A stretch of DNA of 38,332 nucleotides, from positions 1 to 38,332 of the forward strand of contig JAOUMU010000016.1 in assembly GCA_029881335.1 (NCBI GenBank), written 5' to 3'. Positions within the stretch are counted from its first letter, which is position 1; every line of letters starts with the position of its first letter. Below the pieces are notes generated by a model. It did no database searches and had not been told where the DNA came from. It saw only the letters and a program-made list of their open reading frames with translations. The DNA comes from Nitrospinota bacterium (lineage in GTDB: Bacteria > Nitrospinota_A > UBA7883). Shown here one piece after another: positions 1 to 38,332 of this stretch. Position numbers and translations under genes: made by a program.

Positions 1-1
1 G

Positions 2-1630
2 CATCCCGACAAGATGTTCCTGCCGGACAGGTTTGTGCGCGGCGTCTGCCCCAGGTGCAAGGCCGAGGACCAGTATGGCGACGTGTGCGACGCATGCGGC
101 GCCCACTACGATCCCACGGAGCTCATCTCTCCGCGCTGCTCCCTCTGCGGCGCCCCGCCGGTGCGCAAATCGTCGCGCCACTATTTCTTCCGGGTGGCGG
201 ACCACCTTCCCGCCCTGGAGAAATTCATGGAAGGCGACGCTTTGCAACAGGAGGTGAAGAACTACCTGGCCACGTGGCTCAAGGAGGGGCTGAAGGAATG
301 GGACATCTCCCGCGATGGGCCATATTTCGGGTTCAAGATTCCCGGCGAGGATGACAAGTACTTCTACGTCTGGCTGGACGCCCCCATCGGATACATATCC
401 TCGGCGAAAAACTGGGCGGACAGGAACGGTGTAAGCCTGGACGATCTGTGGCGGGGCCAAAAGGCGGAGATCCGCCATTTCATCGGCAAGGACATCAAAT
501 ACTTCCACACTCTCTTCTGGATCCCCATGCTCACTGGCGCCGGATTCTCCATTCCGGACAAGGTCCATGTCCACGGCTTTTTGACCGTCAACGGGGAGAA
601 GATGTCCAAAAGCAAGGGCACCTTCATTAATGCCCGCACCTTCCTGGATCACATGGACCCGGAGACTTTGCGCTATTACTACGCCAGCAAGCTGAAGAAT
701 AGCGAGGATGACCTGGACTTGAGCTTTCAGGACTTCGTCTTTCGAGTTAACGCCGAACTGGTGAACAAGGTGGCCAATCTCGGCTCCAGGACCGTGAGCA
801 TCCTGAACAAGAACAAGACGCTGGAGAACCGGATGGGGGCTCTCTCTGTCGAAGGGAGGACGCTGGTGGAGGAGGCCATGGCCCAGGGGCCGAAGATAGC
901 CGAGTGTTATGACGCGCTGGAATTCGGACGCGCCCTGAAAATAATCATGGGTATCGCCGATGCGGCAAACGTGTTCATAGACCATGCCAAACCATGGGAG
1001 CTGGCCGCCGAGCCGGAACGTCAGCGCGAGGTCCTCACCGCCGGGGTCAACGCATTCCGGCTGATCGCGCTCTACCTAAAGCCGGTGATCCCCCGATTCG
1101 CCGTCAAAACGGAGAGGATGCTGGCCATCGATCCGATGACTTGGGATGACCATGAGAAGACGCTGACGGACCATACCATCGGCGCTTTCGAGCGGCTGGC
1201 GGAACGGGTGGATATGAAAGCGGCGGACCGTATCCTCGACGCCACTCGCGCCGCGGCGGCTGACGGCGCCAAAGCGGAGGAGAAAAAGAAGACCTCCGCC
1301 ATGGGCGAACTGATCGAGTACGACGATTTCGCCAAAGTGCGCCTGGTGACTGGCAAAGTGCTGGAAGCGGAAAAGGTGAAGAAGGCGGACAAGCTTCTGA
1401 AGCTTACCGTAGAGATCGGTGGGGAGAGCAGGGTGATCGTGGCCGGTATCGCCAAAAGCTACACCGCCGAAGAGATGCCTGGCAAGATCGTGGTGGTGGT
1501 GGAGAACCTTGCGCCGCGAACGCTGAAAGGGATAGAGTCGCAAGGAATGCTGCTGGCCGTGAACGATGGGGAGACATTGACACTGGTGGCGCCGGAGAAG
1601 GATACTCCTTCAGGAATCAGGGTCTCCTGA
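2..1630 (+). CDS. metG: Methionyl-tRNA synthetase, 3' part (5' end outside window)
   Basis: Charges tRNA-Met and initiator tRNA with methionine in the cytosol. The frame is open from base 2, so the N-terminal part of the Rossmann domain with the HIGH motif lies upstream of the window. Visible are two CxxC zinc knuckles (the four cysteines within about bases 48-160), which marks the long, two-knuckle MetRS type, the KMSKS signature at bases 599-613, an anticodon-binding helical domain (about bases 650-1250), and a C-terminal EMAP/tRBD tRNA-binding OB-fold (about bases 1300-1630) joined by a charged Lys/Glu linker. The C-terminal tRBD is typical of dimeric bacterial MetRS. An internal ATG at base 14 is not the real start. 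The next gene follows after 55 bases on the same strand and may be cotranscribed. Confidence 0.97.
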   Translation, partial: HPDKMFLPDRFVRGVCPRCKAEDQYGDVCDACGAHYDPTELISPRCSLCGAPPVRKSSRHYFFRVADHLPALEKFMEGDALQQEVKNYLATWLKEGLKEWDISRDGPYFGFKIPGEDDKYFYVWLDAPIGYISSAKNWADRNGVSLDDLWRGQKAEIRHFIGKDIKYFHTLFWIPMLTGAGFSIPDKVHVHGFLTVNGEKMSKSKGTFINARTFLDHMDPETLRYYYASKLKNSEDDLDLSFQDFVFRVNAELVNKVANLGSRTVSILNKNKTLENRMGALSVEGRTLVEEAMAQGPKIAECYDALEFGRALKIIMGIADAANVFIDHAKPWELAAEPERQREVLTAGVNAFRLIALYLKPVIPRFAVKTERMLAIDPMTWDDHEKTLTDHTIGAFERLAERVDMKAADRILDATRAAAADGAKAEEKKKTSAMGELIEYDDFAKVRLVTGKVLEAEKVKKADKLLKLTVEIGGESRVIVAGIAKSYTAEEMPGKIVVVVENLAPRTLKGIESQGMLLAVNDGETLTLVAPEKDTPSGIRVS

Positions 1631-1685
1631 TCTCCTACCGGGCGCCTGGTCCACATGCCGGGACAACAGAAAATCGCAGGGGAAG

Positions 1686-4037
1686 ATGACGCAAAACCAA
1701 GCGGTGGAACCTTTGGACGAAAACGTGGATGACATCCAGCCCGGCATGCGGGAGTCGCAGCGTCACACGCCACCGCGTCCCTGGCGGGAGGCGGTCCTCC
1801 TTATGGCCATCATAGCCTTCACCACGTGGTTCACCTTTCTTTCCCACGCCCGCTGGAGTGTGATGTTAAGCTCCATGGGGGACTTGGGTCATATAGACTC
1901 CGCCGCCTACAACACCGCCCACGGCGAATTCATGCTCTCCACCGGAGCGCGGGTGCAGAACATGTGGGGGGATCATTTCTCCCCCATCATTCTGGTTCTC
2001 TCGTCCTTCTATTTCTTCAGCGACTCCTTCTGGTTCATATATTTCTGGCAGGCTCTTTCGGCGGCCCTGGCGGCTGTTCCCCTGTACCTGATGGCCAAAG
2101 ACCGGCTGGGAGGAGGCGCGGCCCTGCTGTGCGCATTGGCCTATCTGTTGAATTCAAGGCTTCACATGGCGGTGCTCTTCGACTACCACGAGGCGGCCCA
2201 CGTGGGATTTTTCGCGTTGTCGGCGATTTATTGCGCCACCTTGGGCCGGTGGAAATTGTTCGCCCTGTTCGGCGCTCTTCTTCTCTCCTGCCGGGAGGAC
2301 TCGGCGCTGATCCTCTTCTCCATTGGCGTGTATGTAGCGCTTTTTGAAAGAAAATGGATTCACGGGGCTGTGACCTGCGCGGCGGCCGCGATATACTTCC
2401 TGGCGCTCTTGAAGCTGGCGTTCCCATATTTCCGGGCAAATCCCCTGGAAGCGGATCAGGCGGGTGATTACATGTATTTCAGCAGCTACGCATGGCTTGG
2501 AGCCTCGCCGTGGGAGGTGGCGCGAAATTTCTTTCACGATCCCGCCACCATGCTCGCCATGATATTCCACCCACAGAGGATCGCGGCATGGGCCGAGCTG
2601 GCAGCGCAATACGCCTATCTTCCCTTCGCCACCATTTCCGGATTGTTATTGATGGCCTTTCCCACGTTATCTCTATTGCTCAACAACCACGAGGCGCGCT
2701 GGAGCCTGATATTCCACTACCCGTTTCTTGTGGTTCCATTCTGGTCGTTGGGATTCGTTTTGGGGCTGGACAATCTGCGGCGTTGGCTGGCATCTTCCAG
2801 TGTTGGCGCAATCCGCCCGCTGGAGAGAGGAAAGATATTCGGTTCGTTGACGGCGCTGTTCTGTCTGGCGGCAGTGGTTCAGGGGACGGGTCTGATGATA
2901 TATGCGCTCACCGGCCCATTTGATGTCACTTTTGCGGGAATGCGGATATATATGAATGACCCGGCGCGGCCCGCATTGATCTTCATCATGGCGTTGTTAT
3001 CGGGCATGGTCTGCATCCCACATAAGGCAGTGATCGGGACCGATATCCCTAAGCGGGTGATGTTGGCGATAAGCGTATACGCGTTTGCCGCCTCCGCATG
3101 GTTCGGAATAGGCGCCGGAGCCCTGCCTCCGGTGTCAGGCGAGCATGCCAGATATTTTGACCAAAAGCTGATGGCCCACGCGGAGAAAACCCGCCAGGCG
3201 CTGGATTCGCTCCCCCGGCACGCCTCGGCCGTGATTGGCCAGGGGGCGTACACATTGGCCTTGCACAATCCGAATGCGTTCCTCTTCCGGGGATTCGATA
3301 AATACCCCTTTGGGGCCCGACAGGTGGACTACATAGTTATCGACTCGAACCCGCCGGTGGAGGAGCCGATATTGTGGGAGGATATCGGGCCGATGGTCCT
3401 GCGTCTTCTGCTGGCGGAGCCGGGGTACGCGGTTATATGGCATGAAGATGGGGTATACGTTTTCAAACGAGGCGCGGACAAGGAGGCTGATTTCCAGGTG
3501 CTGCTCGATCAAGGCGGCCGATTCTCCGCCCGCGCCATGGGATACGGGACGGGGGAAATGAAGCCGGATGTGTCCGCCATTAATGGGATCGCCAGAAGCG
3601 CCATCCCTGCTGTCCACCCGCCGGGTTACCTGGCCTCCGGCCCCTACGCCACATTGTACATGGGGGAATACATGGCCATTTTCCGCCTGAAAGTCGGCGC
3701 CCTGGTGGAGGCGGAGATTGCAGTGCTGGAGGTGGCTTGTGACAAGGGAAAAAGGGCGCTGGCGCGGCGACCAGTAAGGGGATCGGATTTCGTCCAGGCG
3801 GGGGATTGGGTGGAACTCATACTTCCATTCACAATCACGGAACCGAAGGCGCAGGATGTGGAATTCCGGGTGGAATATCTGGCCGCCGCGGATTTATCCT
3901 TCGACGAGGTCCGCCTGACAATGACCCTGGAAGCGTACAGGATGGCCATGGCCAGAGCGATTGAGACGGACGGCCCGGTGGTTGCGAAGGGGATTTATCA
4001 TTCGCCCCTGGATGAAAAGGCGCCTGAGATTGAATAG
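1686..4037 (+). CDS. DUF2079 family polytopic membrane protein
   Basis: A 783-residue membrane protein whose first half has about ten hydrophobic segments (first near residues 35-55), followed by a large C-terminal soluble part (about residues 490-783) that would lie outside the membrane. The N-terminal half fits the DUF2079 family: an early loop with a GDxxxxDSxxYNT-type sequence, a GDHFSP motif around residue 97, and a YHEAAH-like segment near residue 167. The architecture resembles GT-C-type membrane glycosyltransferases, but substrate and reaction are not known for the family, so I do not assign one. The start ATG has AGGGGAAG directly upstream. It ends only 5 bases before the -35 box of the tRNA promoter. 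Weak evidence for an operon with metG: 55-base gap and no terminator seen. Confidence 0.85.
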   Translation: MTQNQAVEPLDENVDDIQPGMRESQRHTPPRPWREAVLLMAIIAFTTWFTFLSHARWSVMLSSMGDLGHIDSAAYNTAHGEFMLSTGARVQNMWGDHFSPIILVLSSFYFFSDSFWFIYFWQALSAALAAVPLYLMAKDRLGGGAALLCALAYLLNSRLHMAVLFDYHEAAHVGFFALSAIYCATLGRWKLFALFGALLLSCREDSALILFSIGVYVALFERKWIHGAVTCAAAAIYFLALLKLAFPYFRANPLEADQAGDYMYFSSYAWLGASPWEVARNFFHDPATMLAMIFHPQRIAAWAELAAQYAYLPFATISGLLLMAFPTLSLLLNNHEARWSLIFHYPFLVVPFWSLGFVLGLDNLRRWLASSSVGAIRPLERGKIFGSLTALFCLAAVVQGTGLMIYALTGPFDVTFAGMRIYMNDPARPALIFIMALLSGMVCIPHKAVIGTDIPKRVMLAISVYAFAASAWFGIGAGALPPVSGEHARYFDQKLMAHAEKTRQALDSLPRHASAVIGQGAYTLALHNPNAFLFRGFDKYPFGARQVDYIVIDSNPPVEEPILWEDIGPMVLRLLLAEPGYAVIWHEDGVYVFKRGADKEADFQVLLDQGGRFSARAMGYGTGEMKPDVSAINGIARSAIPAVHPPGYLASGPYATLYMGEYMAIFRLKVGALVEAEIAVLEVACDKGKRALARRPVRGSDFVQAGDWVELILPFTITEPKAQDVEFRVEYLAAADLSFDEVRLTMTLEAYRMAMARAIETDGPVVAKGIYHSPLDEKAPEIE

Positions 4038-4042
4038 AAACT

Positions 4043-4071
4043 TTGACAGCGGTGAAAAGTTCGTTTATAAT
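4043..4071 (+). promoter_or_regulatory. Consensus sigma-70 promoter of the initiator tRNA
   Basis: TTGACA at 4043-4048 and TATAAT at 4066-4071 with a 17-base spacer: a perfect match to the housekeeping promoter consensus. Predicted transcription start is about 4078, leaving a leader of roughly 9 bases before the tRNA. Strength agrees with a stable-RNA gene. Confidence 0.9.
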
Positions 4072-4086
4072 GCCGAATTGATCTGG

Positions 4087-4163
<77 letters not shown>

Positions 4164-4418
4164 ATTATTTGGGCAAGCTGCTTTTTAGTATCTCCTCTTT
4201 TATGGTGAACTTCTGACAAAAGGTAATTTCTCTTGTCTTCGCCATGCTTCATGTTTTGGTCAGGAATTCATTCACCGTCTCCAGAGACGGCGCCTGCGGT
4301 TTTCTATCGTTATAAAACCGTGATTGTTTTTTCCTCTCGCCTCATGCCATAATAGCAATTCGCGAGACCAGACTTTGGGGCCAAGATATGCCCAAAGCCG
4401 ATCAGGGAGGAGAACACC
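4164..4418 (+). other. Spacer with two inverted repeats and a possible promoter
   Basis: No coding signal. A short hairpin-like GCAAGCTGC followed by TTTTT at about 4174-4187 could end the tRNA transcript. CCGTCTC/GAGACGG (4275-4290) and CGGTTTT/AAAACCG (4297-4320, 10-base loop) are perfect inverted repeats; the second is followed after six bases by a run of T (4327-4332), so it may be a weak terminator. TTGTTT (4324-4329) and CATAAT (4348-4353), 18 bases apart, could be the promoter of the downstream carboxyltransferase. All are sequence matches only. Confidence 0.35.
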
Positions 4419-4448
4419 ATGAAAAAGACGTATCCATATGTCCGCTAA
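4419..4448 (+). CDS. Nine-codon leader ORF overlapping the carboxyltransferase start
   Basis: ATG at 4419 follows a strong Shine-Dalgarno (GGGAGGAG at about 4406-4413) at good spacing and encodes MKKTYPYVR then TAA. The stop lies 11 bases inside the next gene, whose ATG (4438) has no Shine-Dalgarno of its own and has an in-frame stop just upstream (4420-4422). Two readings: a leader peptide that couples translation to the main gene, or a sequencing/natural frameshift that separates the true N-terminus from the rest. Confidence 0.4.
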   Translation: MKKTYPYVR

Positions 4449-5784
4449 GCCGCTGAAAATCACAGAGCTTGCTCTGCGAGACGCGCACCAGTCTCTGTTG
4501 GCCACGCGCATGAGGCTGGAGCATATGACTCCCATCGCCCAGGCCTTGGACGATATCGGCTACTGGTCCGTGGAAATGTGGGGAGGCGCCACCTTCGACA
4601 CTTGTGTCAGGTTCCTCAACGAAGACCCGTGGGAGAGGGTGCGGACGCTGAAAAAGCTGATGCCCAAGACCAGGTTCCAGATGCTTCTGCGAGGGCAGAA
4701 CCTGGTGGGGTATCGCCACTATGCCGACGATGTGGTGGAAAAGTTCATCGACCTCTCCTGCGCAGCCGGCATAGACGTGTTCCGGGTTTTTGACGCGCTA
4801 AACGACCTGCGGAATATCAAGACCTCGGTGGACCGAATCCGCAAGAACGGCAAGCATGTGCAGGGAGCCATGTGTTACACCACCAGCCCCATGCACGACA
4901 TGGGCTTTTTCGTTGACCTGGCGGTTCGGCTGAGGGAAATGAACGTGGACTCAATATGTATAAAGGATATGGCGGGGCTTTTGTCTCCGACGCTGGTGGG
5001 CGACCTTGTAGCCGGCATCAAGGAAAAAGTGGATGTCCCCATACATCTGCACTCCCACACCACCTCAGGCTATGCCCTGATGACCATGACAAGGGCCATA
5101 GACGCCGGAGTGGACGCCGTGGATACTGCCATATCTCCGCTCTCCATGGGCTCCAGCCATAGCCCCACGGAGACCATCGTCTCCGCCCTGAAGGGAACCG
5201 ATCGGGACACCGGGCTGGAAATGAACAAGTTGTTGGAGATAGCCCGGCACTTTACAAAGGTGCGAAGGGAATACGCCAAGGTGGACACGGCATTCCTGGG
5301 AGTGGATGTGAATATCCTTGTTTCCCAGGTGCCGGGGGGGATGATATCGAACCTGGAGGCCCAACTGAAGACTCAAAACGCGCTTCATCGACTCCCGGAA
5401 GTGCTGGAGGAGCTGCCTAATTGCCGCAAGGACATGGGCTATCCGCCGCTGGTGACCCCCACCTCGCAGATTGTGGGCGCTCAGGCTGTGCTAAATGTGT
5501 TGATGGGCAGGTACAAAATCATCTCCAGGGAGACCCGTGACCTGGTGGAAGGCCGCTATGGCCGTCTACCAGGCCCGGTGGCGCCGGAACTGCTCGCCAG
5601 GGTGGAGGGGGACCGGGAGACTGTGATTACCGTGCGCCCGGCGGACCTCATCGAGCCGGAGTGGGAAAAGTTCAAGGAAGAGGCAAAGGGGAAAACATCT
5701 TCTGAAGAGGATGTGATGGTGTATGCCCTTTTCCCCCAGGTGGCGGATGATTACATGAAGAAAAGGGGAACTCCTCCCGAATAG
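4438..5784 (+). CDS. OadA/PycB-type carboxyltransferase subunit without biotinyl domain
   Basis: The 448-residue protein has the HMG-CoA lyase-like TIM barrel and the carboxylase C-terminal domain shared by oxaloacetate decarboxylase alpha, pyruvate carboxylase subunit B and transcarboxylase 5S. Visible are LRDAHQSLLATRMR at the barrel start, the carbamylated-lysine segment IKDMAG (Lys176) and metal-binding His205 and His207 in LHSHTT. It transfers a carboxyl group between pyruvate/oxaloacetate and biotin. It stops right after the conserved domain: the C-terminal biotinyl domain of OadA/PycB (about 100-150 more residues) is absent, so a separate biotin carrier protein is needed and is not in the window. 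Oxaloacetate decarboxylase, pyruvate carboxylase or methylmalonyl-CoA transcarboxylase cannot be told apart. The start is uncertain because the only good ribosome site serves the overlapping nine-codon ORF. Confidence 0.88.
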   Translation: MSAKPLKITELALRDAHQSLLATRMRLEHMTPIAQALDDIGYWSVEMWGGATFDTCVRFLNEDPWERVRTLKKLMPKTRFQMLLRGQNLVGYRHYADDVVEKFIDLSCAAGIDVFRVFDALNDLRNIKTSVDRIRKNGKHVQGAMCYTTSPMHDMGFFVDLAVRLREMNVDSICIKDMAGLLSPTLVGDLVAGIKEKVDVPIHLHSHTTSGYALMTMTRAIDAGVDAVDTAISPLSMGSSHSPTETIVSALKGTDRDTGLEMNKLLEIARHFTKVRREYAKVDTAFLGVDVNILVSQVPGGMISNLEAQLKTQNALHRLPEVLEELPNCRKDMGYPPLVTPTSQIVGAQAVLNVLMGRYKIISRETRDLVEGRYGRLPGPVAPELLARVEGDRETVITVRPADLIEPEWEKFKEEAKGKTSSEEDVMVYALFPQVADDYMKKRGTPPE

Positions 5785-5792
5785 AGCGGTGT

Positions 5793-5829
5793 CGGCGCTC
5801 TCTGCTCTGGGCTTGCCCGCCGCTTTTTT
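5793..5829 (+). terminator. Probable rho-independent terminator after the carboxyltransferase
   Basis: CGGCG (5793-5797) pairs with CGCCG (5818-5822) around an inner GGGC/GCCC, followed by C and six T. It lies 9 bases after the stop codon. The stem is short with a large loop, so strength is uncertain. Confidence 0.5.
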
Positions 5830-6000
5830 CAGTCAATATATCATTGCATGTTCAAAGCCCTTTTCCCTGGGGTGGCGCCCTCCATCCGAAAACCAGGTTT
5901 TTAATCCTCGCTAAACATTAACTGAAAACCATGAACTTGCGCTAGAATCGTTGATGGATTATTAGTTGGGATTAAACCTAGGAAGGAGACTCTCTATTCC

Positions 6001-6108
6001 ATGGCCCGGATAGACCTTATTGCAACACTCCATGCCATAGCTCCCCCCTTGGGTCGTCCCTTCTATCAGCAATGCAGCATGGCTGGGGGGGAATCCAGGC
6101 ATGAGTAG
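6001..6108 (+). CDS. Small 35-residue ORF overlapping the kinase start
   Basis: ATG at 6001 follows GGAAGGAGA (5981-5989; spacing 11 bases, rather long) and encodes 35 residues with no recognised domain. Its stop TAG lies in ATGAGTAG, so it overlaps the histidine kinase ATG (6101) by 8 bases. The kinase itself has only a G-run and no well-placed Shine-Dalgarno, so translational coupling is plausible. It could equally be a chance ORF in the leader. No homologue known to me. Confidence 0.3.
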   Translation: MARIDLIATLHAIAPPLGRPFYQQCSMAGGESRHE

Positions 6109-9100
6109 CGGAGGGCTCTCATTCCAGGACGCTCCAGTCCGCATCAAGCTCACCATCCTCTCCATGGGCGCCACAATTTTGGCCTTGGCCCTGGCCACTT
6201 TGATCTCTATGGCAAACAATACGATGATCGAGTGGAGATCCCATGAAAAAGAACTGAAGATTAAGGCCGAAGTTATCGGCGCCAACAGCCGGGCCGCGCT
6301 TTTGTTCGTGGACAAGGAGCACTTGAAAAGAAACCTCTCGGCGGTATCCATAGACAACTCAATAATGATGGCCGCCATCTTTTCCGCCGATGGCCAGGTC
6401 ATGGCCCGCTACTTGCGGACAGGGGAATCAGCTCCCGCGCCAGAACTCCGACCCTCGGGAACATATTTCGATTGGAAGAAACTGAGCCTTTATATCCCCA
6501 TAATGATGGACGGGGAGAGGGTGGGGACGGTCTATATTGAAGACGACCTGGAGGAGTTTTATTACTATGCCCGCATCTATCTGCTGGTGTCCCTGGTTGC
6601 CGCCCTTGTGGCCGTGGCGGCGGCGTATCTCTTCTGGTCCAGAGCCCAGCGCATAATCACGGATCCCATTTCGTCGCTGGCTGGCGCCATGCAAACGGTT
6701 TCCCACACCAGTGATTACACACTGAGGATGGAAAATCTGGGAAAAGACGAGATGGGCTCCTTGGTGGCCGGATTCAATGAAATGCTGGGGCAGATCCAGG
6801 AGAAGGAACAGAAACTGGAGGAACATTCCCGCAGCCTGGAGAAGGAAGTCTCGTTGCGCACCCAGGAATTGCGGGAGAAAAACGAAATGCTTCGCAGCGA
6901 ACTGACGGAAAGATTGAAAACCGAAGTGGCGCTAAACCGGGAAAGGGAGCTTTTCATCCACGGTCCGGCGGTGGCCTTCAAGCTGGCCGCCACCCAGGGA
7001 TGGCCCGTGGAGTATATCTCCCCAAACGTGGTCCAATTCGGGTACCAGTCTTCCGACATCCTCTCCAGAGGAAGGACGCTTTTGGATATGATCGCTCAAG
7101 ATGACAGGGGCCGCTTCTCCTACGACGCCTCCAAATGCCTGGCCGGGGATGGCGCTTCTTTCGAAGGGGAATACCGCTTGATAGGCGCGGATGGGCAGAC
7201 GTTCTGGCTGGATATCACAGCCGTGTTCGTGCTGGACGCAAAAAGAAAAGTGACCCACATGGACGGATACGCCCTGGACATCACAGAGCGTAAAATATAT
7301 GAGGAAAAGCTCAACGAAAGCATGGTGGAGCTAAAACGCTTCAACCGCCTCATGTCCGGTCGGGAAAAAAGGATCATGGAGCTTAAGTCGGACATCAACG
7401 AACTGGTGGCCCTTCAGGGGCAAGAACCCAGATTCAATACTACCTCTGAAATGGAGACGGAGCCTATCCAGGAGCAAGAGAACGCCATAGTATTCTGGCA
7501 GAATTCATTCCCCCAGGTGGTGGTGGACAGGGACGCGGCCATGAAGGCGGGCCTGGAAACAACTGTTGTGGAAGTGGCGTATTGCCATTCAACCTGCTCG
7601 GCGCCCATGGTCTTGGCCAGAGAAAAGGGTTTTTTCGCCCGTCGGGGATTGAACTCAACAATTGAGGCTGTCAAGGCTCCGCCATATATCCGGGAGATGC
7701 TAACCCTGGGCAAGGTAAAAGCGGCAATTATGCCCATGCCGGAGATATTGGCCATGGCCGCAGGCGCCGGAAGCCAGGCCGTGGATGTGAAAATATTCCC
7801 CCTATACCGCGCCGACAACCAGGGACTGGTGTTATCCAGCAGGCATATAGGGCTCAAAGATCCCTCGGACCTCAAGGGGATGACCTTCGCTGTCCCCGGC
7901 TTCGATACAATCAACTGCCATCTGCTATTTCATTACCTGGCCGAAAACGGCATAGACCCTCTCAAGGATATAACTGTCCGTCAGATAGACCCGGCACTGA
8001 CTTCATACTATCTTCGCAAGGGTAAAGTGGATGGTGTTTTCGCATCCGAGCCTTTTCTGGGCGTCGCGTTGGACTCCGATGACGCGTTCCTCATGGTACG
8101 CTCCAGTCAAATCTGGCGAGGACATCCATGCTGCGGCCTGGCCCTCCATGGCGAATTTTACTCCGGCGCCCCAAAATCGGCGGGTGTCCTGCTGGAAGCT
8201 TTCGCCGAGGGAGTCGCCGCTATGGGAACTCTGGATATCTCGGAGATCGCTCTTCTGGCCGCCGCCCTCACCGAGCCTGGCCATATCCCTTTGGCCGACC
8301 AGAGCCCCATCGAAAAGGCTCTGACCCCAGGCATGGGCGGAGAGGGACCCAGGTTTGTCGCAGACCCAACCGGTGGAGGAGGCGTATGGCAACTGGCGCA
8401 AATGCAGCGATGGGGCCGATTGTGCCAGAATATGGATCACCAGAAACTGATTGAACAGGTCTTTATTACCGGACATCTTGCTTGGGCGGAATTTCCCCAG
8501 GCGGACAAACCTCCCATGGAAATGGAGAGCAGCGTGCCCGAGGTGATCGCCGAATTGCCATACAGCGTGTTCAATCCTGATAGCCACATCAGGCGGATGG
8601 ATTCGGACCAGGAGAGCCTTGAGCCCATTGTCACCGGGGCGAACCAGATCCTGACCCAGGCCATGGAGCAGAACGCCGACATGATCTTCAAGCCGCTGGG
8701 AAAGGGCCAGGCAGGCCGTCTGGACAGGCTCGCCTCCGGAATTGCCGCCACCCTGCGCTCCCTGGAAGATACCCTGATGGAGCAAAGGGAATTGCTGGAG
8801 AAGAGAGTGGAGGAGCGCACCGGCGAGCTTTCCAACAGCCGGAGGATCGCCCTGAACATGATGGAGGACGCCCAGGAAGCCAGGCAAAGGGCGGAGAAAA
8901 TGGCCGACGAGATCAAGGAAGCCCGCCATGTGGCGGAGATAGCGGCCCAGGACCTGAAAAACACTCTGCTGGTCTCCGAGCAGTTGCGGCAGGAAACAGA
9001 AAAAGCCAAGGATCTGGCGGAGAGAATGGCCCAGGAAGCGGCTCAGGCCAGCGAAGCCAAAAGCGATTTTATGGCCAACATGAGCCACGAACTGCGCACC

Positions 9101-10978
9101 CCTTTAAACGGTGTCATCGGGCTTACGGAAGTGTTGCTCAAGGGTGGTGTAGGCAACGACCAGCGAAAGAAACTGGAGATGATCAAGTTCTCAGGCTCGG
9201 TCCTGTTGAACCTGGTTAACGATATCCTGGACCTGGCTCGTATAGAGGCGGGCAAAATGATTCTGATTTCCACCGAATTCGATCTCCGCAAGCTTGTGGA
9301 GAAGGCTGTGTCTCAATATGCCATGGCAGCCCACGACAAGGGCCTGGAGCTGGTACTGGACATCGCCGACAACCTGCCTGCCACGGTAATAGGCGACCCG
9401 GGCAGGATTAATCAGGTGGTGACCAACCTTATAGGAAACGCCGTAAAATTCACAGCCATAGGGGAGGTAGCGATCTCCGTGGATCTGGAGGAGAGCTCGG
9501 AGGGCTTCGCCACCCTGCTTTTCGCCGTGCGCGACACCGGTATCGGAGTATCCGATGACCAGAAGGTGAAGATATTCTCCCGGTTCATCCAGGGGGACGC
9601 ATCCATCACCCGCAAATATGGCGGAGCAGGACTGGGTGTGACCATCAGCCGCCAACTGGTGGATAAGATGGGAGGACGGATATGGCTGGAAAGCAAGCCT
9701 GGTTTCGGGTCCACCTTCTTTTTCACCGTCCGCTTCCAGACGCCAGAGACACACACCGCCGAGCCTGGCCCGGACCCGCGCCTGGCCGGGAAACGGATAT
9801 TAATTGTGGACGACAATGAATCTTCGCGCAATTCCCTTTCCAGGATCGCAAGGTCCCTTGGAATGGATGTGACGGTTTGCGCGGATGGCTCCGATGCTCT
9901 TCGGGCCATGATGGCTGCGGATTCGGAGGGGCGCCCGTTTCCCATGGCTGTCTTGGATAACGAAATGCCCAGGATGACTGGCCAAAACCTGGCCCGTAAA
10001 ATCAGGATGTCAGCATTTGGATCCGCAACCAGGGTGGCGCTTATGTGCGTCCTGGGAAGGAGTCCGGAAGGCGTTTCCGAAAAAGATGGCGTGGCGGATG
10101 TGCTCCACAAGCCAATAAAGAAAGAGGATCTGTACTACTCCGTCGCAAGGCTTTTGCTTGGTGAGGACGCCATCACCGCCGGATCCGGCCCAAGCCATGA
10201 TGGTCATCGCGCCGCGCCGCTGAAAATCCTGCTGGCGGAAGACAATCCCGTGAACCAGGAGGTGGCCCTCTCCATGCTGCAGCGGTACGGCCATCTGGTG
10301 GACGTGGCAGATAATGGGAAAAGAGCGGTGGATATGTGGGCTGCCGGGCGGTATGACGTGGTGCTGATGGATGTGCAGATGCCGGTGATGGATGGCTACT
10401 CCGCCACTGCTGTTATTCGCGAAAAGGAGGTGGCCCAGGAGAGGGCCAGGACACCCATTATCGCCATGACGGCTCACGCCATGGAGGGGGACCGCCAAAA
10501 ATGTCTGGACGCGGGAATGGACGACTATTTGGCGAAGCCGGTGTCTTCCACGGCCCTTTTGACTAAGGTAACCGAATATGGCGGTGGCAGGACCGATGCT
10601 CCCCCGCAAACTCCCAGGGAATACGCCGCCACGGAAAAGGATCGGTTTTCAGTAAAGGGGGTGGTTCATTCGCTGGGTCTGAATCCGGAAAACGCCGCCA
10701 CACTGGTGCAAAAGTTCATCGATAACACCTTGAACAATATAAATAACCTGAGGGAAGCCATCGCCGCGGGGGACGTGGACAGCGCCATCAGGATGGCTCA
10801 TTCCATCAAGGGCTCCTCACTGCAGATTGGCGCGGTGGCCATGGGTAGGGCCGCGGAAAAGATCGAAGCCCTGGGCAAGGTAGGTATCCTCTCCGATGAG
10901 TCCATGGAAAAGCTGGATACCCTGGTGGAGGAATATAACCAGGTGTGCCGGGATTTGGAAGAGGGAACCGGGGATTAG
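6101..10978 (+). CDS. Hybrid histidine kinase with CHASE-like, PAS, NrtA/CmpA-like, two REC and HPt domains
   Basis: A 1625-residue membrane sensor. Order: TM1 about residues 17-38; periplasmic CHASE8-like region about 40-150; TM2 about 156-182; HAMP about 182-235; coiled coil; PAS/PAC about 282-402; a solute-binding domain of NrtA/CmpA type about 485-800 (segments LAREKGFFARRGL, SDLKGMTFAVPG, PCCGLALHGEF); coiled coils; HisKA with phospho-accepting His996 in MSHELRTPLN; HATPase_c; REC1 with Asp1286 in VLDNEMP; REC2 with Asp1424 in LMDVQMP and a standard TAHAM/KP pair; HPt with His1567 in AHSIKGSS. This is a complete His-Asp-His phosphorelay, with output through an unlinked regulator. The NrtA-type domain follows both TM segments, so it should be cytoplasmic and could sense an oxyanion such as nitrate or bicarbonate inside the cell (inference). 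REC1 lacks the usual Thr/Ser switch residue in its beta-4 segment. Confidence 0.93.
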   Translation: MSSGGLSFQDAPVRIKLTILSMGATILALALATLISMANNTMIEWRSHEKELKIKAEVIGANSRAALLFVDKEHLKRNLSAVSIDNSIMMAAIFSADGQVMARYLRTGESAPAPELRPSGTYFDWKKLSLYIPIMMDGERVGTVYIEDDLEEFYYYARIYLLVSLVAALVAVAAAYLFWSRAQRIITDPISSLAGAMQTVSHTSDYTLRMENLGKDEMGSLVAGFNEMLGQIQEKEQKLEEHSRSLEKEVSLRTQELREKNEMLRSELTERLKTEVALNRERELFIHGPAVAFKLAATQGWPVEYISPNVVQFGYQSSDILSRGRTLLDMIAQDDRGRFSYDASKCLAGDGASFEGEYRLIGADGQTFWLDITAVFVLDAKRKVTHMDGYALDITERKIYEEKLNESMVELKRFNRLMSGREKRIMELKSDINELVALQGQEPRFNTTSEMETEPIQEQENAIVFWQNSFPQVVVDRDAAMKAGLETTVVEVAYCHSTCSAPMVLAREKGFFARRGLNSTIEAVKAPPYIREMLTLGKVKAAIMPMPEILAMAAGAGSQAVDVKIFPLYRADNQGLVLSSRHIGLKDPSDLKGMTFAVPGFDTINCHLLFHYLAENGIDPLKDITVRQIDPALTSYYLRKGKVDGVFASEPFLGVALDSDDAFLMVRSSQIWRGHPCCGLALHGEFYSGAPKSAGVLLEAFAEGVAAMGTLDISEIALLAAALTEPGHIPLADQSPIEKALTPGMGGEGPRFVADPTGGGGVWQLAQMQRWGRLCQNMDHQKLIEQVFITGHLAWAEFPQADKPPMEMESSVPEVIAELPYSVFNPDSHIRRMDSDQESLEPIVTGANQILTQAMEQNADMIFKPLGKGQAGRLDRLASGIAATLRSLEDTLMEQRELLEKRVEERTGELSNSRRIALNMMEDAQEARQRAEKMADEIKEARHVAEIAAQDLKNTLLVSEQLRQETEKAKDLAERMAQEAAQASEAKSDFMANMSHELRTPLNGVIGLTEVLLKGGVGNDQRKKLEMIKFSGSVLLNLVNDILDLARIEAGKMILISTEFDLRKLVEKAVSQYAMAAHDKGLELVLDIADNLPATVIGDPGRINQVVTNLIGNAVKFTAIGEVAISVDLEESSEGFATLLFAVRDTGIGVSDDQKVKIFSRFIQGDASITRKYGGAGLGVTISRQLVDKMGGRIWLESKPGFGSTFFFTVRFQTPETHTAEPGPDPRLAGKRILIVDDNESSRNSLSRIARSLGMDVTVCADGSDALRAMMAADSEGRPFPMAVLDNEMPRMTGQNLARKIRMSAFGSATRVALMCVLGRSPEGVSEKDGVADVLHKPIKKEDLYYSVARLLLGEDAITAGSGPSHDGHRAAPLKILLAEDNPVNQEVALSMLQRYGHLVDVADNGKRAVDMWAAGRYDVVLMDVQMPVMDGYSATAVIREKEVAQERARTPIIAMTAHAMEGDRQKCLDAGMDDYLAKPVSSTALLTKVTEYGGGRTDAPPQTPREYAATEKDRFSVKGVVHSLGLNPENAATLVQKFIDNTLNNINNLREAIAAGDVDSAIRMAHSIKGSSLQIGAVAMGRAAEKIEALGKVGILSDESMEKLDTLVEEYNQVCRDLEEGTGD

Positions 10979-11012
10979 CCATCGTCGGCGCCTGGTCAAT
11001 CAGGCAGTCGGT

Positions 11013-14000
11013 TCACGCTCTCTTTTCAATCAACACAAATCCCTCTCCATCCAGCCTTCCGGTCACGCCTGCGCCCAGCCAACCACCCGGTGAACCGATT
11101 ATATCGCCGACAGGGTCCAGCCGCCCCAGGGCCGCCCCGGGGCTGCAAACTTCCATCATTCCATCGGCGCGGTTCCCCTCCCGGATTCGCGCTCCAGGCA
11201 AAAGAATTCCAGCGGCGCCCTGCTTGATATACATGGGAGTCTCTCCCCAGACTATCCCCATCCACTCGTCGCCGAACAGACTCAACGGAAGCCTGCCCAG
11301 TTTGGCTTTCCACTCCACATCAGCTTCGCCAGGGGGCCCCACCGCCAGAAAACGTCGGACGTTGGCGAAATCGTAAGGATGTCCCATTCTCCCCATCCCC
11401 TCCAACAATTCCCAATCCCCGAAGACGATGGTGGCGTTGGAGTCATACACGGCGGTGGGAGCTGTGGAATGCGGCGGGAGGGAATGATGCTGGCTCGACT
11501 GCATCCCCAAAAGAAGAGGCGCCACCATCCCCAGCAAAAGCCCAGGATGGGAGGAGAGCGGCTGCGCGGAGAGGACTATGTCCACCGGGCCGAAATCCAT
11601 CACCGCCGCCAACTGATATGCGTTCGCCAACAGACCGGCGTGGCTGTGGGCCGCCCACTCTCCACCTCCATCTGAGTCTGTGGAGTAAAACGCCGCCGCC
11701 GGTGAGTCCGGGTTCGCGTCCACACCAGGGTTGAAGACAAAGCCGCGGTAAGGATTGGCTTTAAGGTCTTCGATAAAAACCGCATTCACTCCGGCTTTTT
11801 CCAGTTCCATCGCCTTCGGCGCTTGGGCGCGCGACATCACCACTGTGGTCAAGCCCGCCGCCCGCGCCGCCGCCAATGCCGTTTCCGTGTCCCAATCGCT
11901 CTTCATCACAGCCGCCGCCGCGCCCGCCGCCTGGATCCCCAGGATCACAGACACGGCATCAACGGAATTCGGGAGCATGACCCCCAGGAACCTTGCTTCT
12001 TTTGCATTCTCCACCAGCGAGGCTCCCAACCTGGCGTAATGGTCTATCAATTGACCATAAGTCATTACCAGATCGTGATGGCCATGCTCCGACATGACCG
12101 CGTGTCCCGCGCCGAAAATGGCTGCCGCGTCCAGAACGGCCGCCGGTATGGTCCTGCGGGTATCCGCGCCATCGAACATCATCTCCCTCATTATTCCGGT
12201 CAGGGCGCCTCTTGCGGCGTCCCTTCGCATGCGTCCCTCCAGCCCCGGGGCCGTGTCAAGAGCCCTGGGCGGCAGGACGGTGACCGTGATCCTGTTAAAG
12301 AACCTGGGCTTGACCTTCGCCGTCATGCGGGAAAAATGGGTCAGATGAGCCCCCTCTATTCGTACAGGGAGGATGGAAGCGCCAGATTTCTGGGCGATGA
12401 GGGCAGGCCCCATATGGGTTTTCATCAATGCGCCGGTGATGGTGATCCTCCCTTCAGGGAAAATAATAATTCTGCCCCCCGCGCGGAGGATCTTCACCAG
12501 CTTCTTTATCGCCATGGGATTCTCCGCGTCGAGGGTGTGGGTGTCCACCAGGGAGAGAAACAGCCTGGCCCACCAGCGGCCCGCCATGAACCTGTTCACC
12601 ACAAAGGAGTATCGCCCCGGAAAGAACACCCCCATCAACACACCGTCCAGGAAGGACTGGTGATTGGCAACGACCATCACATTCCCTCCCGCAGCGGCCA
12701 CATGCTCCACTCCCCGGATGCGGATCTGGTACATGGCCCTGAGGATAATTTTCAAAAGAAGTCGCAACACCGGCCTGTCTCCACTCTCCAGGGCCAGGGA
12801 TCTGATGACGAAATAGGCGCCCCCGTTGAGCAGGCAGACCACCAGGAAGACAACCACCGGCCCTAGCCCGGCGCCGATCATGGCTGCGGCGCCTCCAGCG
12901 GAGACCACCATGAAGAGGGCGTTCATTATATTGTTGGCGGCGATAACCCTGGCCCTTTCCTCCTCTCTGCATCGGGTCTGCATGACGGCGTATAGCGGCA
13001 CGATGAAAAGACCGCCGCAGGCGGCGATGAGGAAAAGATCCAGCGATATTCGCCATCCCACAAGGTGGGAGAGTAATTGCGCCACGGTCGTTGGCGCCAC
13101 GGGCGCTGGCGCCCCCTCCAGCGGCATGGGCAATCCCAGGCTGGCCAGGCAGAGGTCCAGACCGAACAAGGTCATCCCGAAGGCGCCTAGGGGAACGTAT
13201 CGGGTGTCGATCTCCCCTTTCAAAAGCTTGTTGCACAGCAGGGAGCCGAGCCCGGTCCCCACGGAGAACATGGTCAGAAACCAGGTCACCACGCCCTCTG
13301 TCCCTTCCACAGTCACCCTCACGTATACCGGCAGGGTGGAGAGAAACACCGCCCCGATCAGCCAGAACCAAGAAATGCCAAGTATGGAAAGGAACACCGG
13401 CCGGGACGAACGGGAGATGCTGATAATTTTCCAAGATTGGGCCAGGATATTCCACCCCACTCTCAGGTCCGCCGCAGGGGCCGGAGCCTTTGGGATAAAC
13501 AAGCTGGCGCCCAGCCCCGCCGCCGCCACTATAAGCAACGCGGTGGAGACCACCGTCGCGCCCCCCTCCACGGCGATAAGCAGGCCGCCGCCAATGGTAC
13601 CCAGCAAAATGGCCACGAAAGTGGCGGCCTCTATCAGGGCATTGCCGGCTATCAGCTCCCCGCGCTCCAGGTGGTCCGGCAGGATGCTGTATTTTATAGG
13701 CCCGAAGAATGTGGACTGGGTTCCCATAAGGAAAAGTACTGCCAGCAACAGACCGGGAGTCATTGTGTAAAATCCCACGGCGGCCAGCAGCATCAGAAGG
13801 ATTTCCCACACCTTAACAAGGCGGATGATCGCTGATTTTTCGTATTTATCCGCCAATTGCCCAGCCAGGGAGGAGAAGAGGAAGAATGGTAGGATGAATA
13901 TCCCGCCGGCGGCCACCACCAATACTCCGGAAGAGACACCCCACATCTGCAAGCCAGCGTACATGATCATGATCACCAGGGCGTTCTTGAAAAGATTGTC

Positions 14001-14078
14001 GTTGAACGCGCCCAGGAACTGAGTGGTGAAAAGAGGCAGAAAACGCCTGGAAAAGAGAAGATGAACCTGGTTCTTCAA
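11013..14078 (-). CDS. LplT-PlsC-AMP-ligase fusion (Aas-like) with degenerate, truncated ligase domain
   Basis: About 1021 residues. Residues 1-400: an MFS transporter of the lysophospholipid flippase LplT type, beginning FLPLFTTQFLGAFNDN. About 450-640: a PlsC/LPLAT acyltransferase with intact HX4D (NHQSFLDG, His473) and FPEGR. About 650-1021: an AMP-binding acyl-ACP synthetase-like region. Intact fusions import lysophospholipid, re-acylate it and activate the fatty acid. Here the adenylation P-loop (family: TSGSTGxPKG) reads STDSDGGGEWA near residue 800, and the protein stops just after GRLDGEGF, so the catalytic-lysine C-terminal subdomain is missing; no remainder lies downstream because the kinase gene ends 34 bases away. 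The TTG start overlaps the rrtA stop as TTGA and has AGAGG upstream. An open frame reaches 14498, but that part is rrtA in another frame. Confidence 0.85.
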   Translation of the reverse strand: MKNQVHLLFSRRFLPLFTTQFLGAFNDNLFKNALVIMIMYAGLQMWGVSSGVLVVAAGGIFILPFFLFSSLAGQLADKYEKSAIIRLVKVWEILLMLLAAVGFYTMTPGLLLAVLFLMGTQSTFFGPIKYSILPDHLERGELIAGNALIEAATFVAILLGTIGGGLLIAVEGGATVVSTALLIVAAAGLGASLFIPKAPAPAADLRVGWNILAQSWKIISISRSSRPVFLSILGISWFWLIGAVFLSTLPVYVRVTVEGTEGVVTWFLTMFSVGTGLGSLLCNKLLKGEIDTRYVPLGAFGMTLFGLDLCLASLGLPMPLEGAPAPVAPTTVAQLLSHLVGWRISLDLFLIAACGGLFIVPLYAVMQTRCREEERARVIAANNIMNALFMVVSAGGAAAMIGAGLGPVVVFLVVCLLNGGAYFVIRSLALESGDRPVLRLLLKIILRAMYQIRIRGVEHVAAAGGNVMVVANHQSFLDGVLMGVFFPGRYSFVVNRFMAGRWWARLFLSLVDTHTLDAENPMAIKKLVKILRAGGRIIIFPEGRITITGALMKTHMGPALIAQKSGASILPVRIEGAHLTHFSRMTAKVKPRFFNRITVTVLPPRALDTAPGLEGRMRRDAARGALTGIMREMMFDGADTRRTIPAAVLDAAAIFGAGHAVMSEHGHHDLVMTYGQLIDHYARLGASLVENAKEARFLGVMLPNSVDAVSVILGIQAAGAAAAVMKSDWDTETALAAARAAGLTTVVMSRAQAPKAMELEKAGVNAVFIEDLKANPYRGFVFNPGVDANPDSPAAAFYSTDSDGGGEWAAHSHAGLLANAYQLAAVMDFGPVDIVLSAQPLSSHPGLLLGMVAPLLLGMQSSQHHSLPPHSTAPTAVYDSNATIVFGDWELLEGMGRMGHPYDFANVRRFLAVGPPGEADVEWKAKLGRLPLSLFGDEWMGIVWGETPMYIKQGAAGILLPGARIREGNRADGMMEVCSPGAALGRLDPVGDIIGSPGGWLGAGVTGRLDGEGFVLIEKRA

Positions 14079-14701
14079 ATCGCCTCTGCTCCCGATGCGG
14101 CGGGATACTCCCGCGCTGGATGGCGCCTCGGCAATGAAAATGCGCAGACCATAACAGCCGCCGCGAACCCGAATGCGTGGGCTTCCGGAACGCTGGGCCA
14201 TGAGGCGGAGCTGATCAAAGCGCCGCCATTGGTTATCTCCGCGGTAATTTTCACTAAATCCGCCGCCGCTATCAAAATGACAGGATAATACCCCGTTTGA
14301 AGCCATATATGAAACACAATCATTACCAGCATGGCGTTTAGCAGGCCGGAGAGGCCGCAATACACCAGAGGGGCGCCTGGCCACAGGGCCAGATATATAT
14401 CCACCCCGGCTATTCCGGCGCCTACTCCCATGAGCCATGCCCTTTTGCCATACCGCTCCAGCAACCATCCTTGCAAAACAAATGGTGGCAGGTTCCACCA
14501 GAAATGGCGGATGTCACAGTGGACGAAATGGGCCGAAAAGAGTCGCAGTGGTTCTTGCGTGTACAACGTGTTATTCCAGATAAGTTCCACAGGACTTGAG
14601 CCGAAATGTATATACAATATTATGCTGGCCAGTCCGCTAAATATTGTCAGCCATGGCGCCCTTGCGACGCCATGACCGACCCACCCGCTCGGGAAAGACA
14701 C
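14075..14701 (-). CDS. rrtA: Rhombosortase (rhomboid-family intramembrane serine protease)
   Basis: A 208-residue protein with about six membrane segments, the size and shape of the rhombosortase branch of rhomboid proteases. The catalytic serine is Ser118 in YCGLSGLLNA and the partner is His175 in EAHAFGFAAA, giving the Ser-His dyad. The early HFVHCDIRHFWWNL segment matches the conserved His/Trp-Asn region of rhomboids. Rhombosortases cleave the C-terminal GlyGly-CTERM tail of exported proteins in the inner membrane, before surface attachment or type II secretion. It starts 4 bases after the stop of the VIT/vWA gene, whose product has such a tail, and its stop overlaps the start of the LplT-PlsC gene, so all three are surely one operon. 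The family assignment is stronger than the exact substrate link. Confidence 0.85.
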   Translation of the reverse strand: MSFPSGWVGHGVARAPWLTIFSGLASIILYIHFGSSPVELIWNNTLYTQEPLRLFSAHFVHCDIRHFWWNLPPFVLQGWLLERYGKRAWLMGVGAGIAGVDIYLALWPGAPLVYCGLSGLLNAMLVMIVFHIWLQTGYYPVILIAAADLVKITAEITNGGALISSASWPSVPEAHAFGFAAAVMVCAFSLPRRHPAREYPAASGAEAI

Positions 14702-14704
14702 AGG

Positions 14705-16801
14705 TCACACCCTTCCTGTTGTTCGCCTTCCACCGCGCAAGGCTGCCGCAACCAGAAACGGTAGGGTCAGGATAAATAGACCGTCCGCCGCGCCAGCCCC
14801 CGCCGAGCCGGATGAACTCAAATTTGCTCTCCTTCCTGTGAACATGGGAGTGTAGGAATCCGCCCTCCTGTTTTGAACCGGGGAGGCTTGCCTCGCCGTC
14901 TGGGCCGAGGTCTCCACGGCACGGCGAGCCTTGTTTCTTCTTTCCACTCCAAGTTTTTGGAACACCTCTTCACGAACAACCACCATGGAGGTGTAATTGG
15001 TGACCAGGCCATGTTCCACAGCCAGGTCCTCAATGGCGGTTTTGATATCAGCCTTTTCGCCGAAGTTGTCGATCTCCTCCTTTAATTCGGCGATCCTGGC
15101 GTAAGCCCACAGACGCAAAAGCTCCGGGCTGTCAGTGGAACCCTCTGGAAAAACAAAGCTTGTCTGATATTCCATATCCTTGCCACCCACCTTGGCGGAA
15201 AGCTTCACCTGGGCTGGGCCCCCCGTGTAGTAGCGCCCGAATATGGTCAAGCTCTGGCCCCTATATACAGACCCGATCTTTTCCGGGGTCTGCTCGCCGA
15301 TTTTGATTCCGGATATGTTCAGTCTGGCACTGTTTAAAGCCTGGTGGGTAACCTTGGACTTGGCTTGCAGGATCTTTCCGATAATGTCGTCGGAATTGGA
15401 GACTGCCATAGAAAAACCGCCGGAGGCGCCAGTCATTGCCGTCAGCAACGGCCTGTTGGCGCTGTTCCCCATAATGAAGGTGAAGAGGCGGACATCCCTT
15501 TTGGATACTAAATCAAGAAAAGCCCGCTGGTTGGTCTCTCCCACATTTGCCACACCATCGGTGACGAGGAGAATTGCGCAGGGCCGGTCCGCGTCCAGCT
15601 TTGCCAATGCCATCGACAAACCATCATACAGATTGGTGGAGCCGCCCGGTTTTTGCGACGCGACCATGCTTGTATATACATGTTTATTTCGCTCCGTTGC
15701 GGATACATACCCATTTGTCAGCTCCCATGCGGAGTTGGAAAAAGCTATGATACGGAATCTGTCATCTGGACCCATCCTGTTGATCGTCTTTTCCACACCT
15801 TCGGCCAGCGCCCCATATTTCCCTTGCATGGAGCCTGAAAGGTCCAGGACGAATACCCAGTCTGCCCCGGCAGTGATCGGCGCCAGGTCATCCCCGGGGG
15901 TCAGTGTCAACATGAAGACTCCCGGCTTATTTATCAATGGCTTGTAAGTCACCAAATCCAGCGAAGGGGGGGACGTATCCGGGAGACGGAAGTAGACCAC
16001 AATATCAGTGTCCAGCCTGGCTGGTACAGCCGATGGGATCGCAGTGGGCTCCGCTCCCTCCTCTACCTGGCCTGCGGAGGCGCCCATGTTGTCCATATGA
16101 ACAGTCCATTCACCCGGGGTCACCTGGGTGACGGCGGCGGAGGGATGGGAGGGCGCCCGCACAGCCTGGAGATGGGCTGCGGAGCGAATATGCATATCAA
16201 AGCTGAAAGTTCCAACCACCGTATCGTTGGATGTCCAGAACTGGATTTTTTCTTCGTCCACACCTCCTTCTTCCAAGGGATATACATAGGAGGCAATATT
16301 GTGGTCATAGACAATGGGCTGTATATACACCATTCGGATGCTAGTGGGTTGGCTGGCTCGTACTGGAAACAGAGAAATATCAAATGTTTTGTTCCCCTGC
16401 TGTTCTGTCAGCCCGGCGTCCCTGCCTGCCTCTTTCTCCTTTGTATAAACATCCCTTGCTGTATCCCTTTTCATCACTTCCGCCACCACGGGCTTGCCAT
16501 CGATCCACATTGTGAATTCCGCCACTGCGGCCCTTTCCGGTATCGGGAAGGAATAAACCGCCTCCAGGTCTCTGTCATGTGGATTGGCAAAGGTCTGCTC
16601 GATGGTTGTAATAGCGTACCCATCCTGAATAATGACGTTTACCTTGTGGTCTTGGATGGAGAGGGGCGGTATATTTCCATCCTTGGGGGAGAGTAGCCCT
16701 GCGGCGGACGCAGTAAAAGTGTATATACAGGCCATAGGTATGAACAGAATCATCACCCCTAGTGACGTTATGAAAAATGAATTTAACTTACGGGTCGACA
16801 T
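14705..16801 (-). CDS. VIT/von Willebrand A domain surface protein with GlyGly-CTERM-like tail
   Basis: About 698 residues: an N-terminal signal/TM segment (about residues 10-33), a vault-inter-alpha-trypsin (VIT) domain (about 45-165), a vWA domain (about 310-490) with intact MIDAS DLSGS (Asp320), and a C-terminal half that resembles inter-alpha-trypsin inhibitor-like bacterial proteins. The last 35 residues form a Ser/Gly/Ala stretch, one hydrophobic helix (LFILTLPFLVAAAL) and an Arg-rich end, the architecture of a GlyGly-CTERM sorting signal, though the glycine motif is GAGAADG rather than classic GG repeats. The start at 16801 is chosen because AGGAGG lies 6 bases upstream; a further ATG at 16843 lies inside the operator region. 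Function is likely adhesion or metal-dependent protein binding at the surface (family knowledge). First gene of the operon with rrtA. Confidence 0.88.
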   Translation of the reverse strand: MSTRKLNSFFITSLGVMILFIPMACIYTFTASAAGLLSPKDGNIPPLSIQDHKVNVIIQDGYAITTIEQTFANPHDRDLEAVYSFPIPERAAVAEFTMWIDGKPVVAEVMKRDTARDVYTKEKEAGRDAGLTEQQGNKTFDISLFPVRASQPTSIRMVYIQPIVYDHNIASYVYPLEEGGVDEEKIQFWTSNDTVVGTFSFDMHIRSAAHLQAVRAPSHPSAAVTQVTPGEWTVHMDNMGASAGQVEEGAEPTAIPSAVPARLDTDIVVYFRLPDTSPPSLDLVTYKPLINKPGVFMLTLTPGDDLAPITAGADWVFVLDLSGSMQGKYGALAEGVEKTINRMGPDDRFRIIAFSNSAWELTNGYVSATERNKHVYTSMVASQKPGGSTNLYDGLSMALAKLDADRPCAILLVTDGVANVGETNQRAFLDLVSKRDVRLFTFIMGNSANRPLLTAMTGASGGFSMAVSNSDDIIGKILQAKSKVTHQALNSARLNISGIKIGEQTPEKIGSVYRGQSLTIFGRYYTGGPAQVKLSAKVGGKDMEYQTSFVFPEGSTDSPELLRLWAYARIAELKEEIDNFGEKADIKTAIEDLAVEHGLVTNYTSMVVVREEVFQKLGVERRNKARRAVETSAQTARQASPVQNRRADSYTPMFTGRRANLSSSGSAGAGAADGLFILTLPFLVAAALRGGRRTTGRV

Positions 16802-16816
16802 TGCTTGCCTCCTATG

Positions 16817-16829
16817 TGAACATTGTTCA
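16817..16829. promoter_or_regulatory. Operator site 1, perfect 13-bp palindrome
   Basis: TGAACATTGTTCA, a perfect palindrome around a central base. It lies just upstream of the VIT/vWA ribosome binding site, downstream of that gene's predicted -10 box, and is identical to site 3. Probable TetR-family operator. Confidence 0.75.
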
Positions 16830-16842
16830 TGAGCGATGTTCA
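16830..16842. promoter_or_regulatory. Operator site 2, imperfect copy abutting site 1
   Basis: TGAGCGATGTTCA begins at the base after site 1 and matches 10 of its 13 bases; the right half-site TGTTCA is intact and the left half is changed. It lies directly beside the predicted -10 box (16844-16849, - strand). Confidence 0.6.
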
Positions 16843-16843
16843 C

Positions 16844-16872
16844 ATGTTAGCACCTACCTGAACATTGTTCAA
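16844..16872 (-). promoter_or_regulatory. Predicted promoter of the VIT/vWA-rrtA-lplT operon
   Basis: On the - strand TTGAAC (16872-16867) and TAACAT (16849-16844) are 17 bases apart. The -35 box is inside operator 3, and operators 2 and 1 lie over the start of the transcript, the usual layout of a repressed promoter. Confidence 0.5.
16859..16871. promoter_or_regulatory. Operator site 3, perfect 13-bp palindrome
   Basis: TGAACATTGTTCA, identical to site 1 and starting 42 bases from it, i.e. about four helical turns, on the same DNA face. It overlaps the predicted -35 box of the VIT operon and sits 9 bases before the -35 box of tetR, so one bound repressor could control both directions. Confidence 0.75.
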
Positions 16873-16880
16873 CTATTTTC

Positions 16881-16909
16881 TTGCCTTCACCCCCACTTTC
16901 CGATAAAAT
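16881..16909 (+). promoter_or_regulatory. Predicted promoter of the tetR-type gene
   Basis: TTGCCT (16881-16886) and TAAAAT (16904-16909) with a 17-base spacer, about 38 bases before the start codon. Operator 3 ends 9 bases upstream of the -35 box. Confidence 0.55.
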
Positions 16910-16947
16910 CCCGTTATGCACATTCTTTCAATTAGATAGACCAGATA

Positions 16948-17565
16948 ATGACCAACGTGGCAAAGGTCTCCCACGAGGACTTGAAAAGTAAGCTTATCCA
17001 GGCTGCCATCCATATTGTTCAGAATGAGGGCTACACCGGGCTGAATGTGCGTAAAACCGCGTCCATGGCCGGATGCGCCATCGGCATGGTCTACAAAATC
17101 TTCGACAACATGGATGAACTGGCCATCCATGTGAACGCGGACACCCTGGATAAGTTAGACAAATGCCTATCCCATCCCTGCTCCTTCAATTATCCAGGAG
17201 AGGCTGTCCAGAAGTTGGCCGATCGCTACATCGCCTTTAGCCGGGACAACTTTAACCTGTGGAGCATGCTGTTCGAGCATAGGATGGAACGCGCTCTGCC
17301 CGATTGGTTCAGGCAAAAAATTGCGCAATGTTTCGGCCATGTGGAAAAGGCGATGGCGCCCCTGACGAAAGCGGGTCCCCCCGCCTCCGTGGACCACGCA
17401 AAGGTGCTATGGGCGTCGCTGCACGGAATATGCTCGCTGTCTATCACCGGCAAGCTGGACACTGTGGGCGCCCAATCCGCTTCCACATTGGCGGCCGAAA
17501 TGATAAATAATTACATAGCCGGGCTTGCCGCCCGGACAAAGCGGAAAGATAGTTTCAGAGAATAG
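16948..17565 (+). CDS. TetR-family transcriptional regulator
   Basis: A 205-residue protein of the usual TetR length. The N-terminal DNA-binding domain (about residues 10-58) shows the family pattern: LIQAAIHIVQNEGYTGLNVRKTASMAGCAIGMVYK is spread over the three helices, with the recognition helix near residues 40-50, followed by an all-helical ligand-binding domain (about 70-195) of the WHG type (LWASLHGICSLS near residue 155). It is divergent from the VIT/vWA operon, and three palindromic sites fill the spacer, so it is the obvious repressor of that operon and probably of itself (inference). The ligand is unknown. The gene downstream starts 15 bases after the stop and is probably cotranscribed. 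No clear Shine-Dalgarno precedes the ATG. Confidence 0.9.
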   Translation: MTNVAKVSHEDLKSKLIQAAIHIVQNEGYTGLNVRKTASMAGCAIGMVYKIFDNMDELAIHVNADTLDKLDKCLSHPCSFNYPGEAVQKLADRYIAFSRDNFNLWSMLFEHRMERALPDWFRQKIAQCFGHVEKAMAPLTKAGPPASVDHAKVLWASLHGICSLSITGKLDTVGAQSASTLAAEMINNYIAGLAARTKRKDSFRE

Positions 17566-17580
17566 AGGGAATCAGGCCGC

Positions 17581-18168
17581 ATGTACGAGAATCTCACGAA
17601 CAAAATAGCCGATGCGCTTCTTTGGCTGTTCGACGACCCTTCCGACGTCATTCGTCTGGCGCGGATTATCGCCATCGCCCTGCCGATAGCTTTTATCGGC
17701 GCTATCACTTCCATACTGAAAGGGATGTGGATGTATGCTCTCATTTCCCTCCTGGGCGTTCCGGCTTTGGCGGTGGCGGGATTCGCTTTCGTGCAGGGAT
17801 TTGCCGGGACAATGGGGGGGCTATACCACTCCGGCTCGCGCCAGATGAACCACCAGGCTATCACCAAGAGTATGTATTCGCTGGCGGGGGGCTATACCAG
17901 GGCCGGCCAGTTCGCCATGGCTCGGGACAAGTACATGGAGATCATAGAGACTTACCCGGAGGAACTGGATGCGCACTACCTGCTGGCGAACCTGCTGGAT
18001 GAGCATTTCGGTCTGCCGGAGGAGGCTCTGAAATTGTTTTCCGGCCTGCGCCGGAAGATCAGGGAAAAGAATATCGACTACAAGTACAAGGTCGCCCTGG
18101 CCGAAAGGATCACCGAGCTGGAAAAATATCTGAAGGAGGAAGTGGAGGGAAAAAGAGGGGGGAGGTAG
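17581..18168 (+). CDS. Membrane protein with TPR-like domain, function unknown
   Basis: 195 residues. Two adjacent hydrophobic segments (about residues 28-48 and 52-78) form a hairpin in the membrane, followed by a helical C-terminal part with tetratricopeptide-like repeats (about residues 98-165; SLAGGYTRAGQFAMARDKY and a following PEELDAHYLLANLL segment) and a charged coiled-coil end. TPRs mediate protein-protein contacts, so it could be a membrane-anchored scaffold. It lies 15 bases behind the TetR gene and so shares its operator-controlled promoter, which ties it loosely to the VIT/vWA-rhombosortase unit. I do not recognise a named family. Confidence 0.75.
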   Translation: MYENLTNKIADALLWLFDDPSDVIRLARIIAIALPIAFIGAITSILKGMWMYALISLLGVPALAVAGFAFVQGFAGTMGGLYHSGSRQMNHQAITKSMYSLAGGYTRAGQFAMARDKYMEIIETYPEELDAHYLLANLLDEHFGLPEEALKLFSGLRRKIREKNIDYKYKVALAERITELEKYLKEEVEGKRGGR

Positions 18169-18437
18169 GCCAAGAGGCTTGAAGTATTATGGCGCTCATT
18201 GGTGAGTTCGCGCCCGCCAGCTGGTCCAAAATATAAAGGGCTCCCGAATAGTTGTCATTCAGGCCCCAATGGTGGGACCTACCAGGAATCTCATTCAACG
18301 ATCCTTGGAAAAGATCGAGATTCTACTCTTCACTCAAATTCCCTCCAGAATTACATGGATGAGCGGGATGCCGCCATGCCAGGCAAAAATGAAGTGGAAG
18401 GGCGGATCAGATGGTCTGCTAATCAAGATGAACCTAT

Positions 18438-19241
18438 CTACTTCAGCCCCAGCACATCCTGCATGTCATACAGTCCGTTGGGCTGGTTCATTACCCATTT
18501 CGCCGCGCGCACAGCGCCTTTGGCGAAGTTGTCCCGGCTTCCGGCCTTGTGGGTCAGCTCCAGCCGTTCCCCCTGTCCGGCGAAGATCAGCGTATGGTCC
18601 CCCACCACATCCCCGCCGCGCAGGGTCATGATACCGATCTCCTTTGGGGGCCTGGGGCCCGTCTGGCCATACCGGCCATAGTTGCCCACCAGGCTCAGGT
18701 CCCTGCCCAGGGCGTCCGCAACGATCTGGGAGAGTCGTACGGCGGTGCCGGAGGGGGAGTCCTCCTTGGCCTTATGGTGCATCTCCAAGATCTCCACGTC
18801 ATAATCGTCGCACAATATCCGGGCCGCTTCCCGGGCCAGGCGGAACAGTACGTTCACCCCCACGCTCATGTTCGGCGCGATCACCGCCCGGGAGCTTTTT
18901 GCCATCGCCTCGAAGGTTTTCCAGCGTTCTTCGCCAAAACCGGTGGTTCCGATGACGATAGCCTTTTTTGCTTCGGCGGCCTGGATAAAATGCTGCAGGG
19001 AGGCGCCCGGCTCGGAGAAGTCTATGATTACATCGCAGCCGTCTATGATCTTGTCCAATTCGTCCACGATGGGGATATCCTTGCGGGCCAGCCCGGCCAC
19101 TTCCCCCAGATCCCTTCCGATAAACGGTCCATCCACCATGTCCGTTCCACCGAAGAGTTCGATTCCCTCGGTCTCATCTATCATGGCGGCTATTCGGCGC
19201 CCCATCCTGCCGGCGCAGCCGGTGACGATGGCTTTAATCAA
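18438..19241 (-). CDS. dapB: 4-hydroxy-tetrahydrodipicolinate reductase
   Basis: Reduces 4-hydroxy-tetrahydrodipicolinate with NAD(P)H in the lysine/diaminopimelate pathway, cytosolic. With the TTG start at 19241 it has 267 residues, the usual DapB length. Visible: the dinucleotide motif GCAGRMGRR at the N-terminus, the GTTGF segment, and the DapB signature EMHHKAKEDSPSGTA with the catalytic His pair and Lys. The TTG is preferred because GGAG lies 8 bases upstream and the protein then starts exactly at the Rossmann strand; the frame stays open to 19331, but those 30 extra residues resemble nothing. It is 108 bases downstream of dnaE on the same strand. The 269 bases between this gene's stop and the convergent TPR gene hold nothing I can name. 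Confidence 0.96.
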   Translation of the reverse strand: MIKAIVTGCAGRMGRRIAAMIDETEGIELFGGTDMVDGPFIGRDLGEVAGLARKDIPIVDELDKIIDGCDVIIDFSEPGASLQHFIQAAEAKKAIVIGTTGFGEERWKTFEAMAKSSRAVIAPNMSVGVNVLFRLAREAARILCDDYDVEILEMHHKAKEDSPSGTAVRLSQIVADALGRDLSLVGNYGRYGQTGPRPPKEIGIMTLRGGDVVGDHTLIFAGQGERLELTHKAGSRDNFAKGAVRAAKWVMNQPNGLYDMQDVLGLK

Positions 19242-19349
19242 TGTTATTCTCCGATAAGTTTCCAGCTTAAAAATAACTCGCCCGCCAGACTCCTCCGGGG
19301 GCATTCCGACCACCAAAAGATGATACTCCATCCTTGGGTCTATTGAAAA

Positions 19350-22300
19350 CTATTCCAGGAACACAGATCGCTCCCCGGCGATATTTTCCACAGCTCCGAT
19401 CAGCTCATCGTCCGGCGCCACATTCTCTCCGCTGGCGCGGCACACCAGCTCCCCCTTGCCGTGGAACCGGAAGTGGAGCACCACCTGGCTCGATCCTGGA
19501 TGGCTCTGGAAAATTCTTTTCAGCTCCAGCAGCGATTCCCTTTCCAGGCCTGTGGTGGAGAGAATGACATGCAGGAAATTGGTCATCTTGCCCCTGGCCT
19601 GAGGGATGGTCATTATGTCCTGGGCGATCAGCCGGGCGCCGCTCTCATCGTCGCTCTCCACCGTACCGGACACAAATATCGGCTCCTCCTTTTCCAACAG
19701 CTCCGCGCATTTTGTGTACAGGTCCGGAAACACGGTCACATCCACCACACCTTGCAGATCCTCCAGGGTGAAGTTGGCCATTCGGTCGCCATTCTTGGTG
19801 GACCGCACCTTTTTATTCAGCGCCACGCCTCCTAAGTGAGCCTTGGCCTGATCCGGCGCGTCCCGGATAGTGGAGGAGTCGTGGCTGGCCAGTCGCTTGA
19901 GGTCTTTGGCGAATTCCCGCAGAGGATGACCGGAGATATAGAAACCGAGCGTCTCCTTTTCGTGAGCCAGTTTCTCCTTCTCGCTCCATTCCATTATTTT
20001 CGGGATGGATGGCCCCGCAGCGGCGGGATCGGCTGCGCTACCCATGAACAAGCTCTCCTGCCCAATCTCCCGGTCCCGCAATATCCGCTGGGCGGCCGCC
20101 ACCGATTCCTCAATCGACGCAAACAAAGCCGCCCTGGGGTGGCCGCTGCCATCGAAAGCCCCGCACTTCACCAGCGCCTCTAGCGATCTTTTGTTCAGCG
20201 CCGTCCCCTCCACCGCCTCCAGAAGGCTTTGCATGGAGGAGAATTTCCCAATCCTGTCCCTGGCGTCCACAATCGCCCCAGCGGCGCTGGAGCCGATCCC
20301 TTTCACTGCTCCCAGCCCGAAGCGGATGGCCTCGGAGGAGACGGAAAAATCCACCATCGACTCATTGATATCCGGAGGCAGCACCTCGATCCCCATATCC
20401 TTGCACTCCTGAATATAGCTGAACACCTTGTCGCTGTTTCCCATTTCGGAGGAGAAGAGGGCCGCCATATACTCGGCGGGGTAGTGGGCCTTCAGGTACG
20501 CCGTCTGGTAAGCCACCAGCGCGTAGCATGCGGAATGGGACTTGTTGAATCCATATTCGGCGAACTTGGCGATCTGCTCCCACAAGTTCTCTATGTTCCT
20601 CCTGTTCCGGCCCCGAGCCGAGGCGCCCTCCACGAATTTGTCCCGTTCGCTGGCCATTTTCTCCGCGTCTTTTTTACCCATGGCCTTGCGCAAGGAGTCG
20701 GCCTGGCCCAGAGTGAAGCCAGCCAGCAGGTTGGCCATTTTCATTACCTGTTCCTGATACACGAACACGCCAAAGGTCTCCCCCAATATCGGCTCCAGCT
20801 CCGGGAACTCGTAGGAAACCTTCTCATGGCCATGCTTGCGGCGCACATACTGGTCCGCCATGCCGGACTGGATGGGCCCCGGCCTGAAAAGAGCCACCAG
20901 AGCGATGATATCGCTAAAGTCGGTGGGTTTCATTTTCCGGATCAGGTCTCTCATGCCGTTGGACTCCAGCTGGAACACACCCAAGGTCTTGGCGGAACAG
21001 AGCAGATCGAAGGTCTTCTTGTCGTCGAGGGGGATGGAGTCCATGACCAGGTCAGGGGCTTTTATGCGCGCCAGCTTGACAGTATTGTTGATAACCGTCA
21101 GCGTGCGCAGGCCCAGAAAATCCATCTTCAGCAGGCCCAGCTCCTCCACATCCTTCATCTGGAACTGGGTCACCAGTTCGTCAGAGCCGGAAGGCTTGAA
21201 AAGGGGCATGTAATCGGTCAAGGGGCCGGGGCTTATCACCACCCCGGCGGCATGAGTGGATGCGTGTCGGACGGTTCCCTCCAACGCTCGGGATACTCGC
21301 AGAAGCCGGGCCACCTGGGGATCATCCTTTTCCATCTTGCTCAGGCGCGGTTCCTCCTCCAGCGCTTTGCCGATAGTCATTTTCAGGTCGTTGGGGATCA
21401 GCTTGGCGATTTTATCCGCCTGGGCGTAGGGCACTTCCATCACCCTGGCCACATCCCTCACCACAGCCTTTGCCTTCATGGCGCCGAAAGTGATTATCTG
21501 GGCCACATGGCTCTCGCCCCCGTATTTGGCGCGGACATATTGAATGACATCGTTGCGCTTGTCCATGCAGAAATCTATATCTATATCAGGCATCGATATT
21601 CGTTCAGGATTAAGGAATCGCTCGAAGATCAGCCCATACTTCACAGGATCCAGATCGGTGATCCGCAGCGCGTAGGCCGTCATGGATCCGGCGGCGGAGC
21701 CTCTGCCGGGCCCAACGGGGATTTCCTGCTGGCGCGCGTAGTCAATAAAGTCGGCGGTGATCAGGAAGTAGCTGGAGAAACCCATCTGGCGGATCATGGT
21801 CACTTCCTCGGCAAGCCGGGCTTTGTACTGTCTTTTCCCCTCCGCGTCCAGCGCCTCGCCTCGGGCTTGCCTCTCATCAAACCTGGTCTCCAGCCCGATC
21901 ATCGCCTTCCGTTCCAGGTATGAGTCAATATCCGTATCCTCCGGAGAGGTGAAGTTGGGGAGGTGATATTTGTTGGTTTGGGAGGATAGCTCGAAGGAGA
22001 AATTGCACTCCTCCGCCACCTTCATGGTGTTGGAAAGAGCCGCCGGAACTTCGCCGAACAAAGCTGCCATCTCCTCGGCGCTCTTTACATAGAACTGATC
22101 CGGCTCGTAGCGGATCCTGTCCTCCTGGGAGATAAAGGCGCCCTTGCCGATGCAGATAAGCGCGTCGTGGGCCTCGGCGTCCTCTCTATTCAGGTAGTGG
22201 GCGTCGTTGGTGGCGATCAGGGGCAGACCCATGCTTTTAGCCAGAGGGATCATGCCTTTTATCACAGCCTTCTGAGCTTTCATCCCGTGATCCTGGATCT

Positions 22301-22853
22301 CCAGGTAGAACCGGCCTGGGAAAGCCTCCGCATAGAAACCAGCCGCTTCCCGGGCCTTCTCCTCCCGCTCCGATAGCAACATCCGGGACACCTCTCCGGC
22401 CAGACAGGCGGACAACGCCACCAGCCCCTCGCTGTGGGCCGCCAGAAGCTCCCTATCCACCCTCGGTTTCCCGTAGTAGTATCCGTCCCGGAAACCAGCG
22501 GTGATCATCTGGCACAGGTTGTGATACCCCTTGCGGTTCTGGGCCAGCAGCACCAGGTGGTATGCCCGCTGCTCACCTGAATCGGACCCGCCGGATTTGA
22601 CGAAGCGGCTATGGGGGGCCACGTACATCTCGCAGCCGATAATAGGCTTCACCCCGGCTTTGATCGCCTTGCCGAAGAACTCCACTGCGCCGAACATGGA
22701 CCCATGATCGGTGACGGCCACCGCAGCCATGCCCATACCGGCCACTTTCTCGGCGAGGGTGTCAAACTTTATGGCGCCGTCAAGCAGGCTAAACTGGCTG
22801 TGAAGGTGCAGATGTACGAACTCGGCTTTTTTTCGGGACAAATACCCCTCCAT
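19350..22853 (-). CDS. dnaE: DNA polymerase III subunit alpha
   Basis: Replicative polymerase catalytic subunit, 1167 residues, typical DnaE1 length. Begins with the PHP domain (FVHLHLHSQFSLLDGA, then VTDHGSMFG), followed by the palm/thumb/fingers with the acidic PDIDIDF motif (near residue 420) and GPGRGSAAGS, the helix-hairpin-helix region (about 830-900) and the C-terminal OB-fold (about 990-1080). The PHP metal residues look largely present. The start is uncertain: ATG 22853 has no ribosome site, because a 9-bp hairpin lies just upstream, whereas TTG 22841 has GGAGG five bases before it and starts MSRKKAEFVHLH. Other TTG starts in this window make the second plausible. Confidence 0.97.
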   Translation of the reverse strand: MEGYLSRKKAEFVHLHLHSQFSLLDGAIKFDTLAEKVAGMGMAAVAVTDHGSMFGAVEFFGKAIKAGVKPIIGCEMYVAPHSRFVKSGGSDSGEQRAYHLVLLAQNRKGYHNLCQMITAGFRDGYYYGKPRVDRELLAAHSEGLVALSACLAGEVSRMLLSEREEKAREAAGFYAEAFPGRFYLEIQDHGMKAQKAVIKGMIPLAKSMGLPLIATNDAHYLNREDAEAHDALICIGKGAFISQEDRIRYEPDQFYVKSAEEMAALFGEVPAALSNTMKVAEECNFSFELSSQTNKYHLPNFTSPEDTDIDSYLERKAMIGLETRFDERQARGEALDAEGKRQYKARLAEEVTMIRQMGFSSYFLITADFIDYARQQEIPVGPGRGSAAGSMTAYALRITDLDPVKYGLIFERFLNPERISMPDIDIDFCMDKRNDVIQYVRAKYGGESHVAQIITFGAMKAKAVVRDVARVMEVPYAQADKIAKLIPNDLKMTIGKALEEEPRLSKMEKDDPQVARLLRVSRALEGTVRHASTHAAGVVISPGPLTDYMPLFKPSGSDELVTQFQMKDVEELGLLKMDFLGLRTLTVINNTVKLARIKAPDLVMDSIPLDDKKTFDLLCSAKTLGVFQLESNGMRDLIRKMKPTDFSDIIALVALFRPGPIQSGMADQYVRRKHGHEKVSYEFPELEPILGETFGVFVYQEQVMKMANLLAGFTLGQADSLRKAMGKKDAEKMASERDKFVEGASARGRNRRNIENLWEQIAKFAEYGFNKSHSACYALVAYQTAYLKAHYPAEYMAALFSSEMGNSDKVFSYIQECKDMGIEVLPPDINESMVDFSVSSEAIRFGLGAVKGIGSSAAGAIVDARDRIGKFSSMQSLLEAVEGTALNKRSLEALVKCGAFDGSGHPRAALFASIEESVAAAQRILRDREIGQESLFMGSAADPAAAGPSIPKIMEWSEKEKLAHEKETLGFYISGHPLREFAKDLKRLASHDSSTIRDAPDQAKAHLGGVALNKKVRSTKNGDRMANFTLEDLQGVVDVTVFPDLYTKCAELLEKEEPIFVSGTVESDDESGARLIAQDIMTIPQARGKMTNFLHVILSTTGLERESLLELKRIFQSHPGSSQVVLHFRFHGKGELVCRASGENVAPDDELIGAVENIAGERSVFLE

Positions 22854-22863
22854 TCAAAATGAA

Positions 22864-22886
22864 ATCGCCCGCGAACGGCGGGCGAT
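22864..22886 (-). terminator. Perfect 9-bp hairpin between the FYDLN-acid gene and dnaE
   Basis: ATCGCCCGC and GCGGGCGAT are separated by five bases; on the - strand the stem is followed by TTCATTTT. It lies 14 bases after the stop of the upstream gene and 10 bases before the dnaE ATG. The T-run is interrupted, so it may be a partial terminator, or a structure at the dnaE translation start. Confidence 0.6.
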
Positions 22887-22899
22887 GGCGCCCGGGACG

Positions 22900-23205
22900 C
22901 TAGAGGTCGTCCTCCGGCATCTCCTCCACGCTGAAGTGGTCACGATCAGGATTGAACCGCTCCTCGGTATCCCCACCTTTCATGGTCAATTCGTCGACAT
23001 CCACACCCTCATCCAACTGTTCATCATCGACTACTTCTTCGAAATCATCGGAAACCACCGGCTTAACCCTCACCGAGGCTTTCTTGGGCGCTTTTTTCTG
23101 GTCCGCTCCGCACTTCGGGCACAGAGGCTTGGGCTTACCAAGGTCAAAAAACTTGACCCCGCACTGGTAGCATGAAAATCTTTGCCCATATTTGGGATGA
23201 GTCAT
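22900..23205 (-). CDS. FYDLN-acid domain (TIGR02300-type) small zinc-ribbon protein
   Basis: 101 residues. The N-terminus carries a CxxC...CxxC zinc ribbon (CYQCG near residue 12 and CPKCG near residue 29) with FFDLGKPKP between them, the FYDLN-type core; a Lys-rich linker follows, then a strongly acidic C-terminal half. This combination defines the FYDLN-acid family, whose function is not known. GGAAC precedes the ATG. It lies between guaA and dnaE on the same strand. Confidence 0.85.
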   Translation of the reverse strand: MTHPKYGQRFSCYQCGVKFFDLGKPKPLCPKCGADQKKAPKKASVRVKPVVSDDFEEVVDDEQLDEGVDVDELTMKGGDTEERFNPDRDHFSVEEMPEDDL

Positions 23206-23233
23206 CTTTGTTCCATAGAATATTAGTTTCAGT

Positions 23234-23259
23234 CCGTGTTACTTCATACCGAAACACGG
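23234..23259. repeat. Inverted repeat between guaA and the FYDLN-acid gene
   Basis: CCGTGTT (23234-23240) and AACACGG (23253-23259) form a perfect 7-bp stem with a 12-base loop, 29 bases from both neighbouring genes. No T-run follows on either strand, so it may be an operator or a structured mRNA element rather than a terminator. Confidence 0.4.
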
Positions 23260-23288
23260 ATAAAAAGGCAACTTAATTTTTGAAGAGC

Positions 23289-24830
23289 CTATTCCCACTC
23301 GATGGTGCCAGGAGGCTTTGAGGTAATATCATATGTTACCCTGTTTATTCCACGAACTTCACCCACCACCCTGTTTGATATTTTTCCCAGTAATTCGTAG
23401 GGAAGTTGAGCCCAATCGGCGGTCATGGCGTCTCGGCTGTTCACCGCGCGGACGGCCAGAGTGTTTTCATAGGTGCGCTCGTCCCCCATCACTCCCACCG
23501 ATTTCACCGGCAAGAGGACGCAGAAGGCCTGCCACACCTTGTCATACCATCCGGCCTTGGTCAGTTCCTCCAGGAAAATGGTATCCGCCCGCCGCAGGAT
23601 TTCCAGACGCTCCACGGTCACCTCTCCCAGCACCCGGATGGCAAGCCCAGGCCCGGGGAACGGGTGACGCCACACTACGCTTTTTGGCAGCCCCAGCTCC
23701 TCCCCTACCGCGCGTACCTCATCCTTGAACAGCTCCCGCAACGGCTCTATCAGATCCAGGTGGAGCAGATCGCCCAACTCCAGGTTGTGATGGGTCTTTA
23801 TCACGGCCGACGGGCCCTTGGTGTGGGTCGACTCTATAACGTCAGGGTATAGGGTTCCTTGCGCCAGGAACTTCACGCCCGGGATTTTCTCCGCCTCCTT
23901 CACGAAGACTTCCACAAAGGTGGGGCCGATGATTTTTCTTTTTTTCTGCGGATCGGTGACCCCCGCCAGGCGGGAGAGGAAAAGCTCGGAGGCGTCCACC
24001 TTTATCACTTTCATGTGGAAGTGCCCGGCGTACATGCTCATCACCTTTTCAGCCTCGCCCTGGCGCAGCAGGCCGTTGTCCACGAAGATGCAGGTCAGAC
24101 GGTCGCCGATGGCCTGGCTGATCAGCCTGGCCGCCACGGAGGAGTCCACCCCGCCGGAAAGCGCCATCAAGACACCTGCGTCTCCCGCTCTTGCGCGAAT
24201 TGTCTCCAGGCTCGATTCGACGAAACTGCGCATGGTCCAGTCGCCGGCGAAGCCGCACACCCTGAACAAAAAGTTTTCCAGCATGGCGGCGCCGTTGGGG
24301 GTGTGGGCCACTTCCGGATGGAACTGAATGCCGAAAAACGGCTTCTCTCCATGGCGCATGGCAGCCAGGGTGGAGCCTTCCGTGTGCCCTATGCCGCTAA
24401 AGCCGGGAGGGGCTTCCTCCAGTCTGTCGCCATGGCTCATCCACACGTCCTGTCCGCCCGTCAAGCCATGGAACAGGTCGGACTTGTCGTCGATCTCCAT
24501 CCGGGCGTAGCCATATTCCCTCCGTGGGGCTTTGGCCACCTTGCCGCCCAGCTGATGGGCCATAAGCTGCATCCCGTAGCATATTCCCAGCACAGGGATA
24601 CCCAGGTCGAATATCTCTTTTGGAGCCATGGGGGCGTCCGGATCAGTGATATTGGCCGGCCCGCCGGAGAGGATAATCCCTTTGGGCGCGAACTCCTTTA
24701 TCTTGTCGAGGCCTATGTTATATGGGTGGATCTCCCCATAGACGCGCAGCTCGCGAGTGCTGCGGGCGATAAGCTGTGTATACTGCGACCCAAAATCGAG
24801 GATCAGCAGTTTTTCGTGGCCCTGGATCAT
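23289..24830 (-). CDS. guaA: GMP synthase (glutamine-hydrolysing)
   Basis: Converts XMP to GMP with glutamine and ATP, last step of GMP synthesis. 513 residues from ATG 24830. N-terminal class I glutamine amidotransferase domain (KLLILDFGSQYTQL; nucleophile Cys84 in GICYGMQ; His/Glu in GIQFHPEV), the ATP pyrophosphatase domain with P-loop SGGVDSSVA (from Ser225), and the C-terminal dimerisation domain ending in the typical KPPGTIEWE. The ATG overlaps the guaB stop as ATGA, so translation is coupled. The same frame is open for a further 185 codons upstream, but that part is guaB read in the wrong frame. Confidence 0.98.
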   Translation of the reverse strand: MIQGHEKLLILDFGSQYTQLIARSTRELRVYGEIHPYNIGLDKIKEFAPKGIILSGGPANITDPDAPMAPKEIFDLGIPVLGICYGMQLMAHQLGGKVAKAPRREYGYARMEIDDKSDLFHGLTGGQDVWMSHGDRLEEAPPGFSGIGHTEGSTLAAMRHGEKPFFGIQFHPEVAHTPNGAAMLENFLFRVCGFAGDWTMRSFVESSLETIRARAGDAGVLMALSGGVDSSVAARLISQAIGDRLTCIFVDNGLLRQGEAEKVMSMYAGHFHMKVIKVDASELFLSRLAGVTDPQKKRKIIGPTFVEVFVKEAEKIPGVKFLAQGTLYPDVIESTHTKGPSAVIKTHHNLELGDLLHLDLIEPLRELFKDEVRAVGEELGLPKSVVWRHPFPGPGLAIRVLGEVTVERLEILRRADTIFLEELTKAGWYDKVWQAFCVLLPVKSVGVMGDERTYENTLAVRAVNSRDAMTADWAQLPYELLGKISNRVVGEVRGINRVTYDITSKPPGTIEWE

Positions 24831-26302
24831 TGATGGGGCGAGTAGTTGGGCGCTTCCCTGGTCACCTGCACATCGTGCACATGGCTCTCTCTCAGTCCGG
24901 ACGCGGAGATGCGGACGAACTTGCTCTTTTCGCGAAGCTGGAGGAAATCCGCCGCGCCGCAGTAGCCCATTCCGGAACGCAGGCCCCCCATAAGCTGGTT
25001 TACCACAAAGGATATATTCCCCTTGTATGGCACCCGGGCCTCCACTCCCTCCGGCACCAGCTTTACGCCGGAGAGCTTGGCGTCCTGGAAATATCTGTCC
25101 GCGCTCCCTTCCGTCATGGCGCCGATGGAGCCCATCCCCCTGTATTCCTTGTACACCCGGCCCTGGAACATCACCTTTTCTCCGGGGGATTCCTCCACGC
25201 CGGCGAAAATGGAGCCTATCATCACCACCTCGGCGCCCGCAGCCATGGCCTTTACTATATCGCCGGAGTGCTTTATGCCCCCATCGGCGATCACCGGTAC
25301 GTCGCTTTTGGCCGCTTCCATGGCGCATTCGTGTATGGCGGTGATCTGGGGGACTCCCACGCCAGCCACTATGCGGGTAGTGCATATGGAGCCGGGGCCG
25401 ATGCCCACCTTCACCGCGTCGGCCCCGGCGTCGATCAGAGCTCGGGTTCCCTCGGCGGTGGCCACATTGCCCGCGATGATCCTTACGTCGTCAGAGAGCT
25501 TCCGCAGAGCGCGGACCGTGCCTATGACCGATTCCTGGTGCCCATGGGCGGTGTCCACCACCAGAACGTCGCATCCGTATTTGAGTAGCTCCTGGGCGCG
25601 TTCCAGCTTGTCCGCTCCGGCGCCCACCGCTCCGCCCACCCGCAACCGACCCTTCGAGTCCTTGGCGGCGTTGGGAAATAGCAGATCCTTTTCAATATCC
25701 TTTATAGTGATCATCCCCTTGAGGTTGTTCCCGGGATCGACAATCAGCAGCTTTTCGATCTTCTCGGCCCGCAAGATCTCCTGCGCCTCGTCCAGGCTGG
25801 TTCCCTCCAGGACGGTAATCAGCTTGTCCGCCGGGGTCATGATCTGGCGCACGGGCTTCCGCATGTCTGTAATAAACCTCATGTCACGGTTGGACAGGAT
25901 CCCCACGGTCTTCATTCCCTCTGTCACCGGGAAACCGGAGAAGCCGTATTTGTGGACCAGCTTCCATGCGTCCGCCACCGTGGCGTTGGCGTCCAGGGTG
26001 ATCGGATCGGGGATCACGCCTGTGACGTGGCGTTTCACCCGGTCCACTTCCTTGCGCTGTTTTTCAATCGGCAGGTTTTTGTGTATGATCCCGATTCCCC
26101 CTTCCAGGGCCAGGGCTATGGCCATTTCCGCCTCTGTCACTGTGTCCATGGGGGCGGAGACCAGCGGAATGTTCAGTTCGACGCCTCTGGCCAGCCTGGT
26201 CTTTATGTTCACCTCGGCTGGCAATACAGTGGAGTAACCGGGAACCAGCAAGACATCGTCGAATGTGAGAGCCAGTGGAATGTTTTGAAACTTGTTGCTC
26301 AT
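24827..26302 (-). CDS. guaB: Inosine-5'-monophosphate dehydrogenase
   Basis: Oxidises IMP to XMP with NAD+, the committed step to guanine nucleotides. 491 residues, usual length. TIM barrel beginning ALTFDDVLLVPGYS, two CBS domains inserted at about residues 92-205, catalytic Cys in GPGSICTTR (near residue 305), the GGIKHSGD phosphate-binding segment, and the active-site flap MGSIGAM. AGGGACAT precedes the ATG. Forms an operon with guaA through an ATGA overlap. The 130 bases in front hold its promoter region, but I see no clear consensus boxes and no riboswitch. Confidence 0.98.
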   Translation of the reverse strand: MSNKFQNIPLALTFDDVLLVPGYSTVLPAEVNIKTRLARGVELNIPLVSAPMDTVTEAEMAIALALEGGIGIIHKNLPIEKQRKEVDRVKRHVTGVIPDPITLDANATVADAWKLVHKYGFSGFPVTEGMKTVGILSNRDMRFITDMRKPVRQIMTPADKLITVLEGTSLDEAQEILRAEKIEKLLIVDPGNNLKGMITIKDIEKDLLFPNAAKDSKGRLRVGGAVGAGADKLERAQELLKYGCDVLVVDTAHGHQESVIGTVRALRKLSDDVRIIAGNVATAEGTRALIDAGADAVKVGIGPGSICTTRIVAGVGVPQITAIHECAMEAAKSDVPVIADGGIKHSGDIVKAMAAGAEVVMIGSIFAGVEESPGEKVMFQGRVYKEYRGMGSIGAMTEGSADRYFQDAKLSGVKLVPEGVEARVPYKGNISFVVNQLMGGLRSGMGYCGAADFLQLREKSKFVRISASGLRESHVHDVQVTREAPNYSPHQ

Positions 26303-26432
26303 ATGTCCCTAAAAAGCAAAGGCCAGGTTGTTTAGTTGGGAATAAACATTAGATGATAGCGCAAATCGGCTCTCTGCTCCAGAGGTAATGCGGGCTTTCC
26401 GGGGGATAACTGGAAAGAATGTGTGGCGCCGC

Positions 26433-27038
26433 TTACAACGCCAGCAGCAGGGCGGCGTCCTTGTGCGGGGCGCGCTGGCGCTCCAGCTCCTTTTTTTCGA
26501 TCAGATAGATACCCTTGGCGGGATCGAGAACCACCATGGAGTCCTTTCCCATGCCTATCACCGCCAGGAAGTGATTGTATCTCAGGTCATGTTTTTTGCT
26601 TATCTTGCTGTACTCCTCCTCCCCCACGCCCATGGATTTGAGCTTCTCTTTGCCATATTCCAAGGTCACCGGGACGACAACGGGCCGTCCCAGCCGCAGT
26701 TGTTTTTCAATGAAGCTCAAGGTGGCCTGGACCACATACGCTTTGAAACCAAGTTCCTTGGCGATACGTTTCATCTCCCCAATTGAATAGTCCCCCTCCG
26801 CGCTGCTTGGGGGATGTATTTTCAGCAAGTCCCTCTGGTCGGCGTCCTTGCTGCCCCAGTAGGAGAGAACGCTGTGCAAAATCGCGGCGCCGCAGGAGTT
26901 TTTGCCGATCTGGGGGTGAAACTTGATATCCAGCGCCAAAATCACCTCCTCCTTAGGGAGGGTCTGGACCCGTTCGACGGGTGAGGCGGCCACCAGAACA
27001 AAGGCGGAGAGGGCCAAAAACAGGGCTTCGGCCTTCAT
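26433..27038 (-). CDS. Secreted C39-like cysteine peptidase family protein
   Basis: 201 residues with an N-terminal signal peptide (about residues 1-19). The rest is a papain-like C39 fold: catalytic Cys49 in NSCGAAILHSVLSYWG, His near residue 156 in YNHFLAVIG, and Asp in VVLDPAKG, with the Gln of the oxyanion hole probably Q43. C39 domains normally cut GG leader peptides as part of ABC exporters; this is a stand-alone Sec-exported version, like the PA2778-type proteins that occur beside a small membrane protein. The preceding gene (27086-27403) is such a small protein, 47 bases away, same strand. The target is unknown. Confidence 0.75.
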   Translation of the reverse strand: MKAEALFLALSAFVLVAASPVERVQTLPKEEVILALDIKFHPQIGKNSCGAAILHSVLSYWGSKDADQRDLLKIHPPSSAEGDYSIGEMKRIAKELGFKAYVVQATLSFIEKQLRLGRPVVVPVTLEYGKEKLKSMGVGEEEYSKISKKHDLRYNHFLAVIGMGKDSMVVLDPAKGIYLIEKKELERQRAPHKDAALLLAL

Positions 27039-27085
27039 GAACCTGGATCCAAGGCTGGCGGGCGGTGTTGCGCCGGACGCTTGGA

Positions 27086-27403
27086 TCAGTCGAGGATCCT
27101 CAGTATAAGGTAGACCAGAATGATAAGTATTAGCAGATCAATCAATGAACTGCCTGCGGTCACCAGGTCTGCGTCGATGCCGGAGGCGGCTTCCATGCCA
27201 GACATCAGGTCCGCTTCACTGGCCGTCATGGGTACAGGGGAGGTTTCCAGGGCGCCGGGAGCCATATCCATCTCCTGGTATTGCAGAAATTTCACCTCGT
27301 TGGCGGAGAAGGGAATGGGCCCGGTGGAACTGGCCAGCGCCGATCCAGAGGATATCAGTATTGTAAATAGCAGAAGAAACAGGATATTCTCAGTTTTTTT
27401 CAT
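27086..27403 (-). CDS. Small exported protein with C-terminal membrane helix, unknown function
   Basis: 105 residues: a signal peptide (about 1-24, ending in ALAS), a short acidic Met/Ala/Ser-rich middle part, and a very hydrophobic C-terminal helix (about 85-103, LLILIILVYLILRIL) that ends at the stop. It pairs with the C39-like peptidase 47 bases downstream. The arrangement recalls the PA2778/PA2779 gene pair, whose small partner also has a signal peptide and C-terminal helix, but sequence similarity is not evident to me. No GG leader-cleavage motif is seen. Confidence 0.65.
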   Translation of the reverse strand: MKKTENILFLLLFTILISSGSALASSTGPIPFSANEVKFLQYQEMDMAPGALETSPVPMTASEADLMSGMEAASGIDADLVTAGSSLIDLLILIILVYLILRILD

Positions 27404-27522
27404 TTTAAATCCTCTTGCTGAATTGAGACATTTTTCGCCTTGGGCGGTCCGGGCGCCGTCACATTATAATATTCGGGTGGTGGCCAAGCGCAATATTTTT
27501 CTGCGCTCCCGGTGGCATTTGG

Positions 27523-30126
27523 TTAACTTCTCAGCGCCCGCTGTATCCGGTCGAATATATCCGAGGCCCGAGCGACATAAAGGTCTATTGCATCCTTGTC
27601 TTTCTGGTTGATGGCGGTGAACCGGAAGTAGCAGATATTAACCGCCCCTCCCTTGATTTCCGAGCTAGTCATCTCTGCCATGGCGTCCACTCTCAATGGT
27701 GGCTCCCAAGGCCGGTCTATGGAAATGAAAACGGGCAGGCCTTGGGCAGGCGCATGTCCCTCAATGGCGGCAACCAGGCCGGAGGAGTTTATGGAGACGC
27801 ATATGCCCCTGGGCTCCTCCCCGGTGGGGGTGAATCCGGCCGGGGTGGCTTGGGAGGGGGCGCCCAGGCCGGGCGCCTGTCCTAATTGTTTTTCAAGTGT
27901 ATTCACCTTTTCCATGAGTCTGGTAATCGCGTTCTTGACGTCTTTGCCCACGGAATCACCCAGCTCCACCTGCTCGCCTCCCTGAGTGGACGGTGAAGCC
28001 TGGCGGCGTTGGGTGGTGGGAGTTTCCAGTATCATCTGGGTCAGGGAGGGGAACATTCCCGGGCTCACCTCGGAGAACCGGAAACCGAAATAATCCTCGA
28101 ACACTCCACGTTGCGCCACCATTCCCCTGGCCTCGCTCTTGGGGATTCTGGCGGTGGAACCGAAAGAGTCAATGGGCGACTCGTCGTCATGGCCATCTTC
28201 GGGGATAGACACTTCCAGCATAGCATCGGACTCCTCATGATCAATGTCATAGTCTGGTCTGTCCGATTGGGAAAGGGTTATCGGATCCTGGCCTGCCTCC
28301 AGATCGTCGAGCATAAATCCGCTGAGGGTGTCGTCCTCCTCGGAATATGGGGCCAGGATTTTTACAGTGTCTTCGATATCGTCGAAAGCGTAGTTGTGCC
28401 CTTCTTCCTTTATCCTGATTGGATCCACATCCCCATCCTCCTCCTGGTGAGGCTGGGTAAGTAAATCCAGATCCATTATGTTGAAATCCCTGGAGGTTGT
28501 CATCTCCATGTCATGGAAATCATCCACTTGCGGATATCCAGGAATGTCCTCCTCCTCTTCCTCGTAGTCCTCATCTTCCTCATCCTCAGGGGGGGCCGAA
28601 GGGCCGCTGATGGCCATGTCGAGGTCTTTCTCATCCATATCCGGGAGGCCAAGCAATTCCTTGTCAAGAATGTCTATGTCCTCTTCGGAAATAGTGTCAT
28701 CACTAATGTCCGTGCTGGTGGCTTCCAGGTCTTCCTCGTGCATCATTTCCTGGGCAGGCTCCGCGTCTTCTTCCTCGAAGGAAAGCTCCTCCTCTTCCGA
28801 TTCCTCGGTTTCTAATTCCAGGTCCACATCGGGGAGAGGCTCTTCAGAGGCCAGATCCGGCTCCTCCTCCAGGGGCTCGGGAAGGAAAAACCCCGCCTCC
28901 GGCGTTTCGTCCCCCAGCATTTCCTGCTCGGTCTCCATTCGGGTTATATCTTCCGTCCCCATGTAGTTGACCGATTGCTCTTCCAATGCCCCAGGTAGAA
29001 TGTATGAATCCTGCAATGTCTCATCAAGAGAATCGATAGACTCACTGTCCTGGTACTCGAAGTCCACTTCCTCAATGGCTGAGGGGGGGCCGATAGGCTG
29101 GTAATCCAGGTAATCATCAGAGATGGCCATGTCGCTTATATCGTCCGTGTTTTCATATTCGCTTCCCACAGTCTCCATCAGGGGGGTGGACTCCATGTTC
29201 TCACTCTGCTCTGTATCTTCCATGGCGTCGAGTTCGGCTTTTGTGGTGGAGTCGTCTAGCGGCTGGAACATATAACCGGACATGGCGTCCTCATCTTCCA
29301 GGTCCAAAACTTCTTTGGAGTTCTCGATTTGCTCAACTTCCTGTATTACTCCCCGCATCCCCTCAAATGATTCCTCATCCTCGTCCGGGATATCCATCTC
29401 CACCATCGGGACGATATCTTCCTCGGACTCCTCCTCTTCGGCTTCCTCTGGCAGATATGATTCGGTTTCCTCTTCCTCCTCCTCGTCCGGGATATCCATC
29501 TCCACCATCGGGACGATATCTTCCTCGGACTCCTCCTCTTCGGCTTCCTCTGGCAGATAGGATTCGGTTTCCTCTTCCTCCTCCTCGTCCGGGATATCCA
29601 TCTCCACCATCGGCACTATGTCTTCTTCGGTCCCGGCGGCGGCTTCTAGCGCCTCGGGAACATACGGCGGGGGGTGCTCTTCCTCTGCGACGGAGGTTTC
29701 TTCCAAAACTTCTTCGGTGGCGACGAGCTCCTCCGAATCGGGGATTGCCTCAACCGAGGTGGCCGGTTCCTGGTCCGGCTCATCTTCGGTGGTGGGAATT
29801 TCCTCCATTACAGGCCCTGGGATGGTTCCTTTCAGTGTCTCATCATCTTCAGGAGGGGTAACCATATCGAGAATTATCAAAGGAAAGGTCTGGTTCTGGA
29901 CAAGTTTGAACGGCGTAATGTTGGTCCCGCCATTTTCCGGCTTATGCAGGAAAATCTGGTCTCCTCTGGAAAGTGTGATTTTGTCTTTGTCGCTGTTGGC
30001 GACCACGACCGCCATGAGGGATTCCTTGAATTTTTTCACAAGGCAGACGTATTTCTCTGCCCCCACGTCCTCAGACAGGCTAAACTGCAGCTTTTCGTTA
30101 GTAGAGTAGAATTCGGATGGTTTCAC
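27523..30126 (-). CDS. Large acidic protein with PilZN-like N-terminus and PilZ-like C-terminus
   Basis: 867 residues. Residues 1-95 look like a PilZN/YcgR-type beta-barrel (SEDVGAEKYVCLVKKF, then ITLSRGDQIFL). About 96-660 is a very acidic, low-complexity linker dominated by Glu/Asp with a 34-residue tandem repeat. About 660-770 is a short conserved-looking segment (FEDYFGFRFSEVSPGMFPSL) and a coiled coil. About 770-860 is a PilZ-like domain (GICVSINSSGLVAAIEG, then FRFTAINQKDKDAID). PilZ proteins bind c-di-GMP; here the RxxxR and D/NxSxxG motifs are not intact (SINSSG in place of NxSxxG), so binding is doubtful. The start is a GTG without clear Shine-Dalgarno, directly after an in-frame stop. 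It is divergent from the pilB/gspE gene. Assignment rests on pattern only. Confidence 0.65.
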   Translation of the reverse strand: MKPSEFYSTNEKLQFSLSEDVGAEKYVCLVKKFKESLMAVVVANSDKDKITLSRGDQIFLHKPENGGTNITPFKLVQNQTFPLIILDMVTPPEDDETLKGTIPGPVMEEIPTTEDEPDQEPATSVEAIPDSEELVATEEVLEETSVAEEEHPPPYVPEALEAAAGTEEDIVPMVEMDIPDEEEEEETESYLPEEAEEEESEEDIVPMVEMDIPDEEEEEETESYLPEEAEEEESEEDIVPMVEMDIPDEDEESFEGMRGVIQEVEQIENSKEVLDLEDEDAMSGYMFQPLDDSTTKAELDAMEDTEQSENMESTPLMETVGSEYENTDDISDMAISDDYLDYQPIGPPSAIEEVDFEYQDSESIDSLDETLQDSYILPGALEEQSVNYMGTEDITRMETEQEMLGDETPEAGFFLPEPLEEEPDLASEEPLPDVDLELETEESEEEELSFEEEDAEPAQEMMHEEDLEATSTDISDDTISEEDIDILDKELLGLPDMDEKDLDMAISGPSAPPEDEEDEDYEEEEEDIPGYPQVDDFHDMEMTTSRDFNIMDLDLLTQPHQEEDGDVDPIRIKEEGHNYAFDDIEDTVKILAPYSEEDDTLSGFMLDDLEAGQDPITLSQSDRPDYDIDHEESDAMLEVSIPEDGHDDESPIDSFGSTARIPKSEARGMVAQRGVFEDYFGFRFSEVSPGMFPSLTQMILETPTTQRRQASPSTQGGEQVELGDSVGKDVKNAITRLMEKVNTLEKQLGQAPGLGAPSQATPAGFTPTGEEPRGICVSINSSGLVAAIEGHAPAQGLPVFISIDRPWEPPLRVDAMAEMTSSEIKGGAVNICYFRFTAINQKDKDAIDLYVARASDIFDRIQRALRS
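29383..29630. repeat. 102-bp tandem repeat inside the acidic protein gene
   Basis: Units start at 29383, 29485 and 29587. The first two are full 102-bp copies that differ at perhaps one base (AGATATGATTC versus AGATAGGATTC); the third is partial and diverges after about 30 bases. Each full unit encodes 34 residues containing DIVPMVEMDIPDEE and SYLPEEAEEEES. The near identity indicates a recent duplication that keeps the frame. Confidence 0.9.
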
Positions 30127-30382
30127 TTAAATCATGCGTGGCCGAAAGACAAACCGACCGACATGGGCCAGCCGGTTCCCCCTTGGCACGGTCCTCGATT
30201 CGCCATGAAATATATCATGCTAGTTTTCTTTTTTGTTTCGGTAGCCTTTATGAATCAGCCCATTGCAGGAATCATGAAAATCAGGCGCACCCTTGCTCTC
30301 TTTCATATATAATAGCACATAGTGGCGCAAATCATGTCATGCTTATTATAAAGTCGCCTTCCGGCGCGCAATCTGGCCTCAT

Positions 30383-32191
30383 ATGAATTTTGTCGATGAT
30401 GTTCCCAGGCTGGCCAAGGCCCTGTTGCAGGCCAAGCTGGTGGATCAAAAGAGCTACGATACTATCATTCAGCGTTATGCGGAAATCCAGAAACCAGAAC
30501 CCAAAACCGTCAAAAATCAAACCGCTGGAAAAGCGGCTTCGGCGAAAAGTGTCGAGTCGCAAGGGGGGTACGGCATCAAATACATCGCAGGTTTGAAGCT
30601 TAAGTTTGCGGCCAGACCGGCGTTTTTGCTCACTGAGGATGAAATCGCAAAGGTTGTGGCGCGCCATTTTGGCATTCCCTATGAAAAGCTCGATCCGATG
30701 GAGATCAACATCGATGTGACAACCACCATCCTCCCCAAGGCGTTCGCCCTAAAGCATTTGGTGCTTCCGCTGCACGACTCCGGCGGTGTGGTGGAGGTGG
30801 CCATTTGCGATCCGGAGATACAGGAAGCCCTGGATGGGGTCACCAGGGTGACAGGTAAAAGGCTGGAGCTGGTGATGACCGCCCCCTCCGAACTGGGGAA
30901 AATCATCCGGGAGTTGTATGGCTTCCGTTCCTCGGTAAAAGGCGCCGCCGATAAAATGGCCCCCTCCATAGACTTGGGGAACCTGGAGCAGTTGTCCAAG
31001 GTAAAGCGGCCGGACCAGATCGAATCCAATGACGAGCATATCACCAACGCTGTGGATTACCTGTTCAACTATGCCTACGAAATGCGCGCCTCCGATATAC
31101 ATATGGAGCCGAAACGGGAGACCACGGCCGTGCGATTCCGGATCGACGGGGCGTTGCAAAAAGTGTATGCCATTCCCAGGGGGGTCCACCAGGCGATGGC
31201 CTCCAGGATAAAGCTGCTGGCCAGGATGAACATAGCGGAGAAACGACGTCCCCAGGATGGCCGAATCCGGCTCGATTTCGGAGGCAAATCCTCGGAGATA
31301 AGAGTTTCCACCATGGCCACCGCATTTGGTGAAAAGCTGGTTATGCGCCTTTTGAACCCGCAATCGATGATTATAGATCTCGAGGCCCTCGGCTTTTTCC
31401 CGGAGGATCTGATCCGGTTCGAGCGGGCTCTCTCAAAGCCCTATGGCATGTTCCTGGTCACCGGCCCCACGGGATCTGGCAAGACCACCACCATGTACTC
31501 CGCCCTCTCCACCCTGGCCACGCCGGATAAAAACGTGATCACCATAGAGGATCCCATAGAAACGATAATAGAAGAGTTCAACCAGGTGGGGGTGCAGGCG
31601 GCCATTGATGTGACATTCTCCTCCATCCTGAGGACCATCTTGCGGCAGGATCCAGACATAATAATGGTGGGAGAGATCCGCGATGGTGAAACGGCGGAAA
31701 ACGCGGTGCAGGCGGCGCTGACGGGGCATTTCGTCCTCTCCACCCTCCACACCAATGACACCACCTCATCTCTGGTGCGCCTGCTGGATCTGGGAGTACA
31801 GCCTTTCCTGGTGTCATCCTCACTGGTGGGGATTCTCGCCCAAAGGCTGGTGCGCAACGTATGCCCCAACTGCGTCAAGAATGTGGTGTACCCAGCCGAG
31901 AAACTGGCCATGTATGGAGTGAACTCCGGGGAAAAAGAGCTGATCCTGAAGGAGGGAGCCGGGTGCGATTACTGCCGCCAGACCGGCTATTATGGCCGGA
32001 CGGTGGTGTACGAAATCCTGGAGATAGACGAGCCGATGCGCAAGCTGATCCAGAAAGGGGGACTTCCGGACCAGTTGCGTGAACAGGCGTTGCGCTCCGG
32101 CATGGTGAGCCTGCGGCAGAACGCGCTACGAAAAGTGGTGAAGGGGGTGACCACCCTGCATGAGGCGTTAAGAGTGGCTTACGGGCTTTAG
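30383..32191 (+). CDS. PilB/GspE-family type IV pilus or type II secretion ATPase
   Basis: 602 residues. N-terminal MshEN/T2SSE-N domain (about 1-190), N2 domain (about 200-320) and the AAA+ motor domain: Walker A GPTGSGKTT with Lys367, an Asp box (ITIEDPIE), Walker B IIMVGEIRDGETA and the His box (LSTLHTNDT). A tetracysteine zinc element (CPNCV and CDYCR) sits in the C-terminal part, as in GspE and PilB. It powers assembly of pilus or pseudopilus subunits from the cytoplasmic side of the inner membrane. No other pilus or secretion genes are next to it. MshEN domains can bind c-di-GMP; I did not verify the binding motif. TATAAT at 30308-30313 could be a -10 box, but no -35 is visible. Confidence 0.93.
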   Translation: MNFVDDVPRLAKALLQAKLVDQKSYDTIIQRYAEIQKPEPKTVKNQTAGKAASAKSVESQGGYGIKYIAGLKLKFAARPAFLLTEDEIAKVVARHFGIPYEKLDPMEINIDVTTTILPKAFALKHLVLPLHDSGGVVEVAICDPEIQEALDGVTRVTGKRLELVMTAPSELGKIIRELYGFRSSVKGAADKMAPSIDLGNLEQLSKVKRPDQIESNDEHITNAVDYLFNYAYEMRASDIHMEPKRETTAVRFRIDGALQKVYAIPRGVHQAMASRIKLLARMNIAEKRRPQDGRIRLDFGGKSSEIRVSTMATAFGEKLVMRLLNPQSMIIDLEALGFFPEDLIRFERALSKPYGMFLVTGPTGSGKTTTMYSALSTLATPDKNVITIEDPIETIIEEFNQVGVQAAIDVTFSSILRTILRQDPDIIMVGEIRDGETAENAVQAALTGHFVLSTLHTNDTTSSLVRLLDLGVQPFLVSSSLVGILAQRLVRNVCPNCVKNVVYPAEKLAMYGVNSGEKELILKEGAGCDYCRQTGYYGRTVVYEILEIDEPMRKLIQKGGLPDQLREQALRSGMVSLRQNALRKVVKGVTTLHEALRVAYGL

Positions 32192-32658
32192 CAGGGAGGT
32201 GAGAGGGCTTGGGTATCCATATTAATGCGTTATTAGTGACAATATGAAGAATTATTGATACTATGATCCCAAGGGAATTTGAAAAATACCACCCCACCTC
32301 CTTCCACTTCGCCTGGCATGTGCACCCCGGCGGGTTTCCATGCTCTGGTGATGCTTAGTTATTCATTCTCATTATCAGCCCAAAGGCATCATGGCCATCT
32401 CGAGCAAAGGGGCTGGTTAATACTTTAGATGCGGTATCTCTTAGCGAAACGGATTTCCAGCAGGATTGGAATTGTTAGCCGTAAGGTACCACGATGAATG
32501 ATCACACGCCCCGTCCTGTGTAAATCCAGCGGTGTTGATGGTGGTGGGAAATACTCGAGTACCCCGCAGAGCGCAAGCCCATCCACAGCAAGTTCAGCAG
32601 ATGCGGGCTGGGCAGTAACCCCCTTCCATTGTCCCTCATTCCAGCCCCTCGTCCCCGA
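32192..32658. other. 467-base stretch without recognisable gene
   Basis: Between the convergent ATPase and glycosyltransferase genes. Open frames here are under 70 codons, unrelated to anything I know, and lack ribosome sites. I looked for tRNA, c-di-GMP riboswitch and terminator features on both strands and found none that I can support. It could hold a small RNA or decayed gene. Confidence 0.4.
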
Positions 32659-33711
32659 TCATCTCGTCAAAAAAGGGCCCACGATCCACCAATAAATATC
32701 CAGCCCCGTCTCCATTGCCCCCTTGGCCATTTTCATGACTCGGCTTCCCACTCTGGAGGGGAACATGAATATCTCCCCCGGCGCCAGCAGCTTATTGTCG
32801 GGTGTCTTTTTCGCCGCCATCACCGCCCGGCGCTTCTCCATGATTGCGCCTCTGCTCCTGTTCACCATCCCCACGCCAGCCAGCCACTCCCCAGCCTGCC
32901 CTTTGCTAAAAAGGAACACCACCTGCGCCGCCTCGAAGATCAGCAGCGCTGGCGCCAGCAGGATAAGGCTCCTGGTGGAATAGGCCTTCAGGATGAGCGT
33001 CCACCGCCCTCTTATCTGGTATCGCAGTCGTTTCGGGTTGCGCCCCGGTTTTTCCAGATGGTATATCCGGGCCGCTGGAACCTGCTCCACCCGGCGGCCG
33101 GAGGCGGAAACGCGGTAGGTGAACTCCCCATCGTCATAGCCGAAGATGAAATCCTCGTCGAATCCGCCCAGCGCCAGGGCTACCTCTTTCCTGACCATCA
33201 TTATCCCGCCGGAGCCGCAGATGGATGTGAACGGCTCCATGGAAAGGTCTTCTGGCATCTTTTCGTGGCGCAGGCCAATGATCCCGAAACAGACGTAATG
33301 CAGCCCCGCGCCGTTGGAGTAAACCTGGTCGCGCTGGTGGAAATCCAGCACCATGGGCGTGGTCACGGCGGTGTCCGGGTCCGCGGTCAGCCGTTCCACC
33401 AAAAGAGAAAGGCAATCGGGCGCCAGTTCCACATCGTTGTCGGATATGAATACAAATGGATGGGAAGCATGGGCCAGGACCTGGTTGCGGGCGGCGTTGG
33501 GCCCCGCATTGGCTGGCTGGATGACCAGCCTGACCCCCGGGAATTTATCGCGGATAATTCCGGGACTTTGGTCGGTGGAACAATCATCCACCACCACCAC
33601 TTCCAGTGGGCCTCCGTGGCCGCTTTCGTATATGGACCGAAGAGTGTTTTCTATAATATCAGCGCCGTTGTAGTTGATGACCCCGACTGTTATCGGGTGT
33701 GACTGGGACAT
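32659..33711 (-). CDS. Family 2 glycosyltransferase
   Basis: 350 residues. GT-A fold at residues 1-230: NYNGADIIENTL near the N-terminus, VVVDDCSTDQS, a DXD-like segment SDNDVEL (metal and sugar-nucleotide binding), and the ED-like GYDDGEFTYR that normally carries the catalytic base. The C-terminal part (about 235-350) has one hydrophobic stretch (LILLAPALLIFEAAQVVFLF) and basic amphipathic segments, suggesting inner-membrane association. It transfers a sugar from a nucleotide donor to an envelope polysaccharide or lipid-linked acceptor, identity unknown. It stands alone, divergent from the lipoprotein genes. Confidence 0.9.
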   Translation of the reverse strand: MSQSHPITVGVINYNGADIIENTLRSIYESGHGGPLEVVVVDDCSTDQSPGIIRDKFPGVRLVIQPANAGPNAARNQVLAHASHPFVFISDNDVELAPDCLSLLVERLTADPDTAVTTPMVLDFHQRDQVYSNGAGLHYVCFGIIGLRHEKMPEDLSMEPFTSICGSGGIMMVRKEVALALGGFDEDFIFGYDDGEFTYRVSASGRRVEQVPAARIYHLEKPGRNPKRLRYQIRGRWTLILKAYSTRSLILLAPALLIFEAAQVVFLFSKGQAGEWLAGVGMVNRSRGAIMEKRRAVMAAKKTPDNKLLAPGEIFMFPSRVGSRVMKMAKGAMETGLDIYWWIVGPFLTR

Positions 33712-33789
33712 CAGGCCTTTCCTTTAGAATCAGCTTTAATAGGTATCTCTCAAGCCATTATTTTTATGAGGCAAACAGCTAGAAAGCCG

Positions 33790-33818
33790 TTGACTAGCAA
33801 AATATTATGAAATATAAT
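33790..33818 (+). promoter_or_regulatory. Strong predicted sigma-70 promoter of the lipoprotein cluster
   Basis: TTGACT (33790-33795) and TATAAT (33813-33818) with a 17-base spacer. Predicted start about 33825, giving a leader of roughly 87 bases to the first lipoprotein gene. Confidence 0.8.
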
Positions 33819-33911
33819 AGCTTCATATAGCTCCAGCATGCGTCCGAGGCGCATTTTCCTTTACGGGTTATGTTACATGAATAGGGATCAAATAGACAGC
33901 TTGAGGTCGCG

Positions 33912-34691
33912 ATGAAAAAGTATGTATTCGGTTTGGCCAGTGTCATTGTTTTGCTTTCCATCATCGCCTTTGTGCCAGCCTGTGGCAAAAGCAGCAGACC
34001 TCGCAGCTTTGGCAACGGCGCGGCGCCGGGGGTTCCAGGGCTTCCGGGGAGCCAGAATGACACGGGGAACTCGTCACCGGATCGTGGGTGTGGGGCCAGG
34101 CACCAGATGGCGGGCCACCAGTCTGTGTGGGGCTTTTCCTATTGCGATAAAACCGCCACGCTTCACATAGACCAAAAGACCACCAACGCCAGCGGTGAGG
34201 CGCTAGGATTCAGAAACGTGGACAGAGGGATGCTCACTTTTCGGCTGACGGATATGATAAATGGTTCGATCACTGATCGGGAGACTTTTGGAATCATCTT
34301 CATGGCCGATGGAAGATCCAATGGAGAGGCCAACTGGCAGTGGATGTCCTACGCCGTGGGTGGGGGCGCCATCCAATCCAGGCTGATAGTGCAGCGTTTC
34401 GACGGATCATGCCCCGGCTTTTGCGAAAACTCTTATATTACAGACGACTTGCAGTTTACCAACTCTTCCGAAGTCTTTGAGTTTAACTGTGGATGGGATA
34501 CAACCGAGGGTACGGTATGGTGTGAAATCACTAGCAAATCGGACGCGTCATTCCACATGCGCGCCGATAACGATACCTTGGGGCCGTATAACGCTTTAAG
34601 GTATATAGGGCTGGGCAGGAACGCCTTTGAAGGCCCCTATCCCGGGTACGAAGGAACCGTGTCCCATGTGCAGCTGACTATATTCAACTAA
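33912..34691 (+). CDS. Lipoprotein of an unrecognised tandem family, copy 1
   Basis: 259 residues: lipoprotein signal peptide with lipobox FVPAC (Cys near residue 25), a Gly/Pro/Ser-rich linker, then a roughly 190-residue beta-rich domain shared with the two next genes. Shared landmarks are an early RGMLTFRLTD-type strand, a W-W pair in EANWQWMSY, RFDGSCPGFCEN, FEFNCGWD, WCEIT, and the ending GPYPGYEGTVSHVQLTIFN. Paired cysteines suggest disulfides in the periplasm or on the cell surface. The all-beta pattern recalls jelly-roll/concanavalin-like domains, which is only an impression. No function assigned. The Shine-Dalgarno (GAGG) is weak. Confidence 0.8.
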   Translation: MKKYVFGLASVIVLLSIIAFVPACGKSSRPRSFGNGAAPGVPGLPGSQNDTGNSSPDRGCGARHQMAGHQSVWGFSYCDKTATLHIDQKTTNASGEALGFRNVDRGMLTFRLTDMINGSITDRETFGIIFMADGRSNGEANWQWMSYAVGGGAIQSRLIVQRFDGSCPGFCENSYITDDLQFTNSSEVFEFNCGWDTTEGTVWCEITSKSDASFHMRADNDTLGPYNALRYIGLGRNAFEGPYPGYEGTVSHVQLTIFN

Positions 34692-34759
34692 TGTTCCGGT
34701 TTTGCTCTCACCCCTGATTTGCAGCGCGGTTTTCTCGACGTCAGGTTCCAATAAAATAT

Positions 34760-34789
34760 TTGACATGGCTTTATGCGAATAAGTACCAT
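34760..34789 (+). promoter_or_regulatory. Possible internal promoter before lipoprotein copy 2
   Basis: TTGACA (34760-34765), a perfect -35 box, and TACCAT (34784-34789) 18 bases further. It would let copy 2 be expressed independently of copy 1. Confidence 0.45.
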
Positions 34790-34876
34790 TAGGATGATAT
34801 GCCGCAAAGATTTTCAAGTACCCGGATAAATACCTAGGGCCGGGTGAATAGTATTTTTGATACAATAAGGAGTTTT

Positions 34877-35626
34877 ATGACTAGCCGGAATTATTTTTTT
34901 TCAAGTCTTTTTGTTACCACTATTTGTATAGGTCTAATAACAGCCTGTTCCAGCGGGGGAGGGGGCTCCACCGGCGATAACGACAAGGTCGCCACCCCTT
35001 GCGGCCCGGAGCAGGCGCTCAAGGAATACAGCGCCGTTTGGACGTATTACAACTGTGGGCCATTCAACCAGTTATTCATATATCCGCAACAGGTGGATAT
35101 GAACGGTGTCGCCCTGAACTCAACACCGGTGGGCAAGGGGATGATTTCCTTGCGCTATACCGGATTGTCGATCGAATCATTCAGATTGAGGGACTCTGCG
35201 CCAACATTCGGGCTGTATTTCCAGGCCTATGGAAATAACAACGATGAAGTTAATTGGGCGTGGTTTTCCACACGTGTCACCACGGACGCGCTTATTTCCA
35301 CACTGAGGTCTCAAAGGTTCGACGGCAGTTGCCCTGGCCGGGATCTTTGCGAGTCCCCCGAGCAGACTGGGAAAGTTCAGTTTACGAATCCTGCTGAAGT
35401 CTACCAGTGGGATTGCTGGTGGGATGATACAGACAGCCTGCTGGGCACGGTCCGGTGCACAGTCACCCAGATGTCAGACGACCGTCAGTTAGTCACCCTC
35501 ACGGTCAAGACTTATGGATTGTATAATGGTCTTAACTACATGGGTTTTGGCAATCCGTCCTTTGATGGACCTTACCCCGGCTACGAAGGCACGGTGTCTG
35601 ACCTGAAAATAACCATCTTTCAATGA
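34877..35626 (+). CDS. Lipoprotein of the same family, copy 2
   Basis: 249 residues from ATG 34877, which has AAGGAG 6 bases upstream; the frame also allows a GTG at 34844, but the 11 extra residues would precede the signal peptide. Lipobox ITAC, then a Ser/Gly linker and the shared domain: NEVNWAWF-like segment (NNDEVNWAWF), RFDGSCPGRDLCES, YQWDCWWDD, VRCTVTQM, and the ending GPYPGYEGTVSDLKITIFQ. Compared with copy 1 it has an extra early Cys pair (ATPCGPEQA and YNCGPF), shared with copy 3. Envelope lipoprotein of unknown role. Confidence 0.82.
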   Translation: MTSRNYFFSSLFVTTICIGLITACSSGGGGSTGDNDKVATPCGPEQALKEYSAVWTYYNCGPFNQLFIYPQQVDMNGVALNSTPVGKGMISLRYTGLSIESFRLRDSAPTFGLYFQAYGNNNDEVNWAWFSTRVTTDALISTLRSQRFDGSCPGRDLCESPEQTGKVQFTNPAEVYQWDCWWDDTDSLLGTVRCTVTQMSDDRQLVTLTVKTYGLYNGLNYMGFGNPSFDGPYPGYEGTVSDLKITIFQ

Positions 35627-35742
35627 GATGCAGGTCCGGCGGAATTTGAATTTTTATGAGACCTCAACGGTCCATTATGCGATTCCAGTCTTGGCGTTGA
35701 ATATCGAAACATTGCTCAAACGTTTAGCGTAAAGGTACTGAA

Positions 35743-36486
35743 ATGAACAGATATAGATATACAAAAGGAGCTATGGCGGTGGCTCTACTGCTCTTGCCGC
35801 TGATCCTGGCATGCTCTGGCGGGGACGGAGGAGGGGAGGACACTCCCGTAGATCCAAACGCCACTCCCTGTGGTCCGACTCAAACCATGCCCGGAAAAGC
35901 GGTGGTATGGTTGTTTTACCAATGCGAGCAGGTGGACACAATAAAGGTTACTCCGGAGACCCTCGATTCCAGGACGGGGACCCCCCTGGGTGACTTGCCG
36001 ATGAAACGAGGAATGCTCTCCTTCCGCTACCACGACTTGAGTAATTACAGCTTTGGAGGTGTGGAAACATACGGCGTATTCTTCAAGGCAGGCGGAAGGG
36101 CGCACAATTGGGAAGTGAACTGGCAATGGCTGGCTTTCTCCCTGGGCGCAGGCTATATACAAAACGAGCTTATTATCCAGAGATTTGACGGGGTATGCGA
36201 TCCAAAGCCCTTTTGCGAAAACCACGACTTCACCATGGATCTGCAATTCTTTAGCGAAAGCGATGTATACCAATGGGATTGCTGGTGGAATACGGACACC
36301 AACAGGGTGACATGCACGGTGACGAAGTTAACCGGCGATCCACAGCAGGTCACATTGACCAACACCCCCATGGGGCCGTATAACGCCTTGCACTATTTGG
36401 GAGTGGGGAAAAACGCATATGACAGCCATACATACCCAAGTTTCCAGGGAAGCGTATCGGAATTCAAGTTTTCGGTTTTTAACTGA
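35743..36486 (+). CDS. Lipoprotein of the same family, copy 3
   Basis: 247 residues: basic N-terminus, hydrophobic stretch and lipobox LILAC (Cys near residue 24), acidic Gly-rich linker, and the shared domain with ATPCGPTQ, FYQCEQV, KRGMLSFRYHDLS, WEVNWQWL, QRFDGVCDPKPFCEN, YQWDCWWN, VTCTVTKL and an ending (YPSFQGSVSEFKFSVFN) that has drifted from the GPYPGYEGTVS form of copies 1 and 2. Closer to copy 2 in the N-terminal half by the Cys pattern. Last gene before a strong terminator. Function unknown. Confidence 0.82.
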   Translation: MNRYRYTKGAMAVALLLLPLILACSGGDGGGEDTPVDPNATPCGPTQTMPGKAVVWLFYQCEQVDTIKVTPETLDSRTGTPLGDLPMKRGMLSFRYHDLSNYSFGGVETYGVFFKAGGRAHNWEVNWQWLAFSLGAGYIQNELIIQRFDGVCDPKPFCENHDFTMDLQFFSESDVYQWDCWWNTDTNRVTCTVTKLTGDPQQVTLTNTPMGPYNALHYLGVGKNAYDSHTYPSFQGSVSEFKFSVFN

Positions 36487-36510
36487 CGGTCCACCAATAA
36501 TCCCACTACT

Positions 36511-36543
36511 CCCGCGGTCCTCCAAGGATCGCGGGTTTTTTTT
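36511..36543 (+). terminator. Strong rho-independent terminator closing the lipoprotein cluster
   Basis: An 11-bp stem (36511-36521 with 36525-36535; six G:C pairs at the base, one G:T wobble) with a CCA loop, directly followed by eight T. Located 24 bases after the stop of copy 3. Confidence 0.95.
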
Positions 36544-36895
36544 GCCTTGGCGTTCAACCAGTGATCCGAGTGCCATCCCCTCATCGGCGTCAATCTCAAT
36601 GGTGCGTATGCGAAGTGATGAATCCGGAAGTTTCACGATAATCGTTGAGCAAGATTCTTTGGTTCCGCCTGGAATTGAAATTAACAGGCCCCCCCCCATT
36701 CCAATCCACCTCCAGTTAGCCACGACAGGGGTCGAATTCCTGTTGCCCCATCACTATCAAGCGCTCACTTGAATTCTTGAGAAAATCAATAATCCTTGTC
36801 GTTTGTTCCGCCATGAAATACCATCGTGTGATATGCCCAAAAGGGCGCAAAGGGGGGATACGACTGATACATCACATGAGTAAAGGAGAGTTGTT
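36544..36895. other. Intergenic stretch with possible promoter, no clear gene
   Basis: A - strand open frame covers about 36550-36723 but runs through the terminator and into lipoprotein copy 3, so I do not call it. TTGTCG (about 36796) and TACCAT (about 36819), 17 bases apart, may be the promoter of the transglutaminase-like gene; GCCC-AAAA-GGGC (36835-36846) is a small hairpin in its leader. A run of nine C (about 36691) is notable only as a homopolymer. Confidence 0.35.
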
Positions 36896-37933
36896 ATGAG
36901 CCGCATATCCCCCATTCCACCCCTGGCCGCTGTGGTCCTCATCGCGTTAGTCATCGCCCCTGCGGATTCCTCCGCGGCCCCCGAGATCAACAGTGGGAAA
37001 GTGGAATTCAATATCACGGTGGACGCCCCCGAGGGCGCTGACAAGGTCCGCCTTTGGACTCCATACCCGCAATCGGACGAACACCAGACCATTGAGAATC
37101 TTAAAGTCCTGGGCAACTTCGCAAGGAAGCGAGTCACCACAGACAAGGAATCCAGAACCCGCATACTGTATCTGGAGTGGCTCGGCCCGATGGAGGAGCA
37201 GCGTTTTGTCAATATCACCTTTCACGCGTCCTCCGCCGAACGCAAAGTGGCTCCGGCGCCGCGTGAGGAGCCACCCATTCCGGAGAGTGTCATCAAATAC
37301 ACAAACGCCACTCCCCTGCTCCCCACCGACGGCGAGATCGGCGCTCTGGCTTCCGCGGCCGTGGAGGGAAAGATATCCATCGCAGACAAACACTCGGCCA
37401 TATACAGCTGGGTGGTGGAGAACACCTTCCGCGACCCGAACGTACTCGGCTGTGGTGTGGGCGCCGTGGAGGTGACCCTGGCAAAACGTGGCGGCAAGTG
37501 CGTCGATATCAGCACCGTGTATGTGACCATGGCTCGGGCGGCGGGTGTGCCAGCCAGGGAGGTTTTTGGCATGAGGCTGGGCAAGGAAAAGGGGGATAAC
37601 GATGTCACTGGCGGGCACCACTGCTGGGCGGAATATTACCAGCCGGGAGTGGGATGGGTGCAGACCGATCCGGCCGATGTGCGCAAGTTCATGCTCAACA
37701 GGGGGCTGACCCTGGAACAGGCTTCCGAGACGAGGGAATACTATAAGTCAACCGTGGACCCAAACAGGATCGTTCTCGGCAAAACCAACAGGGGCATCGT
37801 GCTAAATCCACCCCAGGATGGCGAGCTTCTCAATTACTTCATGTACCCATACGCGGAGATCGACGGAAAACCTGTGGAGTGGCTGGCGGCGCAAAAGGAA
37901 TTGAAATACACGATCACGTATACGAGAGAGTGA
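36896..37933 (+). CDS. Secreted transglutaminase-like cysteine protein
   Basis: 345 residues with a signal peptide (about 1-28, ending SSAAP). An N-terminal beta domain (about 30-150) precedes the transglutaminase-like core (about 165-265) with a complete triad: Cys202 in GGKCVDIS, His242 in HHCWAEYY, Asp258 in TDPAD. Bacterial members act as proteases, amidases or cross-linking enzymes in the envelope; the substrate here cannot be read from sequence. AGGAG lies 8 bases before the ATG. It stands alone between the lipoprotein terminator and etfA (convergent). A weak hairpin CCTC-TCCA-GAGG followed by TTTT (37968-37983) could end it. Confidence 0.9.
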   Translation: MSRISPIPPLAAVVLIALVIAPADSSAAPEINSGKVEFNITVDAPEGADKVRLWTPYPQSDEHQTIENLKVLGNFARKRVTTDKESRTRILYLEWLGPMEEQRFVNITFHASSAERKVAPAPREEPPIPESVIKYTNATPLLPTDGEIGALASAAVEGKISIADKHSAIYSWVVENTFRDPNVLGCGVGAVEVTLAKRGGKCVDISTVYVTMARAAGVPAREVFGMRLGKEKGDNDVTGGHHCWAEYYQPGVGWVQTDPADVRKFMLNRGLTLEQASETREYYKSTVDPNRIVLGKTNRGIVLNPPQDGELLNYFMYPYAEIDGKPVEWLAAQKELKYTITYTRE

Positions 37934-38026
37934 GGCGGCGCTGACGAGGGCCACGGCCACAATCCCACCTCTCCAGAGGTTTTGCGCCCCTCCAGATAAT
38001 ATGCCCGGGAATCAGAATCGGATGAT

Positions 38027-38332
38027 TCAGCCTTTCAGTTTTTCCAGCAGGGCGGGGATCAGTTGCTTCAAATCAACTTGCGCTGTCACATGGGCCACTT
38101 CGGTTATCGGCGCCTCCGGGTCCGTGTTGATGGCGACAATATACTCAGAGCCCTTCATCCCCGAGATATGCTGGGCCGCCCCGGATATCCCGCAGGCGAC
38201 ATATAGCTTCGGGGCCACGGTCTTTCCGGATGTGCCCACTTGTCTGCCTGCCTCCACCCATCCTTCGTCCACCACCGGACGCGAGGCGCCCACTTCCCCG
38301 CCCAGGGCCTGGGCCAGCTTTTTGACAAGCTC
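38027..38332 (-). CDS. etfA: Electron transfer flavoprotein alpha subunit, 3' end
   Basis: The frame is open to the window edge, so only the last 101 codons are present. They form the FAD-binding domain: SRPVVDEGWV, the GQTGK-like loop VGTSGKTVAPKLYVACGISGAAQH, and INTDPEAPI, all in the standard order for EtfA. EtfA with EtfB passes electrons from acyl-CoA and other dehydrogenases to the quinone pool. The canonical GQTG reads GTSG here, still within family variation. Upstream partner genes lie outside the window. Confidence 0.95.
   Translation of the reverse strand, partial: ELVKKLAQALGGEVGASRPVVDEGWVEAGRQVGTSGKTVAPKLYVACGISGAAQHISGMKGSEYIVAINTDPEAPITEVAHVTAQVDLKQLIPALLEKLKG

Follow-up and report, generated by a model that had tools for sequence, protein, structure and literature searches.

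The window (the whole stretch of DNA analysed, 38,332 nucleotides) carries on its plus strand a single open reading frame (6101..10978) whose predicted product of 1625 amino acids matches, in order, the Pfam families CHASE8, HAMP, PAS_3, NMT1_2, HisKA, HATPase_c, Response_reg (twice) and Hpt. A CHASE8 sensor, predicted to be periplasmic (residues 47-146, positions 6239..6538; E 5.1e-14), is flanked by two transmembrane-like segments recognised by Kyte-Doolittle hydropathy (residues 13-38, 6137..6214, and 153-182, 6557..6646), both of which precede HAMP (184-234, 6650..6802) and PAS_3 (305-390, 7013..7270). A linker (401-478, 7301..7534), with homologues in 3 of 12 relatives, all within the genus, and none among plasmid records, leads into a solute-binding (SBP) domain of the NrtA/CmpA/CynA superfamily (approximately residues 479-795, 7535..8485). 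There follows a linker and coiled-coil region (796-985, 8486..9055) in which no Pfam family exceeds its cut-off; its helical last part, running into HisKA (926-985), is more highly conserved than any other part of the gene, with 95% and 87% identity in the two orthologues. The remainder comprises HisKA (986-1051, 9056..9253) with phospho-acceptor His996 in the motif HELRTP, HATPase_c (1098-1213, 9392..9739), receiver 1 with Asp1286 (9788..10180; limits approximate, the Pfam match being in two stretches), receiver 2 with Asp1424 (1376-1490, 10226..10570) and Hpt with His1567 (1535-1611, 10703..10933). The HisKA histidine, the HATPase boxes, the receiver aspartates and the Hpt histidine are all intact, and the predicted product is a membrane-bound hybrid histidine kinase of the phosphorelay type.

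No response regulator gene, ABC transporter gene or nitrogen gene was recognised among the open reading frames neighbouring the kinase gene, and no ANTAR (NasT) partner was present among the 17 neighbouring frames scanned. On the minus strand (11013-14498), one frame fuses MFS transporter, acyltransferase and AMP-binding domains. The N-terminal sensor region of the kinase (6101-6940) scores 175.7 bits against NF053592 (YfiR-like-associated kinase; cut-off 194) and 89.3 bits against DgcN/YfiN. A YfiR-like gene is present once in each of three genomes of the genus (in G001 adjoining what we take to be TonB-receptor and chemotaxis genes), always on a different contig from the kinase gene, and a YfiR-type protein as partner of the kinase was an unproductive lead. 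The PAS-to-SBP linker was likewise unproductive as a test of insertion into an older kinase, the idea that other kinases commonly carry such a linker not being confirmed.

An earlier note on this DNA, made from its letters without database searches, had proposed an NrtA/CmpA-like SBP domain inside a hybrid histidine kinase at 7560-8500, and this is borne out at closely similar limits (approximately 7535-8485). Over residues 485-800, the span for which a domain search had been suggested, the protein matches Pfam NMT1_2 significantly (100.6 bits, E 1.6e-28, residues 485-703, cut-off 24.7), as do the two orthologous kinases (99.5 and 94.5 bits). The matched stretch is the first two thirds of the domain, which extends to approximately residue 790 (alignments with the CmpC domain reach residue 778 and those with CynA proteins 789). 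Among PDB sequences, the best matches of the domain alone are the regulatory domains of NrtC/CmpC (E 1.4e-19 to 1.2e-16), followed by NrtA (4.1e-13) and CmpA (4.5e-12); its best NCBIfam match is the SsuA family model (58 bits, under the cut-off of 163.5). An AlphaFold2 model built from six sequences (mean pLDDT 71, pTM 0.69, the last 27 residues poor; an earlier model from three sequences, with pLDDT 32.8, was useless) matches the CmpC domain crystallised with nitrate (9uai, Z 20.4), CmpA (2i48, Z 20.3) and NrtA (2g29, Z 20.1), Z values no more than 1 apart being tied, with approximately 270 residues aligned at rmsd 4.6-5.1. SsuA (Z 18.4) and TauA (17.2) match lower down, and structures of Thi5 match too. 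By these matches the modelled domain is a two-lobed clamshell. Profile, fold and phylogenetic grouping agree that the domain belongs to the NrtA/CmpA/CynA superfamily (NMT1_2).

The proposed order, in which the SBP domain lies between PAS and HisKA and after both transmembrane segments and HAMP, is also confirmed. Because it comes after these elements, the domain should share the side of the membrane occupied by PAS and HisKA, the cytoplasm, as deduced from topology, and in this position it would resemble NasS-type sensors, which are likewise cytoplasmic. Only one further hydropathy window exceeds 1.6 (residues 705-723, 19 residues, mean 1.69); acidic residues (Asp and Glu) occur in it, and it falls within the SBP fold.

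A survey of kinases with the same order, as had been recommended, found it in three species of the genus (all three genomes, the G002 contig ending within receiver 1) and in no other genome searched. Among 60 genomes, full-length matches to the SBP domain occur only in the three genus genomes, with 81% and 56% identity to the window; PF13379 is present in 12 of 24 genomes of the phylum and lies in a frame of more than 410 residues only in the same three. A survey of 385 genomes with kinase and CynA profiles found matches in 37 of them; kinase frames could be recognised only in these three. The sole further frame of more than 700 residues among the 385 genomes (1077 aa, G099) was rejected, having a short SBP in an accidental frame and no H-box; one of the frames of 668-694 aa (L112) was read in the tree, where it grouped with NrtC domains. 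In the phylum of G051 (195 genomes), seven loci read among the matches listed, considered as further kinases, included no kinase; two additional phylum searches (80 and 10 genomes) gave no candidate, the one of 10 genomes carrying no weight since nothing at all matched there, a scan of viral contigs for more homologues was unproductive, and phage records held two weak matches. Selection on the SBP domain is purifying (window versus G002, dN 0.106 and dS 0.44; window versus G001, dN 0.354 and dS 2.24, the latter saturated), and in G001 the kinase gene comes after a pycB-like gene (named there by resemblance), as in the window. Among open-licence papers, the literature searches listed none with a title or abstract opening concerned with a histidine kinase that has a cytoplasmic domain of NMT1 type. 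The arrangement is new and its parts are known: the SBP superfamily and the hybrid kinase are both familiar, and it is the placement of one within the other for which no report was found.

Two other NMT1_2 loci were noted in the genome to which the window belongs. On contig C10 (L031, 4724-9611), an SBP with a lipoprotein-like leader is followed by a hybrid kinase of 1290 aa, the two frames touching at 5742 as a separate SBP and kinase pair. On contig C51 (L032, 3851-4825), an NMT1_2 protein of approximately 325 aa has no evident signal peptide and is perhaps also cytoplasmic.

The SBP domain was compared by tblastn with plasmid records, 536 of which gave a match, and its nearest standalone relatives are CynA-type SBPs (31.5% identity, E 5e-40). 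The top group (H1-H21), mostly annotated as CmpA/NrtA-family SBPs, is 27-31% identical to it, with alignments covering 98-99% of the domain and E values of 5e-34 to 2e-40, and a second group with approximately 22-26% identity (mostly E 1e-12 to 1e-18) contains NasS, adjoining ANTAR genes, and NrtA types. Ten of the 21 top-group loci were opened. A cyanase gene lies downstream of SBP, permease and ATPase genes in five of them (Loktanella, Acetobacter, Methylobacterium, Rhodobacteraceae SC52 and Bosea F3-2), which match the operon order cynFABDS of the published description (PMC6627978); in three of the five, the upstream divergent gene is annotated as encoding a sigma-54 regulator, the divergent gene of SC52 is annotated as a PAS protein, and the sigma-54 regulator of Acetobacter is downstream. 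In Bosea vaviloviae and two Bradyrhizobium loci the SBP occurs with C-N hydrolase and molybdopterin oxidoreductase genes, a Moraxella locus has neither cyanase nor this set, and a Caballeronia locus is unannotated. At L081, L085 and L086, a CynA-like SBP gene lies close to genes for a C-N hydrolase and a molybdopterin oxidoreductase (L085 also has an aldoxime dehydratase gene), and these SBPs, with a pocket set of their own, perhaps belong to a nitrile-type transporter. At L069 (336-1149, genome G089) a CynA-like gene is broken up between two reading frames and contains one stop.

The SBP domains of the three kinases score 167-180 bits with a CynA-type profile, 102-118 with a nitrate-clade profile and 111-125 with a profile of other SBPs, a rough comparison in that the profiles were self-built from groups of unequal size (10, 11 and 13 rows). 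Sequence scores place the domain closer to CynA (cyanate) SBPs than to any of NrtA, NasS and the NrtC/CmpC domains. It does not share the cynABDS operon setting, and no cyanase (PF02560) was found in the three genus genomes (drafts, 81-94% complete); with no member of this family in the three genomes, growth on cyanate is not suggested. Cyanate could nevertheless arise from carbamoyl phosphate or urea.

In phylogenetic trees, NrtA, NasS, NrtC, CmpC, CynA and the kinase rows form one group against other SBPs (24-row branch 100/100 in a first tree, 34-row branch 100/99 in a second). The best trees place the kinases with CynA, though weakly (72/78 and 56/13), and a topology uniting them with the nitrate clade was not rejected by the AU test (p 0.162 and 0.287). 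Because of this, and because the kinase stem is long, the kinase SBPs are described as a third branch of the NrtA/CynA group. Left out were L069, L013 and L073 before the first tree and, as long branches, L007, L008, L011 and L038 before the second; the long frames of L070, L071, L010 and L098 were trimmed to their last 400 residues, rows added for a 43-row alignment were trimmed to the last 430 if longer than 480 residues, and L031, L032 and L093-L097 yielded no row and were unused.

NrtA is reported to contact nitrate through Trp102, Gln155, His196, Gly240 and Lys269 (PMC13204499). These positions were placed on the kinase through the 2g29 alignment, a single offset (29) fitting all five. 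Gln155 (Gln574, 7820..7822) is the sole contact kept in the three kinases, Trp102, His196, Gly240 and Lys269 being replaced; Asn605 (7913..7915) is at the His196 position, and Cys678, the last residue of an HPCC motif (675-678, 8123..8134), is at that of Lys269. The position of NrtA Asp73, which serves as a marker only and is not a listed nitrate contact, is occupied by Cys499 (7595..7597, in TCSAP), as it is by Cys in all CynA-type rows. Loss of all pocket residues, which would have counted against the earlier note, is thus not seen; its suggestion of nitrate as the ligand is not supported, in that four of five contacts are replaced and CynA is nearer by sequence score. Nor is bicarbonate, which it had also named, supported, though here the comparison is weaker, with CmpA itself outside the pocket table: CmpA reportedly uses Glu271 (PMC13249358), and the kinases have Cys at the NrtA Lys269 column.

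In that table, taken from the 43-row alignment, the columns 73/102/155/196/240/269 read C W Q H P C in 11 of 11 cyanate-type rows (cyanase is shown beside five), C I N Q G C in the three nitrile-linked rows (L081, L085 and L086) and typically D W Q/N H G K in the nitrate clade (17 rows, with Trp in 17, Lys in 16, Gly in 15 and His in 14, and at position 73 Asp in 15 and Ala in 2). The three kinase rows read C, P/P/E, Q, N, S, C, the alignment near 102 and 196 being less sure than near HPCC. Each group has its own pocket set, that of the kinases being a fourth. The kinases share Cys73, Cys269 and Gln155 with the cyanate-type rows and have Pro/Pro/Glu, Asn and Ser in place of their invariant Trp102, His196 and Pro240. 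Cys is present at both 73 and 269 in all three kinases and all 14 CynA-type rows, and at neither in the 17 nitrate-type rows; it also occurs at 73 in one of nine outgroup rows and at 269 in seven of the nine, so the HPCC cysteine, probably ancestral, is not a pointer to cyanate only. The motif is found also in SBPs outside the CynA group, and the idea that HPCC proves cyanate binding was rejected for that reason. Gln574, Asn605, Ser649, Cys499 and Cys678 are identical in the three kinases, in which the SBP domain is only 56% identical to the furthest.

We lean towards reading the protein as a kinase that takes in two or more signals, one through a periplasmic CHASE8 domain and another through a cytoplasmic clamshell SBP domain for a small ligand, perhaps cyanate-like; the reported responses of NasS and the CmpC domain to nitrate show that cytoplasmic action is open to clamshells of this superfamily. 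A small intracellular ligand would close the clamshell, closure would on the simplest reading shift the helices that run from the SBP domain to HisKA, and the shift would tune autophosphorylation of His996, with a relay through the receivers to His1567 and then to a response regulator encoded elsewhere. Nitrate and bicarbonate are both improbable as the ligand, and our best guess is a small, linear molecule resembling cyanate (cyanate itself, cyanide, thiocyanate or a nitrile). The more specific proposal that the kinase directly reads intracellular cyanate or another such pseudohalide (cyanide, thiocyanate, nitrile) through a CynA-like clamshell shifted from the periplasm, with cysteines in its cleft, is a less probable reading, offered tentatively.

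Sensing of nitrate, nitrite or bicarbonate directly in the cytoplasm, in the manner of NasS or the CmpC domain, would accord with the NrtC/CmpC regulatory domains being the nearest solved structures by sequence, with the kept Gln155 and with the nitrate-clade grouping that the trees do not reject. NasS provides a reported case of nitrate sensing by a cytoplasmic NrtA-like protein (PMC3795266), the CmpC domain is reported to be a nitrate sensor (PMC13249358), and the CynABD transporter of S. elongatus reportedly moves nitrite too (PMC6627978). Nevertheless, we regard such sensing as very unlikely, given that the four contacts replaced in every kinase are mostly kept in nitrate-type rows and that the nitrate-clade profile scores lower than the CynA-type one. 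Binding of some other ligand of NMT1-type proteins, such as a sulfonate, a thiamine precursor or a different organic solute, is suggested by the SsuA family model as best NCBIfam match, albeit below its cut-off, by the SsuA, TauA and Thi5 structures that match the model and by HPCC motifs outside the CynA clade; it is unlikely, however, in view of the well-supported 34-row NrtA/CynA group that includes the kinases and of a CynA-type profile score approximately 55 bits above that of other SBPs.

The SBP domain might instead have no small ligand now and serve as a spacer or as a docking site, perhaps for a protein of the PII type. PII reportedly binds the regulatory domain of NrtC (PMC13249358; title of entry 8wm7), and the kinase pocket set is unlike that of every group in the table, but the five pocket residues identical in all the kinases suggest a kept pocket, and we think a ligand-free module rather unlikely. 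The three genomes are drafts in many contigs, two of them metagenome bins sharing a site label; even so, that the fusion is an artefact of assembly or gene calling, or that the SBP domain is extracellular, is extremely improbable when an identical order is found in three species differing by 19-44% in the SBP domain, in one open frame with no further convincing transmembrane segment.

Clamshell SBPs are a very large source of ligand specificities, and those known as kinase sensors lie outside the membrane. A kinase with an internal clamshell would show the same module reading cytoplasmic metabolites, a third cytoplasmic use beside NasS and NrtC/CmpC. A single purified domain could answer the ligand question, and the kinase would be a natural design for intracellular sensors.

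In EvgS and BvgS, a periplasmic clamshell sensor of a different SBP family controls a hybrid kinase and signals across the membrane; a clamshell would control a hybrid kinase here as well, but the clamshell of EvgS/BvgS is outside the cell. CynA, the SBP of the cyanate transporter CynABD (cynFABDS; PMC6627978), resembles the kinase domain in Cys at both markers, HPCC, Gln155 and 27-31% identity over 98-99% of its length, whereas it is exported and encoded in a transport operon, the kinase domain being internal, with no transporter recognised beside it and without the Trp, His and Pro of CynA. NasS of the NasS-NasT system is an NrtA-family protein that works in the cytoplasm and serves for sensing and not for transport, but it stands alone and binds an RNA-binding antiterminator, NasT, which it releases on nitrate, and it is reported to retain all nitrate residues (PMC3795266), which the kinase domain has mostly lost. 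The C-terminal regulatory domains of NrtC/CmpC (8w9m, 8wm7, 9uai, 9uak) are alike in fold, in being cytoplasmic and fused and in giving the best solved-structure match, but they regulate a transporter ATPase, from which the CmpC domain is reportedly released on nitrate (PMC13249358), and they retain the nitrate Lys where the kinase domain has Cys. NasS, which the earlier note had not mentioned, and the NrtC/CmpC domains are precedents for a cytoplasmic SBP-type domain, and the precedent that the earlier note had drawn from NrtC is upheld by these regulatory domains being the closest by sequence among solved structures.

Follow-up and report, generated by a model that had tools for sequence, protein, structure and literature searches.

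The window, a stretch of 38,332 nucleotides from an uncultured Nitrospinota bacterium, contained a run of three genes on the minus strand, which the list of open reading frames places in the order VIT/vWA surface protein, rhombosortase and LplT-PlsC fusion. The stop codon of the VIT/vWA gene lies 3 nt from the GTG start of the rhombosortase gene, the rhombosortase stop codon shares a 4-nt overlap (TTGA) with the TTG start of the fusion at 14078, and Shine-Dalgarno-like sequences were observed upstream of all three starts. Our reading frames and spacing agree with an earlier note on this DNA, which had reported three genes with a 3-base gap and a 4-base overlap, but its range of 14075-16801 took in the first two genes and left the fusion (14078-11013) outside. 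Each of the three species that could be compared within the genus kept the order of rhombosortase and fusion, the sister species retained the NTGA overlap (as TTGA in G002 and GTGA in G001), and dN/dS was approximately 0.1-0.3 for every part of the operon. Conservation in three species, these ratios and the recurrence in other phyla described below argue that the arrangement is not due to chance, and judged from these sequence features the surface protein, rhombosortase and flippase-acyltransferase form one regulated operon. Consensus matches in promoter and terminator scans of the operon were mostly intragenic and were left out of our argument.

The first gene (14705..16801, minus strand, AGGAGG before its ATG) was assigned from domain profiles as a 698 aa VIT/vWA surface protein. 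A signal or transmembrane region at the N-terminus is followed by a VIT domain at residues 49-159 (PF08487, 108.6 bits) and a vWA domain at approximately 314-472 (VWA_2, 43.1 bits) with the MIDAS motif DLSGS. The C-terminal tail, SSSGSAGAGAADGLFILTLPFLVAAALRGGRRTTGRV, is Gly/Ser-rich, then hydrophobic, then basic, and we give its tripartite sorting signal as GSAGAGAADGLFILTLPFLVAAALRGGRRTTGRV. A target with such a tail was encoded beside the rhombosortase here and in nearly all relatives with upstream sequence, and of 31 loci fetched independently, 27 had a VIT/vWA homologue beside the rhombosortase. The GlyGly-CTERM profile TIGR03501 did not match the window target up to an E value of 10, while a relative (L073) scored 15.7 bits, just above the cut-off of 15.5. 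Because the profile fails on this tail, the label "GlyGly-CTERM-like" given to it earlier rests on its architecture and on the tails of relatives. TIGR03501 was also of no use for a genome-wide count of targets: 11 of the 14 control genomes gave matches, and its sole match above cut-off in the source genome fell inside a reading frame and not at the end. A profile blind to this tail leaves room for other targets in the genome, so the pair, called dedicated in the earlier note, is a putative dedicated pair. Assignment as a class GN sortase target (TIGR03788) was rejected, with 195 bits against a cut-off of 551.65 and a rhomboid as neighbor in place of a class GN sortase.

The second gene (14075..14701, minus strand) encodes a 208 aa protein identified as a VIT-type rhombosortase from its motifs, profile match and AlphaFold2 model (pLDDT 86), for which the best PDB matches were all the E. 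coli rhomboid GlpG (probability 1.00, TM 0.53-0.59). The predicted catalytic residues are Ser118 (YCGLSGLLN) and His175 (AHAFG); the GLSG serine and AHxxG histidine are conserved and occupy the TM4 and TM6 positions of the rhomboid fold. TIGR03902 gave 65.3 bits, under its 84-bit cut-off, and 102.6 bits, above it, for a VIT-type relative (L057). Where classical rhombosortases carry WYVGLSGxLH, the VIT-type motif is YCGLSGxLN. The final His, described as a stacking residue replacing GlpG Tyr205 (PMC3237569), was found in 46 of 49 classical enzymes, whereas nearly all VIT-type enzymes, including that of the window (SGLLN), have Asn. By their motif, the VIT-type rhombosortases are a variant subfamily. 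Further TIGR03902 matches in unrelated genomes (L003-L028, E 1e-9 to 1e-15) were ordinary rhomboids and were dropped, and a search of plasmids found only one distant pair, a lipase with a rhombosortase in Alteromonas.

The third gene (11013..14078, minus strand, TTG start) encodes a fusion of 1021 aa composed of LplT (MFS, PF07690; residues 1-430), PlsC (PF01553; 431-630) and a degenerate AMP-binding domain (PF00501; 631-1021). The MFS and PlsC parts, the latter with its HX4D motif (NHQSFLDG) and FPEGRI, are those of the LplT-Aas type of fusion (NF005291 / PRK06814), but the acyl-ACP synthetase domain of that type is not intact, and NF005291 gave 908 bits, under its cut-off of 1349. The P-loop SSGSEGxPKG has become STDSDGGGEWA, the C-terminal catalytic subdomain and its motifs are gone by truncation, and dN of the AMP domain was 2.6 times that of PlsC. 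Since the catalytic motifs of this domain are lost in the genus, the acyl groups would probably come from acyl-ACP of fatty acid synthesis. The earlier note had named LplT, PlsC and HX4D and had overlooked this third domain, together with the TetR gene and operator and a further VIT/vWA protein in the source genome that is paired with a class GN sortase.

Divergent from the operon is a gene for a TetR-family repressor of 205 aa (16948..17565, plus strand; TetR_C_33), assigned by profile and by homologues at the same place in many related loci. Two copies of a predicted operator, the palindrome TGAACATTGTTCA, were found at 16817..16829 and 16859..16871, the second being the sole exact TTGAACANYGTTCA site in the genome, so that the predicted operator TTGAACANYGTTCA occurs in the source genome only at this operon.

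We found LplT-PlsC(-AMP) adjoining a VIT-type rhombosortase in Nitrospinota, two desulfobacterial lineages, one alphaproteobacterium and Chromatiales. Pelobacter (L054, L055), Chromatiales (L057) and G805 (L207) had the fusion directly downstream and on the same strand. In Alphaproteobacteria CSMAG_677 (L053) it lay one gene downstream, and in Sedimenticola (L060, L061) and G581 (L208) it was convergent at 2 kb. The Sedimenticola fusion is part of a wider cluster of phospholipid genes (CdsA-like, CDP-alcohol transferase, PlsC) and might hold its position there for other reasons. A gammaproteobacterium, G481 (L143), has a TetR-PlsC/AMP operon, with an LplT-like MFS sequence beyond, divergent from a rhombotarget-lipoprotein (TIGR04179)-rhombosortase operon with which it shares operators. 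Because the partner in G481 is a lipoprotein, we rejected the proposal that the acyltransferase goes with the VIT domain. At five further loci (L058, L065, L069, L072, L074) the third place was taken by an acyltransferase of an unrelated family, PF01757. Linkage of the fusion was seen in at least six lineages, and linked fusions fell on at least four separate, well-supported tree branches among unlinked fusions, which indicates repeated recruitment. Such linkage was found in 7 of 37 collapsed lineages, whereas none of 49 classical rhombosortase loci had an acyltransferase of LplT-PlsC type or PF01757 (Fisher p 0.0019), and the computed chance of such proximity was approximately 4e-10. The link is not chance, and with at least six lineages and no control locus the co-occurrence that the earlier note had put forward as its check was borne out. 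The acyltransferase is not obligatory, since most VIT-type loci had none next door; many of these genomes encode LplT-PlsC elsewhere.

We slightly favor a model in which the locus is a TetR-controlled C-terminal sorting cassette and LplT-PlsC serves the same pathway. The VIT/vWA protein would be exported with its tail held in the inner membrane, the rhombosortase would cut at the Gly/Ala-rich motif, and the new C-terminus would be handed to an amine, for which phospholipid ethanolamine is the likeliest candidate, leaving the protein lipid-anchored. As a working part of this pathway LplT-PlsC would flip lysophospholipid from the periplasmic leaflet and re-acylate it, which would sustain the supply of phosphatidylethanolamine for the anchor and clear lysolipid produced by maturation or release of the anchored protein. 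Phosphatidylethanolamine as nucleophile, and repair of its lyso form or anchor supply as the task of the fusion, are suggested by analogy with V. cholerae VesB and with E. coli LplT/Aas-type enzymes, which handle lyso-PE (PMC11416262). Once cut by rhombosortase, VesB carries +197 Da on the C-terminal Gly, consistent with glycerophosphoethanolamine (PMC6219818), and the earlier note was right in this point. Transamidation onto intact phosphatidylethanolamine would not of itself yield a lysolipid. The repeated pairing with a lipid acyltransferase in unrelated bacteria suggests that the cutting reaction depends on membrane lipid.

A possible but rather doubtful alternative is co-regulation without shared chemistry, where TetR responds to a signal from lipids or the envelope by inducing both the VIT/vWA-rhombosortase pair and lysolipid repair, the acyltransferase serving the bulk membrane and never the anchor. 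This would fit the protection that LplT/Aas gives E. coli against lysolipid damage (PMC11416262), the operator placed between the two divergent operons of G481, and the distribution of TetR and operator, which recur across related modules more widely than any other additional part, the acyltransferase included. However, linked fusions also occur under regulators of other types (TetR_C_24 in Pelobacter, XRE-like in Chromatiales), so the link tracks the rhombosortase and not one regulon, and an unrelated acyltransferase family occupies the same slot. Enzymes of PF01757 as a rule have extracytoplasmic substrates, which would suit an improbable third reading, GPI-like remodeling, in which hydrolases strip a chain from the protein-bound lipid and LplT-PlsC or the PF01757 enzyme restores one. 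Consistent with it, L208 has an alpha/beta hydrolase and a ceramidase-like protein (PF05875, 30.5 bits, just below cut-off) encoded between its rhombosortase and its fusion, and L053 has an AAT-family hydrolase (PF03417), but the window operon has no hydrolase and LplT/PlsC acts on the cytoplasmic face (PMC11416262), opposite to the protein. That a housekeeping LplT-PlsC was kept behind the pair by operon inertia only is disfavored and very unlikely given the lineages, recruitments, proximity estimate and control loci above, although such fusions occur in approximately 11% of gammaproteobacterial genomes, mostly with no rhombosortase neighbor, and the fusion, as the only strong match of its kind in the source genome, may be a general lysolipid repair enzyme.

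The identity of the group to which rhombosortases join their proteins has been a question since 2011. To our knowledge the sole rhombosortase chemistry so far is a glycerophosphoethanolamine mass on a single protein of Vibrio. The repeated joining of flippase-acyltransferases to rhombosortase operons is independent, genomic evidence that points to phospholipid in the reaction. Linked operons are small and self-contained, and some are in cultured, non-pathogenic organisms, e.g. Sedimenticola, where lipid dependence is directly testable. The YCGLSGxLN subfamily, which annotation models partly miss, is now defined together with a recognizable operator. More tentatively, VIT-type rhombosortases could be a second Gram-negative branch of C-terminal lipid anchoring with a dedicated repressor and operator, phospholipid as the true second substrate and lipid-servicing enzymes of its own (LplT-PlsC or an acyltransferase of PF01757, with lipid hydrolases in some cases), which if true would be a bacterial analogue of GPI-anchor or archaeosortase-PssA logic.

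Pairs of VIT/vWA proteins bearing such tails with adjacent dedicated rhombosortases were described in 2011 (Haft & Varghese, PMC3237569); this pairing is therefore already known, and the rhombosortase-acyltransferase link, absent from the literature searched, is the new part. The window resembles the GlyGly-CTERM/rhombosortase system (PMC3237569; V. cholerae RssP-VesB, PMC6219818) in its rhomboid-family enzyme beside a single target whose tail is Gly-rich, hydrophobic and basic, and differs in scoring below the TIGR03902 and TIGR03501 thresholds, in the Asn of its enzyme motif in place of His, and in the addition of TetR/operator control and a lipid acyltransferase. In the rhombotarget lipoprotein system (TIGR04179) the rhombosortase-linked target is a small lipoprotein rather than a VIT/vWA protein, and in G481 it is accompanied by a TetR, a PlsC-AMP protein and the operator seen at the window operon. 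The class GN sortase or proteobacterial dedicated sortase system (TIGR03784, TIGR03788) also has a dedicated VIT/vWA target adjoining its sorting enzyme, but enzyme family and tail are unrelated and the window target is only approximately 25% identical to the sortase target. The source genome also holds a complete class GN sortase-VIT/vWA copy at G000:C156 (L042). E. coli LplT-Aas likewise combines an LplT flippase, a PlsC acyltransferase and an acyl-ACP-synthetase module, and LplT-Aas fusions have been mentioned as uncharacterized (PMC11416262); the window version differs in being one polypeptide with a degenerate AMP module, encoded alongside a sorting enzyme. Archaeosortase ArtA is syntenic with PssA/PssD, ethanolamine-lipid enzymes that turned out to be required for its substrates to be processed (PMC7157517), and so offers a parallel of sorting and lipid enzymes side by side, although it is archaeal and unrelated as a sorting enzyme, and its partners perform head-group synthesis where those proposed here would perform acyl-chain repair.

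The window operon lies on the minus strand of a 38-kb contig and, as the earlier note described, consists of three tightly packed genes: a 698-aa VIT/vWA protein (16801-14705; Pfam/NCBIfam VIT and VWA), a 208-aa rhomboid/rhombosortase (14701-14075; Pfam/NCBIfam, TIGR03902) and a 1021-aa LplT-PlsC-AMP fusion (14078-11013; Pfam/NCBIfam MFS, PlsC and AMP-binding), with a 3-nt gap after the first and a four-base overlap (TTGA) between the last two. The rhombosortase scored 65 bits against TIGR03902, below the 84-bit cut-off, and NF005291 (LplT-PlsC-AMP fusion) was the best full-length match of the 1021-aa protein. The system was present in 3 of 24 genomes of the phylum, all from one genus. One sister species (G002) kept the order VIT tail, rhombosortase, fusion with the TTGA overlap; the other (G001) kept rhombosortase and fusion at a contig edge (overlap GTGA), while a second contig edge carried the TetR gene, the operator and the start of the VIT gene. 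Within the genus, dN/dS by a counting method lay at 0.12-0.21 in the VIT, rhombosortase, MFS and PlsC parts; the AMP part had 0.29. These ratios are rough because dS exceeded 1 in the comparison with G001. Elsewhere in the window, a strongly acidic protein of 867 aa (27523-30126) contains near-exact repeats, EDIVPMVEMDIPDEEEEEETESYLPEEAEEEE, and three paralogous lipoprotein-like genes of ~250 aa each stand in tandem (33912-36486).

The PlsC motifs of the window fusion are intact. Its AMP-binding part (11013-12188) lacks the P-loop (STDSDGGGEWA vs SSGSEGxPKG in relatives), YGxTETTP and the catalytic C-terminal portion, and looks like a retained pseudo-enzyme domain, degenerate, yet with some selection persisting in the genus. 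The fusions examined outside the genus (Pelobacter, Chromatiales, Sedimenticola) retain the P-loop, YGxTETTP and C-terminal motifs.

The AlphaFold2 model of the window rhombosortase (29 sequences, mean pLDDT 86) gave confident structural matches to rhomboids only, with GlpG first. The active-site stretch was YCGLSGxLN in VIT-linked and WYVGLSGxLH in classical gammaproteobacterial rhombosortases (His in 46 of 49), the 31 VIT-type loci having been collected with the pattern YCG[LI]SG[LV]LN and so preselected for the motif; most loci from an HMM search with no pattern filter (L137-L147) carried the same motif. Haft and Varghese described the last residue of the stretch (SGMLH in Shewanella) as the rhombosortase signature (PMC3237569). 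By its motif, the VIT-linked family is distinctive at the active site.

A VIT/vWA gene stood immediately upstream in 27 of these 31 loci, its product 42-55% identical to the window's (88% in the sister species). The relatives' C-termini contain GGGA(L/I/F)(D/G)PW, a Leu-rich helix and a basic end, with which the window tail GAGAADGLFILTLPFL agrees; the available tail model was blind even to this known tail. The two proteins likely form a "dedicated" pair. Pairs of this adjacent, dedicated kind, and VIT/vWA proteins with GlyGly-CTERM tails, have been on record since 2011 (PMC3237569). The window's genome holds two VIT/vWA paralogues and two unrelated sorting enzymes, the second paralogue (L042, contig C156, 6961-13067; TIGR03788, 688 bits) lying beside a class GN sortase (TIGR03784, 196 bits) and matching two-component genes. 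Pseudohongiella (L075, 3614-9522) has a class GN sortase/VIT pair divergent from the neighbouring rhombosortase/VIT pair; in Litoreibacter (L077, 6599-16678), the pair has a second VIT/vWA gene, of the sortase-target type, close by.

Linkage of rhombosortase and acyltransferase genes was real and recurrent. Besides adjoining the pair in Nitrospinota, a fusion or Aas-type gene was found on the same strand ~90-150 nt from the rhombosortase in Pelobacter (L054/L055) and Chromatiales (L057), ~55 nt away between predicted genes in G805 (L207), across one intervening gene in an alphaproteobacterium (L053), and convergent at 2 kb in Sedimenticola (L060/L061) and G581 (L208). In G481 (L143), TetR-PlsC/AMP is divergent with an LplT-like MFS sequence beyond, and here the rhombosortase is paired with a rhombotarget lipoprotein (TIGR04179). 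In Halieaceae and Lysobacterales (L058, L065, L069, L072, L074), the gene after the rhombosortase encodes a PF01757 acyltransferase. The HMM search mentioned above covered 369 Gammaproteobacteria and gave 12 matches of at least 119 bits, mostly VIT-linked, and ~110 of at most 102 bits, from which 49 control loci were fetched; none of these had VIT/vWA, LplT/PlsC or that PF01757 relative within 7 kb. The co-occurrence that the earlier note asked to look for extends to at least six lineages. Linked lineages, collapsed, numbered 7/37 vs 0/49 classical (Fisher p 0.0019, indicative only because the groups differ in phylogeny), and the linkage expected under random placement was ~4e-10. When the linked fusions are placed in a tree together with 23 unlinked ones, they require six changes, of which well-supported branches force four: recruitment on several occasions, and not a single inherited neighbourhood. 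Branch resolution in the rhombosortase tree was too weak for counting gains.

Two of these loci carry further genes (locus coordinates). An alpha/beta hydrolase and a ceramidase-like membrane protein (just below the PF05875 cut-off) lie between rhombosortase and fusion in L208 (5535-7434), suggestive of a lipid-remodelling cassette; an AAT-family (PF03417) N-terminal hydrolase occupies that place in L053 (2714-3757). The L143 lipoprotein (8100-8969) combines a lipobox-like sequence at its N-terminus with a rhombosortase tail at its C-terminus, and both of its ends may be lipidated.

A divergent TetR gene (TetR_C_33) flanks the window operon and many related loci. Intergenic regions at 16 loci, spread over Nitrospinota, Alpha- and Gammaproteobacteria, carry two to four copies of TGAAC(A/G)NNGTTCA, which was not found in control loci totalling 685 kb; a longer form, TTGAACANYGTTCA, occurs in the window's genome exclusively at this operon. 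Operator copies in G481 lie between the PlsC/AMP and rhombosortase operons, which are therefore probably under one repressor. Shared regulation without shared chemistry is the main rival explanation of the linkage.

Given that the linkage is recurrent, a role of the acyltransferase in the rhombosortase pathway is most likely. There it would most probably supply or repair phospholipid used in protein anchoring, as the earlier note proposed, or else clear lysolipid from the target's maturation or turnover. No publication that treats rhombosortase together with LplT/PlsC turned up in a search of the open-licence literature. A modification of the kind that the earlier note gives for Vibrio cholerae is documented in VesB, whose C-terminal Gly carries a glycerophosphoethanolamine-type mass (PMC6219818). 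Lysophospholipids are flipped by LplT and re-acylated by Aas, and fused LplT/Aas versions are mentioned as uncharacterised (PMC11416262). PssA/PssD, lipid enzymes syntenic with archaeosortase, came to attention through this synteny, and genetic evidence indicates that processing requires them (PMC7157517).
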